64,000 bases of DNA from Oscillospiraceae bacterium (GTDB lineage Bacteria; Bacillota; Clostridia; Oscillospirales; Ruminococcaceae): positions 1 to 64,000 of the forward strand of contig JAFTVU010000002.1 of the NCBI GenBank assembly GCA_017465665.1, given 5' to 3'. Each line of letters begins with the position of its first letter. Position 1 is the stretch's first letter. The notes under the pieces are model-generated. The model had not been told where the DNA came from. It worked only from the letters and a program-made list of their open reading frames with translations, and searched no databases. Shown piece after piece: positions 1 to 64,000 of this stretch. Position numbers and translations under genes: made by a program.

Positions 1-133
1 GAACCTCGATATTATCCTGATCGAATACTGCAATGCCCGCACTGTCATAGCCGCGGTACTCCAGCTTTTCAAGCGTGCCGAGAAGTATTTCAGCACAGCT
101 CTTTCTGCCCACATAGCCAACGATTCCGCACAT
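1..133 (-). CDS. glmS: Glutamine--fructose-6-phosphate aminotransferase, N-terminal fragment
   Basis: Only the first 44 codons are in the window; the rest lies left of base 1. After the initiator Met the protein reads CGIVGYVG, the N-terminal nucleophile-cysteine motif of class II glutamine amidotransferases, followed by [10 protein letters not shown], which is typical of GlmS. The enzyme makes glucosamine-6-phosphate from fructose-6-phosphate and glutamine, the first step towards UDP-GlcNAc and peptidoglycan. The start ATG (complement of 131-133) is preceded by a GGGGG-type ribosome binding site. A promoter lies at 203-231. No glmS ribozyme is recognisable in the short leader. GlmS is clear; only completeness is limited. 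Confidence 0.93.
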
Positions 134-202
134 GATATTTCCCCCTGTTATATGATTTTGTTTATATAGATATGCTGATGTGTATACAATAATACATCTT
201 AT

Positions 203-231
203 ATTTTACAGCAAAAACAGCGGATTGTCAA
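203..231 (-). promoter_or_regulatory. Promoter of glmS
   Basis: On the minus strand a TTGACA box (226-231) is followed after 17 bases by TAAAAT (203-208). It sits about 70 bases upstream of the glmS start and has no competing signal. Confidence 0.7.
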
Positions 232-324
232 TATTTAAGTTGTTAGTAATTGCAGGTATATAATTATTACCATATGTGATACAGTGTCGTAGAAAGTGAA
301 AATAACCAAAATCCTTGTTCTGTA

Positions 325-353
325 TTGACGTAACAAGTTTTTTGATGTATAAT
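325..353 (+). promoter_or_regulatory. Promoter of the dockerin protein gene at 393
   Basis: TTGACG (325-330), a 17-base spacer and TATAAT (348-353), about 40 bases upstream of the ATG at 393. Confidence 0.75.
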
Positions 354-392
354 TTAATTATATGAGATTACTTGCTTATCGGAGGGATAGGT

Positions 393-1823
393 ATGAGGAT
401 ATTAAAAAGGCTGGTAGCTGTGATCGTTGCTTGTATAGTGGGAGTAACGACTTTTTCCTGTGCGTATGCTCAGGAAAGCAGTGAGTATAGAGAATATGGC
501 GCAACCGTGCGTACGGTGGCAACACCCAAGGCAAGCTATGCTTCGGGTGAGTACGACAAGACTATCAGCGTCAGGCTGACCTGCACAACAAGTGGTGCAA
601 GGATATTCTATACTACAGATGGTACGGATCCTACATATTATAGCGATATATATTCCGAGCCCATCCGCATCAAGGTTCCCGCAGATGAAACGGAGATCAC
701 TGTTACAGTGCGTGCTTACGCGGTCAAAACAGGCTATGACGACAGTGAAACTGTGGAGTTCACCTACACCGTTACAAAGCCTGAGGTGCTTGATGTCACC
801 TATATGGAGATATATAAAAGACCCAGCAAGACCAATTACAGCAAGGGCGACAAGCTGAATCTTACGGGTGGAAGGATATCCGTTACCTACGAGGACGGAA
901 CTTACAAGAACATTGACATGACCCAGAGCATGGTTTCGGGCTTCAACAGCAACACGGCGGGTGAAAAGACCGTTACCGTAACGTATGAGGGCTTTACTGA
1001 TACCTTTACCGTTAATGTAAGAGAGGGCTATGATTACGATTCAACGGGTGCGGGCAAGGAGAATCAGACAGCAACACCCGTTACACCGGATAATGATGAA
1101 ACCGAGGAAGAGGATATCCGTCCTCAGCTTTCGGGAAGCAACGCCGCAGGATGGAGCAGCATAGAAGAGGAGCTTGCTGAAAGAACCGCAGGAACAAATG
1201 CCATAATCATGCTTAACGGCGCGGTGACCGTTCCTGATACTGTTATCCGTGCAGCGGCAAAAAAAGATATCGTGCTGACTTTCCATGCAGAAGATGATTA
1301 TAAGTGGCAGCTGGATACTTCTGCGATAAACAAGGATACTATCATTCCGTATATGGGTCTTGGAATACGCACATCAGCAATATACATTCCGAGCGTTCCT
1401 GTCAATAGTGTGCAGGGTGAGGAAAAGGCAAGGCTCCATATCAACAGCGATAATAAGCTGGGGGCAGGACTTATCGTGGATGTCGGCAAAGAGAACAAGG
1501 GGAAATTTGCGGCATTGTATAGATATGACAGCACAGCCAATACTCTTGTTATGCTGGGTAATATCTGCATAGGCAGCGGCGGAGAAGCGGAGCTTATTCC
1601 CGATATCAGCGGAGATTATGTCGTGTTTGTAGATACTGATACGGCTATTATCGGAGATCTTGACAATAATATGCTAGTCAATGCGCTGGATGCGGCGCAG
1701 CTTCTGAATGCGCTTGTTTACGGCGGCATTCCTGAGGATGATGTGAAATATGATGTAAACAGAGATGGCAATATCAACGCGCTTGATGCGGCAGATATAC
1801 TGAAAAAGATCATGATGCAGTGA
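393..1823 (+). CDS. Secreted dockerin-containing surface protein with chitobiase-type and Ig-like modules
   Basis: A 476-residue exported protein. The ATG at 393 is chosen because GGAGGG lies 6 bases before it; an in-frame TTG at 372 has no such site. Residues 1-27 are a signal peptide. Next come a CHB_HEX_C/FN3-like module (about 43-125, with FYTTDGTDPT), a Big_3-type Ig-like module (about 135-205), an acidic linker, a module of about 150 residues, and a C-terminal type I dockerin (about 418-475) with two DxDxN-type calcium loops, each followed by NALDAA. The 150-residue module also precedes the dockerin of the giant protein at 13163. No catalytic domain is seen, so a structural or carbohydrate-binding role in a cellulosome is inferred. 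The promoter is at 325-353. Confidence 0.85.
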   Translation: MRILKRLVAVIVACIVGVTTFSCAYAQESSEYREYGATVRTVATPKASYASGEYDKTISVRLTCTTSGARIFYTTDGTDPTYYSDIYSEPIRIKVPADETEITVTVRAYAVKTGYDDSETVEFTYTVTKPEVLDVTYMEIYKRPSKTNYSKGDKLNLTGGRISVTYEDGTYKNIDMTQSMVSGFNSNTAGEKTVTVTYEGFTDTFTVNVREGYDYDSTGAGKENQTATPVTPDNDETEEEDIRPQLSGSNAAGWSSIEEELAERTAGTNAIIMLNGAVTVPDTVIRAAAKKDIVLTFHAEDDYKWQLDTSAINKDTIIPYMGLGIRTSAIYIPSVPVNSVQGEEKARLHINSDNKLGAGLIVDVGKENKGKFAALYRYDSTANTLVMLGNICIGSGGEAELIPDISGDYVVFVDTDTAIIGDLDNNMLVNALDAAQLLNALVYGGIPEDDVKYDVNRDGNINALDAADILKKIMMQ

Positions 1824-1842
1824 TCAAAAAGGAGATGATACA

Positions 1843-2040
1843 GTGAAAGTAACATTTAATCCCGATGAAAGCGTTGTGAAAATGATAAAGGACGGTCTTG
1901 AAAAGAAAGGCGGATATTGCCCTTGTAAGCTGGAGATGTCCGAGGAAAATAAATGTATGTGCAAGGAGTTCCGCGATCAGATAAAGGATCCTGATTTCGA
2001 GGGATTTTGTCACTGTATGCTCTATTATAAAGCAAAGTAA
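1843..2040 (+). CDS. Small ferredoxin-thioredoxin reductase catalytic-like Fe-S protein
   Basis: A 65-residue protein with three Cys-x-Cys pairs: C26-P-C28, C38-M-C40 and C56-H-C58. These match the CPC...CxC...CHC pattern of the catalytic (beta) subunit of ferredoxin-thioredoxin reductase. There, four cysteines hold a [4Fe-4S] cluster and the other two form the redox disulfide. The family protein is usually over 100 residues, so this is a minimal version. The gene has an AAGGAG site and lies 20 bases before a thioredoxin gene, which is the expected electron acceptor. The inferred role is passing electrons from reduced ferredoxin to thioredoxin in an anaerobe. No partner (variable) subunit gene is nearby. 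Confidence 0.75.
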   Translation: MKVTFNPDESVVKMIKDGLEKKGGYCPCKLEMSEENKCMCKEFRDQIKDPDFEGFCHCMLYYKAK

Positions 2041-2060
2041 TACCGAAAGGAGAAACATAT

Positions 2061-2372
2061 ATGTCTGAAATAAAGCTCACAAAGGATAATTTTGAGCAGG
2101 AGGTCATGAAGTCCGATAAAACAGTTCTTGTCGATTTCTGGGCAAGCTGGTGTGCGCCTTGTATGATGCTTTCACCCGTTATCGCAGAGATCGCCGAGGA
2201 GATGGACGGCAGCGTGGCGGTAGGAAAGGTGAATGTTGATGAGGAGCAGGAGCTTTCGATGCAGTACGGAATCAGCAGCATACCTACACTTCTGGTTTTC
2301 AGAAACGGCGAGATAGTAAATGCAGCTGTCGGACTTCGCTCTAAGGAAAATATAATCGAAATGCTGAAATAA
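2061..2372 (+). CDS. trxA: Thioredoxin
   Basis: A 103-residue single-domain thioredoxin, the usual family length. The active site is W30-C31-A-P-C34 and the cis-proline is P75 in SIPTLLVF; both are diagnostic. It reduces disulfides in cytoplasmic proteins. The Shine-Dalgarno AAAGGAG lies about 8 bases before the ATG. The gene follows the FTR-like protein by 20 bases and shares its transcript, which suggests ferredoxin rather than, or besides, NADPH as electron source. A bidirectional terminator follows. Confidence 0.95.
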   Translation: MSEIKLTKDNFEQEVMKSDKTVLVDFWASWCAPCMMLSPVIAEIAEEMDGSVAVGKVNVDEEQELSMQYGISSIPTLLVFRNGEIVNAAVGLRSKENIIEMLK

Positions 2373-2376
2373 GAAC

Positions 2377-2407
2377 ATCCCCTGCATGTATGAAACGTGC
2401 AGGGGAT
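2377..2407. terminator. Bidirectional intrinsic terminator between trxA and the deacetylase gene
   Basis: A 10-bp perfect stem, ATCCCCTGCA (2377-2386) with TGCAGGGGAT (2398-2407), followed by a T-rich tail. It lies between convergent genes and can serve both. Confidence 0.85.
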
Positions 2408-2411
2408 AGTT

Positions 2412-3416
2412 TTATTTGGTGCTTTCTATAATGATATCCTGCTCTGATGATTCTGATGACTGAGCGGTCTCGGAGCTTATCGTCACCTGAGCTATCACAG
2501 CCATGACCTCCTCGGGCAGCTCGTCGCCTGCCTTGATCGCTTCGGCAGCCTGTGCAAGCTGCTCCTCAGAGAAGCCTGCGGCAGCGATCTCGTCAGCGTA
2601 TTGTGCCATTACTGCCTCGACATTATCAGCGTTGATATCAAGGCTGCTTTTGCTTATAGGCACTTGCTTGCCGTTGGAATCGATGGTGTAGTCCTCGTGG
2701 TAGATAAGATCGCTCACCGTAACGAACTCAAAGCCCTTATCGCGCAGCTGTGTGAGGATATCGGGCAGCGCCTCGGTGGTATTTGCAAGATCGTTATGGA
2801 AAAGCAGTATAGAACCTGAGCGCGTGCCTGTAAGTACTCTTTCGGTGATCTCCTCAGGAGCAGGCTCTTTCCAGTCTATGCTGTCCACATCCCACTGGAT
2901 AGGCTTCATACCCATGCCCTCTATTGTAGTGATGAGAGAATCGTCATATTCGCCGTATGGTGCGCGGTAGAGGGTAGGCGTTTCGCCTGTTATCATTTCT
3001 ATCTTCTGTGAGCAGGCTTTTGTATCGGATATAAGCTCGTTCACGTTCATACCCTCCACGTGAGGATGCTGGTCGGAGTGGTTCTGTATCTCGTGTCCCG
3101 CTTCGTAGAACATCATTACATCCTCGGGGTAACGGTCGCACCAGTCGCCCGTCACAAAAAAGGTGGCTTCTGCATCAAACTCATCCAGTATCTCTATAAG
3201 CTCGGCTGTGTTGGAGTTCTCCCAAGCTACATCAAAGGTGAGAGCGATCTTATTGTCGCCGCGTTCGACATTGTAGATAGGTAGCTGACGCTCTACAGCC
3301 TGCGTGCCTACGGATGTGAACACCGCAACCGCTCCTACCGCAACCGCAGCGGCAGCCATAGAAGCGACAGTTGCTATCCGCTTTATCTTCTTTTTGGTGA
3401 ATGTTATCATTTGCAT
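2412..3416 (-). CDS. PdaB-like polysaccharide deacetylase (NodB domain)
   Basis: 334 residues. An N-terminal hydrophobic segment (about 16-37) serves as a membrane anchor or signal peptide. The NodB domain spans about 55-245, and a Ser/Glu-rich tail follows. Visible motifs are T-F-D62-V-A-W, H113-S-D-Q-H117, R151-A-P-Y and the late H207. In classical peptidoglycan or chitin deacetylases motif 1 is TFDDG. Here the second Asp, a metal ligand, is Val63, as in the PdaB branch (TFDxxW), which is tied to sporulation or cell wall turnover. The catalytic Asp and both His remain. GGAGGG precedes the ATG. Substrate and activity are not proven; PdaB-like is the best fit. Confidence 0.8.
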   Translation of the reverse strand: MQMITFTKKKIKRIATVASMAAAAVAVGAVAVFTSVGTQAVERQLPIYNVERGDNKIALTFDVAWENSNTAELIEILDEFDAEATFFVTGDWCDRYPEDVMMFYEAGHEIQNHSDQHPHVEGMNVNELISDTKACSQKIEMITGETPTLYRAPYGEYDDSLITTIEGMGMKPIQWDVDSIDWKEPAPEEITERVLTGTRSGSILLFHNDLANTTEALPDILTQLRDKGFEFVTVSDLIYHEDYTIDSNGKQVPISKSSLDINADNVEAVMAQYADEIAAAGFSEEQLAQAAEAIKAGDELPEEVMAVIAQVTISSETAQSSESSEQDIIIESTK

Positions 3417-3523
3417 ATTTTATCCCTCCGTACAGGTTTTGTTTTTGTACGAGTATATTCACACATCGGGACAAATATGACAGGCTTTTATATCATTTGT
3501 GTCTTTGGTTTTGTGCATACTGC

Positions 3524-3552
3524 TTGACACATTTTCGGTATTAGTATATACT
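3524..3552 (+). promoter_or_regulatory. Promoter of the GH5 cellulase gene
   Basis: TTGACA (3524-3529), 17 bases, TATACT (3547-3552), about 60 bases upstream of the ATG at 3616. No other gene could use it. Confidence 0.8.
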
Positions 3553-3615
3553 ATATTTAACGATCGCACCTGCGAAGCGTCGTAGGAAATAATATCATAC
3601 GAAAGGGGCATTTTG

Positions 3616-5454
3616 ATGCATCATATTGTAAGAAGAACCATAGCGCTGTTTGCTTCAGCGGCGGTAATGACTGTTGCGCTGGCTGCGGAGGTCAGTGCGG
3701 CTATGGATAGATCGGAGTTTTCGGCAGGATATACATATCCTACTGAAATGAGAGGGCTGAGCGCGTTTCAGATAGTAAGCGACATGGGTGCAGGCTGGAA
3801 TCTGGGCAATTCGCTGGAAGCGGCAAATACTGAAACTAGCTGGGGAAATCCCAGAACCACTAAGGAAATGATAGACGGAATAGCTGAGATGGGCTTTACC
3901 ACTATCAGAGTACCCGTAAGATGGGATGACCATTATTCGGATGAGGATTATACAATTGATCCTCAATATATGGACAGAGTTGAGACCGTAGTGAATTATG
4001 GTCTTGCAAACGATATGTATGTTATCATGAACGTACATCATAATGCGCTGCAGGAATGGGTGCCAGATACAGCGGCTATCTCAGAGGAGCTTACAGCTAT
4101 CTGGACGCAGGTTGGAAAGCGTTTTAAAAACTATGGCGACAAGCTCATCTTCGAGGTAAACAACGAACCCCGTGCAAAGGACGACTGGAATGGTAACGCA
4201 GAGTATTATAAATGCGTAAACGAATGTAACGAGGCAGCACGCGCAGCCATCAGAGCGACAGGCGGTAATAATAAGGAGCGTCTGGTAATGCTCCCGACTT
4301 ACGCGGCATCTGCCGATACATCCAAAGCGGAAGCATGGAAGAAAGCTACGGACGACGATATGATAGCGGCTTCCGTGCATGCGTATCTGCCGTTTGATTT
4401 TGCCTTTGAGGGCAATGGTCACAGCAATTGGCTGGAAACAGATCTGGCGGATCTGTCCACTCTTTTTGACAGGGTGTATGAGCATTTCATAAGCAAGGGC
4501 GTGCCTGTTGTTATAGGCGAGTTCGGCGCGGTCAACAAGAACAACACTGCCGAGCGCGAAAAGTATGTTGATGCATACGCGGCTCTTGCAAGACAGTTTG
4601 CTGAGCAGGATATTCCGTGTGTGTGGTGGGATAATGGCGCTTTTGGAACAGGCACAGAGAATTTTGGAATCTATGACAGAGGCGGAGCTTATTTCAAATA
4701 TGAGAGCGTGGCAAAGGCTCTTGTGGACGCATACAAGGGCGCGCCTGAATGCGAAAAGAGCGTTACCTCCCGAACAGAAATATCAGGCGGCGGCAAATGC
4801 TCGGGCTGGGGACAGGCTGTAAATGCGGCAGGAACGATAGTAACGAGCATGAGCAGCGGAGAAAGCATCGTAGCGGAGTACAAGAGCGATAAGGCTCCTG
4901 AGATGATACTGCAGAGCTTCTCGGTAAGCAGCAAGGCCTGGGTCAAGGTAGAGCCTGACAGCTGCAAGAACGGTGTAGCAAAGTGGACGTATGAGACACT
5001 GCTGAAAGCATTCGGCAGTACATTCGCAGGACTTGATAAGGTATATATCGGCGATACGGGAACGACTCTCGAAGTAAGCTCAGTGTATATTAACAGAGGC
5101 AATGCACATACTCATGATTACAGCGGCAAGGAAACGATCACACTTGAGGCAAGCGCCACCACCCATGGCAGAAAGGCTGTATACTGCTCTGTAAGCGGAT
5201 GCAGTGCATACAAGGTGGTTGTAACTGATTATTCTTCCGATAATAATACACCCGATGACAAGGATGATGTAAAGCTTGGTGACGCTGACGGCAATGGTTC
5301 GGTGAATGCACTTGATGCTGCGGCGATACTCAGATATGTGGTAGGCGCGGCCGGATTACCGAGCAAGGCTGCGGCGGATTATGACAAAAACGGATCGATA
5401 AATGCCCTTGATGCGGCGGCTATCCTGAAAGCGATCGTTACCGCAAGCGTATAA
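3616..5454 (+). CDS. GH5 endoglucanase with C-terminal binding module and dockerin
   Basis: 612 residues. The ATG at 3616 follows GAAAGGGG; the TTG one codon earlier is less likely. A signal peptide (about 1-28) leads into a GH5 barrel (about 45-370) that opens with the GAGWNLGNSLEA signature of subfamily 4-like cellulases. E184 (VNNEP) is the expected acid/base and E302 (VIGEFG) the nucleophile. A beta-sandwich-like module of about 110 residues follows (about 385-500, family not assigned). Next are a short cysteine-containing spacer with HTHDYSG and a type I dockerin with two NALDAAAIL repeats. It should cut beta-1,4-glucan or related glycans outside the cell as a cellulosome component. The promoter at 3524 makes it monocistronic. 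Confidence 0.93.
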   Translation: MHHIVRRTIALFASAAVMTVALAAEVSAAMDRSEFSAGYTYPTEMRGLSAFQIVSDMGAGWNLGNSLEAANTETSWGNPRTTKEMIDGIAEMGFTTIRVPVRWDDHYSDEDYTIDPQYMDRVETVVNYGLANDMYVIMNVHHNALQEWVPDTAAISEELTAIWTQVGKRFKNYGDKLIFEVNNEPRAKDDWNGNAEYYKCVNECNEAARAAIRATGGNNKERLVMLPTYAASADTSKAEAWKKATDDDMIAASVHAYLPFDFAFEGNGHSNWLETDLADLSTLFDRVYEHFISKGVPVVIGEFGAVNKNNTAEREKYVDAYAALARQFAEQDIPCVWWDNGAFGTGTENFGIYDRGGAYFKYESVAKALVDAYKGAPECEKSVTSRTEISGGGKCSGWGQAVNAAGTIVTSMSSGESIVAEYKSDKAPEMILQSFSVSSKAWVKVEPDSCKNGVAKWTYETLLKAFGSTFAGLDKVYIGDTGTTLEVSSVYINRGNAHTHDYSGKETITLEASATTHGRKAVYCSVSGCSAYKVVVTDYSSDNNTPDDKDDVKLGDADGNGSVNALDAAAILRYVVGAAGLPSKAAADYDKNGSINALDAAAILKAIVTASV

Positions 5455-5541
5455 ATGACATCGGATATCATTAATTGATATATTTCATTTGCTTTCATTT
5501 TGTTCCGTTTTGACTTTTAATATTTCGCATAGCAACGCAAA

Positions 5542-5567
5542 AGCGCCGCCCCGAAAAGGGCGGCGCT
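5542..5567. terminator. Bidirectional terminator between the GH5 gene and gpmI
   Basis: A 10-bp perfect GC-rich stem, AGCGCCGCCC (5542-5551) with GGGCGGCGCT (5558-5567), and a 6-base loop. A-rich flank on the left and T-rich on the right suit both strands. Confidence 0.85.
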
Positions 5568-5593
5568 GATCGTTTTATATGAGCTCCTTATTA

Positions 5594-7165
5594 TCAGATC
5601 ATGGAGTCTTCCCAGCATGCGGGAGCTTCAAGGCCGAACATCTTTACAACTGTGGGAGCAACGTTTGCAAGGCCGTACTCGCCATCCTTGATGGTGTACT
5701 TTACGTCCTTATCGTAGATGATGAAAGGAACGGGGTTCAGGGAGTGAGCTGTTCTTACATTCACTTCACCCTTCTTGTTCTTCTCAAGCATCTCGTCTGC
5801 GTTACCGTGGTCTGCTGTTACCAGCATTGTAACGCCGTACTCATCGCATACTTCCTTCAGACGTGCAAGGCCGATGTCAACGGATTCAACACCGATCATA
5901 GTTGCCTGCATGGAGCCTGTGTGACCTACCATGTCGCCGTTGGGGAAGTTGCAGCGCAGGAAATCATACTTCTTGGACTTGATAGCCTCAATGAGAGCGT
6001 CAACGATCTCTGCGGACTTCATCCAGGGGCGCTGATCGAAGCTTACGTTATCGGAGGGGATCTCTACGTATTCTTCCAGCTCCTCGCTGAATTTACCGCT
6101 CTTGTTACCGTTCCAGAAGTAAGTAACGTGGCCGTACTTCTGAGTCTCAGAGATAGCGTACTGCTTGAGACCTGCGTTTACGAATACCTCGGAGAGAGTA
6201 TTGGTGATCTCAGGAGGATTTACAAGATATCTTGCGGGAAGCTTCAGGTCGCCATCGTACTGGAGCATACCTGCGTAGCATACATCAGGCTTGGGGCCTC
6301 TGTTGAAATAGTTGAACTCATCCATATCGAATGCCATGGACATCTCGATAGCACGGTCGCCGCGGAAGTTGAACAGGATAACGGAATCGCCGTCAACGAT
6401 CTTGCCTACGGGCTCGCCGTTCTCTGCGATAACGAATGCGGGCAGATCCTGATCGGAGCCTACGCCTGTCTCAGCAACGAGGGTATCAAAAGCCTCGATA
6501 GCGGAAGCGAACTGTCTGCCCTCACCCTTAACGTGAGTAGCCCAGCCGCGTTCTACCATGGGCCAGTCTGCCTGATATCTGTCCATTGTGATCTTCATAC
6601 GTCCGCCGCCTGAAGCGATGCGTGCGTCAAAGGAAGCGTCGTTCAGCTCTGCGAATACATCCTCAAGCTGCTTGATATACTGACCGCCTGTCAGAGGGGG
6701 AACGTCACGTCCGTCCAGCAGAGCGTGAACTCTTACCTTGGAAACACCGTCAGCCTTTGCGTGCTTCACCATGTTGATGAGGTGGCTGATATTGGAGTGT
6801 ACGTTACCATCGGAAAGCAGACCGATGAAGTGCAGGGTGGAGGACTTAGCCTTTGCGTTGTCAGCAAGCTCTTTCCATGCTGCGGAATCATACATCTTTC
6901 CGCTTTCAATCGACTCGTTTACGAGCTTTGCGCCCTGAGAATAGATCTGACCGCAGCCGAGTGCGTTATGACCTACCTCGGAGTTACCCATGTCGTCGTC
7001 TGTAGGCAGACCAACTGCGCCGCCGTGAGCCTTGAGGCGTGCCATAGGGCAGTTCTCCATCATCCAGTCGAGGGTGGGGGTGTATGCTTCGGTAACAGCG
7101 TCACCAAGACCTGTCTTGGAAAAGCCGATACCGTCCATTACTACTAATAATACGGGTTTAGCCAT
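5594..7165 (-). CDS. gpmI: 2,3-bisphosphoglycerate-independent phosphoglycerate mutase
   Basis: 523 residues, close to the usual 510-520 of the family. The alkaline-phosphatase-fold metal motifs are intact: V-M-D11-G near the N-terminus, the phosphorylated serine S62 in GNSEVGH, and the C-terminal TADHGNADEM. It interconverts 3- and 2-phosphoglycerate in glycolysis. It is the last gene of a leftward pgk-tpiA-gpmI operon. The 60-base gap to tpiA holds a GGGCGACC/GGTCGCCC palindrome, and AAGGAG lies before the ATG. Enolase and gap are not in the window. Confidence 0.96.
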   Translation of the reverse strand: MAKPVLLVVMDGIGFSKTGLGDAVTEAYTPTLDWMMENCPMARLKAHGGAVGLPTDDDMGNSEVGHNALGCGQIYSQGAKLVNESIESGKMYDSAAWKELADNAKAKSSTLHFIGLLSDGNVHSNISHLINMVKHAKADGVSKVRVHALLDGRDVPPLTGGQYIKQLEDVFAELNDASFDARIASGGGRMKITMDRYQADWPMVERGWATHVKGEGRQFASAIEAFDTLVAETGVGSDQDLPAFVIAENGEPVGKIVDGDSVILFNFRGDRAIEMSMAFDMDEFNYFNRGPKPDVCYAGMLQYDGDLKLPARYLVNPPEITNTLSEVFVNAGLKQYAISETQKYGHVTYFWNGNKSGKFSEELEEYVEIPSDNVSFDQRPWMKSAEIVDALIEAIKSKKYDFLRCNFPNGDMVGHTGSMQATMIGVESVDIGLARLKEVCDEYGVTMLVTADHGNADEMLEKNKKGEVNVRTAHSLNPVPFIIYDKDVKYTIKDGEYGLANVAPTVVKMFGLEAPACWEDSMI

Positions 7166-7191
7166 GTTTGTTTCTCCTTATGATATTGTAG

Positions 7192-7210
7192 GGGCGACCT
7201 GTGGTCGCCC
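7192..7210. repeat. Short intergenic palindrome in the glycolytic operon
   Basis: GGGCGACC (7192-7199), TGT, GGTCGCCC (7203-7210), between tpiA and gpmI. A related GGGCGAAC palindrome occurs upstream of tpiA at 8359. No T-run follows, so it looks like a REP-type element or an mRNA-stabilising hairpin rather than a terminator. Confidence 0.6.
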
Positions 7211-7228
7211 GCAATTTTTGATCAGTTA

Positions 7229-8335
7229 TCAGCCTACTTCTGCAGCCTTGATGATGGTTGTGAAATCAGCAGCCTTCAGGGAAGCACCGCCGATGAGACC
7301 GCCGTCAACGTTCTTCTTGGAAACCAGCTCAGCAGCATTAGCAGCGTTCATAGAACCACCGTACTGGATGGTGATAGCCTCAGCAACGTCAGCGCCGTAC
7401 AGCTTAGCGAGAGTAGCACGGATGAATGCGCAAACCTCCTCAGCCTGGTCAGCAGTAGCTGTCTTGCCTGTGCCGATAGCCCATACAGGCTCATAAGCGA
7501 TAACGCACTTCTTGAGATCATCAGCCTCGATGCCGAAGAAGTCCAGCTTGATCTGACGTGCGATAACTTCCTCTGTGATGTTGCACTCGCGCTCCCAGAG
7601 CAGCTCGCCAACGCAAACGATGGGCTTCAGATCTGCAGCCAGAGCAGCCTTTGTTCTCTTGTTTACGGTCTCGTCTGTCTCAGCGAAGTACTGACGACGC
7701 TCGGAGTGACCGAGAACTACGTACTCAACGCCCATCTCAGCCAGCATATCAGCGGAGATCTCGCCTGTGAAAGCGCCGCTCTTCTCGAAGTGGCAGTTTT
7801 CAGCGCCGATCTTGATGTTTGTGCCCTCAGTAGCAGCCAGAGCTGTCTCGAGGTTTGTGAAAGGAACGCAAGCTACGATCTCAACTGTCTTAACGTCAGC
7901 TACCATGCCCTTGAGCTCATCCAGCAGAGCCTTAGCCTCGGGACGGGTCTTGTTCATCTTCCAGTTGCCTGCGATTATTGCTTTTCTTGTTGCCTTATTC
8001 ATTGTAGTATTCTCCTTATGATTATTTTTATAGAAATCGATCATTTCCTGAACATCTATACCGTCTATCGTCATCCCGTCGAGCTTGCAGCTGACGAGCG
8101 CTGCACCTGTGAGGTCGCATCTTTCAATGCCTGCGCCGTGGAGATTGCACTGCTGTAATCCTATACCGCGCATATCTGATTCAATGAAGCCTGCGCCACG
8201 CAGCTGAGTGCGTTTGAACGCAGAGCCTTCCATAGTACTATCTTCCACGTCACAGCATAGTCTGCTGCGCTCAATACGGAGATCTTCGGAGTTGCATTCG
8301 CTTATCAGCGATACTTTCTCGTTGATAATGTTCAT
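7229..8335 (-). CDS. tpiA: Pentapeptide-repeat domain in frame with triosephosphate isomerase
   Basis: A 368-codon reading frame. Residues 1-111 are a short pentapeptide-repeat domain (five-residue periodicity with GAGF, GIGL, GAGI, GAAL steps), and residues 112-368 are a complete triosephosphate isomerase. TpiA motifs (numbered from Met112 as 1) are N13, K15, H99 in GHSERR and E171 in AYEPVWAIGTG. The upstream part has its own start at 8335 with a GAAGGA site. No stop separates the two: codons AAG GAG, coding Lys-Glu, are the Shine-Dalgarno for an internal ATG at 8002. A normal 257-residue enzyme can therefore be made from 8002, and the 368-residue fusion by read-through. TpiA interconverts DHAP and GAP. 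Confidence 0.88.
   Translation of the reverse strand: MNIINEKVSLISECNSEDLRIERSRLCCDVEDSTMEGSAFKRTQLRGAGFIESDMRGIGLQQCNLHGAGIERCDLTGAALVSCKLDGMTIDGIDVQEMIDFYKNNHKENTTMNKATRKAIIAGNWKMNKTRPEAKALLDELKGMVADVKTVEIVACVPFTNLETALAATEGTNIKIGAENCHFEKSGAFTGEISADMLAEMGVEYVVLGHSERRQYFAETDETVNKRTKAALAADLKPIVCVGELLWERECNITEEVIARQIKLDFFGIEADDLKKCVIAYEPVWAIGTGKTATADQAEEVCAFIRATLAKLYGADVAEAITIQYGGSMNAANAAELVSKKNVDGGLIGGASLKAADFTTIIKAAEVG
8012..8017 (-). promoter_or_regulatory. Internal ribosome binding site for stand-alone TpiA
   Basis: AAGGAG on the minus strand, 9 bases before the ATG at 8002. It lies inside the pentapeptide reading frame and decides between a fused and a free TpiA. Confidence 0.7.
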
Positions 8336-8358
8336 GAGATATCCTTCTTATTCAAGTA

Positions 8359-8381
8359 ACGGGCGAACGATGTTCGCCCGT
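8359..8381. repeat. Intergenic palindrome between tpiA and pgk
   Basis: ACGGGCGAAC (8359-8368) pairs perfectly with GTTCGCCCGT (8372-8381) around a 3-base loop. It resembles the palindrome at 7192. No T-run follows on either strand. Confidence 0.6.
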
Positions 8382-8411
8382 ACATATTGTTTGTTACATC
8401 TTTTCACGATT

Positions 8412-8454
8412 GGCGAACATAGTGGTTTCGCGTAGCGAAATCGGTGACGTTCGC
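8412..8454. repeat. Dispersed double-hairpin element, copy 1
   Basis: An outer pair GCGAAC/GTTCGC encloses an inner hairpin GGTTTCGC-GTA-GCGAAATC. A diverged copy with the same core TAGTGGTTT...AAATCG...TGA lies at 43067-43106. It sits between pgk and tpiA. Confidence 0.55.
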
Positions 8455-8459
8455 TGGAA

Positions 8460-9680
8460 TTACTTGTCCTGGATTACGTCGATACCGGGAAGAACCTTAC
8501 CCTCGAGGTATTCGAGAGAAGCACCGCCGCCTGTGGAGATGTGGCTCATCTTGTCAGCGTAACCGAGCTGTACAACAGCTGCTGCGGAGTCGCCGCCGCC
8601 GATGATCGTTGTAGCGTCAGCCTCTGCGAGACCCTTAGCTACTGCGATAGTACCCTTAGCAAGGATGGGGTTCTCAAATACGCCCATAGGACCGTTCCAT
8701 ACAACAGTCTTAGCTGCCTTAGCCTCGTTAGCGAACAGCTCCATTGTCTTTGTACCGATATCGAGACCCATCATATCTGCGGGGATCTTGTCGGAATCAA
8801 CAACAGTAACCTCAACCTCAGCGTCGATAGGATCAGGGAAGCTCTTTGTGATCGTTGTATCGATAGGCAGGAGCAGCTTCTTGCCGTTCTTCTCAGCCTT
8901 AGCGATCATCTCCTTGCAGTACTCGATCTTCTCGTCGTCAACGAGGGAAGTACCAACCTCATAGCCCTTAGCCTTGAGGAATGTATAAGCCATACCGCCG
9001 CCGATGATGAGTGTATCGCACTTCTCAAGCAGGTTGGAGATAACGTTCAGCTTGTCAGCAACCTTAGCACCGCCGAGGATAGCAACGAAAGGACGAACGG
9101 GATCCTCAACTGCGTTACCGAGGAAGTCGATCTCCTTGTTCATCAGGTAACCAACAGCGGTCTCCTTAACGAACTTTGTAACGCCTGCTGTGGAAGCGTG
9201 TGCTCTGTGAGCGGAGCCGAAAGCGTCCATTACGAAGAACTCGCCATCAACCAGAGCGCCCAGCTCCTTAGCGAACTCCTCGCCGTTCTTTGTCTCTTCT
9301 GCGCCGCGGAAACGTGTGTTCTCAAGAACAACGATCTCGCCGTCGTTCATAGCTGCAACAGCTGCCTTAGCGTTGTCGCCTACTACTGTATCATCCTTAG
9401 CGAATGTAACCTTTGTGTTTACGAGTTCTGCGAGTCTGTCAGCAGCTGCCTTCAGGGAGAACTTGTCCTCAGGACCGTTCTTGGGCTTGCCGAGGTGAGA
9501 GCAAAGTACGATCTTAGCGCCGTTCTCAACCAGCTTGTTGATTGTGGGAAGAGCTGCAACGATTCTGTTATCGTTTGTGATCTTGCCTTCCTTCATGGGA
9601 ACGTTGAAGTCAACTCTTACGAGAACCTTCTTGCCCTTGACTGCGAGGTCTTCTACATGTTTCTTGTTAAGCTTGCTCAT
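8460..9680 (-). CDS. pgk: Phosphoglycerate kinase
   Basis: 406 residues, the normal length. Family signatures are visible: [11 protein letters not shown] at the N-terminus, [11 protein letters not shown], and the nucleotide-binding GPMGVFENP and GGGDSAAAV stretches. It transfers phosphate from 1,3-bisphosphoglycerate to ADP, the first ATP-yielding step of glycolysis. It is first in the pgk-tpiA-gpmI operon. GAAAGGAA precedes the ATG. The promoter is at 9745-9773. Confidence 0.97.
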
Positions 9681-9744
9681 TGTTTTTATTTCCTTTCGTA
9701 ATGAAAATATTAAACAGGATATGGCGTTGCCGCCTACAAAATAT

Positions 9745-9773
9745 ATTGTACTATATTTTAATTAAATTTGCAA
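9745..9773 (-). promoter_or_regulatory. Promoter of the pgk-tpiA-gpmI operon
   Basis: Minus strand: TTGCAA (9768-9773), 17 bases, TACAAT (9745-9750), about 65 bases upstream of pgk. Confidence 0.7.
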
Positions 9774-9833
9774 GTATTTTTTGATATTATTTGAGAAAAA
9801 ATTAACAGATTGGAGGAGCTGAATTTATTTAAT

Positions 9834-9862
9834 TTGACATAACGGAAGCGTTAGTGTATAAT
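9834..9862 (+). promoter_or_regulatory. Promoter of the Nudix hydrolase gene
   Basis: TTGACA (9834-9839), 17 bases, TATAAT (9857-9862): a full consensus match about 44 bases before the ATG at 9906. Confidence 0.82.
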
Positions 9863-9905
9863 ATGTGTCAAAAGCGGAGAAAATATGCGGATATGAGGTG
9901 ATCTG

Positions 9906-10412
9906 ATGGATTTTATCTACTGCCCGAAATGTGGGGCAAAGCTCATAGACAGACAGATAGGCGATGAGGGTATGATACCATACTGTGAAAGCTGCGGCAG
10001 ACCGTGGTTTCCGTTTTCGTACCCCTGCGTGATATGCCTTGCGATAAACGAGGATAACGAGATAGCGCTAATCCGACAGACCTACGCTACAACTCGTTTC
10101 GTCTGCGTGGCAGGCTTTATCGCCCATGGTGAGACGGCGGAAAATACGGTAGTACGCGAGATATGCGAGGAGATAGGCTTAGAGGTTCAGAGCGTACAGT
10201 ATGTCGGCAGCTATTACTACGAGAAGAATGATAACCTTATGCTGGGCTTTGTCGCTAGAGTAAAGAAAGCGCCGTTCAGGCTTTCGGAGAACGAGGTGGA
10301 GACGGCTCAGTGGTTCGACCTTGAAAGCGCTGAAAGGGAGCTGTCCAAGGGTACAACGGGAATTTGTCTGCTGAGGGACTGGTTAAGGGTGTCTAACGGA
10401 GGGAAACAATGA
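9906..10412 (+). CDS. Zinc-ribbon Nudix hydrolase (NudC-like)
   Basis: 168 residues. An N-terminal zinc ribbon (C6-x2-C9 and C27-x2-C30) is followed by a Nudix domain. The Nudix box G70-x5-E76-x7-R84-E85-x2-E88-E89-x-G91 is complete, so a Mg-dependent pyrophosphohydrolase is expected. The zinc ribbon, the GRPWFPFS stretch and the region after the box resemble NAD(H) pyrophosphatases (NudC), but the diagnostic SQPWPFPxS motif is not present in standard form, so the substrate is open. GAGGTGATCTG precedes the ATG. The stop overlaps the next gene's start by four bases, so the two are translationally coupled. Confidence 0.85.
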   Translation: MDFIYCPKCGAKLIDRQIGDEGMIPYCESCGRPWFPFSYPCVICLAINEDNEIALIRQTYATTRFVCVAGFIAHGETAENTVVREICEEIGLEVQSVQYVGSYYYEKNDNLMLGFVARVKKAPFRLSENEVETAQWFDLESAERELSKGTTGICLLRDWLRVSNGGKQ

Positions 10413-10885
10413 AAAGAGCATATGTATTATACTTGGCAATGATCTTGCTGTTTAGTGGCTGTGGCAGTGAGGACAGCAGTTCAGCTGTTATATCATCGGA
10501 GTATAGTTCGGCTGATATAGCGCTGGGCGAACGCCCGACATCTGTATTTGAGTATAATGGTATCAGCTATTGCGAAAATCTTGACGGCTTTTATAGCGGA
10601 GCATTTCTGCAAAGGGCAGACGGAACGGCTGAGCTTTATGTTTCGGAAATGCTCTCTCCTGTAATGGAGGGCGAGGAGCATCTTATACTCGATGTGGTGA
10701 CCGATTATGCAGAGAACGAGTACATTGGTCAATGGACTTATATTGATATGCTGTGGGAGCGGTATATGTTGCCTGACGGCAGGATACTGTGTATTTCCGA
10801 TTACGAGGATGAATCGGCGGAGCACCTGTTGAATGAGGGTGATTGCTTTAAAATGATGTTGCTTTTTGCTCCATATACCGATTGA
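10409..10885 (+). CDS. Predicted lipoprotein of unknown function
   Basis: 158 residues starting with a lipoprotein signal peptide; the lipobox is L-F-S-G-C at residues 14-18, so Cys18 should be lipidated and the protein held on the outer face of the membrane. The mature part is acidic (Ser/Glu-rich start, many Asp/Glu) with no recognised domain. It overlaps the upstream Nudix gene by ATGA. A strong terminator follows. No function is assigned. Confidence 0.75.
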   Translation: MKRAYVLYLAMILLFSGCGSEDSSSAVISSEYSSADIALGERPTSVFEYNGISYCENLDGFYSGAFLQRADGTAELYVSEMLSPVMEGEEHLILDVVTDYAENEYIGQWTYIDMLWERYMLPDGRILCISDYEDESAEHLLNEGDCFKMMLLFAPYTD

Positions 10886-10905
10886 CGAGTCTTACAAACA
10901 AAAAA

Positions 10906-10930
10906 ACAGCCTCCGTTTTACGGAGGCTGT
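10906..10930. terminator. Bidirectional terminator
   Basis: ACAGCCTCCG (10906-10915) pairs with CGGAGGCTGT (10921-10930) around a TTTTA loop, with an A-run on the left and T-rich sequence on the right. It separates the convergent lipoprotein and DegV genes. Confidence 0.88.
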
Positions 10931-10941
10931 TGCTGTATGAT

Positions 10942-11814
10942 TTAGTTTCTCTCAGCACCTCTTACGAGGACGCCGATCATATCGGGGCCTGCATTGCAGG
11001 ATACCACAACGCCGCAGGGCTCAATCATAGAGGGGCCGTAGCCAACTCTCTTGGTCATCTTTTCGATAAACTCCTTTTCCTGCTCGGGACGTGTTGTAGT
11101 GATCACCTGCCATGGTGTTTCGGGAGTCATTCTGGAGGTGATGTGCTCTACCGCGGCTTCGATAGCAGCCTTTTCGCCGCGCGCTTTCTTTACTACCTCT
11201 GTCTTTTCTGCAAACAGTGTGATGATCGGCTTCAGCCCCATAAGCTCGCCGAGGAAAGAAGCAGCGGCGGTGATCCTTCCTGATTTCTTCATGTGGCGCA
11301 GATCAAAGCCGATGATGAATGCTTCAATATGCTTTGCCCAGTCCTCGAGATAAGCCACAACGCTTGCAACTGTCTGACCCTCCTGCAGCTTGCGGCAAGC
11401 CTCTGTGATAGGGTATCCGTAGCCGAGTGTATATGTCTGGCTGTCTATCGTATAGATTTTCAGATCGGGGCAGTCTGTTCTAACCGCTTCCTTTGCCATT
11501 ACAGCGCTGGAATAGGTCTGGGAGCCTGCTGCGTTGATAACATCAACGATTATCTCGCGTACTCCCTCTGCATACAGCTCGCGGTACTTTTCCTCAAATC
11601 GCAGAGCAGTTATCTGGGAATGCTTTGGTATCTCATCGTTTTCCTTTAAAATCCTGTAAAAATCGTTTATATCAAGATCCTTGCGGTCGGTGTAGCTTTT
11701 TCCGTTTATAGCTATCTCAAAGGGGAGGATGACCAGCAGCTCCTTGTACTGCTCCTCCACCTCTGCGGAGATATCGCAGCCGCTGTCAGTGATAATCCGT
11801 ACGTTTTCGTTCAT
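10942..11814 (-). CDS. DegV family fatty-acid-binding protein
   Basis: 290 residues. The Met at 11814 is chosen because GAAAGG lies about 9 bases before it; an in-frame ATG at 11832 has no such site. The N-terminal ITDSGCDIS and the central GFDLRHMKKSGRI are typical of the DegV/EDD fold, which binds fatty acids; in related bacteria such proteins act as FakB subunits delivering fatty acids to a kinase (FakA). No fakA is in the window. The gene is downstream of trmL by 45 bases and probably shares its promoter. Confidence 0.9.
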   Translation of the reverse strand: MNENVRIITDSGCDISAEVEEQYKELLVILPFEIAINGKSYTDRKDLDINDFYRILKENDEIPKHSQITALRFEEKYRELYAEGVREIIVDVINAAGSQTYSSAVMAKEAVRTDCPDLKIYTIDSQTYTLGYGYPITEACRKLQEGQTVASVVAYLEDWAKHIEAFIIGFDLRHMKKSGRITAAASFLGELMGLKPIITLFAEKTEVVKKARGEKAAIEAAVEHITSRMTPETPWQVITTTRPEQEKEFIEKMTKRVGYGPSMIEPCGVVVSCNAGPDMIGVLVRGAERN

Positions 11815-11859
11815 ACCTTTATACCTTTCCATAATAATTGATCAAACCGTCATCACAGC

Positions 11860-12363
11860 TTATTCTGCATTGCTCCAGTCGAACTGAGTCAGCCGTCCGA
11901 AGTTCTGAAGCTCGGGGAAATCCCACTGGCGGAGCGCCTCGTACACGCCTATCGCTACGCTGTTCGAGAGATTGAGGCTTCTGAGCGTTGAGCGCATCGG
12001 TATCCTCACGCAGCGTTCCTTGTTTTGGAACAGCAGTTCTTCGGGAAGTCCTGCGTCCTCCCTGCCGAAGAACAGGTAGCTCTTATCGGGGTAACGAACA
12101 TCAGAATAGAGCTTCTGTGCCTTTGTGGAGAAATAAAAGTATTCCCCGTCGTTTTGTGCAAAGAAATCCTCAAAGCTGTCATAATAGGTTATGTCGAGAT
12201 AGCTCCAGTAATCGAGACCTGCGCGCTTGAGCTGCTTGTCCGTAGGCTCAAAACCCATAGGGCGTATGATATGCAGACGTGCACCTGTAACTGCACAGGT
12301 ACGGGCAATATTGCCCGTGTTCTGCGGTATCTGCGGCTGAGCCAGTACGATATTGAGCTCCAT
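11860..12363 (-). CDS. trmL: tRNA (cytidine/uridine-34-2'-O)-methyltransferase
   Basis: 167 residues, the typical TrmL length, with the SPOUT-class knotted methyltransferase signatures: the N-terminal LAQPQIPQNTGNIARTC, the middle FGREDAGLP and the C-terminal MRSTLRSLNLSNSVAI. It methylates the ribose of the wobble base 34 in certain leucine tRNAs using SAM. It leads a trmL-degV unit read leftward. The promoter is at 12402-12430. Confidence 0.93.
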   Translation of the reverse strand: MELNIVLAQPQIPQNTGNIARTCAVTGARLHIIRPMGFEPTDKQLKRAGLDYWSYLDITYYDSFEDFFAQNDGEYFYFSTKAQKLYSDVRYPDKSYLFFGREDAGLPEELLFQNKERCVRIPMRSTLRSLNLSNSVAIGVYEALRQWDFPELQNFGRLTQFDWSNAE

Positions 12364-12401
12364 GACCTCACCTCACTGTGAATTTATGACATGTTCAATA
12401 C

Positions 12402-12430
12402 ATTCTATCATATTTCTTTGGGATTTGCAA
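12402..12430 (-). promoter_or_regulatory. Promoter of trmL
   Basis: Minus strand: TTGCAA (12425-12430), 17 bases, TAGAAT (12402-12407), about 40 bases upstream of the trmL ATG. Confidence 0.65.
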
Positions 12431-12528
12431 GTATTTTTCGCAATATCTATTGAAATGTGCAAGACAATTATTCCCATACATAGCAGAACGTTATGAGAGG
12501 ATACTAATTCCGAAAAGGAGCTGATGAT

Positions 12529-12693
12529 ATGACACACAAGCAGGAATGCATCGTAAAAGCTGCTGTGGCAGGTGTTGTGACAGGCGGCCTTGCGTTTGTG
12601 GCGGTGAACTCTCTCGGCAGAAAAAAGAGCTTCCGCAGAATGACCACGGCAAAGGCGTTCCGTATGATAGGAACAATGATGGATGCATTATAA
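12529..12693 (+). CDS. Small hypothetical membrane protein, 54 residues
   Basis: A short gene with AAGGAG 8 bases before the ATG and its own terminator 12 bases after the stop. The peptide has one alanine/valine/glycine-rich hydrophobic stretch (about residues 8-27, a likely membrane segment) followed by a very basic part (RKKSFRR) that should face the cytoplasm, and a Met-rich end. I do not recognise the family. The good start site, coding-like third positions and terminator argue that it is real. Confidence 0.65.
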   Translation: MTHKQECIVKAAVAGVVTGGLAFVAVNSLGRKKSFRRMTTAKAFRMIGTMMDAL

Positions 12694-12704
12694 TTATAAG
12701 GAAT

Positions 12705-12731
12705 TCCCCCGAATGCCATGTGTTCGGGGGA
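12705..12731 (+). terminator. Terminator of the 54-residue protein gene
   Basis: TCCCCCGAA (12705-12713) pairs with TTCGGGGGA (12723-12731); TGTTCGTTATTTG follows. Confidence 0.75.
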
Positions 12732-13032
12732 GTGTTCGTTATTTGAATGTTACAATATTTTCCTGGTGCGTGTGGGCGCTGATTCGGTGTTGATCGGCTT
12801 TTGCGCTAAAGCATAATTATATGAAAATAAATGAAACAAAACGAAATAAAATCTCGGAGAATCGCGAAAGAAATCGCAGAGGTTTTGCTGTGTGCATCAA
12901 TTAAAAATACAGTTGATCGCATAAGAAGCGGTTGGTTTTTGCGGCACTTGAGCTTGCTTGGGCGCATGAAAACGGAACTTCTTGTGCTGAAGATTTGGCA
13001 CGCAAATAATGTCTGGTCGTGTAAAAAAGTAC
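12732..13032. other. Non-coding stretch upstream of the giant surface protein gene
   Basis: About 300 bases with no convincing gene. A weak reading frame (12831-13202) lacks a ribosome binding site and runs into the promoter and leader of the next gene. The 3' part carries the promoter described at 13033. Confidence 0.5.
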
Positions 13033-13061
13033 TTGATTTTTACTTCTTGTTATGTTATAAT
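13033..13061 (+). promoter_or_regulatory. Promoter of the giant dockerin protein gene
   Basis: TTGATT (13033-13038), 17 bases, TATAAT (13056-13061). A leader of about 95 bases follows to the ATG at 13163. Confidence 0.78.
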
Positions 13062-13162
13062 AATGTATATATAAAATATACTTATGGTGGGAGAGTGTAC
13101 CCATCTGCAGTTTATCGTTTCCGCAGGTGTGCGGACGGCAATCTTACCCCAGGGAGGAAAAT

Positions 13163-16100
13163 ATGGAGAAAATATTTATCCATCGCAGAAAAGGCCTGCT
13201 AAAGAAATTACATATAGCGTTCGTTTCTGCGGCAGCAGTGATGCTTCTTGGTCTCGGTGTAACAGCAGGGGCTGAAACAGGTGCGTTCATTGTTCAAGGC
13301 GGCGATTATGGAACAGATTATGAATATGCTGCCAATGTGCTTACTATAAAGACGGCGGAGCCGCTTACTATCAGCACTTCGGAAATTACTTCTGACAGCA
13401 TTCAGATAGCAAGCGCTGAGGGTGCAAATATAACATTGGAGGGTGTGGATATCAATTCCAATGCCGCTGCATTTCATATTCTGGATGGTGCCGGAAGTGT
13501 AACACTTACACTGGCTGACGGAAGCACCAATGTGCTAAAAAGTGCAGACAGTTATGCCGGACTGCAAAAGAATAATACCGCTGAGCTGATCATCTGCGGT
13601 AACGGCACGGGCACAGGCGCTCTTATTGCAAAGGGTGGCGAGTTTGGAGCCGGTATCGGCGGCTGTGACGGTTTTGACGGAGTTCATACAAACATAACTA
13701 ACATTACTATAAACGGCGGCATTATAGAGGCGACAGGAGGAAACTGCGCTTCTGGCATAGGCGGCGGCAGTGACGCATACGGCGGCAATATAAAAATAAC
13801 AGGCGGTATAGTTACTGCAACAGGCGGCTACAGAGCGGCGAGTATAGGCGGTGGCTTCCGAGGTGGGTGCACGAATGTTGTTATAACCGGCGGTTCAGTG
13901 CTAGCTGTAGAAAATACGTATTTAGATTCGTATGGCAACGAATTGAAATGTAACGCAATAGGCGGTGGCCTTGCTCTGTCCGATACTATACATTCAGAAA
14001 CATTCCCTGTTACGCCTACTGATGGCGAGGATAATAACGTATATCTTCTGGTTATTCCCAATCCTACAAACGGCGAAGTATCGCTTGATGGTGTTGCGTT
14101 CACTCCCACGCAGCATCCTGGTACAACTGAACTGTATTTTTATCTGACAGCAGAAGAGCATAATATTACTGTGGACGGCGTTGAGACAGGTTATTTCTTC
14201 AATCCTGATACAGAAACATGGACACAGCCCGGAACTGAGCTGATAATAACAGGAACTGGTCTCAGGCACGGTACGGATTTCATCTATCCTGCCGATACAG
14301 GCATCCTGACTATATTGACAGATAAGGCGATGACTATTGCCAATGCAGATAAGACTGTAGCAACTGATAATATTATAGTAGTTGCTGACGGAGTAGCTGC
14401 GAATATTACTCTTAACGGTGTCAATATCAGAAGCGATTCAGCAGCTGCACTGGAGATCATTGAAAATACAGCACATGGCGATGTTGCAATAACACTTGCA
14501 GATGGCACAACAAACTCTCTTGTAAGCACAGGTGCATTTGCGGGTCTTCAGAAAGAGGGCGAGAACGGAGCGCTCCTCATAAGCGGCAGCGGAAGTCTCA
14601 CTGTAAATGGCGGCACAGCAGGTATCGGAGGTGCAGGCGCTCATAATATCACTATCCGCGGAACTACGGTCACGGCAACGGGCGGTAACGGTGCAGGCAT
14701 CGGTGGCAGCGACAGTGCTGTATCCGATATCGTTATCGAGAACTCCACTGTTGCAGCAGAGGGTGGAAGCGCTGCAGGTATCGGTTCTGCTGACGGCGAT
14801 GTAACTAACGTGACCATCAGCGGTTCTGTTGTAACGGCTATAGGTGATGGCGCAGCAGGCATCGGCGGAACAGCTTCTGCAAATGTCAGCGGTATCGTAA
14901 TAGATGGTGGCTCTGTAAAGGTCGAGGGAGGCAACGGCTCTCCCGCGATAGGCGGCGATGAAGCGGAGAAGCCTGCAAATAAGCAGGATCAGTTTGTATA
15001 TCTTCTTACAATAGAGAATCCTAACGGAGATCCAATTTATATCGACAGCGCTGCTGCGGAGTACATACCCTCTCAGCACAGTGCAGATGATACAAATGTT
15101 TATGTATATTTACTCCCTACAAATCATGTAATTACTGTTGGAGATACTGATACTCCTTACTATTTCGACAGTACATCCGAAACGTTCAAGAGCCCTCAGC
15201 TCAAGGTGATAGGCGGCAGGCTGAATGAAGATTACGGCTTCGATGCGGGCGTTGTGACGATACTCAGCGACAAGGCTCTGACAATCGAAAATTACGACAA
15301 GACAACATCCGCAACAGATACTATCGTTATCAAGGATGGAATAAGTGCGGATATCACGTTGAATGGTGTTGACATTGACGGTGCAGGCTCTGCGCTTACC
15401 GTTGGCAATGGAAGCTCCGTAAGGCTCACGCTTGCTGATGGCACTGATAATGTTCTGAAGTCTTCGTCTGATGTTATTTCTATCGGTGAGGGCGCGGATG
15501 TAACTGTAGACGGAACAGGCTGGCTGACTATCGCAGGCGATGCGGTCGGCACTACTGACAGCAGCTTTGAGATAATGAGCGGCTCTGTAACTGTCAACAT
15601 TATAAGCGCGGCAAAGGTAGTTATAGACGGCGGTTCAGTAAAGGCGTCGGCGATATCACCTGCACCTGTAAACGCTGATGGCGAAAATGTATATCTGCTG
15701 AAGATAACAGATTCTGTTGCTACTCTTGAAATAGATGGCGCTGCGTATGTTCCGACTCAGCACGGAATAGATAATGACAAGAATGTATATGCTTATCTCA
15801 CAGGCGAGGTGCATACCGTAAAGCTGGATAAGCCTTATACATATCATTTCAACGGTACGGAATTCTATCTGCCTGACCTTAATGTTTACGGCGACGGCGT
15901 TGATCTTGTCATAGGTAGTGATTATAACTATTCTAATGGAGCAGTGACGATCAATACGACTAAGCCTGTGATCATTGAAAATATCGATCCCGACAATGCA
16001 ACTGCTGATACTATTATAATATCAGGCGGCGTGAATGCTGATGTTACTTTGAACGGAGTGAACATCAGTTCTTCTTCCACTGCGGCATTGCTCGTTCAGG

Positions 16101-19100
16101 ATAGCGGAAGTGCTGATGTTAAGATCAGACTGGCTGATGGATCTGAGAATACTCTTTCAGGAAATGGACCTGATGATATTCAAGTTAATGGTGGAAGCAC
16201 TACATTGAATATCAGCGGTAACGGCAAGCTCAATGCTGATAATGGCATAAATACACAGGGCGCTCTTTCGATAAACAGCGCAACTATAACCGCAGCTGCA
16301 ATAACAAGCGCGGCTGGAGTTACCATCACTGACGGAAAGATCAGTGTTGATAACGCTATAAGCGCACAGGGTGATATTACGATCAACAACGGAACAGTAA
16401 CCGTTCCAACGATCACAAGTACTGCTACAGTTATAATTGACGGCGGCTATATCGAATCTGATGATATGACCGCGAGAGATGTAATCATCAATGGCGGCTC
16501 AGTTACTGCGGATAGCATTGTCGGCAACACTAAGGTCATGATAGAGGGCGGTTCGGTAAAGGCAGGAACAATATCTCCTGCGCCTGTCAATTCTGACGGA
16601 ATGGTTTACCTCCTCACACTTGAAAATCCTAATAACTATACTATTATAATAGATGGCGAGGAATTCCTGCCTAAGCAGCATAGTTCCAGCGATTCCAATG
16701 TGTATGTATATCTTTCTCCTGAGGCGCATACCGTACAGATCGGAAACGGCGACGTACTGACCTACATATATGATCAGTACGCAGATAACGGTGCAAAGTT
16801 CATTGTAATAGGCGGTGATCTGGCTGTAACAGGAGGTACATACGGTCTTGATTACAAATATCCCGTAAACGGTCCTCTTACTATACTGACTACCACGGCA
16901 ATGACAATCACAAACACAGTCGCTACGACCGATGATGTTATCGTGATAGACACAGGCATTGATGCCGATCTTACTTTTGACGGAGTTAATATAGTATCTG
17001 GCGCTGTTGCTCTCACAGCAGACGGCGGCAATATAACTATTACCCTTGAAGCTGACAACGTACTGAAATCCACAGGCGGCAACGGTATAGACATCAGCGG
17101 AACAGGCTCTCTTACTGTCACAGGCACAGGAACTCTGCTGGCAGGTGGAACGGTAGGCATAAATGCTGCACAGGCAACTGTTGAGCTTGATAATTGTATC
17201 GTTACAGCAGATGGCGGTATCAAGGCTGCAAAAACAGTGATAAAGAGCGGCTCTGTAAAGGCTGACAGCGTTGACGCTGCTCCTGTTAATGCAGCTACTG
17301 ATGGCGAAGCTCTGTATCTTCTCAAGATAGAAGCGAACGGAAAGACAGTTAATGTAGACGGAACAGAGTATCCTGTTCAGTCCCACGGAATAGGTGGAGA
17401 TACCAACGTCTATGCATACCTCACAGGCAAGACTCATGTAGTTGAACTTGATGACGAGGAGATAGTATATGTGTTCGACGGAACAAAGTTCAAGCTTCCC
17501 GATCTTGTTGTAAGCGGCAGCGGTGTTGCTTTCGGTACAGATTACGACTACGATAATGGCATACTTACCATCAAGACAAATAAGGCAATGACTATTGCCA
17601 ATAATCCCGATGTTGATGTTACATCTGACAGGATAGTAATACAGAACGGTATAACGGCAAATATCACACTGGATAGCGTAAACATTCAGACAACAACAGG
17701 TAGCTCTGTTGAGATAAACGGCAGCGCGAATATCACAATGGCAGACGGCTCTGTCAATGTACTGACATCAGGCATGCTGGTGAATGGCAATGGCACTCTG
17801 AATCTGGCAGGCGCCGGTGAGCTTACAGCGGATATCAGCGCAGTGTCCGCAAGCGTTACTGTTACAGATGTCACAGTATCCGCGGATAGTATTGAGACAC
17901 GTGCATTGAAGATAACCGACAGCACAGTAACAGCAGGTGCGGTTGAAGTGTTCACGCTGAATATAAGCGGCGGTACAGTCCAAGCGGATACGATCAACGC
18001 AGATACACTGAAGATCACGGAAAGCACGGTAACAGCTGATGCTATCCAGGCAAGTACGCTGATGAAAGTTACCGACAGCACAGTAGTAGCAGTCGGCACT
18101 GTTGAAACAGGCACACTGACTATAATCGGCGACGCAGTGACAGCAGATACGATCAAGGCTGACACGCTGAATATAAGCGGTGGCTCGGTAACAGCCAACA
18201 CTGTTGATTCTGATGCTCCTGTTGTAACAGGCGGCTCTGTAAAGGCGACACTGACATCTCCCACAGATGGAACTAATGCAGTTCATCCTCTGACGATACC
18301 TACAGGCGGTAATACAGTTACTATAAATGACGGTGATTATCCTGTCCCTGAAAAGCACAGCGATTCTGACAATAATATTTACGCATATCTTCCCGATACA
18401 GGCGATCAGACGGTAGCTGTCGGCGAGGATGAAACAACTTACAGATATTCTTCTGAAAAGGCAAAGTTCCTCATCGTTCCTACAGCTGATATGTTCGATG
18501 TTGCACTTCCCGACGCACCCGTTTACAACGGCGCGCCCATAACCGCACAGGTAACCTCTGTTGATGCGACTATGGCATACACTGTAACATATTACAATGA
18601 AGATGGAACAGAAGCTGCCGAAACAGCTTCTGCAGGAACATACACATTCAAGATCAGCGTAAGCGGCGATGATAATTATGCTGCCGAAGAGCTGACAGAT
18701 AACAGCTGGACATTCACTGTTGAGGGCGCTCGCCTTGATGCACCCGCAAGCCTCATATACAATGTAGGCTATGGCTACAAGGTTGAGGATGCGGTACTCG
18801 ATACAAGCACAGGCGCTATGGCTGCCGGTGCGAATATCGTAGACGGTGAGTGGGAGCTTCAGTACGATGGCTACTTCACTGAAAGCGGAAATGACTACAC
18901 TGCAGTGTTTACACCTAATGACACGAATTACCATTCGTTTACTTTCACTTCCGTTCAGGTCGTTGTGAATGCAGTCGATCCCGTCGTGACTGCTGATCCT
19001 GTAAGCCCCAGAGTAATTCCCGGCAAGTCCCAGGCATTTACTTTCAAGGCTGAGCATCCCAAGTACCCTGAACTCACTGATGGTCTTCCCGAGCAGATTG

Positions 19101-21643
19101 TATCCATCAGTGATGGAAATATTGCAAGTGATGTTCCTTATTATACAGTAGATAAGAATGCGGTAATCGGCAGTACTATAGAGATCACTGTCAACATCGC
19201 AGGCGTTGATGGCAAGTATAATGCATCCTCCGCAGTGGCAGTTGTTACGGTGGCTGAGAAGTTCAACGCTGACAGATACATCACAGTTGACACTGAAAAG
19301 GTCGTTTATGGAACAGATCCTGAGCCTCAGGGCGTATTCAGTGGAAATGCGGACGGCGATGCAGAGTGGAGTTATTCTTTTGCAAGTGGTGACACAGGAG
19401 CAGACGGAAACTTCGGTACACTGGAAGAGCTTTATAATGAGTACGGTGCACTGGATGTAGGTATCTATACTGTCAAGGCTGATTATGAGGACGCTGCTCA
19501 TGTAGGCGTAGGCTATGGAACGTTTGAGGTAGAGCCTAAGGCGCTTGGCGTTGAGTTCAATGGCGATGTAAGCAAGGTATATGACGGCACAACTGCTGTT
19601 ATCGGCTATGAGATGAATGCTGATGATTTCGAGCTGACAGGTCTTGTTGGTTCTGTGCAGCGTGTTATCGAAACTGCATACATCACAATGGAATACACAG
19701 ATGTAAACGCAGGCACAGGCATAACACTGGATATCAGCGTTGGCGACGGAACTCGTGTACTGACATCTGACGGAACTGTTGATAACAACTACACTGTTGT
19801 ATCTTCTGCTGAAGCCGATGTGGCAGTTATAACAAGACGTCCTGTTACAGTAATAGCTGAAGAGGCATCCAAGGTATTCGGACAGGATGATCCCACATTC
19901 AAGTTTACTGTGGCTGATATAATTACGGGTGATGTGATCAATGGTGAGCTTTCCCGTGATGCGGGCGAGAACGCAGGTACTTATGCACTCAACCTTGGTA
20001 CAGTAACCAACGAAAACAATAGCAACTATGACATCTCCATGCAGCCCGCAGCGCTGACAATCGAAAAGGCTGCTGCTCCCTCAATTGCATCTGCTGCAGC
20101 AAAGCATAGCTGGGGCGCTACAGGCGAGAAGAGCATCGCGATCGTCGGCCTGCCCGATGATATGGGTGAGATCATAAGTGTAAATAAGTCCGTAACAGAT
20201 GATAGTGATATCATTACAGCTGCTGTAGGCTATACAGATAGCATGGTGACATACGCACTGAATTCCAACACTATTGAAAAGGTAGGATGCAGCGCAGTTA
20301 TTACGGTTACGGTGGCTTCCCAGAATTATGAGGATATTTCCTTTGAGGTCACAGTGACTGTTACCGAAAAGGACGATCAGCCTGCTCCTGCTCTTAAACT
20401 GGAGTATGAGGATATGGCAGACGGCGCGCTTATAGTTATTATTGCCCCTGTAGATGGCGCTGAATACAAGTTTGCGGATGGCGAATGGTCTGACGTGAAC
20501 CGTATAGAGAATATCCTGCCTAATACATACGTTACAGCATACATCAGAATGGCGGAGACCGAGACTCACAATGCCAGTGAAGCAGTCATGGTAACAGAGC
20601 TGACACCAAAGACGACTGTAAAAACTCCCGTATTCTCCAAGCCGTCCGGCTCGAATGGCATTTTTGATGTCGAGATAACCTGTCCTACTGTAGGTGCAAC
20701 TATCCTGTATACTACAGACGGCTCAGATCCTCTTACCAACGGCGAGACTTATTCCGAGCCTGTTCCCGTAAACAAGCGCATGACATTAAAGGCGATAGCG
20801 ACCAAGGACGGAATGATCAACAGTGAGGTTGCTGTTGCTGAGTATAACAAGCCCAAGCCATCCGACGGAAACGGCGGAAACGGCGGCGCAGGAGGTGGCG
20901 GCTCAGCTCCTCCTCTGGATGATGAATCAAGACTCGATTATCTGGCAGGCAGCGGTATGCCGTCAATAGAGGGTAAGATCAATACATGGTATACAGTAGC
21001 TCAGATCATATCGGGACTTCCTATGGGCTCTACGCTTACAGTACAGCTGAATAACAGCACGGCAGTACCTGATTATGTTATTGATGCTATTGCTGAACGG
21101 GATGCAAAGATAACCTTTGAATACAACAGCCTCAATCACTGGTTCGTTGATGGTGCTGATATCGCGGACGATGAAGAGCACAAGATAGCAAACCTTGATA
21201 TCACATACCCTGTTCAGATTCCAAGTAATGAACTGAGAGGCAAGGCAAAGTGGAAGTTCAGAATGGGTAACACCAATCTTCCTACCACACTCACCATGGA
21301 TGTTGATGTGAGAAATGCAGGCAACTTTGCTAATCTGTATAAGTATGTGGATGGTGAGCTTGTCTTTATTGATGCTATTCGTATCAGCAAGGATGGACTG
21401 GCTGAATTCACTCTGACCGATAAGGGTGATTACGTTGTAATGGCAAGTATGTACAGCGATATCATGGGCGATACCAACAATGACGGCAGGATCAATTCGC
21501 TGGATGCGGTTGCGATACTCCGTGATATAGTAGGACTTCAGAATATGCCTGACGCAGTTGTTGCAGATTGTAATTCTGATGGTATAATAAATGTTCTGGA
21601 CGCGTCTGTTATTCTCAGATGGATAGTCGGAAAGACAGCATAA
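13163..21643 (+). CDS. Giant secreted repeat protein (Cthe_2159-like repeats, MBG/YDG modules, dockerin)
   Basis: 2826 residues; the ATG at 13163 follows AGGGAGG. A signal peptide (about 1-36) is followed by six repeats of 230-320 residues starting near residues 43, 363, 682, 909, 1216 and 1449. Each opens with a short xGxDYxY strand, then TDxIxIxxGIxADITLNGVxI and LADGTxNVLxS ladders, then a VYLLTIxNP...QHS linker. The ladders resemble beta-helical carbohydrate-binding Cthe_2159/DUF4353 proteins. Later parts are MBG/YDG-like modules (about 1772-2300), a CHB_HEX_C module (about 2486-2563), a Gly-rich hinge, a 150-residue module shared with the protein at 393, and a dockerin (about 2766-2826). 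No catalytic domain is seen. A cell-surface adhesin or polysaccharide-binding scaffold-borne protein is inferred. Confidence 0.85.
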   Translation: MEKIFIHRRKGLLKKLHIAFVSAAAVMLLGLGVTAGAETGAFIVQGGDYGTDYEYAANVLTIKTAEPLTISTSEITSDSIQIASAEGANITLEGVDINSNAAAFHILDGAGSVTLTLADGSTNVLKSADSYAGLQKNNTAELIICGNGTGTGALIAKGGEFGAGIGGCDGFDGVHTNITNITINGGIIEATGGNCASGIGGGSDAYGGNIKITGGIVTATGGYRAASIGGGFRGGCTNVVITGGSVLAVENTYLDSYGNELKCNAIGGGLALSDTIHSETFPVTPTDGEDNNVYLLVIPNPTNGEVSLDGVAFTPTQHPGTTELYFYLTAEEHNITVDGVETGYFFNPDTETWTQPGTELIITGTGLRHGTDFIYPADTGILTILTDKAMTIANADKTVATDNIIVVADGVAANITLNGVNIRSDSAAALEIIENTAHGDVAITLADGTTNSLVSTGAFAGLQKEGENGALLISGSGSLTVNGGTAGIGGAGAHNITIRGTTVTATGGNGAGIGGSDSAVSDIVIENSTVAAEGGSAAGIGSADGDVTNVTISGSVVTAIGDGAAGIGGTASANVSGIVIDGGSVKVEGGNGSPAIGGDEAEKPANKQDQFVYLLTIENPNGDPIYIDSAAAEYIPSQHSADDTNVYVYLLPTNHVITVGDTDTPYYFDSTSETFKSPQLKVIGGRLNEDYGFDAGVVTILSDKALTIENYDKTTSATDTIVIKDGISADITLNGVDIDGAGSALTVGNGSSVRLTLADGTDNVLKSSSDVISIGEGADVTVDGTGWLTIAGDAVGTTDSSFEIMSGSVTVNIISAAKVVIDGGSVKASAISPAPVNADGENVYLLKITDSVATLEIDGAAYVPTQHGIDNDKNVYAYLTGEVHTVKLDKPYTYHFNGTEFYLPDLNVYGDGVDLVIGSDYNYSNGAVTINTTKPVIIENIDPDNATADTIIISGGVNADVTLNGVNISSSSTAALLVQDSGSADVKIRLADGSENTLSGNGPDDIQVNGGSTTLNISGNGKLNADNGINTQGALSINSATITAAAITSAAGVTITDGKISVDNAISAQGDITINNGTVTVPTITSTATVIIDGGYIESDDMTARDVIINGGSVTADSIVGNTKVMIEGGSVKAGTISPAPVNSDGMVYLLTLENPNNYTIIIDGEEFLPKQHSSSDSNVYVYLSPEAHTVQIGNGDVLTYIYDQYADNGAKFIVIGGDLAVTGGTYGLDYKYPVNGPLTILTTTAMTITNTVATTDDVIVIDTGIDADLTFDGVNIVSGAVALTADGGNITITLEADNVLKSTGGNGIDISGTGSLTVTGTGTLLAGGTVGINAAQATVELDNCIVTADGGIKAAKTVIKSGSVKADSVDAAPVNAATDGEALYLLKIEANGKTVNVDGTEYPVQSHGIGGDTNVYAYLTGKTHVVELDDEEIVYVFDGTKFKLPDLVVSGSGVAFGTDYDYDNGILTIKTNKAMTIANNPDVDVTSDRIVIQNGITANITLDSVNIQTTTGSSVEINGSANITMADGSVNVLTSGMLVNGNGTLNLAGAGELTADISAVSASVTVTDVTVSADSIETRALKITDSTVTAGAVEVFTLNISGGTVQADTINADTLKITESTVTADAIQASTLMKVTDSTVVAVGTVETGTLTIIGDAVTADTIKADTLNISGGSVTANTVDSDAPVVTGGSVKATLTSPTDGTNAVHPLTIPTGGNTVTINDGDYPVPEKHSDSDNNIYAYLPDTGDQTVAVGEDETTYRYSSEKAKFLIVPTADMFDVALPDAPVYNGAPITAQVTSVDATMAYTVTYYNEDGTEAAETASAGTYTFKISVSGDDNYAAEELTDNSWTFTVEGARLDAPASLIYNVGYGYKVEDAVLDTSTGAMAAGANIVDGEWELQYDGYFTESGNDYTAVFTPNDTNYHSFTFTSVQVVVNAVDPVVTADPVSPRVIPGKSQAFTFKAEHPKYPELTDGLPEQIVSISDGNIASDVPYYTVDKNAVIGSTIEITVNIAGVDGKYNASSAVAVVTVAEKFNADRYITVDTEKVVYGTDPEPQGVFSGNADGDAEWSYSFASGDTGADGNFGTLEELYNEYGALDVGIYTVKADYEDAAHVGVGYGTFEVEPKALGVEFNGDVSKVYDGTTAVIGYEMNADDFELTGLVGSVQRVIETAYITMEYTDVNAGTGITLDISVGDGTRVLTSDGTVDNNYTVVSSAEADVAVITRRPVTVIAEEASKVFGQDDPTFKFTVADIITGDVINGELSRDAGENAGTYALNLGTVTNENNSNYDISMQPAALTIEKAAAPSIASAAAKHSWGATGEKSIAIVGLPDDMGEIISVNKSVTDDSDIITAAVGYTDSMVTYALNSNTIEKVGCSAVITVTVASQNYEDISFEVTVTVTEKDDQPAPALKLEYEDMADGALIVIIAPVDGAEYKFADGEWSDVNRIENILPNTYVTAYIRMAETETHNASEAVMVTELTPKTTVKTPVFSKPSGSNGIFDVEITCPTVGATILYTTDGSDPLTNGETYSEPVPVNKRMTLKAIATKDGMINSEVAVAEYNKPKPSDGNGGNGGAGGGGSAPPLDDESRLDYLAGSGMPSIEGKINTWYTVAQIISGLPMGSTLTVQLNNSTAVPDYVIDAIAERDAKITFEYNSLNHWFVDGADIADDEEHKIANLDITYPVQIPSNELRGKAKWKFRMGNTNLPTTLTMDVDVRNAGNFANLYKYVDGELVFIDAIRISKDGLAEFTLTDKGDYVVMASMYSDIMGDTNNDGRINSLDAVAILRDIVGLQNMPDAVVADCNSDGIINVLDASVILRWIVGKTA

Positions 21644-21675
21644 ATAATGCTTAGCACACAATACAGTCGATAAAG

Positions 21676-21706
21676 CAAACGGCATCGTTATATACGGTGC
21701 CGTTTG
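21676..21706 (+). terminator. Terminator of the giant protein gene
   Basis: CAAACGGCA (21676-21684) pairs with TGCCGTTTG (21698-21706), followed by TTTTGCGTTT. Confidence 0.82.
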
Positions 21707-21759
21707 TTTTGCGTTTCATGCTAATTTACAAAAAATTTCAGAATTCAGCGTAAAATCCC

Positions 21760-21787
21760 TTGCATTTATTTTAATATGTGATAAAAT
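21760..21787 (+). promoter_or_regulatory. Promoter of the cdaA operon
   Basis: TTGCAT (21760-21765), 16 bases, TAAAAT (21782-21787). A leader of about 95 bases contains a perfect ATCTGC-AAAA-GCAGAT hairpin. Confidence 0.6.
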
Positions 21788-21889
21788 AGTATATAGGTGG
21801 TCGTATCTGCAAAAGCAGATGGCTAAAGGGGAACAGGTCAGGCCGCACAGAGAGAAAGCTCTTAATCTGAATTTAAGGAGATATTTACA

Positions 21890-22771
21890 TTGGATCTTAC
21901 AACGTATCTTTCGGACATATTCCAGAACTTCATACGAGTGGTAATGTCCATAACTGTCTTTGATATAATAGATATCCTGCTGCTTACATATCTGATATAT
22001 GTGGTGATCAAGCTCATGAAAGAAACCAGAGCAGAGCAGCTTATGAAGGGTATCCTTATCCTTATGCTCATATTTGTTGTGGTGCAGATATGCCAGCTCA
22101 AGGTAATGAGTTATCTGTTTGAAAACTTCTTCCAGGTTGGAATCATCGCGCTGATGATAGTGTTCCAGCCTGAGCTGCGCCGAATCCTTGAGCGAGTAGG
22201 TCGTGCAAAGGTTCCTAACCTGACGCTGGGACTGCAGAACGACAGCGGAACGAGCGCTGCGCGTGAAGCGGCTATCAACGGCATTGCGGAGGCGTGTCAC
22301 CGCCTGCACGAATCCAAGACAGGCGCGCTTATCGTAATTGAACGTCAGGGCAGACTGGGAGATATCGCGGAGAAAGCTACCGTGATCAATGCGGATCCTG
22401 CGCCTGACCTCATCTGTAATCTATTTTACAATAAGGCGGCACTGCATGACGGCGCTATAATAATCCGCGATTACCGTATCTATGCCGCAGGCTGCTTCCT
22501 GCCTAATACCACAAAGGATCAGTATATTTCCAAGGAGCTTGGCTCGCGCCACAGAGCGGCTATCGGTATGAGTGAGAACGCCGATTCTCTTGTTATAGTG
22601 GTTTCTGAGGAAACCGGTACGATCTCTGTTGCCGAAAACGGACAGCTTACAAGAGGCTTGTCCAAGGAGGCGCTTATCAGAGTACTTCAGAAGAAGATGC
22701 CCGAGGCTGTTCAGCGTACAAAGAAAAAAGCCAGAAAGCCCAAGCAGGAAAATACAGGAACAGAAAGCTAA
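21890..22771 (+). CDS. cdaA: Diadenylate cyclase CdaA
   Basis: 293 residues. The start is TTG at 21890, with AAGGAG 9 bases before it. Three N-terminal membrane helices (about 22-95) are followed by the DisA_N cyclase domain with D187-G-A and R220-H-R, the residues that bind ATP and metal, and a basic tail. It condenses two ATP to cyclic di-AMP, which controls potassium and osmotic balance and cell wall state. It is followed after 12 bases by cdaR, as in most Firmicutes. The usual third gene, glmM, is replaced here by a flavoprotein. Confidence 0.96.
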   Translation: MDLTTYLSDIFQNFIRVVMSITVFDIIDILLLTYLIYVVIKLMKETRAEQLMKGILILMLIFVVVQICQLKVMSYLFENFFQVGIIALMIVFQPELRRILERVGRAKVPNLTLGLQNDSGTSAAREAAINGIAEACHRLHESKTGALIVIERQGRLGDIAEKATVINADPAPDLICNLFYNKAALHDGAIIIRDYRIYAAGCFLPNTTKDQYISKELGSRHRAAIGMSENADSLVIVVSEETGTISVAENGQLTRGLSKEALIRVLQKKMPEAVQRTKKKARKPKQENTGTES

Positions 22772-22783
22772 GGGGGCGCACAA

Positions 22784-24052
22784 GTGAATTTTTTTGAAAA
22801 GATAGGAAGTAACTTCAAAAGTAATCTGAAAAATATACTTATATCCTTTGCAATAGCGCTGGGCGCATGGTTTTTTGTATCTATACAGATATTTCCCACG
22901 GTTGAGGAGAGTGTAAAGAATATCCCGATAGAGGTGCAGCCTACCGAATACATGATACAGAACAATCTTCAGATCGTAAGTGCTCTGGATCAGACGGTAA
23001 ACATTCGTATAGAGGGCAAGCGCTTTGATATTTCGGGCGCTGACGCGGACAGCTTCTATGCCTCGCTCGATCTTTCGTCTGTGCGTTCGGAGGGTGTTTT
23101 CACTGTTCCTGTGAACGTATCACAGAAGATAGAACGTGAATGTGAGATAATCGACACAGATCCGCTTGCTATCACTGTTGAGATAGACAAGATAATCTCC
23201 CGTGAATTTGAGGTAACTGCCACAGCTCCTTCTATCAGCCTGCCTGACGGCTACTATGTTGGAGATATTACAGCAACGCCTGCAACTATCACAGTTACAG
23301 GATCGTCGTCTGTCATTGAAAAGATCGACCGTATAGAAGCGCGCTCCGCATACAATGGCGCGATAAGCGAATCCCATGATACCCAGAGCGAGATATTTAT
23401 ATATGGAACTAACGGTGCGCGCATCGTTGACGATGAGCTTACTCTCAGCAGTGAGCATGTTTCAGTGACTATCCCTGTATACAAGCAGAAAGTGCTGCCT
23501 CTGACATTCTCCTATGCAAATGTACCCAGCAACTTTGATATAGACAGCCTTAAGTACAGGATACAGCCGTCTACTCTGACAGTAGCTGCGCCTGATGGCT
23601 CTATAGATTTCATCAGCGAGCTGGATATCGGCACTATCGATATTTCTGATATCAGACTGGATCAGATAGTATCTGTTCCGATAGCTCTGCCTGAGGGCTA
23701 TAAAAATCTTTCAGGCAACAATACGGCGCGCATCGAATGGGATCTGGACGCATACGGAAAGCTTGACTTTACTACAAGCAACATTGCGATAAAGAACGCT
23801 CCCGATAATTATGATGTTTCTCTCATTACCAATGAGGTAGTGATAAGCGTAATGGGCCCATCCGAATTGCTAAGTGCGCTTGCACCTGCAGATATTTATG
23901 TAACAGCCGATCTGCTCGGAGTGACTCTGCGTGACGGTGCACAGGATGTGGCGGTGACTGTCCGTATCAGAGGAAACGATCTGAAATGCTGGACGACAGG
24001 CAGCTACAAGGTAACGATAAATGCCGCTCCCAGAACGGCGGAAGAGGAATAA
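22784..24052 (+). CDS. cdaR: YbbR-domain regulator of CdaA
   Basis: 422 residues, start GTG at 22784 with AGGGGGCG upstream. A short cytoplasmic N-terminus and one membrane helix (about 17-36, ALGAWFFVSIQIF) are followed by several extracellular YbbR repeats. Each repeat has the pattern of short strands ending near 'ITVTGSSSVIEKI' or 'VISVMGPSELLSAL'. CdaR binds and modulates CdaA at the membrane. The stop codon directly abuts the ATG of the next gene. Confidence 0.93.
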   Translation: MNFFEKIGSNFKSNLKNILISFAIALGAWFFVSIQIFPTVEESVKNIPIEVQPTEYMIQNNLQIVSALDQTVNIRIEGKRFDISGADADSFYASLDLSSVRSEGVFTVPVNVSQKIERECEIIDTDPLAITVEIDKIISREFEVTATAPSISLPDGYYVGDITATPATITVTGSSSVIEKIDRIEARSAYNGAISESHDTQSEIFIYGTNGARIVDDELTLSSEHVSVTIPVYKQKVLPLTFSYANVPSNFDIDSLKYRIQPSTLTVAAPDGSIDFISELDIGTIDISDIRLDQIVSVPIALPEGYKNLSGNNTARIEWDLDAYGKLDFTTSNIAIKNAPDNYDVSLITNEVVISVMGPSELLSALAPADIYVTADLLGVTLRDGAQDVAVTVRIRGNDLKCWTTGSYKVTINAAPRTAEEE

Positions 24053-25633
24053 ATGGCGATAATCGTATCACAGATAAAGACATCGCTTGATGAGGCAAAG
24101 GATAACGCGGTAAGCAAAGCGTTATCCTTGCTTTGTGTAAGCGCAAAAGAGGTAAAAGCCGCGCGCCTGTATAAGACCTCGGTGGACGCGCGCCGCGATA
24201 TATGCTTTGTGAGCTCGGTGTATATCGAGCTTGAAAGTGCTGCAAAGGAGCGGAAGCTGGCGCAGAAGCACCAGAACGTCCGCCTGCATGAGAACGAGGC
24301 GTTAGAGGTAGCATTCGGCACGGAAAGGCTTGACGGAGATATTTACATTGCAGGCTTTGGTCCTGCGGGAATGTTCTGTGCGCTTACTCTGTGCGAGTTT
24401 GGTTATCGTCCCGTAGTACTGGAGCGCGGTGCGGCTATGGACGAGCGTATCAGAGCAGTTGAGGGCTACTGGAACGGCGGCGTACTGGACAAGTCCACCA
24501 ATGTGCAGTTCGGTGAGGGCGGTGCAGGAACGTTTTCGGACGGAAAGCTCACCACCCGTATAGGTGATCCGCTGTGCTCCCGTGTACTGGAGCGTTTGTG
24601 TGAGTTCGGCGCGCCTGAGGAGATACTCACAAAAGCAAAGCCGCACATCGGTACGGACAAGCTGCGTGCAGTTGTGAAAAATCTGCGTAATAAGATAATC
24701 GAATACGGCGGCGAGGTAAGATTTCTTTCGCCCCTTGAGGAAATACAGCTGCAAAACGGGCATATATCATCGATAACTGTAAATGGTGCAGAGGAACGCT
24801 GCGGCGCACTGGCGCTTGCTGTCGGACATTCGGCGCATGATACTTTTTCAATGCTGCTGAGAAACGGTGTTGAAATGGTGCCCAAGCCGTTCTCTGTCGG
24901 TGCGAGAATAGAGCATCTTCAGAGCGATATTGACGCGGCTCTGTACGGCAGGTATGCAGGTCATCCTGCGCTTCCTCCTGCTGAGTATCAGCTTTCTTAC
25001 CGCGAGGGAGAGCGCGGAGTGTACACGTTCTGTATGTGTCCCGGTGGTTATGTGGTGGCGTCTGCAAGCTCTGACGGTACTATAGTGACCAATGGCATGA
25101 GCTACTTTGACCGTGCAGGAGAGAACGCAAACAGTGCGGTATTGGTATCTGTTACCCCTGATGATTTCGGAAATGAGCCGCTGGCAGGCGCGGAGTTCAT
25201 ACATCGGCTGGAGCAGCGTGCTTATGAGATGGGCGGCGGCAGAGGAAAAGCCCCTGCTGCGTTGACGAGGGAGTTTGTTTCGGGCGGAAGCTCGTTTACT
25301 CTCGGCAGAGTAACACCGACTTATCCTCTCGGGGTGCAGCAGGCTGACCTGAGGCAGCTTTTCCCCGAGCACATTTCGGATATCATGGCGAGAGGCCTGA
25401 GCTATTTTGACAGGCGCATAAAGGGCTTTTCCGACAGCGACAGTGTGCTTACCGCCATTGAAACACGCAGCTCTTCGCCTGTAAGGATACCGCGCTGCGA
25501 GGCTGGCTTTGCTTCCTGTGCGGATAACCTCTTCCCCTGCGGAGAGGGTGCAGGCTATGCGGGCGGAATAATGTCCGCGGCGGTGGACGGAATACGCACC
25601 GCGCTGAAGATAATGGAAAAATACGCAAAATAA
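24053..25633 (+). CDS. NAD(P)/FAD-dependent oxidoreductase, COG2509 family
   Basis: 526 residues. An N-terminal alpha/beta domain (about 1-85) leads into a Rossmann FAD-binding motif, IAGFGPAGMFCAL (GxGxxG). Then come the conserved FGEGGAGTFSDGKL and, near the end, GEGAGYAGGIMSAAVDG, which closes the flavin site. These are hallmarks of the COG2509 FAD-dependent dehydrogenases, whose substrates are unknown. The ATG follows the cdaR stop with no gap, and its ribosome binding site lies within the cdaR end, so it belongs to the c-di-AMP operon. It should be a soluble cytoplasmic enzyme. Confidence 0.88.
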   Translation: MAIIVSQIKTSLDEAKDNAVSKALSLLCVSAKEVKAARLYKTSVDARRDICFVSSVYIELESAAKERKLAQKHQNVRLHENEALEVAFGTERLDGDIYIAGFGPAGMFCALTLCEFGYRPVVLERGAAMDERIRAVEGYWNGGVLDKSTNVQFGEGGAGTFSDGKLTTRIGDPLCSRVLERLCEFGAPEEILTKAKPHIGTDKLRAVVKNLRNKIIEYGGEVRFLSPLEEIQLQNGHISSITVNGAEERCGALALAVGHSAHDTFSMLLRNGVEMVPKPFSVGARIEHLQSDIDAALYGRYAGHPALPPAEYQLSYREGERGVYTFCMCPGGYVVASASSDGTIVTNGMSYFDRAGENANSAVLVSVTPDDFGNEPLAGAEFIHRLEQRAYEMGGGRGKAPAALTREFVSGGSSFTLGRVTPTYPLGVQQADLRQLFPEHISDIMARGLSYFDRRIKGFSDSDSVLTAIETRSSSPVRIPRCEAGFASCADNLFPCGEGAGYAGGIMSAAVDGIRTALKIMEKYAK

Positions 25634-25647
25634 ACGGAGGTATAACT

Positions 25648-26097
25648 ATGAAGCTGGCAGAAGCATTACAGGAGCGTGCTGACCTCAACCGCAGGATACA
25701 GCAGCTTCGTGCAAGACTTGATATGAACGCACTTGTTCAGGAGGGTGAAAGACCTGCTGAAGAGCCTGCGGAGCTTTTAAAGGAGCTTGACGGATGTATC
25801 GCAAGGCTGGAGGAGCTTATTTCTGCGATAAATCAAGCGAACTGCACTGTCACTGTTGACGGAGCGACACTTACACAGCATATTGCACGAAGAGACGCAC
25901 TGACTCTGAAGATACAGGCATACAGACAGCTGATATCCTCCGCAAGTGGTACAGCACACCGTGCGACACGCAGCGAGATAAAGATACTTAGCGCGGTTGA
26001 TGTTAAGGAGCTTCAGGCGCAGACCGACAGACTCGCTAAGGAGCTCAGAGAGCTTGATAACAAGATACAGCAGACCAACTGGACTACTGATATCTAA
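25648..26097 (+). CDS. DIP1984 family protein
   Basis: 149 residues, mostly helical with long amphipathic coiled-coil segments (Leu/Arg/Glu-rich). The ordered motifs MKLAEALQERADL, LNALVQEGE-like (MNALVQEGE) and LDNKIQQTNWTTDI at the end are typical of the DIP1984 family, sometimes labelled septicolysin. Its function is not established. CGGAGG lies 8 bases before the ATG. It is 14 bases downstream of the flavoprotein gene, so it is probably the last gene of the cdaA operon. Confidence 0.83.
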   Translation: MKLAEALQERADLNRRIQQLRARLDMNALVQEGERPAEEPAELLKELDGCIARLEELISAINQANCTVTVDGATLTQHIARRDALTLKIQAYRQLISSASGTAHRATRSEIKILSAVDVKELQAQTDRLAKELRELDNKIQQTNWTTDI

Positions 26098-26473
26098 AAA
26101 CAGATGATCGGTAGCGCTCGGGGCGAATGTTATCTCTGCGGCTGAGAATGAGTCCGCCTGTATAGTGCAGAAGGGCATGCACGTTTTTCATCGTACCGCC
26201 CCGACAATGTACATATGTATCGAAATAATGCACAATGTACTACCTGACATTGACTGAGCGCGAGGGTGGGCGCGGGGAACATCTGTTTTAATTACTTTGA
26301 GTGATATTATTATAGTATTATACGAAATGTTGTCGAAGTTATGCGGTTTGTGGGGATATGCTCCGAATATCCGGAGCATCAGAACACATTCAATAATTCG
26401 ACACTTTTTGTTATGAAAATAGATTATATTACTAATAGTATAATTGTTCGATTGGTTTTACGGAGAATATCTT
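26098..26473. other. Intergenic region without a supported gene
   Basis: 376 bases. It contains one 8-bp hairpin, ATGCTCCG (26358-26365) with CGGAGCAT (26372-26379), not followed by a T-run. TATAAT at 26439-26444 could be a -10 box for the next gene, but no good -35 box is found. The first 170 bases have normal GC but no open frame with a start site; decayed coding sequence is possible. Confidence 0.4.
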
Positions 26474-27493
26474 ATGATAAAACTGAGAAAGATCATTGCA
26501 GCTATGCTTTCAATGATTTTGTTCTGCGGATGCGGCGGTACATCGGCACAGAAGATGGAAGTCACATACTTTGCTATGGATACCGTGATGAGCTTCCGTG
26601 TTCTTGGTGATAACGAAGCGGCGGAAGCTGCCTTTGCAGGACTAGGCGGAATGTTGGGGAAGTACGAGAAGAAGTGGTCGGTCACTGACCCTGAAAGCGT
26701 GATATCGGCTGCAAACCGCGGAGAATCGGTGGTGCTTGATCCGCAGACAGCGGAGCTGATACAGTTCGCACTGGAGATGAACGAGCTTACAGACGGCGCA
26801 CTGGATATCACCATGTACCCTGTGCTGCGCGAATGGGGCTTCACTACGGGCGAGTATAAAGTCCCCGATGATGACAGGATAGCCGAGCTGCTCATGCTGA
26901 CAGGCTGTGAAAAGGTGCAGCTTTCGGATTCCGTGCTATCGCTAGCTGATGGGGCGCAGATAGACCTTGGCGCAGTGGCAAAGGGCTATGCAGGCGACCT
27001 GATAAGTGAGCATTTCCGTGAATGCGGTGTGACATCCGCGCTGCTTGACCTCGGTGGAAACATCCATACCATCGGCTCAAACCCCGATGGTACGCCGTGG
27101 CGGCTTGGCATACGAAGTCCGTTCGGCGAGGGTAATATCGCTGTGCTGGAGCTTTCAGACAAGGTTGCGGTGACCTCAGGCGGATATGAGCGGTATTTCA
27201 CCGAAAACGGAGTGGATCATTCCCATATACTTGACCCGAAAACTGGCGCTCCTGCCGACAGCGGTCTGGTCTCAGTCACTATCGTAGGCGAGGAGGGCAG
27301 GCTGTGCGATGCGCTCTCTACCGCGCTATATGTCATGGGTGCCGAAGCGGCAGAGCGGCTCTGGCAGGAGCAGGGCGGCTTCGATATGATACTGATAGAG
27401 AGCAATGGAGATATGCTCATTACCGAGGGGCTGGAGAATATGCTAGTGCCTACGGATGTGTTTAACGGGGAGCTTGTAATGCTCAGAGATTAA
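26474..27493 (+). CDS. apbE: FAD:protein FMN transferase (ApbE), lipoprotein
   Basis: 339 residues, start ATG at 26474 with GGAGA 7 bases upstream. A lipoprotein signal ends at the lipobox L-F-C-G-C (Cys19). ApbE motifs are present in order: FAMDTVMSF, the G-x-L-D-I-T-M-Y-P-V stretch, IDLGAVAKGYAGD, LLDLGGNIH and HILDPKTGAP. Extracytoplasmic ApbE proteins attach FMN to a threonine of membrane flavoproteins such as RnfG/RnfD or NqrB/C. No such target gene is in the window. The gene is followed after 43 bases by a lipoprotein gene. Confidence 0.93.
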   Translation: MIKLRKIIAAMLSMILFCGCGGTSAQKMEVTYFAMDTVMSFRVLGDNEAAEAAFAGLGGMLGKYEKKWSVTDPESVISAANRGESVVLDPQTAELIQFALEMNELTDGALDITMYPVLREWGFTTGEYKVPDDDRIAELLMLTGCEKVQLSDSVLSLADGAQIDLGAVAKGYAGDLISEHFRECGVTSALLDLGGNIHTIGSNPDGTPWRLGIRSPFGEGNIAVLELSDKVAVTSGGYERYFTENGVDHSHILDPKTGAPADSGLVSVTIVGEEGRLCDALSTALYVMGAEAAERLWQEQGGFDMILIESNGDMLITEGLENMLVPTDVFNGELVMLRD

Positions 27494-27536
27494 AATATAA
27501 TCTTTCTTTTTATTTCTGCATCGGAGGTGCTTATCA

Positions 27537-28124
27537 ATGTATTGCGGCAACTTCATAAGATCTCTCGGAGGTAAAATCAGGTACATATCGTGTGTATTGG
27601 CTGCTACTATGTTCTTGTTAAGTCTGTCGGGTTGCCTTGCGAAGTCAGGTTATGTTTCTGATAAAAGCGAAACACAGGAATTACAGTGGCTAGCCGAGGA
27701 ATTGCAGCTGGTGTGCGATGAGGTGGAGTCTGTGGTGTGCTCTGATCGTGTTCGTTACAGTCATAATGCCAATGTTACTGCGTTAGTTGTGAATTTTCGC
27801 CATGAGATTGACGAAGAACAGGCAGAAGAAGTTGTTGAACAATTACTATGTCAATTTAACAATACGCAGCTGCTTGATATATTGTTATCACACGGTTGGT
27901 TCAAAGATCAAGATGCTGTAATCGTTTTTTATTCAGGTGGTAAGGAGAATGATTACATCTTCGAATTATTGTGGTGTCACGATTATATTAAACTATTTGG
28001 TCCTATGCGTTTTTGGGCTAAAAATGATTGTTTTGAACATAGTGAATGGGAATTGGCCGATTATATTGATATAGATAGTTATTTAGCTTATATAGGTTTG
28101 GATGAAGAAACGATAGAAGCATAG
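27537..28124 (+). CDS. AT-rich predicted lipoprotein, unknown
   Basis: 195 residues, ATG with GGAGG 9 bases upstream. The N-terminus is a lipoprotein signal with lipobox L-S-G-C (Cys33). No domain is recognised in the acidic mature part (many Glu/Asp; single-letter runs such as EEQAEEVVEQLL suggest a helix). From about 27750 the gene is clearly richer in A+T and uses different codons (ATT, TTA, GAT) from its neighbours, suggesting recent acquisition. Its neighbour on the left is apbE; no functional link is evident. Confidence 0.65.
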   Translation: MYCGNFIRSLGGKIRYISCVLAATMFLLSLSGCLAKSGYVSDKSETQELQWLAEELQLVCDEVESVVCSDRVRYSHNANVTALVVNFRHEIDEEQAEEVVEQLLCQFNNTQLLDILLSHGWFKDQDAVIVFYSGGKENDYIFELLWCHDYIKLFGPMRFWAKNDCFEHSEWELADYIDIDSYLAYIGLDEETIEA

Positions 28125-28150
28125 GTCAGTACTCCGCAACAAAGCGTTGC

Positions 28151-28179
28151 TTGACTGATAAGCTGTTCTGACGTATACT
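28151..28179 (+). promoter_or_regulatory. Promoter of the HTH-methyltransferase gene
   Basis: TTGACT (28151-28156), 17 bases, TATACT (28174-28179), only 19 bases before the ATG, with AGGAGG at 28186-28191 between them. Confidence 0.78.
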
Positions 28180-28198
28180 GTATTCAGGAGGCGATGCA

Positions 28199-29206
28199 AT
28201 GAACAGCGGAGAGATCATCAGAAAACTCAGGCAGAGCAACGGGCTTACGCAGGATGAAATGGCGGAAAAGCTGTTCGTCACAAGGCAGGCGGTAAGCCGT
28301 TGGGAGAACGGGGATACTCTGCCGAATATAGATACGCTGCGTATCATGTCACGCATTTTTGATATCCCGATAAATAATCTTGTGGATGTAAAAGCACTGT
28401 CAGGTGACGGCAATGGCGAAAAGAATGCCGACAGATTTCTGGGCTTTGCCGATGTGTATGATAATGACCGCCCATCAGTGCCAAAGCAGGCCGTGGATAT
28501 AATCGTGCGTTATCTTGGCAAAGCCCCTGGAAATGTGGTGGATATCGGCTGCGGAACAGGGCTTTCTGTTGCGGCGTGGGACGGTCGCTGCGGTCATGTC
28601 ACAGGTATCGATCCGAGTGATGATATGCTCGCGGTGGCACGCCTGAAAGAGAATGAGCATCTATCTTTTATCAAAGCTTTTTCTCATGACACAGGTCTGC
28701 CTGCAGAATATGCGGATGCTGTGGTGTGTTCTCAGTCTTTTCACTGGATGAATCCGCAGGATACGCTCAGGGAGGTGGATCGTATACTTCGCTGTGGCGG
28801 AGCGTTTGCGGCTATTGACTGCGACTGGCCGCCTGTGTGTGGTTTGAAAGCCGAGATGGCTTATGCGGCGCTGTTCAACAAGGTCCGTATCATCGAGGAG
28901 GAAAATGCGGATGTCCGTCACACCTTTACGCGTTGGAATAAAGAGGATCATCTGAATAATATCAGATCAAGCGGATATTTCAGGTATAGCAGGGAGATAG
29001 TATTCAGCAGCGTTGAGCAGTGCAGTGCCGAGCGTTTTATTGGGCTTGCAATGAGTCAGGGCAGCTTACAGACTATTTTGAAGCTTCATCCTGAGCTGAT
29101 CGAAAACGACTATCGGCATTTCTGCAAGGCTGTATATGCCTCCTTTGAAGAGGACGCTATAAACGAAATGACATTCTGTTACAGAATGAGGATAGGTATT
29201 AAATAG
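28199..29206 (+). CDS. XRE-type DNA-binding domain fused to a class I SAM methyltransferase
   Basis: 335 residues. Residues about 3-60 form a Cro/C1-type helix-turn-helix (GLTQDEMAEKLFVTRQAVSRWENGDTLPN) and 80-250 a Rossmann methyltransferase. Motif I is V-D115-I-G-C-G-T-G and the later LRCGGAFAAIDCDWP fits motif post-II. The methyltransferase part resembles the Methyltransf_11/UbiE-like small-molecule group, not DNA methylases. Combining both in one chain suggests a repressor whose DNA binding responds to SAM or a methylated ligand, or self-regulated methylation. The promoter is 19 bases upstream; two terminators follow. Function is inferred only. Confidence 0.83.
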   Translation: MNSGEIIRKLRQSNGLTQDEMAEKLFVTRQAVSRWENGDTLPNIDTLRIMSRIFDIPINNLVDVKALSGDGNGEKNADRFLGFADVYDNDRPSVPKQAVDIIVRYLGKAPGNVVDIGCGTGLSVAAWDGRCGHVTGIDPSDDMLAVARLKENEHLSFIKAFSHDTGLPAEYADAVVCSQSFHWMNPQDTLREVDRILRCGGAFAAIDCDWPPVCGLKAEMAYAALFNKVRIIEEENADVRHTFTRWNKEDHLNNIRSSGYFRYSREIVFSSVEQCSAERFIGLAMSQGSLQTILKLHPELIENDYRHFCKAVYASFEEDAINEMTFCYRMRIGIK

Positions 29207-29207
29207 C

Positions 29208-29235
29208 ATAAGCCGCGGATATAACCGCGGCTTAT
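29208..29235 (+). terminator. First of two tandem terminators
   Basis: ATAAGCCGCGG (29208-29218) pairs with CCGCGGCTTAT (29225-29235), followed by TTTATG. Confidence 0.8.
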
Positions 29236-29250
29236 TTTATGTGAACAAAA

Positions 29251-29272
29251 ACAGACGGCAAAAGCCGTCTGT
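29251..29272. terminator. Second tandem terminator, likely bidirectional
   Basis: ACAGACGGC (29251-29259), loop AAAA, GCCGTCTGT (29264-29272), T-rich on the right and A-rich on the left; it can also end the leftward zinc-ribbon gene. Confidence 0.8.
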
Positions 29273-29335
29273 TTCATTGTTTTGATAACCGGAACGTTGT
29301 TGGTTTACCCAATGCAGTTGGGGTTATGGGCGGAA

Positions 29336-29611
29336 TTACTCGCCTCTCTGCTTAGCGAAGCACTCGCTGCAGTATACAGGTCTGTCTTCCTTGGGCTCGA
29401 AAGGAACCTTTGCTACGCCGCCGCACATTGCACAGGTAGCGTCAAAGAATGTTCTGGGACCCTTACCGGAGTTCTTTCTTGCGTCGCGGCAAGCCTTGCA
29501 TCTCTGGGGCTCGTTTACGAAGCCCTTCTCTGCATAGAATTCCTGTTCGCCGGCGGTGAATACGAAATCAGCGCCGCAGTCCTTGCACTTTAAAGTCTTG
29601 TCTGTGTACAT
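29336..29611 (-). CDS. Zinc-ribbon protein (zf-trcl type)
   Basis: 91 residues with four Cys-x2-Cys knuckles: C9/C12, C38/C41, C60/C63 and C81/C84, enough for two zinc ribbons. The TLKCKDCGADFVFTAGEQEFYAEKGF start and the middle PQRCKACRDARK are typical of the probable zinc-ribbon domain called zf-trcl. It is small, basic and cytoplasmic. Nucleic-acid binding is usual for such ribbons but unproven here. AGAGGT precedes the ATG. The upstream leader contains the tRNA-like remnant at 29638-29703, read in the same direction. Confidence 0.85.
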   Translation of the reverse strand: MYTDKTLKCKDCGADFVFTAGEQEFYAEKGFVNEPQRCKACRDARKNSGKGPRTFFDATCAMCGGVAKVPFEPKEDRPVYCSECFAKQRGE

Positions 29612-29637
29612 AGTGATACCTCTTACAAAAAAATTTC

Positions 29638-29703
29638 GCCCTGGGTCGGATTTGCACCGACACCTTTGTAAAACAACGCTCTGGTAAATTAAGCTACCGG
29701 GTC
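29638..29703 (-). pseudogene. tRNA-like remnant with shortened anticodon arm
   Basis: On the minus strand the stretch shows a tRNA layout. It starts with GACCCGG, then TAGCTTAATTTACCAGAGC, close to the D-arm consensus TAGCTCAGTTGGTAGAGC. A perfect T-arm follows, GTCGG-TGCAAAT-CCGAC (29645-29661), then CCAGGGC, which pairs with the 5' end except at two positions. Only 16 bases separate D- and T-arms where about 22-23 are expected, so the anticodon stem cannot form. No CCA is encoded. It is probably a decayed tRNA or a tRNA-mimicking leader of the zinc-ribbon gene. Confidence 0.5.
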
Positions 29704-29930
29704 ATATCTGAGGTAATTCCGCTCAATACGTGTACGTCCTTTGCTTGCATCTCTTCCGCTATACTTCACGAGCACTCCTTGACGGGCACAAAGCCCGACT
29801 GCGTCGTTCTCGTTTCGTCTGACGAAAGATCTGTGGCGCAAATGCCGCACACTCCTTTCGCTGCATTACCTTGTAAACTTGGTTATCTGGTTTTGTATAT
29901 TTCAGGAGTGGTATACTCGCTGAAAACATA
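29704..29930. other. Intergenic region between the tRNA-like element and the sigma factor gene
   Basis: 227 bases with no open frame that has a start site. It holds two small hairpins, TTTCG-TCTGA-CGAAA and GGGC-ACAAA-GCCC, but no clear promoter. Confidence 0.4.
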
Positions 29931-30491
29931 TTAAAAATCAGGGAACACTGCCCTGAGCTTTGCTCTTGCCCTTGCAACAGCGTTATCAACTGTCTTCTTA
30001 TCCGCATCCAGTTTTTCTGCTATCTCTGCATAGCTGAGTCCGAGTATCACGCCGTTCAGGCATCTGAGCTCAAGCGGTGAAAGCAGAGCTTTCATCTGTT
30101 CGCTCATTTCGCTGGTGTTTTCCTTGATTATCACCATTTCTTCAGGCGTAGGTTCGGGGGAGGTAAGCGTTTCCAGCTCGCTTTCCGAAACGAGCTTAGC
30201 AGTCCTGCGTACCGCCTTATCCACGGTATTCTTCATCCTGTTGGAGATACATACCGCCGCAAAGCCCGAAAAGCTGCCGCGCTTTTCATCATAAGCGGAT
30301 ATAGCGTGCAACAGCGCATCCATACCGTCAGATACAAGCTCCTCATAATCGGCTGAGCAAGCAAACTGCCCTGCCATCGAGAATACCATACCACTGTATC
30401 TGGATATAAGCTCGGCAGTCATTACGCCGCCGTCTGCGGAGATGCCTGCGCTTGCAAGCTGTTCATCTGTAAGCAACGAAAGATCTGCCAT
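29931..30491 (-). CDS. Sigma-70 family RNA polymerase sigma factor (SigH-like)
   Basis: 186 residues; ATG at 30491 follows AGGTGA closely, while an in-frame GTG two codons earlier has no site. Region 2 is visible (SRYSGMVFSMAGQFACSADYEELVSDGMDALLHAISAYDEKRGSFSGFA, about 25-75). So is region 4 (LSPLELRCLNGVILGLSYAEIAEKLDADKKTVDNAVARARAKL, about 140-180) with its helix-turn-helix. Region 3 is missing, as in short alternative sigma factors, and the size fits the SigH/SigI group. Target promoters are unknown. Its promoter (30544-30572) is flanked by an inverted repeat. Confidence 0.85.
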   Translation of the reverse strand: MADLSLLTDEQLASAGISADGGVMTAELISRYSGMVFSMAGQFACSADYEELVSDGMDALLHAISAYDEKRGSFSGFAAVCISNRMKNTVDKAVRRTAKLVSESELETLTSPEPTPEEMVIIKENTSEMSEQMKALLSPLELRCLNGVILGLSYAEIAEKLDADKKTVDNAVARARAKLRAVFPDF

Positions 30492-30543
30492 AATCACCTA
30501 AAAAGATATCAATGGTTTAAATGTTAAACTTTTGCACATAGTC

Positions 30544-30572
30544 ATTATATCATGATGTGCAGAATTTGTCAA
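30544..30572 (-). promoter_or_regulatory. Promoter of the sigma factor gene with flanking inverted repeat
   Basis: Minus strand TTGACA (30567-30572), 17 bases, TATAAT (30544-30549). GCACAT (30534-30539) and ATGTGC (30555-30560) form an inverted repeat around the -10 box, a possible operator. Confidence 0.72.
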
Positions 30573-30673
30573 TAAATTTGAAAAAGACTTACGTTTTAAA
30601 TAAAATGCCGTTGTCTGCTTTATGCATAAAAGCAATAAATTTCCTGCATTTTCTCAGGTGTGTACTATCTGCT

Positions 30674-31219
30674 TTATCTGGCGTATTCGGCTCTGCCTGT
30701 CTTGAAGAGATTCCCTCCTGCACAATCAATAGCTACTATCAGGGGGAATTCATCAAACGTCAGCTTCTTTACGCTTTCGCAGCCGAGGTCCTCAAATGCA
30801 ATCACCTCACACTCTGTAATGCATTTGCACGCAAGAGCTCCCGCACCGCCTATCGCACAGAAGTATACCGCACCGTTTCTGCGTATTGCTTCGCATACTG
30901 CTTCTGAGCGCTCTCCCTTGCCTATCATTGCGGATAGACCCATATCCAGCATAAGCGGAGAGTACACATCCATTCTGATTGAAGTCGTAGGGCCGCAGGA
31001 GCCGATAGCCATTCCATCCTTTGCGCCCGTGGGACCTGCATAGTATATTGCTGCACCGTCAAGCTCATACGGGAGGGGCTCTCCGTTATCTATACAAGCC
31101 TTTATGCGCTTATGTGCTGCATCACGGGAGGTGTACACAGTGCCCGAAAGCAGCACCTTGTCTCCTGCACGGAGCGTTTTTGCCTTTTCCTTTAGTTCTT
31201 CTGTGCTGAGTTTTATCAT
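30674..31219 (-). CDS. Fe-S hydro-lyase (fumarase/tartrate dehydratase) beta subunit
   Basis: 181 residues matching the C-terminal (beta) half of class I, Fe-S-dependent fumarases: LRAGDKVLLSGTVYTSRDAAHKR near the start, then YAGPTGAKDGMAIGSCGPTTSIRMD, and GGAGALACKCI in the last third. The enzyme hydrates fumarate to malate, or acts on tartrate, but only with the alpha subunit, which carries the 4Fe-4S cluster. In most Clostridia alpha lies just upstream; here the upstream gene is a DivIVA-like protein, so alpha must be elsewhere. No strong promoter is visible in the 57-base gap. Confidence 0.88.
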   Translation of the reverse strand: MIKLSTEELKEKAKTLRAGDKVLLSGTVYTSRDAAHKRIKACIDNGEPLPYELDGAAIYYAGPTGAKDGMAIGSCGPTTSIRMDVYSPLMLDMGLSAMIGKGERSEAVCEAIRRNGAVYFCAIGGAGALACKCITECEVIAFEDLGCESVKKLTFDEFPLIVAIDCAGGNLFKTGRAEYAR

Positions 31220-31240
31220 TATGATACTTCCTTTAAATAT

Positions 31241-31266
31241 ACAGAGCCGAATTTCTTCGGCTCTGT
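31241..31266. terminator. Terminator between divIVA-like and fumarase genes
   Basis: ACAGAGCCGAA (31241-31251) pairs with TTCGGCTCTGT (31256-31266) around TTTC. It lies downstream of the divIVA-like gene on the minus strand and may partly isolate the next gene. Confidence 0.65.
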
Positions 31267-31276
31267 TGATGTTAAA

Positions 31277-32818
31277 TTAGAAACCGCCGAAGCCGCCGAA
31301 CATATCGGAGCTCATGTCGTCATCGGAATCAGATGAGCTGCCTGTATCAGCGCCGAAGTTCCATATAGCGGAATCGTCAGCGGAGGGTGCTGCGGGATCG
31401 GGCTCAGGCTGAGCTGCGGGAGCTTCTTCAGCAGGAACGCCTGCTGCTTCCATAGCTTCAAACTGCTTCTGGAGATCAGCCCAGGGATCGCTTGCAGAGC
31501 TGTCATCGGATGTGATAACGGTATCTTCTGCGGTGTTATCGGAGGGAGGTGCAAGATTATTGAGTGCCTCCTCTGCTTCGCGCAGCGCCTTCATGAGATC
31601 ATCCTCAGTGTTGGCTGCGGGAGCTTCCTCTTCTTCATCCTCGTCCATGCTGAGGTCTGTGATGCGGGGCTGTACTGCGAAAGCGGCCTCCGCCTCCTGA
31701 ACAGCCTTAAGCAGATCCTCGTTTACATCACCGAGAGAGCCGGAGGGCATTGTCTGGGCGATGAGGTCGTTTTCAAATTCAATGCTGTTATCAACGACAT
31801 TGGCGGTTTCGGGAGGATCAAGAGGCTTGATCTCGCTAACAGTTTCCTCCTCGTCATCCTTGCTTTCCTCAATACCTGTGCCGAATATATCCTTACCGAA
31901 CATATCCATAGCATCGGGATTTACGAGAGGAACGGCGTTCTTGTTCTCGTCGTTGTATATAGTCTGAGCTGCGATCTCGCTGCCGCCCCATACATCGTCA
32001 AAGGAAGCAAGATCGTTGCTTGATTTTTCAGCAGCGGGCATATCCTCGATAGCAGGCATTGCAGCAGGCTCTTCTGCAGGAGCTTCTGCAACAGGCTTTT
32101 CCTCTACAGGGGCGGTCATCTCCTCAATGACTTCCTCTGCATGAGCTTCTTCCTTGGGAGCAGGGGTATTAACAGCTGCCACAGCTGCTGCAGCTGCAAC
32201 GGGAGCAGCCTGAACAACGGGCAGAGGAGCTATTTCAGCACCCAGCAGCTCTGCTGCGGATTCGCTTATGCTCTTGTATCCTGCTGTGATATTATCGATC
32301 TGTGCCTTGAGGGAATCAAGGAACTTTGTGGTGTTCTCGTCTGCGCCTGCACGTCTTTCCTCGGCTGCTGCAACTATAGCCCTGGCTTCGTCATTAGCCT
32401 TGTCGATGATGAGCTGTGCATCAACGTTAGCCTTGTCTATGATCTCTGTATAAGCCTTCTGAGCTTCAGCGCTTACGCCCTTACCGCTCTTCAGGATATC
32501 TGTCATCTTCTTGCGCTCTTCCTCGAGCTGGTTCTGTGCTTTTTCCAGCTTGAATTTCAGCTCTTCGTTTCTCTGCTGTTCGGCAGTGAGCTCCAGCTTG
32601 GTATCCTTGTGCTGATCCTCAACTTCCTTGACAGCAGCCTTGATACGCTCATCAGCCTCTTCAGCGAGTTTGAGTGCTTCCTGAGTCTTTTTGTCGTTGG
32701 CTTTCATATCCTCTTCCAACGCCATCATCTTCTTACGAAGATCGCTTATGTATGCGTTTACCTCGTTCTTATCGAAGCCCAAGGCAACTTGTCTGAAACC
32801 ACCGTCTCCAACAGCCAT
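31277..32818 (-). CDS. DivIVA-domain coiled-coil protein with acidic tail
   Basis: 513 residues. The N-terminus (FRQVALGFDKNEVNAYISDLRKKM) fits the DivIVA domain. A long coiled coil (about 28-190, Lys/Glu/Ala/Leu heptads) follows. The rest is a low-complexity acidic region rich in Glu, Ala, Pro and Asp, ending in GFGGF. DivIVA proteins sit at curved membrane (poles, septum) and recruit division, cell wall or secretion factors. The acidic tail and FGGFGGF end are not part of the classical 160-residue protein and may bind partners. AGGAGG precedes the ATG; the promoter is at 32898-32926. Confidence 0.82.
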   Translation of the reverse strand: MAVGDGGFRQVALGFDKNEVNAYISDLRKKMMALEEDMKANDKKTQEALKLAEEADERIKAAVKEVEDQHKDTKLELTAEQQRNEELKFKLEKAQNQLEEERKKMTDILKSGKGVSAEAQKAYTEIIDKANVDAQLIIDKANDEARAIVAAAEERRAGADENTTKFLDSLKAQIDNITAGYKSISESAAELLGAEIAPLPVVQAAPVAAAAAVAAVNTPAPKEEAHAEEVIEEMTAPVEEKPVAEAPAEEPAAMPAIEDMPAAEKSSNDLASFDDVWGGSEIAAQTIYNDENKNAVPLVNPDAMDMFGKDIFGTGIEESKDDEEETVSEIKPLDPPETANVVDNSIEFENDLIAQTMPSGSLGDVNEDLLKAVQEAEAAFAVQPRITDLSMDEDEEEEAPAANTEDDLMKALREAEEALNNLAPPSDNTAEDTVITSDDSSASDPWADLQKQFEAMEAAGVPAEEAPAAQPEPDPAAPSADDSAIWNFGADTGSSSDSDDDMSSDMFGGFGGF

Positions 32819-32897
32819 ATCTGTATTTCCTCCTGAATATTTTTGTTAATGCGATACTTTGCCGCGATATACGACACAGTATATAAATACATACTTA

Positions 32898-32926
32898 ATT
32901 ATATCATAAAATACAGCATTATACAA
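32898..32926 (-). promoter_or_regulatory. Promoter of the divIVA-like gene
   Basis: Minus strand TTGTAT (32921-32926), 17 bases, TATAAT (32898-32903), about 75 bases upstream of the start. Confidence 0.75.
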
Positions 32927-33057
32927 GTGGTTTAGCAAATTTTATAAATTTGTAGATTTTCCTGCACCGTTTTTGTGAGAATGTCCAAAGGAAAAGAGAA
33001 AAATTTGTGCTAATCATAGATTTTCGTGATTTCGGAGCTATAAAATCAGAAAGTCTG

Positions 33058-33086
33058 TTGTAATTTTTCCGTGGAAAGTGTATAAT
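33058..33086 (+). promoter_or_regulatory. Promoter of the IreB-like gene
   Basis: TTGTAA (33058-33063), 17 bases, TATAAT (33081-33086), about 60 bases before the ATG at 33147. Confidence 0.75.
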
Positions 33087-33146
33087 TAACGAAAAGGTAT
33101 TGGTGTTACCGTGCTCCGCGCGTGCGGATAAGGAGGATTGAAATTT

Positions 33147-33392
33147 ATGATAGATAAGACCATGACGTTTTCTGTCCATGATGACAGAGAGAACGAGATG
33201 AAGGAGATCCTTACAACTGTGTATGATGCTCTCAAGCAGAAGGGCTATAATCCTATCAATCAGCTTGTCGGCTATATCCTGTCTGAGGATCCTACATATA
33301 TCACCACATTCAACAATGCCAGAGGGCTTATCCGCCATATCGATCGCGATGAACTCCTGCAGGTACTGGTGAAATCATATCTTTCCGATTGA
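33147..33392 (+). CDS. ireB: IreB family regulatory phosphoprotein (UPF0297)
   Basis: 81 residues, near the family length of about 85-90. AAGGAGG lies 10 bases before the ATG at 33147; the in-frame TTG at 33138 is too close to it. The N-terminal [13 protein letters not shown] holds the threonines that are phosphorylated by the PASTA kinase in Enterococcus IreB. Family motifs [28 protein letters not shown] and [20 protein letters not shown] follow. IreB affects cell-envelope stress and cephalosporin tolerance there. The usual neighbours (ruvX, DUF1292 protein) are not next to it here. Confidence 0.93.
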
Positions 33393-33402
33393 TCGGATGT
33401 AT

Positions 33403-33427
33403 ACCGCTCCGTTGATTACGGGGCGGT
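33403..33427 (+). terminator. Terminator after the IreB-like gene
   Basis: ACCGCTCCG (33403-33411) pairs with CGGGGCGGT (33419-33427, one G-T pair), followed by TTTTTT. Confidence 0.88.
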
Positions 33428-33514
33428 TTTTTACATGATGTGAATACAGCGGCGGCAGCGGTCAATAATTACAGCAAAGAGATGGCTAAAAACTGCAATT
33501 TATGTCATTTTTGA

Positions 33515-33544
33515 TTGACATCTGCGATCGCTGTATGTTAAAAT
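33515..33544 (+). promoter_or_regulatory. Promoter of the AI-2E family permease gene
   Basis: TTGACA (33515-33520), 18 bases, TAAAAT (33539-33544). The transcript should start near 33551, very close to the first possible start codons. Confidence 0.65.
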
Positions 33545-33563
33545 CTATTATAGTATCGTGCGT

Positions 33564-34910
33564 ATGCAGAAGGAGATGATCTTTATCAGACTGGAATGGA
33601 ACAAAAAATACACTACGATAGCAGCTTACGCGCTTATCGTCATTATTCTTGCGATAATGTTCGTTGTGTTTATCTTCAAGTATGAGTCGATCGCAAACGG
33701 CTTTTCATGGATAGGAGATGTTGTTGCTCCTATCGTTATAGGAATATGTATAGCTTATGTTATAAACCCTTTGGTAATGTGGTTTGAAGACCGCGTTTTC
33801 CATAAGCTGAAGGATGATGAGATCAATATCCCCAGTATCTGGGATAAGATAGATTTCGGTTCTAAGGATGAAGAGAAGGTCAAGCAGCGCGCTCACGTTA
33901 AGGCTGTTAAGCGCCGCCGTCGCCGCAGAACGCTTGCAAAGGCTCTTTCGGTAGTTATTTCGCTTGTGATAGTGATCGCTGTCATCGTCGGTATCTGCAT
34001 AGCGATCGTACCGCATGTGGCTCAGAGTATAGTTGATCTTGCCGAGCAGATGCCCGGATATGCGAGAACGCTGGAGGCAAAGCTTAAGGATATATTCGCA
34101 AACAATCCAAGTCTGGCAAATTATATCTCTGCGGAGTTTATGGAGCTGAACACTCTCCTTGATAAGATAGCCGATCAGATAGCGCCCGTTATCGGCAGCG
34201 TTTCTGCGGGTCTCATCGGAGTGGTTACCGGCATACTCGTTACGCTTAAGAATGTGCTTATAGGCTTCATGATAGCTATATATCTGCTTTTCAGTAAGGA
34301 ACGTCTTATTGCACAGTTCAAGAAAATACTTTTTGCTCTTTTCAAGAATAATAAGTGTCAGCGTATCCTTGCTGTCTGCCGTAAGAGTAATAATATATTC
34401 AAGACATACATCATATCCAACCTGCTTGATGCTATGATAATCTTCATATTCATGAGCATCGGTATGGCTCTTATGGACATGCCCTATGCGATGCTTATTT
34501 CCATGGTGTGCGGAATTACAAATCTGATCCCGTTCTTCGGACCGTTCATCGGTGCTATCCCTTGTGGTGTTCTCATACTTCTGGTAGATCCTATCAAGGT
34601 GATATGGTTCGGCATATTTGTGCTGGTGCTTCAGCAGGTAGACGGTAATATCATCAAGCCGTTCCTGTTTGGAGAGACGATGGGTCTGCCTGCGCTCTGG
34701 GTGCTTGTTTCCATTATCGTCAGCGGCGGCTTGTTCGGAATCCCCGGTATGCTCCTCGGCGCGCCTGTATTTGCGGTAATATATCTGCTGTTTGCGGAAT
34801 TTATCTCTGGAAAGCTGGAAAAGAAGAATCTTCCCACAGATACGGACAGGTATTATGATACCGATTCTTATGATAATCAATATGCGGAACCCACGGTTGA
34901 CACGGAATAA
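33564..34910 (+). CDS. AI-2E family transporter (PerM-like permease)
   Basis: About 448 residues with eight or so membrane helices. Typical family parts are VVAPIVIGICIAYVINPLVMWF near the N-terminus and the central LSKERLIAQFK-like FSKERLIAQFK. The final helices include YAMLISMVCGITNLIPFFGPFIGAIPCG and GETMGLPALWVLVSIIVSGGLFGIPGMLLGAP. Members export small molecules or ions; AI-2 transport is shown only in a few. A basic stretch (VKRRRRRRT) sits in a cytoplasmic loop and the tail is acidic and Tyr-rich. The exact start is uncertain: ATG at 33564, GTG at 33558 and ATG at 33576 all lie badly placed relative to the AAGGAG at 33570-33575. Confidence 0.86.
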   Translation: MQKEMIFIRLEWNKKYTTIAAYALIVIILAIMFVVFIFKYESIANGFSWIGDVVAPIVIGICIAYVINPLVMWFEDRVFHKLKDDEINIPSIWDKIDFGSKDEEKVKQRAHVKAVKRRRRRRTLAKALSVVISLVIVIAVIVGICIAIVPHVAQSIVDLAEQMPGYARTLEAKLKDIFANNPSLANYISAEFMELNTLLDKIADQIAPVIGSVSAGLIGVVTGILVTLKNVLIGFMIAIYLLFSKERLIAQFKKILFALFKNNKCQRILAVCRKSNNIFKTYIISNLLDAMIIFIFMSIGMALMDMPYAMLISMVCGITNLIPFFGPFIGAIPCGVLILLVDPIKVIWFGIFVLVLQQVDGNIIKPFLFGETMGLPALWVLVSIIVSGGLFGIPGMLLGAPVFAVIYLLFAEFISGKLEKKNLPTDTDRYYDTDSYDNQYAEPTVDTE

Positions 34911-34917
34911 AAGTCTT

Positions 34918-34945
34918 AACAGCGGAGTAAAAAAACTCCGCTGTT
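34918..34945 (+). terminator. Terminator after the permease gene
   Basis: AACAGCGGAGT (34918-34928) pairs with ACTCCGCTGTT (34935-34945), followed by TTTT. Confidence 0.9.
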
Positions 34946-34984
34946 TTTTGTTCGTTTTTACCTTGATTTAGCTTTAATTGACAG

Positions 34985-35014
34985 TTGACAATGTTGTGTA
35001 TAATATGGTATAAT
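34985..35014 (+). promoter_or_regulatory. Promoter of the HAD phosphatase gene
   Basis: TTGACA (34985-34990), 18 bases, TATAAT (35009-35014). A second TATAAT at 34999-35004 and another TTGACA at 34978-34983 overlap it. Confidence 0.68.
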
Positions 35015-35092
35015 ATGATAAATGCATAGATTAATGTGCGAATATTTTGTGCAATTTATAACAAACTTGGTAAAGGAACGGTAAATCGTCCG

Positions 35093-35743
35093 ATGGTAAA
35101 GGCAGTTATCTTTGATATGGACGGGCTTATTCTCGATACAGAAAAACTGCTCGTGAAATATTGGTGTCAGGCGGCAAACGAGGCCGGCTTCCCCATGCAG
35201 AGGGAGCATGCGCTCAACATTCGTAGCCTGCACAGAAGATTTGCCATACCATACCTGCAGGGCCTTTTCGGTGAGGATTTTGATTATGTTAAGATCAGAA
35301 ATCGCCGTATGGAGCTTATGACTGAGGCTCTGGCGGAAAATGGTCTTGAACTGAAAAATGGTGTCCGTGAGCTGCTTGCTTTTCTTAAAGAGCAGGGTAT
35401 TCCTGCGGCAATAGCGACAGCTACAGATCTTGAAAGAACGAAAGATTATCTCGGCAGGGTCGGCATTTTTGAACAGTTTGACAGGATAGTCTGCGCCACT
35501 ATGGTGGAGTACGGCAAGCCAAAGCCTGACATCTATCTTTATGCGGCTCAGCAGCTGGGGTTACAGCCATGTGAATGTATGGCGCTTGAGGATTCGCCGA
35601 ATGGAGTGCGCTCGGCTGCGTCTGCGGGATGCGTCACCGTTATGGTGCCTGATCTTACCCAGCCCGATGAGGAGCTCGGTGCTCTGATATATGCAAAGGC
35701 GGATAGTCTGACAGATGTTATCGGTATCATTCAGCGTACATGA
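35093..35743 (+). CDS. HAD-superfamily hydrolase, beta-phosphoglucomutase-like
   Basis: 216 residues. The ATG at 35093 starts exactly at the family N-terminus (VKAVIFDMDGLILDTE), though its ribosome binding site (AAAGGA, about 14 bases away) is weak; an in-frame GTG at 35036 would add 19 unlike residues. Motif I has the nucleophile D8 and acid D10, motif II is ATATDL (T), and the conserved Lys lies in YGKPKPDIY. Motif IV is ALEDSPNGVRSA. A helical cap fits subclass IA phosphatases or phosphomutases (sugar phosphates). The substrate cannot be read from the sequence. The fapA-like gene follows 42 bases downstream. Confidence 0.85.
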   Translation: MVKAVIFDMDGLILDTEKLLVKYWCQAANEAGFPMQREHALNIRSLHRRFAIPYLQGLFGEDFDYVKIRNRRMELMTEALAENGLELKNGVRELLAFLKEQGIPAAIATATDLERTKDYLGRVGIFEQFDRIVCATMVEYGKPKPDIYLYAAQQLGLQPCECMALEDSPNGVRSAASAGCVTVMVPDLTQPDEELGALIYAKADSLTDVIGIIQRT

Positions 35744-35785
35744 ATATCATAGCTTTGGAATTTGATTTATTTGGACGGAGTAATT

Positions 35786-37225
35786 ATGTTTGACGAGAAT
35801 TTCAGCAATATGAATATCAGTGAATCCTCAGGTCCCAGAATGGAACGACCTCCTGTGATAGACGGCAGAGTTGATCTTACTTATGATAATTCGGGCATGC
35901 TGTGCAATCTGACACTGTACGCTCCCATGAACGGCGGACGTCCTGTTACAATGGAGCAGATCGCCAATGAAATGAATAAAAAGGGCATTGTTGCGGGAAT
36001 TGATGAGTTTGATATCCGTGATATGCTGGATAACCATGTCTATGAGCAGCCTGTATGTGTTGCGAGAGCTGTTCCTGCAAAGCGCGGAACGAACGGCGTG
36101 GTGATATACAAGTATGAGAAAAAGCGTGTGGTACAGCCCACTTATGATGAGTTCGGAGTGGCAAATTACCGCGAGCTCGGCACTATAGTCAAGATACGCA
36201 AGGGCGATATCATTGCCGAGATAATTCCGCCTACTCCAGGCGAGGCAGGTGTGAATATCTTTGGCGAGGAGATACCACCCGAGGCAGGAAAGCCTGCAAA
36301 GCCTGCAATAGGCAGAAATTCCGTTATTTCGGCGGATGGTAAGTACATAATCGCTGCGTGTGACGGTCACATCACATACGGCGTCGGATGCTTCAATGTT
36401 GAGGACACGGTAACTATATTCAGCGATCTTGACATTTCTGTCGGAAATATCGACTTTTTCGGTGATGTTCATGTAAAGGGCAACGTAATGGAGGACTTCT
36501 CCATAAAGGCAGGCAAGAATATCCGTATAGACGGCAGTGTGTTCTCATCCGAAATGACTGCAGGCGGAAATGTCACTGTTGTAGGCGGTATCATCAATTC
36601 TACTGTAAAGTGCGAGGGTAATGTCAGTGCAGGCTTCTGTCAGACTGCTACCATCAACGCAAAGGGCAGCGTGGAATCAAAGGAATTTGCATTCTGCGAG
36701 GTCTTCTGCTACGGTGAGCTCAAGGCAAAGGGCAACAACGGCACAATAGTCGGCGGTAAGATAACTGCCATGCGAGATATCACAGCAGGCACTATCGGCT
36801 CTGAAAAATATACTCAGACTGTCATCAGCATTGGCGACGGCTCTGTTACCTTTGCGCGTAAGCGTAAGGCGGAGGCGGAGCTTGAGCAGTATGGTGAGCG
36901 CTACGAAAATGCAGTGAAGAATCTGGAATACCTGAAGCATCGCAAGGTGCAGCAGGGCGGTGTGCTGACAGACGATCAGCAGCGCCAGGTAAAGCTGGAA
37001 ACACAGAACAAGCTGTTCAGCACCATTAAGAAAAAGGAGCTTAGCATACTTATCGCTCAGCTGGATGAGGATATCAAGAACAAGGATATGCTGAGTGCCA
37101 CCTGCAACAGGCTTTTCCCGGGTGCGCGCTTCTGTATCAACTTCCTGACGCTTGATGTTACTGAAGTCTACGGTAAATCCAGAGTGACTATCGTAGGAGA
37201 TCAGCTGACGGTAGTTCCCAACTGA
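35786..37225 (+). CDS. FapA/DUF342 family protein
   Basis: 479 residues; ATG at 35786 follows GGACGGAG. The N-terminal part (to about 150) holds GIVAGIDEFDIRDML and PAKRGTNG. The middle part is a right-handed beta-helix-like run (VTIFSDLDISVGNIDFFGDVHVKGNVMEDFSIKAGKNIRIDGSV...), and the C-terminal third is a coiled coil. This is the FapA (formerly DUF342) layout, named from polar flagellar assembly in Vibrio but common in non-motile Firmicutes. No flagellar genes are in the window, so a non-flagellar role, perhaps at the cell pole or surface, is likely. It leads a tight four-gene unit to 41737. Confidence 0.85.
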   Translation: MFDENFSNMNISESSGPRMERPPVIDGRVDLTYDNSGMLCNLTLYAPMNGGRPVTMEQIANEMNKKGIVAGIDEFDIRDMLDNHVYEQPVCVARAVPAKRGTNGVVIYKYEKKRVVQPTYDEFGVANYRELGTIVKIRKGDIIAEIIPPTPGEAGVNIFGEEIPPEAGKPAKPAIGRNSVISADGKYIIAACDGHITYGVGCFNVEDTVTIFSDLDISVGNIDFFGDVHVKGNVMEDFSIKAGKNIRIDGSVFSSEMTAGGNVTVVGGIINSTVKCEGNVSAGFCQTATINAKGSVESKEFAFCEVFCYGELKAKGNNGTIVGGKITAMRDITAGTIGSEKYTQTVISIGDGSVTFARKRKAEAELEQYGERYENAVKNLEYLKHRKVQQGGVLTDDQQRQVKLETQNKLFSTIKKKELSILIAQLDEDIKNKDMLSATCNRLFPGARFCINFLTLDVTEVYGKSRVTIVGDQLTVVPN

Positions 37226-37237
37226 TACGGAGGAGAA

Positions 37238-37792
37238 ATGATCCCTAAGACCCACATTTATACATACAGCGGCGTGAGCTTCTCGCCGCTTTCTCCATCT
37301 GTGGATGACATCTCGTCCATGGATATTGCCCATGCGCTTTCATATATGTGCCGCGCAAACGGGCATTTCAGCGGATTTTATTCGGTGGCGCAGCATTGTC
37401 TTTCCTGTGTTGAGGAGGCACGGCTGAGAGGTCTGCCGAGGCATATACAGCTTGCCTGCCTGCTTCATGACGCAAGCGAGGCTTTCATTTCGGATATCAC
37501 GCGCCCTGTTAAGCGGCAGCTGCATGAGTATGCAGTTATAGAAAAACGATTACAGGATGTGATATATCGTCGTTACGGGCTTGACCCCGAGGATGATGCC
37601 ATGCTCGGCGCAGTAAAGGAAATAGATGATGCTATGCTTTATCATGAGTTCCTTGCGCTGGGCGGATTGGCGCTGTATGACGAAGCACCTGAGATTTTTT
37701 CTGATCCTGATTACAGCTTTGTTCCATTTGAAGTTATCGAAAAGCGATTTCTTCATACGCTTGACGAATTATATACGGAGGATAAAAAATGA
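37238..37792 (+). CDS. HD-domain phosphohydrolase (YfbR-like)
   Basis: 184 residues, ATG with GGAGGAG just upstream, 12 bases after the fapA-like gene. Metal ligands of the HD domain are visible: H53 (in SVAQHC), H77-D78 (LLHDASE) and a later Asp in the KEIDDAML helix. The layout, including the N-terminal YTYSGVSFSPL, matches small HD hydrolases related to the 5'-deoxynucleotidase YfbR. Metal-dependent removal of phosphate from a nucleotide is expected. Its last four bases overlap the start of the GH2 gene (ATGA), so translation is coupled. Confidence 0.83.
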   Translation: MIPKTHIYTYSGVSFSPLSPSVDDISSMDIAHALSYMCRANGHFSGFYSVAQHCLSCVEEARLRGLPRHIQLACLLHDASEAFISDITRPVKRQLHEYAVIEKRLQDVIYRRYGLDPEDDAMLGAVKEIDDAMLYHEFLALGGLALYDEAPEIFSDPDYSFVPFEVIEKRFLHTLDELYTEDKK

Positions 37793-40700
37793 CCGCAAAG
37801 GATATTCTTTTCAATGACAGCTGGCAGTTCTGCCTGACGGATATAGGCACTGAGCAGGCGGCTCTGGCAGATAAGCACTGGTATGATGTGGAGCTGCCCC
37901 ATGATTGGCATATCGGAGATACCGCCAATCTTTATAAAACAGGCGAGGGCTGGTATAAGCGTGTGCTCAATGTTACTGCCGAGCAGCTTTCTGGAAGAGT
38001 GCTGCTGAATTTTGATGGCGTATATATGGATTCCACGCTGTTTGTAAATGGTGCGGAAGCAGGCGAGTGGACCTACGGCTATTCTGCCTTTGAGCATGAT
38101 ATCACCGATTTTCTGCATGAGGGCGATAACGAGCTGCTCATGCGCGTAAAGTATGTATCTCCCAACACCAGATGGTATGCAGGCGCAGGTATATACAGAG
38201 ATGTGACATTGAAGCTCCGTCCTGAAACATACATCCGCACAAACGGCATTTATATACACTCTGAAAAGGGCGAGGGAGACCTCTGGCAGACTGAGATCGA
38301 GACGGATATCTGCGGCAGCGCTGCGGATATCAGCATGGTGCTCAGTGTGCTGGATCATGACGGCGAAAAGATCGCTGAGTTCGTTCAGGATGCCGCTTTC
38401 GGTGGAGATACCGAAACGTTTGTGAACAGCTTTCAGATATCCTCACCTGATATCTGGGATATCGACAGCCCCGTATACTATACCTTTGCGCTGGAGCTGA
38501 GAAAAAACGGCGAAACGCTTCAGATGGAATATGTTCCGTTTGGCTTCCGCACAGTGGAGTTTCTGCCCGAAAAGGGTCTTGTGCTCAATGGCAGACAGAT
38601 AAAGATGCATGGCGTATGTATGCATCATGATCTGGGTGCGCTTGGTGCGGCTTTCAATGAGAGCGCAATGCGACGTCAGCTTGAGATAATGAAAGCTATG
38701 GGAGTGAACGCGGTACGCACCTCCCACAATATGCCTGCAAGACAGCTTGTGGAGATCTGCGATGAGCTGGGTCTGCTGGTGAATTGCGAAAGCTTTGATA
38801 TGTGGGAGAACTCCAAGACGGAGTTTGATAACCATCGCTTTTTCGTTGAGCACGCGGAGCGCGATGTCCGCAGCTGGATAGAGCGTGACAGGAATCATCC
38901 ATCTGTCATCCTGTGGAGCATAGGAAATGAGATAAATGATACAAACGATCCTCATGGAATAGAGATAACACAGCGCCTGTATGACTATGTACAGAAGTAC
39001 GATCCGAAGCACAATGCCTATGCGACTATTGGCTCTAATTTCATGGGCAGCGAGAACGCACAGAAATGCTCGGATATCGTAAAGCTGGCAGGCTACAACT
39101 ATACCGAGCGCCTTTACAAGGAGCATCATGAAAAGTATCCCGACTGGATGATCTACGGAAGTGAAACAGCGTCTGCTGTGCGCTCCAGAGGCATCTACCA
39201 TTTCCCTGCAGACGCTCCGCTGCTGACTCATGACGATCTGCAGTGCTCCTCGCTGGATAACAGCGTTGTAGGCTGGGGCAGCTCTGCAATGAAATCCTGG
39301 AGACTTGACCGTGACTGCGATTTCTGCGGTGGTCAGTTCATCTGGACGGGCTTTGACTATATCGGCGAGCCCACACCTTATTCGACCAAGAACAGCTACT
39401 TCGGTATAGTTGATACGGCAGGCTTCCCCAAGGATATATATTATTTCTATCAGAGCGTATGGACGGACGAGCCGATGATACATATCGTACCATCCTACTG
39501 GGATTTCAACGATGGTGATATTATTGATGTTATTATATACAGCAATTCACATACCGTGGAGCTGTTCCTGAACGGAAACAGCCTTGGCAGGCATGAGATG
39601 GCGCTTCTTACAGACGAGCGTATGCGTGCCGATTTCAGAGTACCGTATGAGGCAGGCGAGCTTATTGCTAAGGGTTATGACGAAAACGGCAATATGATAG
39701 CTGTTGAGAGCATCAGAACTCCCGAAGAACCTACGGCAATAGTTGTATCGGCAGATAAAAATGAGCTTTCCGCCGATGGCAGAGATATAGCTTTCATTGA
39801 GATATCTGTTGCGGATAAGAACGGATATCCTGTAGGAAATGCACGCAACAGAATAAAGGTAGAGGTGAGCGGTGCAGGACGACTCGTAGGTCTCGATAAT
39901 GGTGACAGCACCGATTACGACAGCTACAAGGGCGATAACCGCCGCCTGTTCAGCGGCAAGCTGCTGGCTATGGTGCAGAGCACTCTTGACGAGGGTGATA
40001 TCACGGTAATGGTAAGCTCCGAGGGGCTTAACGGCGCAGAGCTTACTTTGAGCACGCAGAAATATTTCGATGCACATGGAGTATCGGTAGTAACGGACAA
40101 CGCTTATCCCGTAGCAGCAACGAAATACACCAATGAAGTGCCTGTACGAAAGATAGTTCCCTCCTGTGATGTGAGAGAGCTTAATGGGGAAAAAACATCA
40201 GCGGATATAACCGTGGAGCTGCTTCCTAAAAACGCGACTTATTCCGATATCACATGGAAGTGCGTGCGTGATACGGGCGTTGAGGTGAACTTCGCTTCTG
40301 TTGAATGGGACGGCACAAAGGCAACTGTAAAAGCCATAGGTGATGGCGAATTTATTGCGAGAGCGTTCGTGAACAACGGTGCGGCTCAGCCGCAGGTGTG
40401 TGCTGATGTGCCGTTTAAGGTGACAGGACTCGGTGCGGCGACCACGGATGCGTACAGCTTTATTTCCGCAAGCCGTGTGGATGGAAGCAATGTGCCTGTT
40501 AATCTCATCGAGGACGGTGCTATAGGCGGCTTCAGCGGCAGGACTGTCATGACCTATAAGAACGTAGATTTCGGCAGAACCGGCTGTGAGGCTATAACTC
40601 TGCATATCGGTGCATGCTTTGATGTGGATGTAGAGGTTTGGGCAGATCTCGGTGACGAAGAGAATGCAATGCTGATGCAGCTTGATGGTATGCGTTTCAA

Positions 40701-41196
40701 CAATAACGGTCACTGGTGCGGATTTGCGGGACAGACCTTTGCAGTGCCGAGGATACAGGGAATACATGATATCAGCGTAATTATTTCCGCAGGAGTCATC
40801 TTCGGCGGCTTTGAGTTCGCTGAGATAAACCGCGCATTCGATGTGAATTTCGCAGGTGAGAGCGACAGTATCTATGGTGATGATTACAAGCTTTCCGACA
40901 AGATCGTTGAGAATATCGGAAACAATGTTATCATCAACTATGACGCGTTCGATTTCGGCGAAGAGGGTACAACCGCCATTACTATCTGCGGCTACACCGC
41001 CAATCCCACGAATGCGGTGCAGCTGAGATATACTCCCGCAGGCGGAGACCAGACCAGTGTGCTGCTTGAGTTTAAAAACACCGATGGCAGCAGCGAGCAG
41101 CGTTTTGATATCCCGAAGCTTACAGGCGTGAACGATATCAGCTTTGTGTTCCTGCCAGGCTCAAAGTTTGATTTCAGATGGTTCAGATTCGAATAA
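37789..41196 (+). CDS. Glycoside hydrolase family 2 enzyme, large multidomain
   Basis: 1135 residues without a signal peptide. The GH2 sugar-binding jelly roll (about 1-165, YKTGEGWYKRV, WYAGAGIYRDV), the immunoglobulin-like domain and the TIM barrel (about 265-560) are clear. E381 (SIGNEIND) is the acid/base and E459 (YGSETAS) the nucleophile. Then come a DUF4982-like domain (VELFLNGNSLG), Ig-like domains, and two C-terminal CBM6/36-like repeats (about 880-1015 and 1020-1135). It probably acts on beta-galactosides or beta-glucuronides; the exact sugar is not readable. Lack of a signal peptide places it in the cytoplasm, which is odd for a protein with binding modules. It overlaps the HD gene by four bases. 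Confidence 0.9.
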   Translation: MTAKDILFNDSWQFCLTDIGTEQAALADKHWYDVELPHDWHIGDTANLYKTGEGWYKRVLNVTAEQLSGRVLLNFDGVYMDSTLFVNGAEAGEWTYGYSAFEHDITDFLHEGDNELLMRVKYVSPNTRWYAGAGIYRDVTLKLRPETYIRTNGIYIHSEKGEGDLWQTEIETDICGSAADISMVLSVLDHDGEKIAEFVQDAAFGGDTETFVNSFQISSPDIWDIDSPVYYTFALELRKNGETLQMEYVPFGFRTVEFLPEKGLVLNGRQIKMHGVCMHHDLGALGAAFNESAMRRQLEIMKAMGVNAVRTSHNMPARQLVEICDELGLLVNCESFDMWENSKTEFDNHRFFVEHAERDVRSWIERDRNHPSVILWSIGNEINDTNDPHGIEITQRLYDYVQKYDPKHNAYATIGSNFMGSENAQKCSDIVKLAGYNYTERLYKEHHEKYPDWMIYGSETASAVRSRGIYHFPADAPLLTHDDLQCSSLDNSVVGWGSSAMKSWRLDRDCDFCGGQFIWTGFDYIGEPTPYSTKNSYFGIVDTAGFPKDIYYFYQSVWTDEPMIHIVPSYWDFNDGDIIDVIIYSNSHTVELFLNGNSLGRHEMALLTDERMRADFRVPYEAGELIAKGYDENGNMIAVESIRTPEEPTAIVVSADKNELSADGRDIAFIEISVADKNGYPVGNARNRIKVEVSGAGRLVGLDNGDSTDYDSYKGDNRRLFSGKLLAMVQSTLDEGDITVMVSSEGLNGAELTLSTQKYFDAHGVSVVTDNAYPVAATKYTNEVPVRKIVPSCDVRELNGEKTSADITVELLPKNATYSDITWKCVRDTGVEVNFASVEWDGTKATVKAIGDGEFIARAFVNNGAAQPQVCADVPFKVTGLGAATTDAYSFISASRVDGSNVPVNLIEDGAIGGFSGRTVMTYKNVDFGRTGCEAITLHIGACFDVDVEVWADLGDEENAMLMQLDGMRFNNNGHWCGFAGQTFAVPRIQGIHDISVIISAGVIFGGFEFAEINRAFDVNFAGESDSIYGDDYKLSDKIVENIGNNVIINYDAFDFGEEGTTAITICGYTANPTNAVQLRYTPAGGDQTSVLLEFKNTDGSSEQRFDIPKLTGVNDISFVFLPGSKFDFRWFRFE

Positions 41197-41212
41197 GAGA
41201 GGTCAAAACGTC

Positions 41213-41737
41213 ATGACAGGAACAGAAATAGCCACCCTTTGCATAGCGGGCGCAGGAGTACTGCTGATCTTCCTTTCGCTGATATTTTTTGCACATTCCC
41301 GTAAGGTGAAGCGCAGCTGCACCGCTCAGACAACGGGTAAGGTGGTGCGTTACCGCTGTGTGGGCCGTGATAACGGCCGCACTTATGCTCCTGTGGTGGA
41401 GTACAGTGTAAATACGATGCTGTATGAGGCATACAGGCGTTATAAGGGTGTTGTTCATTCTCACAGGACATCATTTAATAAAAGCGAGTGCGAGATCTAT
41501 GTTTCAAAACGGGATGTTCTGCACGTTAAATGCGTAGGGCTGAGTGTGGATATCGGAGCTGCAATGCAGGAGAGATGGCCGCTCGGCAGCAGCATGACGG
41601 TGTACTATGATCCCGAAGATCCGAAGCGCGGTTTTGTCGAAAAAGTCGTTGTGATAAGCGATACCGTCGGAGTGGTGCTGCTTTGCGTCGGACTTGGACT
41701 GCTGGCACTGGCAGGGCTGTTTTATATGATATTCTGA
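41213..41737 (+). CDS. DUF3592 domain membrane protein
   Basis: 174 residues; ATG at 41213 with AGAGAGG about 10 bases upstream, 16 bases after the GH2 stop. Two membrane helices, one at 8-27 and one at the C-terminus (about 150-172), flank an outside or inside domain with TTGKVVRYRC and VYYDPEDPKRGFVEKV, the signature of DUF3592. The function of this family is unknown. It is the last gene of the fapA-HD-GH2 unit and is followed by a strong terminator. Confidence 0.8.
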   Translation: MTGTEIATLCIAGAGVLLIFLSLIFFAHSRKVKRSCTAQTTGKVVRYRCVGRDNGRTYAPVVEYSVNTMLYEAYRRYKGVVHSHRTSFNKSECEIYVSKRDVLHVKCVGLSVDIGAAMQERWPLGSSMTVYYDPEDPKRGFVEKVVVISDTVGVVLLCVGLGLLALAGLFYMIF

Positions 41738-41744
41738 TATACTT

Positions 41745-41773
41745 CGACCTGAGGGCATGATGCTCTCAGGTCG
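41745..41773 (+). terminator. Terminator after the DUF3592 gene
   Basis: A 13-bp stem, 41745-41757 with 41761-41773 (outer CGACCTGAG/CTCAGGTCG), loop TGA, then TTTTTT. Confidence 0.92.
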
Positions 41774-41833
41774 TTTTTTGCTTTGTTTCTGGGTTTGTTA
41801 CCGTTTTGTAAGAAAATTGTAACTAAAATGTAC

Positions 41834-41862
41834 TTGAATTTTAATGTGACATTCTGTATAAT
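41834..41862 (+). promoter_or_regulatory. Promoter of the NlpC/P60-fold gene
   Basis: TTGAAT (41834-41839), 17 bases, TATAAT (41857-41862), 76 bases before the ATG. Confidence 0.75.
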
Positions 41863-41937
41863 ATATACATAAGACAAGATATATGAAAAGGGAAAGTATA
41901 AAGAAGTACGGTCTGACATACAGCGAGAGGTGACACA

Positions 41938-42567
41938 ATGAAGAATAACATCCTGCTCATTCTTGCAGTGACTGTGATCAGTATAGGAATAATCGTGGCT
42001 ACTGTTATGATAAGCGGTGGCGATAGCGGTGACGAAAGCTCTTCTTCTCAGCCTGTGCAGCGCACCAGCAGCACATCTGATATATATGTACAGCCCACGG
42101 AGGATACGCCGCTGGCGGCTTCGCCAGTTACCACAGAGCCTGTTGAAACATCCGCTCCTGCGGAGAGCGCAGAGGCTTCCTATGACAGCGCTGCGGCTGA
42201 CGGAATAATATCCACGGCACATTCGCTCATCGGAATCGATTTTGCCGAGGGCGGAGATACGCCTGACGCAGGCTTTGATAATTCGGGATTTATATACTAT
42301 GTCCTGCGTGAGAATGGCTATATTACCTGTCCGCGCGGACTTAAAGCACAGTCTGAAATGGGCGCGGCGCTTGCGTATGATGAGCTTCGTGCAGGTGATC
42401 TTGCATTCTTCTATGATGAGGAAAAGCAGTCTGTGGCTTTCGGCGGAATCTATTGTGGTGACGGATTGATGATCGCGTGCCTTATGCCCGGTACACAGGT
42501 AAAGGAGATAAATATCACAAGTCCGTATTACACCGAGCATTTCTGCAACGGAATAAGCATCACTTAA
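41938..42567 (+). CDS. Membrane-anchored NlpC/P60-fold protein lacking catalytic residues
   Basis: 209 residues. An N-terminal membrane anchor (6-26) is followed by a Ser/Thr/Pro linker (28-85) and an NlpC/P60-like domain (about 88-209). The order of family features is kept: AHSLIGI, a Gly/Asp stretch, DxSGFIYYVLRENG, PRGLKAQSEMG, LRAGDLAFF, and GIYCGDGLMI. But the nucleophile Cys of D-C-S-G is Asn115 (D-N-S-G) and the His of H-V-G-I-Y is Phe168. A working cysteine peptidase is therefore not expected; a peptidoglycan-binding or regulatory pseudoenzyme outside the membrane is inferred. GAGAGGTG precedes the ATG. Confidence 0.78.
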   Translation: MKNNILLILAVTVISIGIIVATVMISGGDSGDESSSSQPVQRTSSTSDIYVQPTEDTPLAASPVTTEPVETSAPAESAEASYDSAAADGIISTAHSLIGIDFAEGGDTPDAGFDNSGFIYYVLRENGYITCPRGLKAQSEMGAALAYDELRAGDLAFFYDEEKQSVAFGGIYCGDGLMIACLMPGTQVKEINITSPYYTEHFCNGISIT

Positions 42568-42582
42568 AATCGACGAATTTTG

Positions 42583-42610
42583 ATGACCGTATCGTAACAG
42601 ATGCGGTCAT
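42583..42610 (+). terminator. Terminator after the NlpC/P60-fold gene
   Basis: ATGACCG (42583-42589) pairs with CGGTCAT (42604-42610), followed by TTTTATT. Confidence 0.78.
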
Positions 42611-42615
42611 TTTTA

Positions 42616-42644
42616 TTGACAATAATTGTTGGTAGTGGTATAAT
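42616..42644 (+). promoter_or_regulatory. Consensus promoter at the head of the palindrome array
   Basis: TTGACA (42616-42621), 17 bases, TATAAT (42639-42644): a perfect consensus pair. It would transcribe the array and phoH. Later array units repeat TATAAT but not TTGACA. Confidence 0.75.
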
Positions 42645-43106
42645 AAAAACAGCTTATTTCAATTGCTGACGCAATTGCGCTGTTTTTATTGAACGGCGGG
42701 GAGGTCGGCGTTGCCGACAGCTGCTGACGCAGCTAACAAACGCTGACGCGTTTGCACTCCTGGTATAATTAACAGCCTATTTCAATTGCTCACGCAATTG
42801 CGCTGTTTTTATTGAACGGCGGGGAGGTCGGCGTTGCCGACGGCTGCTGGCGCAGCTAACAAACGCTGACGCGTTTGCTCTCCTGGTATAATTAACAGCC
42901 TATTTCAATTGCTGACGCAATTGCGCTGTTTTTATTGAACGGCGGGGAGGTCGGCGTTGCCGACAGCTGCTGACGCAGCTAACAAACGCTGACGCGTTTG
43001 CTCTCCTGGTATAATAAACAGCTTATTTCAATTGATAACGCCATTTGTTGTTTTTTGTTGAATGGCGGCAAACGTAGTGGTTTTTCGGTGCAAAATCGTG
43101 ATCGCC
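42636..43106. repeat. Tandem array of about 123-bp units built from palindromes
   Basis: Units begin at 42636, 42761, 42884 and 43007 (the last diverged), each starting TGGTATAAT. Every full unit holds four palindromes: CAATTGC-TGAC-GCAATTG enclosed by AACAG/CTGTT and followed by TTTTTATT (terminator-like), GTCGGC-GTT-GCCGAC, AGCTGC-TGAC-GCAGCT, and AAACGC-TGAC-GCGTTT. Three of the four share the core GCTGACGC inside different stems. Unit 2 carries two loop changes (TCAC, TGGC). The array fills the gap between the NlpC-like gene and phoH and has no coding potential. It may be a REP-like element, a regulatory RNA or a transcript-thinning leader for phoH. Confidence 0.9.
43067..43106. repeat. 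Dispersed double-hairpin element, copy 2
   Basis: GGCAAACG...TAGTGGTTTTTC...GCAAAATCGTGATCGCC is a diverged copy of the element at 8412-8454. It forms the 3' end of the palindrome array, directly before phoH. Confidence 0.5.
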
Positions 43107-43136
43107 TGTGATCACACAAACAGGAAAGGAATCTGA

Positions 43137-44123
43137 ATGGCAGAAGTAACTATAAATATGGAAAGCATGGAGCAGCTTCATGCTGTTTTCGGTGATTTCG
43201 ACAGCAACGTAAATCTGATACAGAAAGCATTCGATGTAACGATATTCAGTCGTGGCAGCGATATCAAAATAACAGGCGAGGAGCATGCAGTTTCCCGCGC
43301 GGAAAAGGCTATGCAGTCGCTTTCCAAGCTGTATTTCAAGGGCGAGGCTCTGAACGAGCAGTCAGTGCGCTATGTCATCTCAATGGTGAATGACGGCACG
43401 GAGAACGAGGTTGAAACGATATCCTCCGACTGCGTATGCGTGAGCTATTCGGGCAAGCCCATCAAGCCTAAGACTCTGGGTCAGAAGAAATACTGCGATA
43501 TGATAAGAAAGAACACCATAACCTTTGGTGTCGGCCCTGCGGGTACGGGTAAGACCTATCTTGCCGTTGCGCTGGCTGTAAGTGCGTTCAAGGCACATGA
43601 GATACAGCGTATCATCCTGACGCGCCCTGCGGTTGAAGCAGGCGAGAAGCTGGGCTTTCTCCCGGGCGACCTCCAGAACAAGGTAGATCCTTATCTTCGC
43701 CCATTGTACGACGCTCTGTTTGAGATGTTCGGTCAGGAGGCGTTCAACCGTCATCTGGAGCGCGGCTCTATCGAGGTAGCGCCGCTTGCGTACATGCGCG
43801 GACGTACTCTGGACGACAGCTTCATCATCCTTGATGAAGCACAGAACACCACCCGCGAGCAGATGAAGATGTTCCTGACGCGTCTTGGCTTCAACAGCAA
43901 GATGGTCATCACAGGTGATATCACACAGATAGATCTGCCTGAGAGCACCCGTTCAGGTCTGGTGGAGGCGCTCAAGGTGCTGAAGAATGTGGATGATATA
44001 GCACAGAACCGCTTCAGTGACAAGGATGTAGTCCGCCATAAGCTGGTTCAGGATATCGTCAAGGCATACGAAAGCTACAGCGGACAGGATACCCGGCAGA
44101 AAAAAGACTTCAACAGGAGATAA
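43137..44123 (+). CDS. phoH: PhoH family ATPase
   Basis: 328 residues, the usual size. An N-terminal KH-like part (to about 80) with RGSDIKITGEEHAV is followed by the PhoH P-loop domain. Walker A is GPAGTGKTYLA, then LTRPAVEAGEKLGFLPGDLQNKVDPYLRPLYDAL, Walker B is FIILDEAQNTT, and SKMVITGDITQIDLP follows. It is a cytoplasmic ATPase linked to RNA metabolism and often paired with YbeY, as here (3-base gap). AGGAAAGGAA precedes the ATG. Its leader contains the palindrome array. Confidence 0.95.
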   Translation: MAEVTINMESMEQLHAVFGDFDSNVNLIQKAFDVTIFSRGSDIKITGEEHAVSRAEKAMQSLSKLYFKGEALNEQSVRYVISMVNDGTENEVETISSDCVCVSYSGKPIKPKTLGQKKYCDMIRKNTITFGVGPAGTGKTYLAVALAVSAFKAHEIQRIILTRPAVEAGEKLGFLPGDLQNKVDPYLRPLYDALFEMFGQEAFNRHLERGSIEVAPLAYMRGRTLDDSFIILDEAQNTTREQMKMFLTRLGFNSKMVITGDITQIDLPESTRSGLVEALKVLKNVDDIAQNRFSDKDVVRHKLVQDIVKAYESYSGQDTRQKKDFNRR

Positions 44124-44126
44124 GAC

Positions 44127-44606
44127 ATGAAGATTGAGATATTTCTCAGCGATGAGCAGGAGAAGCTTACGCCTCCCGAGGATATGGAGCAGCTTATTGA
44201 AATGTGCACCCGTGCAGCCCTTGAAGAGGAGCAGATAGATGAGGATGCTCAGGTCTCAGTAACACTGGTGGATAACGAAGCTATACGGGAGATAAACAAC
44301 GAGCACCGTGGTATTGATAAGGCGACAGATGTGCTTTCGTTCCCTCTCGGAGATGAGGACAGCTTTGACACAGACCCCGAAACAGGCGCGATACTGCTTG
44401 GTGATATCATGATATCTCTGGAGCGTGCAAAGGAGCAGGCTGAGGAGTACGGTCATTCCTACCGCCGCGAGGTGGCGTTTCTTATAACGCATTCGCTGTT
44501 CCATCTGCTGGGTTACGATCATGTAGACAGCGAGGAGGACGAAAAGCTGATGTTCGGCAAGCAGGATAAGGTACTTGAAAAGCTTGGTATCACCCGCGAG
44601 GCATGA
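44127..44606 (+). CDS. ybeY: Endoribonuclease YbeY
   Basis: 159 residues, the family length. The zinc site H122-x3-H126-x5-H132 (LITHSLFHLLGYDH) and the N-terminal half with DKATDVLSFPL are diagnostic. YbeY takes part in 16S rRNA 3' maturation and ribosome quality control. It begins 3 bases after phoH and ends 1 base before dgkA, the standard phoH-ybeY-dgkA order of Firmicutes. Expected followers cdd and era are not here. Confidence 0.96.
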   Translation: MKIEIFLSDEQEKLTPPEDMEQLIEMCTRAALEEEQIDEDAQVSVTLVDNEAIREINNEHRGIDKATDVLSFPLGDEDSFDTDPETGAILLGDIMISLERAKEQAEEYGHSYRREVAFLITHSLFHLLGYDHVDSEEDEKLMFGKQDKVLEKLGITREA

Positions 44607-44607
44607 T

Positions 44608-45078
44608 ATGAAAAAGTTTCTGAAAGGCTTTGTTTATGCAGGTCGTGGCTTTGTGTGCTGCCTTAAGGAGCGTAATTTTCGCTTTCATCTGTGTGCTGCG
44701 GCATTTGTGATATTTGTTGCGGTTGGTTTTTATGAGCTTTCCCGTAGCGAATGGGCGGTGCTGCTGCTTACTATCGGTGCAGTTCCTGCTTTTGAGGCTG
44801 TGAACACCGCTCTTGAACAGCTCTGCGACAGAGTGGATAAGGAGCATAATGAGCTTATCCGCTGCTGTAAGGATTGCTCTGCGGCGGCTGTACTGATAGC
44901 GGCAATAGCGGCAGTTGGTGTAGGAATAGCGCTTTTCGGAGATGCTGAGAAGCTCCGCGCGATGCTGCGATACTTCTTCTGCGATGCTCTGCACGCTGTA
45001 TTATTGTTGCTTGCACTTGCGGGTGCAGCGATGGTGGTATTTATTCCCGAAAGAAATAACAAAAAGGACGGTAAATAA
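44608..45078 (+). CDS. dgkA: Diacylglycerol/undecaprenol kinase family protein
   Basis: 156 residues; ATG at 44608 directly after the ybeY stop. Conserved residues are visible: the ERNFRFH segment (21-27), and E63-x2-N66-T67-x2-E70-x3-D74 (FEAVNTALEQLCD). K88-D89 (CCKDCSAAAVL) follows. Three family helices are clear, and an extra C-terminal helix (about 120-148) replaces the PAP2 or short end of other members. In Gram-positives this enzyme phosphorylates undecaprenol for cell wall synthesis. The stop codon sits inside the following terminator stem. Confidence 0.9.
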   Translation: MKKFLKGFVYAGRGFVCCLKERNFRFHLCAAAFVIFVAVGFYELSRSEWAVLLLTIGAVPAFEAVNTALEQLCDRVDKEHNELIRCCKDCSAAAVLIAAIAAVGVGIALFGDAEKLRAMLRYFFCDALHAVLLLLALAGAAMVVFIPERNNKKDGK

Positions 45079-45091
45079 CTTGCCGTCCTTT
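45063..45091. terminator. Bidirectional terminator between dgkA and carD
   Basis: AAAGGACGG (45063-45071) pairs with CCGTCCTTT (45083-45091), A-rich left and T-rich right. It overlaps the end of dgkA. Confidence 0.82.
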
Positions 45092-45097
45092 ATTATA

Positions 45098-45604
45098 TTA
45101 TTCTGTTTTTCCAAGCTGCGCCGAGATGTATTTTGCCACTTCGTTCTGAGGGATTCCCAGCACGAAAGAAAACTCGTGGTCAATAAGAGCCTCGGCGGCT
45201 TTCATTGCCTTTTCATCAGCGGCAAGCAGCTTTTTGCCCTGCGCCAGGCGCTCCTGCTTTTCCAGATACAGCGAATGCAGCATACTGATGATGCGGCGAT
45301 GATCGCCGCTGTTCAGGATCTCGTTGAATACATCCTTGCGGTGGTCTTCATTGTTGCCCCAGTCAGGCTGTTCGCCTTTCATACCGTCGATAAGCTGATG
45401 TATCTCATCCTTTGTGAGCAGGCGTCTCAGCTTTGCCTCGGCAAACTCTCTTGGCACATAATATCTGGCGCTGCCGCCGTCCGCAGGGACGAGCACGCAG
45501 TATTCCTTGCTTGTTACGTTATCGAAGCTTTTGTTTTCAAAGCCCTCTATCCTGCATATCTCAGTGGAACGATATATGACGAAATTTCCTGTCTGAAGCT
45601 CCAT
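45098..45604 (-). CDS. CarD family transcriptional regulator
   Basis: 168 residues. The N-terminal CarD/TRCF RNA-polymerase-interacting domain (about 1-60) starts MELQTGNFVIYRSTEICRIEGF, and a helical C-terminal domain (about 65-165) follows. The size equals CdnL/CarD regulators, which bind the RNA polymerase beta subunit and stabilise open promoter complexes, often at rRNA promoters. CGGAGGTAAT precedes the ATG. Its promoter lies at 45674-45702. Confidence 0.9.
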   Translation of the reverse strand: MELQTGNFVIYRSTEICRIEGFENKSFDNVTSKEYCVLVPADGGSARYYVPREFAEAKLRRLLTKDEIHQLIDGMKGEQPDWGNNEDHRKDVFNEILNSGDHRRIISMLHSLYLEKQERLAQGKKLLAADEKAMKAAEALIDHEFSFVLGIPQNEVAKYISAQLGKTE

Positions 45605-45673
45605 ATTACCTCCGTTTTCCCTGTCCCGAAAGGAACTCCGCGCATTATGAGCGCATTTTGTGTCATTATATTA

Positions 45674-45702
45674 ATTTTACCACATCAGCAGATCGTTTTC
45701 AA
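45674..45702 (-). promoter_or_regulatory. Promoter of carD
   Basis: Minus strand TTGAAA (45697-45702), 17 bases, TAAAAT (45674-45679), 70 bases upstream of the ATG. Confidence 0.7.
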
Positions 45703-45752
45703 AGGCAATTATCCACAAGAATTTCTGAAGAATATCTGTCCATAATGAACAA

Positions 45753-45784
45753 AACCGCCGCTCGGTATCCTCCGAACGGCGGTT
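45753..45784 (-). terminator. Terminator of the 23-codon gene
   Basis: AACCGCCG + TCGG (45753-45765) pairs with CCGA + CGGCGGTT (45772-45784) with one C/A mismatch. On the minus strand GGCGGTTTTGTT follows, so it ends leftward transcripts. Confidence 0.8.
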
Positions 45785-45801
45785 GATATTATGTCACACG
45801 A

Positions 45802-45873
45802 TTACGCGCAAAGACTGCGAAGCCACTCACAAAGAGCACTGAAGTCACAGCAGAATGTAAAGAAATTGCACAT
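45802..45873 (-). CDS. Cysteine-rich microprotein of 23 residues
   Basis: An ATG at 45873 lies 9 bases after a perfect AGGAGG (45883-45888, minus strand) and opens 23 codons ending in TAA. The peptide begins MCNFFTFCCDF and ends WLRSLCA; it has five cysteines (2, 8, 9, 15, 22), four Phe and one Trp, so it is short, hydrophobic and possibly membrane- or metal-associated. It has its own consensus promoter (45934-45962), a leader hairpin and its own terminator, making a unit of about 175 bases. I do not recognise the family. It could also be a leader peptide, but no gene follows before the terminator. Confidence 0.65.
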   Translation of the reverse strand: MCNFFTFCCDFSALCEWLRSLCA

Positions 45874-45898
45874 TATGTTGAACCTCCTCTTTTTATTT

Positions 45899-45925
45899 CC
45901 CGAGGCTTACCGGTACTCCCTCGGG
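45899..45925 (-). promoter_or_regulatory. Leader hairpin of the 23-codon gene
   Basis: CCCGAGG (45899-45905) pairs with CCTCGGG (45919-45925), with an ACCGGT palindrome in the loop. It lies between the promoter and the ribosome binding site and could control translation or stability. Confidence 0.6.
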
Positions 45926-45933
45926 ATGCTTTA

Positions 45934-45962
45934 ATTATACCATGCTGTGCGCTTTGTTTCAA
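45934..45962 (-). promoter_or_regulatory. Promoter of the 23-codon gene
   Basis: Minus strand TTGAAA (45957-45962), 17 bases, TATAAT (45934-45939). Confidence 0.78.
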
Positions 45963-46053
45963 TGCAAAAATATAACCAGCACAGGGGCTTTTTTCATCTG
46001 TTTGCAACCTTTTCCGCGCCCATCCCGTATTATATATTAGAAGCATTTTCCTC

Positions 46054-46082
46054 TTGACAGTAATAGGATAAAATGCTACAAT
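46054..46082 (+). promoter_or_regulatory. Promoter of the M23 peptidase gene
   Basis: TTGACA (46054-46059), 17 bases, TACAAT (46077-46082), 53 bases before the ATG. Confidence 0.8.
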
Positions 46083-46134
46083 ATTATATAGATTTATTCG
46101 TTCTACGGCAATATTCATTCAGAAAGGATAAAAA

Positions 46135-47484
46135 ATGGGGAAGATAAATAAGAAGCTGCATAAGCTGGGCAGAGTTGCTCTGGCGTGCGTTGTTGCATTC
46201 AGTGCGATGATCGCTCCCAATCTGTCTGTGAACACTCTGGCTACCACCACAGCGGATTTCGATCAGCTGATAGCTGAATACGAAAAGAAAGCGGAGGATG
46301 CCAGAAAGGATATCGAAAAGCTGGAAAGTGAGATCGACGGTCTTACAGGCGATCTTGCGGAGAATGAGGACGCAATAGCGCTCATAGAAGAACAGATATC
46401 CAATTACGAGAATGAGATAGAGAATTACGGCAACCTTATCACCACAACACAGCAGAAGATCTCCACTAAGGAGCAGGAGCTGCGTGAAAAGGATCTTGAA
46501 ATATATGATAAGGAAATAGCTATCGAACAGACCCGCGCCGAGATAGTGCGCCTTGAGGAGGAGAATGACGCCAATCTCAAGAAGTTCGCAAAGCTTATCC
46601 GTGCGCTTTATATGAATGACGCAAGCGACAGTATGCCCGTTCTCAACGGCTCTGATGATTGGTATGATTTCTTTGTTTATGTGGATGTGGTACAGAGCAT
46701 CGGCGAGCAGAACATGGATTTCATGAACGCTCTGCTGGATGATATCCATTCCTGTGAGGATATGATACAGCAGCTGAATGACGATATCGCTCAGCTGAAT
46801 GACGACAAGGCGGAGCTTCAGGATGAGAAGATCGCTCTCGAAAAGGAGATGGCTGATCTTGAGGCAAAGAAGATAGAGGTACAGGGCGTTGCGGATGAAA
46901 GCTACACCCAGATGGAGAAGTACGCCCAGTACAGCGACAATCTTGAATGGCAGATCTATTCCAAGCGCAGCAAGGCAGACGATTATGCCAAGGATATCGA
47001 GGAGACGAATGATATCCTTGAGCAGCTTATCAGCGAAAGGCAGAAAGCCCTTGCAGGCGGCTATGATTACAGCTCGGACGGCTTCAGATGGCCGCTGGAT
47101 ATCAAGTACCAGTACATAACCACCTATTTCGGCTATGACGCATGGCGCGGTGGCAGCCACTATGGAATAGATGTCGGAAATGCGGGCATCGGCGGTGCGA
47201 ATATCTATGCGGCGCAGAGCGGTGTGGTCATCACAGCATATAATGATGACGGCTGGCATGGCGGTTACGGAAACTATGTAGTTATCGATCACGGCGGCGG
47301 GCTTTCCACACTGTATGCTCATTGCTATTCCACTATAGTGACAGAGGGTCAGTATGTTGAAAAGGGCGATGTTATCGGCTATGTTGGTACAACAGGCTGG
47401 TCCACAGGTAATCACCTGCACTTTGAGACCCGTGTGAACGGCGTTGCATACGATCCGTTTGGTTACTCCTATACTTATGTATAA
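46135..47484 (+). CDS. Secreted M23 (LytM) peptidase with coiled-coil N-terminus
   Basis: 449 residues. A signal peptide (about 1-36) is followed by a long coiled coil (about 40-310, Glu/Lys/Ile/Leu heptads) as in EnvC, CwlO and PcsB-like proteins. The C-terminal M23 domain has zinc ligands and catalytic motifs GGSHYGIDVG, TLYAHC and GNHLHFETR (H-x-H). All metal ligands are present, so an active peptidoglycan endopeptidase, controlled by its coiled coil, is expected at the division site or cell wall. AGAAAGGA precedes the ATG and a terminator follows the stop. Confidence 0.92.
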   Translation: MGKINKKLHKLGRVALACVVAFSAMIAPNLSVNTLATTTADFDQLIAEYEKKAEDARKDIEKLESEIDGLTGDLAENEDAIALIEEQISNYENEIENYGNLITTTQQKISTKEQELREKDLEIYDKEIAIEQTRAEIVRLEEENDANLKKFAKLIRALYMNDASDSMPVLNGSDDWYDFFVYVDVVQSIGEQNMDFMNALLDDIHSCEDMIQQLNDDIAQLNDDKAELQDEKIALEKEMADLEAKKIEVQGVADESYTQMEKYAQYSDNLEWQIYSKRSKADDYAKDIEETNDILEQLISERQKALAGGYDYSSDGFRWPLDIKYQYITTYFGYDAWRGGSHYGIDVGNAGIGGANIYAAQSGVVITAYNDDGWHGGYGNYVVIDHGGGLSTLYAHCYSTIVTEGQYVEKGDVIGYVGTTGWSTGNHLHFETRVNGVAYDPFGYSYTYV

Positions 47485-47491
47485 TACATAT

Positions 47492-47516
47492 GAGCTTCCC
47501 GTTTTGCGGGAGGCTC
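47492..47516 (+). terminator. Terminator after the M23 peptidase gene
   Basis: GAGCTTCCCG (47492-47501) pairs with CGGGAGGCTC (47507-47516, one T-G pair), followed by TTTT. Confidence 0.82.
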
Positions 47517-47601
47517 TTTTATATGGATAAAGTGTCCCGTTTTGTACTTGCATTATACTGATAGATATGCTACAATATCCACACGAAAGCGAGGTGCGGT
47601 C

Positions 47602-48333
47602 ATGAAGTATATCGAAGCTGTAAGGCTGGAAAAGCCGATAGGTAAAGGCTCATATCTTAACGATATACCTGCCATCCAATGGCTGAGGGATACCTACGAG
47701 CTGCCATTCAGCAAGCCTGTTACGTTTTTTGTGGGCGAGAACGGCACGGGAAAATCCACATTGCTTGAGGGAATTGCGGTAGCCTGCGGCTTCAATCCCG
47801 AGGGCGGCGGCAGGAATTTCAGCTTCAGCACCAGCGATACACATTCTGAGCTGTGCGAGCTGCTGACGATATCCCGAAGCGCATATTTCCGTGACAGCTT
47901 CTTTCTCAGAGCGGAGAGCGTCTACAACACCGCAACACACATAGAGGAGATGGACAAGCTGCCTTTCGGCCCGAAAGCGTCGGAAAGCTACGGCGGCTCG
48001 CTGCACCTGAAGTCCCACGGTGAGAGCTTTATGGCGATAATCGAGAAACGCCTCGGCGGCAACGGGCTGTATATCTTTGATGAGCCCGAAGCGGCGTTGT
48101 CACCGTCACGTCAGCTGGAGCTGCTGGGGCACATCAGACGTCTGGAGCAGGTAAATTCACAGCTCATCATTGCAACACATTCTCCCATATTGATGGCATA
48201 TCCGAATGCTGAGATACTGCGCTTTTCGGATGATGGCATAGCGCCTGTTTCATATAAGCAGACGGAGCATTATCAGATAACAAAGCAGTTTCTGGACGCT
48301 CCCGAACGTATGCTGAAGCTGATATTCGACTGA
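47602..48333 (+). CDS. AAA family ATPase (COG3910-like)
   Basis: 243 residues; ATG at 47602 with GAGGTGCGG upstream. Walker A is G45-E-N-G-T-G-K51-S-T, an ABC-like signature region follows (LKSHGESF), and Walker B is LYIFDEPEAALS with a late His switch (IIATHSPIL). These are features of the small ABC/SMC-like ATPases of COG3910, found as single genes in many bacteria, sometimes next to defence systems or phages. No partner gene is adjacent here; secG and rnr follow. Role unknown. Confidence 0.86.
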   Translation: MKYIEAVRLEKPIGKGSYLNDIPAIQWLRDTYELPFSKPVTFFVGENGTGKSTLLEGIAVACGFNPEGGGRNFSFSTSDTHSELCELLTISRSAYFRDSFFLRAESVYNTATHIEEMDKLPFGPKASESYGGSLHLKSHGESFMAIIEKRLGGNGLYIFDEPEAALSPSRQLELLGHIRRLEQVNSQLIIATHSPILMAYPNAEILRFSDDGIAPVSYKQTEHYQITKQFLDAPERMLKLIFD

Positions 48334-48369
48334 TGTTCGTGGCTTTTAAGAAAATTTTTCAAAAAACTA

Positions 48370-48398
48370 TTGCATTTTCTTGATCAGTATGCTATAAT
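48370..48398 (+). promoter_or_regulatory. Promoter of secG
   Basis: TTGCAT (48370-48375), 17 bases, TATAAT (48393-48398), 75 bases before secG. Confidence 0.75.
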
Positions 48399-48472
48399 AT
48401 CAAGGTATGATATCACTTGTGCCCTTTTTTAGGCGCATAAATATAAATAAGTTTTTTGGAGGATAAAATAAT

Positions 48473-48841
48473 ATGGGAATTTTTGAAATAATCAGCGCTA
48501 TCGCTCTGATACTCGCGTGCGTTGTTATCGTTATCGTTGTACTTATGCAGAACGGAAACACCGGTATGTCTCAGGCGATCAGCGGTACAAGCGCAGACAG
48601 CTTCTATCAGAAGAACTCCGGCAGAACAAAGGAAGCAAAGCTGAACAGAGCGTGCACAGTTGCGGCTGTTATCTTCTTCGTTCTTGCGCTTGCTGTAAAC
48701 ATCATCAACGTGCACTTTGGAAAGGCTGCGGAGGACGAAGGCTCCGATATCCCTACAAGCTCCGTTGTTGATACTGTTGTAACAGACGAGGCTGACATAA
48801 CAGTTACAGTTGAGGCTTCCACTGCTGAGGCTGCTGAATAA
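48473..48841 (+). CDS. secG: Preprotein translocase subunit SecG
   Basis: 122 residues. Two membrane helices (about 5-25 and 60-80) with the cytoplasmic loop MQNGNTGMSQAISG between them are the SecG signature. It is an auxiliary part of the SecYEG channel. The acidic, Thr/Ser/Glu-rich C-terminal tail (about 85-122) is longer than usual. TTGGAGGA precedes the ATG. The secG-rnr order is standard in Firmicutes, though a terminator stands between them here. Confidence 0.93.
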   Translation: MGIFEIISAIALILACVVIVIVVLMQNGNTGMSQAISGTSADSFYQKNSGRTKEAKLNRACTVAAVIFFVLALAVNIINVHFGKAAEDEGSDIPTSSVVDTVVTDEADITVTVEASTAEAAE

Positions 48842-48849
48842 AAACACAA

Positions 48850-48867
48850 ACAGACCTTCGGGTCTGT
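48850..48867 (+). terminator. Terminator after secG
   Basis: ACAGACC (48850-48856), tetraloop TTCG, GGTCTGT (48861-48867), then TTTTT. Confidence 0.92.
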
Positions 48868-48941
48868 TTTTTGTTTAGTTGTATTTATCTGAACTATAGG
48901 ACAGAATATATGTAATGAGTATGAATGAAAGGAATGATAGA

Positions 48942-51053
48942 ATGAACAGCTTTAAGATATCTGTTTTGGCGGAGCTTTACGGCGCAGGTGCAAAGGGTCT
49001 GACGGTAAAAGCGCTTGCTTCTAGGCTTGGCATAACAAAAAAGGGAATGAAGAAGCTGGATACAGCTTTGAAGGAAATGAAGCGTCACGGCGATATCACC
49101 ATTAAAAAGGATATGCTGTGGCTGAGAAATTCGGGTGCTTATTTTGAGGCTACCATTACCCGTGTAACTCCGCGTTCGGGCTTTATGACAGCAAATGATG
49201 TGCCCGTTGAATATTTCGTGCGTGGCCGTGATATGATGGGCGCGATACCGGGGGATATCGTCCTTGCAAAGAAGATAGCAGATGCGGACGAGTATAACCG
49301 TTCGCCAGTTGCGGTGGTCATGGCTGTGCTTCAGGAAAGCGATATGCTGCTGACAGGCGTTATCGTCCCCGCAGGTAACAAGCTGATGGTGCTTCCCGAT
49401 AAGCTGTGTGATGAGCCGCTGGTTATATCCAAGACGGGCAAGAATCTCCTGCACGTGGGTGATAAGGTGGTATTTGCCATCAAGAAAAGAGGAGACCGCC
49501 ATTTTGACCACACGGTCACTATCGTGGGAGGCTTCGGCTCCTGTGAGAATGCCAAGGCGGGCGCACAGGCATATATGCTGGCGAACGGTCTGCATACAGA
49601 GTTTCCCGAGCCTGTGCTGCTCGAAGCTAACCGCATAGATATAGATGAGCCTGATGAGGATGAGGTAAACCGCCGACTTGATCTGCGCGGAGAGCCTATA
49701 TTCACCATAGATGGTGCGGATACCAAGGATATCGATGACGCTATAAGCATAGTAAAGACCGATAAGGGCTACAAGCTGGGCGTGCATATAGCGGATGTAT
49801 CGCATTATGTACGCAAGGGTACAGCTCTTGACGAGGAAGCGTATACACGCGGCACGTCTATCTATTACGCAGATCAGGTAGTGCCGATGCTGCCTAAGCA
49901 GCTCTCCAACGGAATATGCTCGCTCAATCCGCAGGTGGACAGGCTTGCGTTCTCCTGCATGATGGAGGTGAGCCTGCAGGGCAAGCTGATGTCGTACAAG
50001 TTTGCGAAGTCCGTTATCCGCAGCCGCGTAAAGGGCGTGTATGCGGAGGTCAACAAGATACTGGATGGCAGCGCAGATGATGAGATAAAGGCAAAATACG
50101 CGGCGGTTATAGATAAGCTGCCGATAATGCAGGAGCTTGCTGCTATCCTTGAAAAGAACCGTGATAACCGCGGCGCACCTGAGATAGACACTGTGGAAAG
50201 CAAGATAATCACCAATGCAGAGGGTATCTGTATAGATGTCAAGCCACGCGAGCGTGGAGTTTCCGAGAAGATCATCGAGGAGTTCATGCTGATGGCGAAC
50301 AACGCTGCTGCATCTCTTGCCATGAAAGAGAAGATACCTTTCGTGTATCGTGTGCATGAGGCTCCCACGTCTGAAAAGCTGCTTCAGCTTGGTGATACAT
50401 TGACTGCGCTTGGCATAAATCCCGAGGGCATTTCTGAAAAGTCCACAGCGGCGGATCTTTCCAGAGTACTGACAAACAGTGTTGACAGCGAGAAGTACGC
50501 AGTTATAAACCGTATCGTGCTCAGAACGATGATGAAAGCAAAATACAGCGAAGAGCCGCTTGGTCATTACGGTCTGGTAATGCCCGAATACGCACATTTC
50601 ACCTCGCCCATCAGAAGATATTCCGATCTTGCGATACATCGTATCCTGACGGACTATGTATACTCTCTCGATCATGAAAAGCTGTGCAGAAAGTATATGT
50701 CCTTTGCACAGAGCGCAGCACTTCAGGCTTCCAATACAGAGCTTGCCGCAGTACGCTGTGAGCGCGAGTGTGAGAACTTTTACATGGCAGAGTATATGCA
50801 GGAGCACATCGGAGAAGAATACGACGGAATGATATCAGGTGTCAGTGCGGGCGGTATCTATGTGGAGCTCCCGAATACTGTGGAGGGAATGGTGTCTGTT
50901 ACTACACTCCCTGACGGCGACTATGAGGTTGAGCATGGAGTTATCCTCACAGGAGCGTGCGATGGCAGCATATACACTGTGGGAGATAAGGTGCGCGTTA
51001 AGTGTACAAGTGTGAATGTAAACGGCGGCTTTATCGATTTCGAACTTATATGA
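48942..51053 (+). CDS. rnr: Ribonuclease R
   Basis: 703 residues. The ATG at 48942 is chosen because AAAGGA lies 8 bases before it; an in-frame ATG at 48915 has no site. An N-terminal winged-helix part and cold-shock/OB domains precede the RNB catalytic domain. That domain holds IDGADTKDIDDAIS (the metal-binding aspartates), ADVSHYVRKGTALDEEAYTRGTSIYYADQVVPMLP, and YAHFTSPIRRYSDL. A C-terminal S1 domain is followed by a short end without the basic tail of some homologues. It degrades structured RNA from the 3' end. smpB and tmRNA, often next, are not here. Confidence 0.95.
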   Translation: MNSFKISVLAELYGAGAKGLTVKALASRLGITKKGMKKLDTALKEMKRHGDITIKKDMLWLRNSGAYFEATITRVTPRSGFMTANDVPVEYFVRGRDMMGAIPGDIVLAKKIADADEYNRSPVAVVMAVLQESDMLLTGVIVPAGNKLMVLPDKLCDEPLVISKTGKNLLHVGDKVVFAIKKRGDRHFDHTVTIVGGFGSCENAKAGAQAYMLANGLHTEFPEPVLLEANRIDIDEPDEDEVNRRLDLRGEPIFTIDGADTKDIDDAISIVKTDKGYKLGVHIADVSHYVRKGTALDEEAYTRGTSIYYADQVVPMLPKQLSNGICSLNPQVDRLAFSCMMEVSLQGKLMSYKFAKSVIRSRVKGVYAEVNKILDGSADDEIKAKYAAVIDKLPIMQELAAILEKNRDNRGAPEIDTVESKIITNAEGICIDVKPRERGVSEKIIEEFMLMANNAAASLAMKEKIPFVYRVHEAPTSEKLLQLGDTLTALGINPEGISEKSTAADLSRVLTNSVDSEKYAVINRIVLRTMMKAKYSEEPLGHYGLVMPEYAHFTSPIRRYSDLAIHRILTDYVYSLDHEKLCRKYMSFAQSAALQASNTELAAVRCERECENFYMAEYMQEHIGEEYDGMISGVSAGGIYVELPNTVEGMVSVTTLPDGDYEVEHGVILTGACDGSIYTVGDKVRVKCTSVNVNGGFIDFELI

Positions 51054-51059
51054 CTGTAC

Positions 51060-51236
51060 TCGCACCAAAACCCTTAAAGGGCATAGAATGTGGATGGGTA
51101 AGATCCACAGCTGTGCCGAGGGTGGCGGAGGCTGCCGCGGAAGAGTTCGGGACGGCTGAAGTCCTTGAATAGCCCAGAGCTGAAGCGGCTGTTTGAATAT
51201 ACCCAAATGTGACCCGAGGGAGTTTTCCTCGGGTCA
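51060..51236 (+). ncRNA. Candidate structured RNA of unknown class
   Basis: Between rnr and the DUF3343 gene is a stretch with compact secondary structure. A two-part helix GGCATAG (51080-51086)/CTGTGCC (51111-51117) encloses GTGGAT-GGGTAAG-ATCCAC, and GC-rich stems follow (GGCGG...CTGCC; GGAC-GGCTGAA-GTCC; AGC...GCT). It ends in a strong terminator stem TGACCCGAGG (51210-51219)/CCTCGGGTCA (51227-51236). It fits neither the tmRNA, SRP, RNase P, T-box nor common riboswitch consensuses that I know. It could be a free RNA or a leader of the downstream Se/S genes. Confidence 0.5.
51210..51236 (+). terminator. Terminator after rnr / end of the candidate RNA
   Basis: A 10-bp perfect stem, TGACCCGAGG (51210-51219) with CCTCGGGTCA (51227-51236), loop GAGTTTT, T-rich tail TGTTGTTTT. 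Confidence 0.88.
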
Positions 51237-51341
51237 TGTTGTTTTATGGATAAATTACGATATACATCTCACCTGTTGATGCTTACTGGCATAAAATGCA
51301 TTGTAGGATATCTACAAATACTATGACTAAGGAGCATTATC

Positions 51342-51548
51342 ATGGACAGCTTTACTATAAATATGAAGAATTCAACACAGGCGTACAAGGCGCGGATGGT
51401 GCTTGCGCGCCGTGGTATCCGCAGTATGGTACAGCGCACACATCATCCGCGGGCGGGCTGCAGCTTTGCGCTGAGAGTATTCGGCAGGGAAAAAGAGGTT
51501 TGCGCCCTGCTGGGATCGGCAGGTATTCCCTGTGATATATCTCGATAA
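51342..51548 (+). CDS. DUF3343 protein, putative Se/S carrier
   Basis: 68 residues, ATG with AAGGAG 8 bases upstream. It has the DUF3343 pattern: AYKARMVLARRGIRS..., a conserved GCSFALRV with one central cysteine, and the end LLGSAGIPC. The family is a small alpha/beta fold found in YedF-like proteins and next to cysteine desulfurases, and is thought to carry sulfur or selenium. Its last 17 bases overlap the next gene, so the two proteins are coupled and probably work together. Confidence 0.8.
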   Translation: MDSFTINMKNSTQAYKARMVLARRGIRSMVQRTHHPRAGCSFALRVFGREKEVCALLGSAGIPCDISR

Positions 51549-52674
51549 CGCCGCTACCACCTATCCAAAGCCACCGCAGGTATACCGCGTCTGGAACGAA
51601 GCCATGCGCGCCTATGGAGCAAACCCGGGGCGAGGCGGTTATGAATTTTCCTCTGTGACCTCCGAGGCGGTATATGAAAGCAGAGCAATATGTGCGGAGT
51701 TTTTTGGTGCAGAGCCTGAAAACACCGTCTTTACACTGAACTGCACCCATGCGCTGAACTATGCAATAAAGGGTCTTGGTCGCAGAGGAGTACACTTTGT
51801 TATAAGTGATCTTGAACACAATGCGGTACTGAGGCCTGTGCATACGTGTGCGGCTCATTACGGCGGCAGCTACAGCATATTTGAGACGCATGAGGATGAT
51901 GAGCTTACCCTTGCACGGGCAGAGCGTGCGATACATCCGAATACGGCGGCGATGATATGTACTGCGGCAAGCAATGTCACAGGACGTCGCCTGCCGATAA
52001 AGCGGTTAGCCGAGCTGTGTCGCAGAAAGGGTATAGTTTTCGTTGTTGATGCGGCGCAGGGAGCAGGCGTTCTGCCGCTGAAGCTTGGCGGAGGTATCAA
52101 CATCATCTGTGCGGCAGGGCACAAGGGGCTGTATGGTCCTATGGGTACGGGGCTGCTCCTGACAGATGGCAGCGTGCAGCTCAACAGCATCATTGAGGGA
52201 GGCACGGGCAGCGCTTCTGAAAGCCCGCTGCAGCCTGATTTCACACCCGATCGCTTCGAGAGCGGCACTATAAACACAACGGGTGCGATAGCGCTTGGCG
52301 AGGGTGTGCGTTTCGTTGCAGCAAAGGGCACGGATGTGATACTGCGGCATGAGCTGGAGCTATGCCGTCGCTTCTGCGATGGCGTGCGCACTATAAACGG
52401 TACGATCCTCTACACTGATATTACCGCGAAGAACTCAGATAGATACGCGCCTGTGGTGTCGTTCAATCTGCTTGGCAGATCATCCGCACAGATCTCTGAG
52501 GCTCTTGGCAGGCGTGGTTTCTGCCTGAGGGCAGGGTTGCATTGTGCGCCGCTGGCACACAGGAAGCTTGGAACATCTGAACGTGGAACAGTGCGCTTTG
52601 CGCCGTCTGTATTCACATCGGCGCAGGAGGTCGAGCAGCTGCTGAGAGCAATAAGGGCGATCTCAGCGGAATAA
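51532..52674 (+). CDS. Class V aminotransferase / cysteine desulfurase
   Basis: 380 residues, start GTG at 51532 inside the DUF3343 gene. PLP-binding residues are visible: H96, D173 and Q176 (VDAAQGAGV), and the Schiff-base H197-K198 in AAGHKGLYGPMGTGLL. The catalytic cysteine is C338 in R-A-G-L-H-C-A-P. The MIYLDNAATTYPKPP start is typical of a desulfurase subgroup found with DUF3343 (not NifS/SufS). It should release sulfur, or selenium, from cysteine or selenocysteine and hand it to the DUF3343 protein. Terminator at 52678-52709. Confidence 0.9.
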   Translation: MIYLDNAATTYPKPPQVYRVWNEAMRAYGANPGRGGYEFSSVTSEAVYESRAICAEFFGAEPENTVFTLNCTHALNYAIKGLGRRGVHFVISDLEHNAVLRPVHTCAAHYGGSYSIFETHEDDELTLARAERAIHPNTAAMICTAASNVTGRRLPIKRLAELCRRKGIVFVVDAAQGAGVLPLKLGGGINIICAAGHKGLYGPMGTGLLLTDGSVQLNSIIEGGTGSASESPLQPDFTPDRFESGTINTTGAIALGEGVRFVAAKGTDVILRHELELCRRFCDGVRTINGTILYTDITAKNSDRYAPVVSFNLLGRSSAQISEALGRRGFCLRAGLHCAPLAHRKLGTSERGTVRFAPSVFTSAQEVEQLLRAIRAISAE

Positions 52675-52677
52675 GAA

Positions 52678-52709
52678 AAGCCGCTTTCGTTTCTGAACGG
52701 AAGCGGCTT
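52678..52709. terminator. Bidirectional terminator between the desulfurase and vanW
   Basis: A 14-bp stem, 52678-52691 with 52696-52709 (outer AAGCCGCTT/AAGCGGCTT, one T-G pair), loop TTCTG-like. Confidence 0.85.
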
Positions 52710-52711
52710 GG

Positions 52712-53590
52712 TTATGTTGTGATCTTTTCGTTGATCTGAGAATGCTGCGGCAGCTTTCTCAGACGTGGAGTGATCTTTTTATCCTCGGGGATGAGGGAGT
52801 AATCATACAGCACCTTTGAGTGATTGTCCAGTATAAGCTCGCGGCGGACGATGCTGCGCTGCTTATCCAGTGTGATTCGGTATACTTGACTTACGCGGTA
52901 GAATATGCCGTCCTCCTCGGTAAAGCCCTGATTGTCCTCCGTTATGCGGTATATGTAGGGGTAGGCTTCTGTGCTGCGTAGCTCTCCGAAAAGCTCGGTA
53001 TCTGTCAGCCACAGAAGCAGCTGAACGGGCCTGTCTGTGGTGTTTTTGAAGCGGTAGTCAACGTTCTTGTAAAATACGCTGGTGCCAGTTCCGAACGGCA
53101 CACGTCTGCCTGAATCGGGGAACAGCGCATCGGAATGATGGTGCAGCTCTGTCACGGTGAGCGGACTGTTCAGCACCAGCCAGTGGATAAGATTTGCAAG
53201 CTGGCAGAGTCCGCCGCCGATACCATGGGATATCTCGCCCTTATCTATGACAAGACCCTCTTTGAAGCCGTTCTTTTCAGATGGATCGCCTACCAGTCGC
53301 CAGAACGAAAAGGTCTCTCCGGGGCGTATTACCAGACCGTTTATCTTTTCGGCGGCAATGCGGAGGTTAACTGCCTTGTTTTGCTGAAGCTGAGGATCGA
53401 TGCCGTGAAGCTGACGCATTATGGGGGAGCTGTGCCGCTTGACGATGACAGGCAGAGGTACAGTGTTGAGCTCACTTGCGATCTTTTCCTTGCTTCTCAT
53501 ATCTCGGATGTCACGCAGGATATATTCCTTACGCAACGAGATCTTATAGCATAGCGGTGATATCTCGCAGAAAAGCCTGCGTTTTCCCAT
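52712..53590 (-). CDS. VanW family protein
   Basis: 292 residues, ATG with a perfect AAAGGAGG. VanW motifs are present in order: LRIAAEKINGLVIRPGETFSFWRLVGDPSEKNGFKEGLVI, then the central GIGGGLCQLANLIHWLVLNSPL and the later PFGTGTSVFYKNVDYRFKNTT. VanW-like proteins are common in Firmicutes outside vancomycin clusters; their activity is unknown, but they probably act on the envelope. No signal peptide or membrane helix is seen here, unlike most. No van genes are nearby, so it is not evidence for resistance. Confidence 0.88.
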   Translation of the reverse strand: MGKRRLFCEISPLCYKISLRKEYILRDIRDMRSKEKIASELNTVPLPVIVKRHSSPIMRQLHGIDPQLQQNKAVNLRIAAEKINGLVIRPGETFSFWRLVGDPSEKNGFKEGLVIDKGEISHGIGGGLCQLANLIHWLVLNSPLTVTELHHHSDALFPDSGRRVPFGTGTSVFYKNVDYRFKNTTDRPVQLLLWLTDTELFGELRSTEAYPYIYRITEDNQGFTEEDGIFYRVSQVYRITLDKQRSIVRRELILDNHSKVLYDYSLIPEDKKITPRLRKLPQHSQINEKITT

Positions 53591-53742
53591 TCCTGCACCT
53601 CCTTTGATGGTTTTCTAGGTTAATTATATTACTACATTCAAGCGTTGTCAACAATTATGACAAAATCGTTACCGAACTGTAACCGAATTGTAAACAAACT
53701 CACGAAAGGGTGATAGGCATAAATTATTTTTTTCAAAAACAC

Positions 53743-53771
53743 TTGACAAATTGGGGTAGTAGTGTTATAAT
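53743..53771 (+). promoter_or_regulatory. Promoter of the tRNA cluster
   Basis: TTGACA (53743-53748), 17 bases, TATAAT (53766-53771), about 32 bases before tRNA-Gly. Confidence 0.85.
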
Positions 53772-53803
53772 AATTAAGCGTTATGTAACGCAGGGCTTTT
53801 CCT

Positions 53804-53877
53804 GCGGGTGTAGTTCAATGGTAGAATCCCAGCCTTCCAAGCTGGTCGCGTGGGTTCGATTCCCATCACCCGCTCCA
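53804..53877 (+). tRNA. tRNA-Gly (anticodon TCC)
   Basis: GCGGGTG pairs with CACCCGC; D-arm TAGTTCAATGGTAGA, anticodon loop CTTCCAA (TCC), T-arm GTGGGTTCGATTCCCAT. CCA is encoded (53875-53877). Confidence 0.97.
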
Positions 53878-53903
53878 AACGCGAAAGCGTTATAATGGGC
53901 TAT

Positions 53904-53980
<77 letters not shown>

Positions 53981-53985
53981 TACAT

Positions 53986-54063
53986 GGTGGGTATGGCTTA
54001 GTTGGTTAAAGCGTCGGATTGTGGTCCCGAAGATCGTGGGTTCGATTCCCACTACCCACCCCA
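53986..54063 (+). tRNA. tRNA-His (anticodon GTG)
   Basis: Extra 5' G (53986), then GTGGGTA pairing with TACCCAC; loop TTGTGGT (GTG), T-arm GTGGGTTCGATTCCCAC; CCA encoded. Confidence 0.97.
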
Positions 54064-54073
54064 CTGATAGTTG

Positions 54074-54101
54074 AAAGGCATAGGTTAACCCCTGTGCCTT
54101 T
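54074..54101 (+). terminator. Terminator-like hairpin between tRNA-His and tRNA-Gln
   Basis: AAAGGCATAGG (54074-54084) pairs with CCTGTGCCTTT (54091-54101, one T-G pair). Only a short T-run follows, and an AT-rich ATATTATAATATT stretch that may be a promoter for tRNA-Gln comes next. Confidence 0.6.
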
Positions 54102-54117
54102 TGATATATTATAATAT

Positions 54118-54192
54118 TGGGATGTCGCCAAGCGGTAAGGCAACGGACTTTGACTCCGTTATGCGTGGGTTCGAATCCCGCCATCCCAACCA
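54118..54192 (+). tRNA. tRNA-Gln (anticodon TTG)
   Basis: TGGGATG pairs with CATCCCA; D-arm CGCCAAGCGGTAAGGC, loop CTTTGAC (TTG), T-arm GTGGGTTCGAATCCCGC; CCA encoded (54190-54192). Confidence 0.96.
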
Positions 54193-54227
54193 AAATAAAA
54201 GCTGTCCGAAAGGACAGCTTTTATTTT
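54192..54227 (+). terminator. Terminator after the tRNA cluster
   Basis: A perfect 16-bp stem, 54192-54207 with 54212-54227, tetraloop GAAA, ending in TTTTATTTT. The first base is the A of the encoded CCA. Confidence 0.92.
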
Positions 54228-54487
54228 GGAGGCAAACGCTCGGCTCGCAGTGCCATTAAGGCACTGCGTTTTGCTTTGCAAAAACGCTCACATTCGCGAG
54301 GTGGCTCTCTTAATATAATGGTAATCTATTTTGATGAACATTATTTTTCAATGATTTGCTTTCTGAATTTATATTATTAATAGTTATATGGTACATGAGT
54401 GGATCTTGCGATGAATATTGAGCATAAAATAGTAATCAAACTGATTTATATTTATAAATATAGCGTTCGGGATTTTTCAAAACTGGC
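54228..54487. other. Non-coding stretch after the tRNAs
   Basis: About 260 bases with no gene. It holds a 9-bp perfect hairpin CGCAGTGCC (54246-54254)/GGCACTGCG (54260-54268), then TTTTGC...GCAAAA, both without a clear T-run. The right part is very AT-rich. Confidence 0.45.
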
Positions 54488-54516
54488 TTGACAAACCGCG
54501 CATAATATGTTAAAAT
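54488..54516 (+). promoter_or_regulatory. Promoter of the riboswitch-mntP transcript
   Basis: TTGACA (54488-54493), 17 bases, TAAAAT (54511-54516), about 30 bases before the aptamer. Confidence 0.78.
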
Positions 54517-54540
54517 AGCCTCACATCCAAAACAAAATAC

Positions 54541-54698
54541 TTCTCATGGGGGAGTAGCGGCGCAGTGCGCGGCAAGTCAACATACTGACCATTCGGTCTG
54601 GCTTGCCTTAATCAGCAAGACTCATGTGCAGCGGGAATGCTGTGCGTGATTCTGTATGACTTCAACAGGCTCGGGCATAGTAAGCTCGGGTCTTTTTT
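54541..54698 (+). promoter_or_regulatory. yybP-ykoY manganese riboswitch
   Basis: The core GGGGGAGTAGC (54548-54558) and the GTCAACATACTGACC part (54576-54590), with the closing CAAGACT, are the conserved loops of the yybP-ykoY (Mn2+) aptamer; the outer stem pairs CATG with CATG. The expression platform ends with a hairpin GGCTCGGG (54668-54675)/CTCGGGTC (54685-54692) and six T (54693-54698). The hairpin uses three G-T pairs. Mn2+ binding normally turns on genes for manganese export, and the next gene is mntP. Confidence 0.88.
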
Positions 54699-54748
54699 GT
54701 TGCGGACATGCATACAATTTACTGGCACAATGCCGTGGAGGTACAACA

Positions 54749-55321
54749 ATGTCGATCATCGAGCTTTTTCTCATCGCAGTAGGATTATCAATGGACGCTT
54801 TTGCGGTATCCATAAGTAACGGAACTGTTATCCGCAACAGGAAAAAGGCAGTGTTTGCCGCAGTCATGTTCGGAGTATTCCAGGCGGGAATGCCGCTTAT
54901 AGGGTATTTTCTCGGCTCTGCCTTTGCGGAGTTCATCACGCGCTATGCGCCGATAATCGCACTGGGCGTTCTGGGCATCATCGGTGGCAAGATGATCGTT
55001 GAGAGCATCGGAGATATCCGCAATAAGGACAAGGAGCAGGAAAGCTCTCTTAAAGAGCCCGGCATAGGAACGATCATGATACAGGCGGTGGCTACCAGCA
55101 TAGACGCGCTGGTGGTAGGCGTAAGCTTTGCGGCAATGAGCGTGCAGATAGTGCCTGCGGTCTGTTTCATCGGCGTGGTTACGTTCATTATCAGCCTTGT
55201 GGGAGTTTTCGGAGGAGTGAAGTTCGGTCAGCTCCTTGGAGCGAAAGCGTCGCTGATGGGCGGTATCGTGCTTGTCTGTATCGGACTTAAAACGTTCATT
55301 CAGAATATCTTCTTTGCGTGA
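54749..55321 (+). CDS. mntP: Manganese efflux pump MntP
   Basis: 190 residues; ATG at 54749 follows GGAGGTAC. Six membrane helices in two related halves. Conserved aspartates lie in SMDAFAVSISNG (D16) and SIDALVVGVSF, which pass Mn2+ across the membrane. The gene sits behind a manganese-sensing yybP-ykoY riboswitch, which supports the assignment and predicts induction by manganese. It prevents manganese poisoning. Confidence 0.95.
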   Translation: MSIIELFLIAVGLSMDAFAVSISNGTVIRNRKKAVFAAVMFGVFQAGMPLIGYFLGSAFAEFITRYAPIIALGVLGIIGGKMIVESIGDIRNKDKEQESSLKEPGIGTIMIQAVATSIDALVVGVSFAAMSVQIVPAVCFIGVVTFIISLVGVFGGVKFGQLLGAKASLMGGIVLVCIGLKTFIQNIFFA

Positions 55322-55401
55322 TATCTTATATATGACATCATGTTTTTGATACAAATATCATAAATCCGTTGATTTGAGGTCAGAAAAGTTGTAAAACCCT
55401 C

Positions 55402-55417
55402 TTGAAAACGTTTTCAA
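55402..55417. promoter_or_regulatory. Palindromic LacI/CcpA-type operator
   Basis: TTGAAAACGTTTTCAA is a perfect 16-bp palindrome with the central CG of LacI-family and cre-type sites (TGAAAnCGnTTTCA). It covers the -35 box of the next gene, so binding would block transcription. Confidence 0.75.
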
Positions 55418-55430
55418 AATGTGTTATAAT
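55402..55430 (+). promoter_or_regulatory. Promoter of the GH26-like gene
   Basis: TTGAAA (55402-55407, inside the operator), 17 bases, TATAAT (55425-55430), 70 bases before the ATG. Confidence 0.78.
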
Positions 55431-55499
55431 GCTGTCAATAGGTGGCAACGGAGGTCTGCCGTGCCGCTGTATAACTGATAAGACAGAAAGGGAATCAAC

Positions 55500-56954
55500 A
55501 TGGAATACAAAGTTTATCCTATCGAAATGGGTCCCGCAAAGTGCGCTGTTGACCTCGGCGACGGAAGCGAGCGCGGCGAATACGTAAACCAGGACTATAT
55601 CCTGCACAAGATGGGCAGACCCCACCGTGGTATCAGCCTGATGTACTGCTATTATCCTCTGGACAAGACCTGGCCTGTAAGAGCGCGTGAGGCTTTCGCT
55701 GACCAGGAGGTATCCTTCCAGTGGGATTACCCCTATGATGATTATTTCACATACAAGGGCGGTATCGGCGGTACTACCGATGACGAGCCTTTTACCTGCA
55801 TGAAGGATGTGCGCCGTCACGGTCAGGATGTTATCCTCACTCTCACCGTTGACCCCAACCTTACTGACGATTATCTCATCAAGATCGCACAGGAGCTGAG
55901 AACATACGGACGTATGCAGCTGCGTATCAATCATGAGGCTACAGGTAACTGGTTCAGCTTCAACAAGCGTGCTACATATCAGGAGGTTGCGGATTTCTAT
56001 GTTCGCTTCCATGATATCATCGCAAAGGAAGCTCCCAATGTAAAGACCATCCTCTGCATCGGCGGTGTTGAGCATCCTGAAAAGGGCGGCGAGATCGAGA
56101 TGGAGAAGGAGTTCGCAGACGCTGTACGAGCTACAGATATCTGGTCTGTAGATAAGTATATGTCCCTGCACTGGGGCTGGCCCTATGATGTGGCAGAGCC
56201 CGGCGGCACTTCCTTTGGCAGAAGCAAGGTATCTGATGTCTACAATCTCACAAAGATGTCTGAAAAGCGCTATAAGGAGCTTTGCGGCGGCGTCAAGAAG
56301 CCCATGGTAATGAGCGAATTCAATGCCGACGGCGACGTTACAGGTCCTTACGAGCAGGCTGAGATGATAAAGGAATTCTGTGACCTGCTGAAGAACGATG
56401 AGGAGCAGGGCTGGTTCAACGGCTTTACATTCTATCAGTTCCGTGACCGTGGCAGACTGGGTCTTGAGATTGAGGATCCCAACAATCCTGATGTAGGTAT
56501 CGAGCAGCCTGCGCTCAAAACATATAAGGAGATAATCCACGACGAGTATTTCTACCCCTCCATGAAGCAGGGCGCAGAGGAGCAGGCTTTCCCTGCAAAG
56601 CTGCGCTGGGGCGGTGCTGAGGACAGCACAGGTCTTGCCGTTGCACTTCATTTTGAGAAGAATCCTGTTTTCTGCGAGCTTACATTTGACGAGCCGCTGA
56701 ACCTTATGATCGAGATAAACGGCAAGTGGTTCTACAAGTCCCCCAATGCAAAGACTATCAATCTTATGTCCGCATTCTACGAGAAGCCTCTGGATGGCGC
56801 AACAGATCTCACAATGAAGATCTTTGCACCTCCCGCAAGCGGTGAGAACGATCCTGCACAGGGCGAGGACTGGCAGCTCAACTACTATACCACCATCAAC
56901 AAGCTTCCTGATATCCGCATCAGATATGAAGCTATCCTGCCTGCAGTAAAGTAA
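55500..56954 (+). CDS. GH26-like glycoside hydrolase, cytoplasmic
   Basis: 484 residues without signal peptide. A TIM-barrel-like core (about 30-350) has RINHEATGNWFSF, where E146 sits like the acid/base of GH26 (HExxGxW), and MVMSEFNADGD, where E273 fits the nucleophile. The sequence is more distant from classical mannanases than the next gene, and it carries an extra C-terminal beta-rich domain (about 370-484). A beta-mannoside or related glycoside is the likely substrate, acting inside the cell on imported oligosaccharides. It is under the palindromic operator at 55402. AGAAAGGGAA precedes the ATG. Family placement is inferred from these motifs. Confidence 0.7.
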   Translation: MEYKVYPIEMGPAKCAVDLGDGSERGEYVNQDYILHKMGRPHRGISLMYCYYPLDKTWPVRAREAFADQEVSFQWDYPYDDYFTYKGGIGGTTDDEPFTCMKDVRRHGQDVILTLTVDPNLTDDYLIKIAQELRTYGRMQLRINHEATGNWFSFNKRATYQEVADFYVRFHDIIAKEAPNVKTILCIGGVEHPEKGGEIEMEKEFADAVRATDIWSVDKYMSLHWGWPYDVAEPGGTSFGRSKVSDVYNLTKMSEKRYKELCGGVKKPMVMSEFNADGDVTGPYEQAEMIKEFCDLLKNDEEQGWFNGFTFYQFRDRGRLGLEIEDPNNPDVGIEQPALKTYKEIIHDEYFYPSMKQGAEEQAFPAKLRWGGAEDSTGLAVALHFEKNPVFCELTFDEPLNLMIEINGKWFYKSPNAKTINLMSAFYEKPLDGATDLTMKIFAPPASGENDPAQGEDWQLNYYTTINKLPDIRIRYEAILPAVK

Positions 56955-56968
56955 TTTCTAGCATATTT

Positions 56969-56995
56969 TCACCCGCCGTTTTTCACGACGGGTGA
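56969..56995 (+). terminator. Hairpin between the two GH26-type genes
   Basis: TCACCCG...CGT (56969-56979) pairs with ACG...CGGGTGA (56985-56995) with one mismatch and loop TTTTC. No T-run follows directly, so it may only partly terminate or may stabilise the transcript. Confidence 0.55.
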
Positions 56996-57122
56996 TGTGC
57001 TGAATTGATAAAATTTTTTTGTTAATTTTTTTGCAACCTTTTTTGTATATGCTCAGTGTTATCTGCGGAAAGTGAAAAGCAGGAACACGGCAGGCGGCTA
57101 TTCACCGACCGAGGTATCACAT

Positions 57123-58274
57123 ATGAACTACAAAACAGATTTCGATGCACTTTTGAAAGATCTTGATGAAAAAAAGACAGACGCGTCAAGACTTGTCACA
57201 GACGAACCTACACCGAACACTCAGCGGCTTTTTGATTTTCTGAAAGAATGCTACGGAAAGAAGCACATTTCGGGTCAGCAGTATCTCTTTGAGAGCGAGC
57301 TGGAGGATCTTGTGTACTACCGTTACTGCGGAAAGATACCTGCGATAAGAGGCTATGACTTCATGGGTATCAGCGGTCTCGGCGGAGGCTACGATCAGAT
57401 AGAGCGTGCACTTGACTGGGCAAGAAACACAGGCGGCATACTTACCATGTGCTGGCACTGGTATGCGCCCGACGATATGAATGCTACAGAGAAGTATGCA
57501 GCATTCTATTACAAGACAACAAGCTACGACCGCAAGACAGGATTTGACCTGCTGCGTGCGGTGGAGGAGGGCACTCCCGAATACGAGTTTGTTACCCGTG
57601 AGATCGATCTTGTTGCGGAGCAGCTCAAGCGCTTTGAAGCGGAGGATATCCCGATAATCTGGAGACCACTGCATGAGGCGAACGGTAGCTGGTTCTGGTG
57701 GGGCAACCGCGGTGAAAGCGTTGAGGATGGTCAGGAAAGGCTGAGCGTTGCAGCATACAAAAAGCTGTGGTACATGATCTTTGACCGCATGATGAATCAT
57801 CACAAGCTCAGAAATCTTATCTGGGTGTGGAATGGTCAGAGCAAAGAAATGTCAGTACATCCGAATACATTTGACATTGCTGGAGAAGATATCTACTGTG
57901 ATCCGCCGCATCATGGCTCGCAGGCGGACAAGTTTCGTGAGGAGCTCTCTTACGGCCACGGTAAGATGATAACACTTTCCGAGTGCGGATGTATCCCTGA
58001 CCCTGACGAAATGCAGCGTGATAACGCAATGTGGCTGTGGTGGCTGCCCTGGTGGGGACAGTTCGTCTACGACATCGGCGAGGACCGCCGTCCTGCAAAG
58101 GATGAGAACGGTATGCCCCGCCCCAATCCCAAGTACATGGATGAGGAATTCATGCGCCGCGTATTCAATGACGAGCGTGTGGTTACTCTCTGTGACCTTC
58201 CCTGGTATGATGAGAATAAGCACCGTCTTCCGACGGCACTGCTGAAAAATCTTTCGGAGACCAAGGAAAAATAA
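57123..58274 (+). CDS. GH26 beta-mannanase-like enzyme, cytoplasmic
   Basis: 383 residues; the ATG at 57123 with GAGGT upstream is preferred over a GTG 51 bases earlier. GH26 motifs are clear: the N-terminal KHISGQQYLFESE, WHWYAPDD, and the acid/base E185 in R-P-L-H-E-A-N-G-S-W-F-W-W-G. ELIWVWN-like NLIWVWNGQS and the nucleophile E287 in T-L-S-E-C-G follow. It hydrolyses beta-1,4-mannan or manno-oligosaccharides. There is no signal peptide or dockerin, so it should act on oligosaccharides in the cytoplasm, next to another GH26-like enzyme. GH26 placement is firm; exo- or endo-action is not readable. Confidence 0.9.
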   Translation: MNYKTDFDALLKDLDEKKTDASRLVTDEPTPNTQRLFDFLKECYGKKHISGQQYLFESELEDLVYYRYCGKIPAIRGYDFMGISGLGGGYDQIERALDWARNTGGILTMCWHWYAPDDMNATEKYAAFYYKTTSYDRKTGFDLLRAVEEGTPEYEFVTREIDLVAEQLKRFEAEDIPIIWRPLHEANGSWFWWGNRGESVEDGQERLSVAAYKKLWYMIFDRMMNHHKLRNLIWVWNGQSKEMSVHPNTFDIAGEDIYCDPPHHGSQADKFREELSYGHGKMITLSECGCIPDPDEMQRDNAMWLWWLPWWGQFVYDIGEDRRPAKDENGMPRPNPKYMDEEFMRRVFNDERVVTLCDLPWYDENKHRLPTALLKNLSETKEK

Positions 58275-58318
58275 AGAAGAACATAGAAAAAGATGAAAAC
58301 CGAAAGGAAAGAAACAAC

Positions 58319-59332
58319 ATGAAAAAGTTTATGACTATCGCAGCTATCCTTGCTGCACTCACACTTACAGTTACAGGCTGCTCCAACAATGCAGATAACA
58401 GCTCCTCTGATGTAACATCCGAGGCAGGCTCTGCTACTGTTGAGGCTACAACTGAGGCAGGCACATCTGAGGATGCAGGCGCTTCTGATTCCGAGTCTGC
58501 TCTGACAGCTCTGGATATGGCTGCAAATGCTCTCACTGCCGTTGAGTGGCCCGCAATGATGGAGATCCCCGATGCTGAAACAGCTTCCATGCTGCTCGGT
58601 ATCGATACAACTCTGTGCGAGGATTTCTACCTCTCCACACAGCTGATGAGCGCACAGCTCAATGAGATCATCATCGTAAAGCCCGCAGCAGGCAATGAGG
58701 CTGCTGTCAAGGAGCAGCTTGACGCTCACTTCGCATATATCAAGGACGGCGCTGCTTTCTATCCTGCACAGGAAGTATCCGCAGCAGGCGCTGTACAGGG
58801 CGAGACAGAGGACGGTTATATGTATATCCTCGTACACGAGAACGGCGCAGACGTTGAGAACGCACTGCTCACAAATCCCCCTGCAGAGATGCCCTCTGCC
58901 GATGTAGCTCCCGAGGAGGACATGGGCGGTATGGAGCCTTCCATGCCTCTCTCCGTAACAATGGCTGACGCAGCTTATGAGGCTGTTGAATGGCCCTCTA
59001 TGATGCCTGTTGATGATGCGGAGATGGTACTGAACTTCTTCGGTATCGATCTTGGCCTGTGTGAGGACTACTATATTGCAAACCAGCTCATTTCCGCACA
59101 GCTCAATGAGATCATCATCGTTAAGCCTATGGCAGGCTTTGAGGAAGATATCCAGACTCAGCTTGACGCTCACTTCGATTATATCAAGACAGACGCTGCT
59201 TTCTATCCCGAGCAGGAGCCTTCCGCTGAGGGCGCTGTAATGGGCGAGTTCGACAACGGTTACAAGTATATCTTCGTACACGAGTTCGGCTCTGTTGTTG
59301 CTGACGCTGCTGCAGCTTCCATCCTTGCATGA
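58319..59332 (+). CDS. Lipoprotein with two DUF4358-like domains
   Basis: 337 residues. A lipoprotein signal ends in L-T-V-T-G-C (Cys20). A Ser/Thr/Glu/Ala-rich linker follows, then two homologous domains of about 125 residues (about 60-190 and 215-337). Each holds CEDxYxxxQLxSAQLNEIIIVKP, LDAHFxYIKxxAAFYPxQE and a final YIxVHExG. The pattern fits DUF4358, whose function is unknown. The two halves are still alike at DNA level (for example near 58650 and 59096), so the duplication is recent. It follows the mannanase gene by 44 bases and may share its transcript. AAAGGAAAG precedes the ATG. Confidence 0.8.
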   Translation: MKKFMTIAAILAALTLTVTGCSNNADNSSSDVTSEAGSATVEATTEAGTSEDAGASDSESALTALDMAANALTAVEWPAMMEIPDAETASMLLGIDTTLCEDFYLSTQLMSAQLNEIIIVKPAAGNEAAVKEQLDAHFAYIKDGAAFYPAQEVSAAGAVQGETEDGYMYILVHENGADVENALLTNPPAEMPSADVAPEEDMGGMEPSMPLSVTMADAAYEAVEWPSMMPVDDAEMVLNFFGIDLGLCEDYYIANQLISAQLNEIIIVKPMAGFEEDIQTQLDAHFDYIKTDAAFYPEQEPSAEGAVMGEFDNGYKYIFVHEFGSVVADAAAASILA

Positions 59333-59353
59333 TAAATAGCTGAATAAAATTTT

Positions 59354-59376
59354 CGGGGAGATATTACATCTCCCCG
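59354..59376. terminator. Bidirectional terminator between the DUF4358 gene and spoIIP
   Basis: CGGGGAGAT (59354-59362), loop ATTAC, ATCTCCCCG (59368-59376), then TTGTTTTTTT; A-rich on the left side. Confidence 0.88.
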
Positions 59377-59384
59377 TTGTTTTT

Positions 59385-60581
59385 TTATTCAGCTATTACT
59401 GTCAGAGCCTTTGCCATGCTTTCGCCGAGCAGCTCCGCGCAGTACAGCGCTTCATCCAGTGAGTTTGCGTGACTTCCGATCTCTATCAGCAATGAGCCTG
59501 TGGTAAGATGCTGATTGTAATTGCGGTAGTCAAACAATACCGCTCTCGGCAGTTCGGGATACATCACGCCTGCAAAGTTCTGAAGCAGCGCGGCAAGCTT
59601 GTAGTTTTCCATGTAGTCCGGCATATTGAAGCGACCGTCATCGCAGCCCGCGATTATCATGAACTGCGCCGCATCCTTTCCGTCTATCTCCGCAACAGGC
59701 GCAATGCGTGTGCCGTCATCCTCTGCCATTGCATCACGGTGCAGGTCTATCACGATCTTTATGCTGGGATATTGCTCTAGTGCGGCGCGGATGGTCTCCT
59801 CGCTGCGGTCGTATGAGCCTGTGTAGGAGGGGTAGTCGTGCACTGTGCCGTCATGCAGAACGGATATTCCGTTCTCCGCAAGAGTCTGTGCCAGTACTTC
59901 GCCTACAGCGATCATGTTGTGACGAGGGTCGCGGGTCCGTGTAGGAAAATCTGCGTCATAATAGTCGCGACTGTATGGCTCGTAGCTTTCTGTTGTGTGA
60001 GTGTGAACGATGAGCACCTGCGGCTCGGGAGAATTGAGCTCTATCCTGAACTGCGGCAGCTCTTCGGCTGTTGTTATAAGCTCGTCCGAGGTGACGTGTG
60101 TACAGTTTCTTACCTGTGCTCCGCTTGTAAGGGTTATGTACCCCCCTGTGTCGCTCGGAGCATAGGTGCGTCTCACGATACTGCCGCTGTTCGTGCCTGC
60201 CGCCGTGTAGTCAAGTCCGTCGTTATAGGGCGTGATGTTCTGCGATATCACCTGAGCCTCGGCTTGCTGCTGTTGCGGCTCGTCCGTTTCTATAGTATCG
60301 GGTGAGCTTTCGAGGGATTCGGCGGCGAGCGGTATCGGCTCTGCTGCTTCTGCCGTGAAAAGGGTGATATCCGTAGTCTCCGCGGTCTCCCCATAAGCGA
60401 GTTCCGCTTTTACTTCTGTGTCTTGCGGAGATATATCCGCTCCTGCGGAGATGTATGCCGCCCGTCTTGTTATATCTGCGGTGGCAAGGAGCGCTTCGCT
60501 TACAGTAGCGCCTGACATCATAAGGCTTGCAGGGAGCATGGCTGCAGCTCCCACTGCCGCAAAAATATTCCGTATCTTCAT
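59385..60581 (-). CDS. spoIIP: Stage II sporulation protein P
   Basis: 398 residues. An N-terminal hydrophobic segment (about 7-30) anchors it, an acidic linker follows, and the SpoIIP amidase/endopeptidase domain spans about 185-398. The motifs are VLIVHTHTTESYEPY, IDLHRDAMAEDDG and the late GSLLIEIGSHANSLDEAL, with the zinc ligands His, Glu and His in place. SpoIIP digests peptidoglycan during engulfment together with SpoIID and SpoIIM. It is a good marker that this genome keeps sporulation genes. CGGAGGT lies before the ATG. It forms a single-gene unit. Confidence 0.93.
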   Translation of the reverse strand: MKIRNIFAAVGAAAMLPASLMMSGATVSEALLATADITRRAAYISAGADISPQDTEVKAELAYGETAETTDITLFTAEAAEPIPLAAESLESSPDTIETDEPQQQQAEAQVISQNITPYNDGLDYTAAGTNSGSIVRRTYAPSDTGGYITLTSGAQVRNCTHVTSDELITTAEELPQFRIELNSPEPQVLIVHTHTTESYEPYSRDYYDADFPTRTRDPRHNMIAVGEVLAQTLAENGISVLHDGTVHDYPSYTGSYDRSEETIRAALEQYPSIKIVIDLHRDAMAEDDGTRIAPVAEIDGKDAAQFMIIAGCDDGRFNMPDYMENYKLAALLQNFAGVMYPELPRAVLFDYRNYNQHLTTGSLLIEIGSHANSLDEALYCAELLGESMAKALTVIAE

Positions 60582-60799
60582 TTTGTACCTCCGTTATGTT
60601 TCCTGTCGGTGGAAAATGCACCTCGTTAATAATATTGGCAATTTTTTCAGCTTATGCGTATATTTTCAAAAAAAGTGCAGAATATATCCCATTGAGAGCC
60701 GAAATGTACGAAAGTATTTATTTCGGAAGATCGGGCACAATAAGCTCGGGAGCATATCTGCTCCCAAAGCGACCCGAAATAACGACAAGGAGAATGTAT

Positions 60800-61165
60800 A
60801 TGAAGAAATTTCTTGCGATCGCAGCGGCGGCTGCTCTGCTCATCTGCTGTACTGCGTGCGGCGGCACAAAGGACGATACCTCCGATAACAGCGGCAATTC
60901 CTCTGTGACATCAGGCGATAACGGCTCGGGCACATCGGCTAACGGCTCTGATGATAAGGACAGCGGCATTACCAACGATAACGGTACGGTGGGCGGTACT
61001 CATGAAAATGATATCACAGATGGCAACACCGAGAGCAACGCGCCTGACGGCTTTATCGACCCCTCAACAGGCGAGGGCGCGCTGACAGGCGGCACACATG
61101 ACGCTTCCCATTCAGACGGTCCTGTAGCAAGTGACGGCACTGTGGACGGCGGTATGAATTCCTGA
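60800..61165 (+). CDS. Low-complexity predicted lipoprotein
   Basis: 121 residues; ATG at 60800 chosen because AAGGAG is 7 bases upstream, while the ATG at 60794 is too close to it. A lipoprotein signal ends at Cys19 or so (LICCTAC). The rest is almost only Gly, Ser, Asp, Asn and Thr (DNSGNSSVTSGDNGSGTSANGSDD), typical of a flexible cell-surface spacer, without any domain. A terminator follows. No function is assigned. Confidence 0.65.
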   Translation: MKKFLAIAAAAALLICCTACGGTKDDTSDNSGNSSVTSGDNGSGTSANGSDDKDSGITNDNGTVGGTHENDITDGNTESNAPDGFIDPSTGEGALTGGTHDASHSDGPVASDGTVDGGMNS

Positions 61166-61175
61166 ATTGAATAAG

Positions 61176-61213
61176 ATGTCCCCGCCTTGCAAAAATTCAC
61201 AAGTGCGGGGCAT
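61176..61213 (+). terminator. Terminator after the low-complexity lipoprotein gene
   Basis: CCCCGC (61180-61185) pairs with GCGGGG (61205-61210) with a shorter TTG/CAA inner pair, followed by a T-run (61213-61218). Confidence 0.75.
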
Positions 61214-61260
61214 TTTTTCTGTATGGGGTAACGAATATTTTATACATGGGCTTGTAGGTC

Positions 61261-61289
61261 TTGAAATTTGTTTTCAGATGTGCTATACT
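61261..61289 (+). promoter_or_regulatory. Promoter of fruK-ptsI
   Basis: TTGAAA (61261-61266), 17 bases, TATACT (61284-61289), about 70 bases before the ATG. The half-sites TTGAAA and TTTTCA resemble the operator at 55402 but are spaced one base wider. Confidence 0.72.
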
Positions 61290-61359
61290 TAAAGTGTAAC
61301 AAAAATTTTTATTTGCTTTTTGCGATTTTGTGCAATATAACTATAAAACAGAGGTAAAC

Positions 61360-62259
61360 ATGATATATACAGTTACTTTCAATCCCGCTATCGACTATGT
61401 TGTGCGTGCGGATAATATATTGATGGGCGGTACGAACCGTACCGTTTCAGAGGATATTTTTTTCGGCGGAAAAGGAATAAACGTATCTCAGGTGCTGGCA
61501 CAGCTTGATGTAAAGTCTGTGGCGCTGGGATTTGCGGCAGGCTTCACGGGCAAGGCTATCGAGGATGGTCTGAACGATGAGGGCATAGAAACCGACTTCG
61601 TACATATCAAGGATGGTTTTTCGCGTATCAATGTGAAGCTGAAATCGGACAGGGAGACCGAGATAAACGGTCAGGGCCCGAATATAGATGCCGCGGCTCT
61701 GGCGCAGCTTTTTGAAAAGCTGGAAAGGCTTACAGAGGGAGATACTCTGGTGCTTGCAGGTAGTGTTCCTGCTTCTATGCCAAAGGATATCTACGAGCAG
61801 ATAATGGCGCGGCTGGACGGGCGCGGAATACGCTTTGTTGTGGATGCGGCAGGTGAGCTGCTCACAAATGTACTGAAATATAATCCGTTTCTTATCAAGC
61901 CCAATCATCAAGAGCTTGGCGAGATATTCAAGACGCTTGTTACAAGCAAGGATAAGGCTGTGCTGTATGCTGCAAAGCTGCGTGAGATGGGCGCAAGGAA
62001 CGTGCTGGTCTCTATGGCAGGCGAGGGCTCGGTGCTTGTGGATGAAAACGGTGAAGTCTATACCTGCGGCGTATGCACGGGAAAGGTGAGAAATTCCGTA
62101 GGCGCGGGAGATTCCATGGTAGCAGGCTTTCTTGCAGGATACGATAAGGGCAGCGAGTACGCGCTGAGGCTCGGAACAGCCTGCGGAGGTGCTACGGCGT
62201 TCTCTGACGGACTTGCAAAGCGAGAGGATATTGACAGGCTCATTCAGGAGCTTGAATAA
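61360..62259 (+). CDS. fruK: 1-phosphofructokinase family sugar kinase
   Basis: 299 residues; ATG at 61360 follows GAGGT. PfkB-family motifs are clear: the N-terminal TVTFNPAIDYVV, FGGKGINVSQVL (phosphate/sugar binding), and the ATP-site VGAGDSMVAGFLAGY with the catalytic Asp. The N-terminus and the neighbouring ptsI suit 1-phosphofructokinase, which turns fructose-1-phosphate into fructose-1,6-bisphosphate; tagatose-6-phosphate kinase is the main alternative. 36 bases separate it from ptsI. Confidence 0.88.
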   Translation: MIYTVTFNPAIDYVVRADNILMGGTNRTVSEDIFFGGKGINVSQVLAQLDVKSVALGFAAGFTGKAIEDGLNDEGIETDFVHIKDGFSRINVKLKSDRETEINGQGPNIDAAALAQLFEKLERLTEGDTLVLAGSVPASMPKDIYEQIMARLDGRGIRFVVDAAGELLTNVLKYNPFLIKPNHQELGEIFKTLVTSKDKAVLYAAKLREMGARNVLVSMAGEGSVLVDENGEVYTCGVCTGKVRNSVGAGDSMVAGFLAGYDKGSEYALRLGTACGGATAFSDGLAKREDIDRLIQELE

Positions 62260-62295
62260 GATAAAAAACAAAACGGCAACGGGAGGTGTGCTTTA

Positions 62296-63969
62296 ATGAT
62301 CACAATGCAGGGTAAAGGTGTTTCGTGCGGAATAGCTATGGGTACAGTGCGTATACTCACCCGTGACGAGATCAATGTAAAGCGCATCTGTGTTGAAGAT
62401 ACTGCGGCAGAGATCAAACGCTACCGCATAGCAAAGGAAAAGGCGCTGGCTCAGCTCAATGAGCTTTATAAGCAGGCACTGAAGGATCTGGGCGAGGAGG
62501 ATGCTCTCATCTTCGGTATGCATTGCATGATGCTGGAGGATCCCGATTATAACAACTCTGTTGAGGGTATCATCCGCCGACAGAGCGTCAATGCAGAATA
62601 CGCGGTATCTCTGACAACAGAGAACCTGCGCCGCCTTTTTGACGTGATGGAGGATGATTATATCCGTGAGCGTGCGGCGGATGTACAGGATGTATCAAGA
62701 CGTGTGCTGAGCTGTCTTACATATCGCGCAGTGGAGAGCCGCCCTGCGGCTGAGGTAAAGGATACTGTTATCTGTGCGGATGATCTTTCGCCCTCTGAAA
62801 CGGTACAGCTTGACCGAAATAACGTTATCGCATTCTGTACCGCGAGGGGCTCGGCGACATCGCATACCGCTATCCTTGCCCGTAATATCGGCATACCTGC
62901 GGTCACCTGTCTGGGAGATGGTCTGCTTCGGATAAATGATGGCGATGAGATCATCGTAGACGGCGGCAGCGGTATGGTCTATGTCAATCCCGATGAAGTC
63001 ACACGCGCGGCTATGTCTGCAAAGCGCGATGAGGATATCCGCAGAAAGCACCGTCTGCATGCGCTGCGTGACCGTGATAACATAACTCAGGATGGTCACA
63101 GGATCAACATCTATGCGAATATCAGCGGTGTTGAGGATATACCTGCGGCTCTTGAAAACGGAGCAGGCGGAATAGGTCTGCTGAGAAGTGAGTTCCTGTA
63201 TCTTGACAGAAAGGAAGCTCCGTCCGAGGAAGAACAGCTTGAGATATACCGTGCAGCACTGGAAAAAATGAACGGAAAACGTGTTATTATCCGTACACTG
63301 GATATCGGTGCGGATAAGCAGGCGAAGTGCTTCAGGCATGAGCAGGAGGAAAATCCTGCCTTGGGAATACGCGGTATACGCTTCTGCTTTGCACATCCTG
63401 AGATATTCCGCATACAGCTCAGAGCGCTGCTGAGAGCTTCGGTCTACGGAAAGCTTGCCATCATGTTCCCGATGATAAGCTCGCTGGAGGATATCCGTAT
63501 GTCCAAGGCGGTGATGGCTCAGGTGAAGCGCGAGCTTGAACAGCAGGGCATCCCCTACTGCAAGGATGTGGAGATAGGTGTGATGATAGAGACGCCAGGC
63601 TCTGTGCTGATAAGCGATCTGCTGGCACGAGAGGTGGATTTCTTCAGTATAGGCTCCAATGACCTTACTCAGTACACACTTGCTGCGGACAGGCAGAATC
63701 CCTACCTTGAACAGTATTTCAATCCGCGCCATATCGCGCTGCTGAGGATGATACGCATAGCGGCGGATAATGCTCACAGAAATGGTGCCTGGATAGGAAT
63801 ATGCGGAGAGCTTGCCGCGGATACGAGCCTGACAGAAACGTTCCTTGCTATGGGTATAGATGAGCTGTCTGTATCCTCGCCCTCGATACTACCGCTCAGA
63901 GAAAAGGTGATAAGCCTTGATCTCAGTAGAAAGGAACGTATACTTGCCGAGATAGGCACAGGAGTGTAA
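62296..63969 (+). CDS. ptsI: Phosphoenolpyruvate--protein phosphotransferase (enzyme I)
   Basis: 557 residues, slightly shorter than the usual 570-575. The phosphorylated His190 lies in GSATSHTAILAR, and the PEP-binding C-terminal barrel holds GIGLLRSEFLYL, ALGIRGIRF, MIETPGSVLISDLL and the FFSIGSNDLTQYTLAADR signature. It takes phosphate from PEP and passes it to HPr, the first step of the sugar PTS. GGGAGGTG precedes the ATG. fruK is directly upstream; HPr (ptsH) and a fructose permease (fruA) are not in the window but may follow on the right. Confidence 0.95.
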   Translation: MITMQGKGVSCGIAMGTVRILTRDEINVKRICVEDTAAEIKRYRIAKEKALAQLNELYKQALKDLGEEDALIFGMHCMMLEDPDYNNSVEGIIRRQSVNAEYAVSLTTENLRRLFDVMEDDYIRERAADVQDVSRRVLSCLTYRAVESRPAAEVKDTVICADDLSPSETVQLDRNNVIAFCTARGSATSHTAILARNIGIPAVTCLGDGLLRINDGDEIIVDGGSGMVYVNPDEVTRAAMSAKRDEDIRRKHRLHALRDRDNITQDGHRINIYANISGVEDIPAALENGAGGIGLLRSEFLYLDRKEAPSEEEQLEIYRAALEKMNGKRVIIRTLDIGADKQAKCFRHEQEENPALGIRGIRFCFAHPEIFRIQLRALLRASVYGKLAIMFPMISSLEDIRMSKAVMAQVKRELEQQGIPYCKDVEIGVMIETPGSVLISDLLAREVDFFSIGSNDLTQYTLAADRQNPYLEQYFNPRHIALLRMIRIAADNAHRNGAWIGICGELAADTSLTETFLAMGIDELSVSSPSILPLREKVISLDLSRKERILAEIGTGV

Positions 63970-64000
63970 AAGTTTTTGATATTCACTTGACAAAATCGTT

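Follow-up and report, generated by a model that had tools for sequence, protein, structure and literature searches.

The closest described systems to the repeat reported here are the attC sites of integrons, the ends of IS200/IS605 elements, MITEs and REPs. In attC sites the structure is kept while the sequence varies, the sites stand in tandem arrays, and their R boxes read GTTRRRY/RYYYAAC. The IS200/IS605 elements possess subterminal hairpins, pair a guide with their target and insert beside a short target, which in Y1 elements lies 5' of the insertion point. It has been reported that attC sites are recognised as folded single-stranded DNA with the bottom strand preferred (PMC6393395), and Correia elements are described as lying upstream of genes and carrying promoters (PMC10969869, PMC3049150). 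As summarised in PMC3733652, REPs measure 20-40 bp, carry a GTAG or CGTC tag and are found mainly downstream of genes, and their mobilisation by tyrosine transposases is a hypothesis. The excerpts of a MITE review (PMC10969869), of an account of BOX, RUP and SPRITE (PMC3049150), of PMC2267715 and of PMC3733652 describe neither insertion into -10 boxes nor selection of bottom-strand loops, and searches of open-access literature gave no title or abstract opening that describes a structured repeat inserting into -10 boxes.

In the window, that is, the whole stretch of 64,000 nucleotides analysed, an array of folded repeats lies between an NlpC/P60-family gene and phoH (43137..44123, + strand; PF02562, E 8.8e-100), the downstream gene, which is outside the element. 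At its head is a sigma-70 promoter (42616..42644, + strand) with TTGACA at 42616-42621, a 17-bp spacer and TATAAT at 42639-42644, exactly as given in the first-pass annotation. Unit 1 (42636..42760, + strand, 125 bp) starts with TGGTATAAT and contains hairpin A (42639-42693), the centre ATTGAA (42688-42693) and a closing stem with three hairpins (42698-42760). Unit 2 (42761..42883, + strand, 123 bp) has the loops TCAC, TGGC and TGAC and a hairpin A whose lower stem is 2 nt shorter, and unit 3 (42884..43006, + strand) is also 123 bp long. Unit 4 (43007..43068, + strand), truncated and diverged, consists only of the hairpin A half, and its TGGTATAAT (43007-43015) doubles as the right end of unit 3. 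Identity to unit 3 is 96% for unit 1 and 98% for unit 2, while unit 4 shows 83% over 62 nt, and TRF gave a period of 123, 3.4 copies, 93% matches and a score of 728. The earlier description of three nearly identical units of 123-125 bp with a diverged fourth is thus borne out by coordinates, identities and TRF, and the statement that each full unit begins with TGGTATAAT and has four hairpins agrees with both sequence and folding. The array had been drawn as far as 43106; its truncated last unit ends at 43068, and 43069-43106 is without visible unit sequence.

The order within a unit is TGGTATAAT, hairpin A, the centre ATTGAACGG, the closing stem and the next TGGTATAAT. Hairpin A is composed of a long stem, an asymmetric internal loop and an upper stem, for example CAATTGC-TGAC-GCAATTG, and in the phoH array the closing stem is GGGAG/CTCC and encloses three hairpins. 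Folded as RNA, positions 42633-42761 reach -57.9 kcal/mol, compared with -35.2 +/- 3.4 for shuffled sequences (z -6.7). The word GCTGACGC, which had been taken as the core shared by the hairpins, was counted 13 times in the window, where 3.2 occurrences are expected, and 7 of the 13 fall within the phoH array; in unit 2, however, two of the three core loops read TCAC and TGGC instead. Outside the phoH array, only 5 of 295 predicted loops are TGAC, and GCTGACGC was therefore rejected as a conserved unit. The earlier observation that stems differ while the loop is kept thus holds for the loop class, TNC/TNNC, but not for TGAC itself. Elsewhere in the window, a 21-bp tandem repeat of 2.3 copies (46770-46817) lies within an ORF and looks ordinary.

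We consider it probable that the phoH array is a cluster of non-autonomous mobile repeats of about 123 bp that insert after the TATA of sigma-70 -10 boxes. The first-pass annotation had proposed a search of the genome and its relatives, and this search revealed a dispersed family in which the GCTGACGC hairpin itself is not conserved. A unit compared with its own genome, a MAG of 155 contigs, gave 21 listed matches, 17 of which reached E 0.01 or better, and these include several loci beyond the phoH array. The array thus consists of members of a dispersed family and does not represent a regulator specific to phoH. With a covariance model derived from 15 units, 15 of the 43 genus genomes gave matches, with 6-27 each in G000 (8.8% contamination), G008 (73% complete), G017, G044 (76% complete) and G053 and one or two in ten others. 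Distant copies keep the architecture and have little stem sequence in common, and in G043, G018, G048 and G014 hairpin A itself contains three hairpins.

Across the order, matches to the genus model were found in 4 of 295 genomes, source genome included. The copy in G230 (L295) shows the architecture of the element, and the sequence downstream of it resembles a TPP riboswitch. The copy in G292 (L296) is a GC-rich variant with TGGTATAACC...GGTTGACGGC, suggesting that stems may adapt to genome composition, and the third non-self match, in G248, is a model match for which unit extraction returned no unit. A second model found matches in 5 of 391 genomes of the class, source genome included. With a left-half pattern, G482, G441 and G435, which represent three other families of the class, gave 22, 15 (one of which looks spurious) and 36 matches, respectively, with none for the reversed-pattern control; G362 gave 1 and G230 none. 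The longest tandem array noticed is in G435 (C74:1869-2676), where nine left halves follow one another at a 94-nt spacing. There was no DNA match to 42636-43015 in plasmid and phage collections, and none of the 17 stretches from a pattern scan of IMG/VR passed the fold filter. In the corresponding scan of genome_contigs, 13 of 86 stretches passed, all from the MAGs RGIG4243, SIG517, SIG524 and Lapin-033 bin40, and the remainder were taken as chance.

For further analysis, a unit finder that tolerates no more than one mismatch in each of TATAAT and ATTGAA returned 96 candidates. After manual removal of 19 that were weak or read on the opposite strand, 77 units remained, distributed over 49 arrays in 14 genomes. 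Because the finder demands both words, their constancy is partly built in. Model matches missed by the finder (L109, L110, L116, L124, L130, L138, L011 and part of L131) stand outside the 49 arrays. The covariation analysis of the stems that had also been proposed revealed that 38 of 45 pairs changed on both sides and that 94.4% of cells pair among 64 distinct rows. In this alignment, which was fitted to the structure, the covariation score was 0.491, compared with 0.143 +/- 0.006 after shuffling and 0.08-0.10 with the partner slid by one. RNA structure is expected to tolerate G-U pairs. With the constant T-G of the -10 box set aside, the pairs included 51 G-T and 44 A-C. For the lower stem, repeated arms and units with N were skipped, which left 48 units, and those 36 in which 7 or more of the 9 pairs are Watson-Crick were counted, giving G-T 7 and A-C 12. 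The fold, and not the stem sequence, is what is conserved, and it is conserved without RNA-type wobble.

The loops showed a strand-specific signature. On the top strand, 168 distinct hairpins included 92 with TNC/TNNC loops, 87 of them closed by a C-G pair, and 1 with GNA/GNNA; a TNC/TNNC loop on the top strand is GNA/GNNA on the bottom strand. Background hairpins at the same minimum stem of 5 gave 56 and 38 of 787, respectively (p 2e-12). The two classes numbered 75 and 1 of 137 in units against 28 and 18 of 269 in the background at a minimum stem of 6, and 49 and 1 of 94 against 14 and 7 of 94 at a minimum stem of 7. Because the units are related by descent, their loop and pair counts are not independent; when each inner 5-bp stem was counted once, TNC/TNNC accounted for 27 of 49 and GNA/GNNA for 0. 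GNA/GNNA loops with at least two G-C pairs are described as extraordinarily stable DNA mini-hairpins (PMC4686876). In the bottom-strand tetraloops the third base is mostly C, and they are therefore not RNA-type GNRA loops. In addition, DNA energies were lower for the bottom strand in 62 of 76 units (p 4e-9), whereas RNA energies were lower for it in 40 of 76, favouring neither strand; the Mathews1999 energies were identical to the 2004 energies and were left out of this comparison. Loops and DNA energies thus favour the bottom (template) strand. The loop signature is weak in the other families, where 4 of 14 stems carry it. At the site, a near-constant T-G wobble lies beside an A-A mismatch (76 and 75 of 77 units of the genus, a constancy partly built into the unit finder), and the A-A mismatch is not universal, because the centre in G482 reads ATTGTAAC.

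The arrays sit in sigma-70 promoters. A TTG lay exactly 17 bp upstream of 29 of 49 first -10 boxes, of 3 of 49 last boxes and of none of the 28 internal ones. Most arrays have a -35 on their left, and they are flanked by TGxTATA at both ends. Background TGNTATA in the same DNA had a TTG at 17 in 24 of 195 cases (Fisher p 6e-11 against 29 of 49), and full TGNTATAAT sites had one in 19 of 41 (p 0.29). As the -35 enrichment is gone against full TGNTATAAT sites, recognition of the promoter and of the TGNTATAAT word cannot be told apart, and a preference for this word would explain the position without open-complex targeting. In G482, G441, G435 and G362, at least 4 of 6 positions of TTGACA were matched at 14 of 21 visible array starts, at least one of which (L357) is an internal box within an array; scores for the last box were left out for these families because right-end detection picked the hairpin site in G482. 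Five clade genomes contain 629 perfect TTGACA-17-TATAAT sites, and 5 arrays (L052, L114, L117, L133 and L145) start at one, so that only a small share is occupied.

To examine the insertion point, loci with units were compared with element-free orthologous promoters, the gene names being assigned from the sequences by inspection except for phoH. Insertion right after TATA is supported by such promoters at 7 of 8 loci, phoH included, as judged by sequence comparison. A promoter equivalent to that of phoH but without units is present in six relatives (G053, G017, G015, G004, G012 and G047); at the other 23 of the 29 phoH loci inspected the promoter was not seen by the same pattern, and none of the 29 has an array. 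The window itself contains an empty target site (55402..55430, + strand; TTGAAA-17-TATAAT), whose counterpart in G008 (L126) has three units. Six further downstream genes were queried jointly for unit-free promoters. These were found in 3 of 4 relatives for prmA (the contig of G044 ends), moxR (none seen in G008) and comM (none seen in G000), in both relatives for parE and in 2 of 3 for nnr (none seen in G008). A matching promoter was found in 0 of 2 relatives for rluB, whose array is also without a -35.

The empty sites also bear on which bases belong to the element. The three empty comM promoters all read TATACT, and at the filled site the left box is TATAAT and the right box TATACT; the filled parE site shows the same two boxes, with one empty relative reading TATACT and one TATAAT. 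These patterns place the native last bases on the right and would therefore make the left box a native TATA followed by an AT of the element. The right-hand -10 of moxR and nnr differs from that of the empty relatives and the nnr array ends in the remnant of another unit, so these two loci add nothing on the origin of the boxes. For the -10 box of phoH, we infer that TATA is native and the final AT derives from the element. In 66 of 77 units the x of the right-end TGxTATA forms a pair with the base that follows ATTGAA, which makes the right TGx a probable part of the element. Pairing of the left x with the centre is seen in 38 of 49 first but only 17 of 28 internal units, so that the exact left border is uncertain.

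How the repeat spreads was approached through two enzyme families, Y1 transposases (PF01797) and the integron integrase (TIGR02249). Y1 matches were found in 9 of 43 genus genomes, including G000 (fragments), G008 and G044, and were not found in G017 and G053, both many-copy genomes; as Y1 does not track the copies across the 43 genomes, a Y1 transposase is unsupported as the present mobiliser. The integrase is likewise unsupported, with none over the cut-off in 12 carriers searched. No gene-bearing copy was seen among 65 left halves in five genomes (reversed-pattern control 0), and all 65 lie in covariance-model units, with no gene-sized insert as far as the contigs go. An enzyme-free route, in which template switching or short-homology recombination between TGxTATA motifs spreads the units and replication slippage remakes the hairpins, would be consistent with these searches, with the direct TGxTATA repeats at the unit borders and with mosaic units that combine left and right modules in varying ways. 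However, a single target, the TATA of -10 boxes, is reused, a two-part architecture is common to several families, and the T-G and A-A at the site are nearly constant, although partly through the finder; these features fit a specific protein better, and we regard spread without an enzyme as unlikely.

Somewhat more doubtful still is a non-autonomous element of the IS200/IS605 type (Y1, HUH), with TATA as the target tetranucleotide and the centre as the guide. The foldable ends, the short target adjoining the insertion point, the centre complementary to the target and the Y1 matches in three of the genomes named above are all in its favour. Against it stand the distribution of Y1 and the geometry, as on the bottom strand, which seems to be the one that folds, the conserved TATA lies 3' of the insertion point.

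A leader-RNA regulator of phoH, as the decoy or counting attenuator offered by the first-pass annotation would be, with similar leaders regulating the other genes, seems very improbable. A strong promoter is followed by stable hairpins, hairpin A followed by GTTTTTATT resembles an intrinsic terminator in the phoH array, and glgP-like and PBP-like genes carry units in distant species, but the array is absent from the 29 other phoH loci inspected, units precede unrelated genes, there is no G-U excess, DNA energies favour the bottom strand and RNA energies neither, the lower stem takes in the -10 and pre-+1 bases, which should go untranscribed from their own promoter, the longest T-run after hairpin A is 2-5 and at most 3 in 32 of 76 units, and an Rfam search of 42000-44000 gave 0 matches up to E 1. 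A terminator or attenuator was accordingly rejected as the conserved function on the wobble counts, the short T-runs and the bottom-strand bias in DNA energy. Units were found upstream of a glgP-like gene in G000 and G041 (L142/L085), a PBP-like gene in G053 and G043 (L119/L090) and a lipoprotein-like gene in G017 and G044 (L115/L124), all named by eye; such related genes could reflect an old insertion, a hot spot or retention for a function.

Under the mobile-repeat interpretation, in which movement is read from presence and absence between species and not within one strain, the element would move as folded bottom-strand single-stranded DNA. Its centre ATTGAA(x), able to pair with TGxT at either end, may align both ends, and a trans-acting recombinase or transposase would join them to TATA. 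As a proposal, the single-stranded -10 box of an open complex might aid insertion. An enzyme that brings the two ends into register would fit with the T-G wobble and A-A mismatch at the site, and the DNA fold suggests single-stranded handling of the bottom strand, as is the case for attC sites or HUH elements. Tandem arrays would then arise by repeated insertion at one box together with local duplication; some mix different subtypes (L005, L012, L006 and L111), and such apparent repeated insertion after TATA at one box is the behaviour of a narrow-target mobile repeat. At phoH the outcome would be an intact -35/-10 followed by a hairpin-rich 5' leader of about 0.4 kb. A broader and more tentative proposal is that this is widespread mobile DNA of Clostridia that hits the -10 boxes of active promoters, probably when they are single-stranded in the open complex, and that folds on the bottom strand with ultrastable GNA/GNNA loops, its recombinase reading the structure and the TATA junction and not the sequence; this is possible, but we hold it with clearly less confidence.

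Small repeats with a strict preference for -10 boxes would be a natural means of promoter rewiring. The box linked to the -35 would be turned into the consensus TATAAT, as from TATACT at comM and probably at parE, and a structured leader would be added. The strand specificity of the loops suggests that the element moves as single-stranded DNA, and with the pairs of empty and filled promoters its effect on expression could be measured and the enzyme sought.

With attC sites, the promoter repeat shares, as computed, a conserved fold with a bottom-strand preference. Unlike attC sites, it has no cassettes and no integron integrase in the 12 carriers, is dispersed at many promoters with the TATA of the -10 box as target, and consists of two folded modules with a common centre. 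As for the R boxes, by eye, copies of the TGTT type show AAC...GTT at the right-hand module and those of the TGG type do not. Like MITEs such as Correia and ERIC and the pneumococcal BOX, RUP and SPRITE, the units are short (about 123 bp), non-coding, mostly intergenic, foldable and dispersed, with no gene-sized insert seen. As for a target-site duplication, TATA stands on both sides of the element, with the x pairing more regularly at the right end than at the left. Unlike MITEs, they have no terminal inverted repeats, as the ends are direct TGxTATA and inversion exists only to the centre; insertion at the -10 box, unconserved stem sequence and the strand-specific DNA loop signature further distinguish them from Correia, ERIC, BOX, RUP and SPRITE. 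REPs are likewise palindromic and extragenic, but the present units are about 123 bp long, lie in promoters and have no constant tag (of 77 units, 16 contain GTAG/CTAC at any position and 34 contain CGTC/GACG), and, unlike RAYT-moved REPs, two of the five high-copy genomes gave no Y1. Thus, of the earlier suggestion of an expanding mobile or REP-like repeat, the dispersed mobile repeat is supported, but the REP tag is absent and RAYT-type Y1 transposases do not track the copies. Subterminal hairpins, guide-target pairing and an adjoining short target recall the ends of IS200/IS605, whereas on the folding strand the target lies on the opposite side of the insertion point and there is no association with the transposase. 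Because the repeat lacks the inverted ends of MITEs, the integron integrase and the REP tag with Y1, we regard it as a new form of small mobile repeat, and a new mobilising system behind it is possible.

Several individual copies showed further features. In G017, four loci (L109, L110, L116 and L111) carry a second insert of about 130 nt (CAGTGTGTTTCGCTCGGC...) at CGGC within the three-hairpin part; this insert is hairpin-rich itself, a repeat inside a repeat. The insertions L086 (G009) and L099 (G041) are orthologous, with the downstream gene and right end in common, and differ in their hairpin stems, as though these had been exchanged in situ. Finally, in the 120 nt upstream of L087, L088 and L089, another type of repeat directly abuts the unit, consisting of a AATAAACGC hairpin, a closed stem and then ATTATACCA-TAACC-loop-GGTTA-TGGTATAAT.
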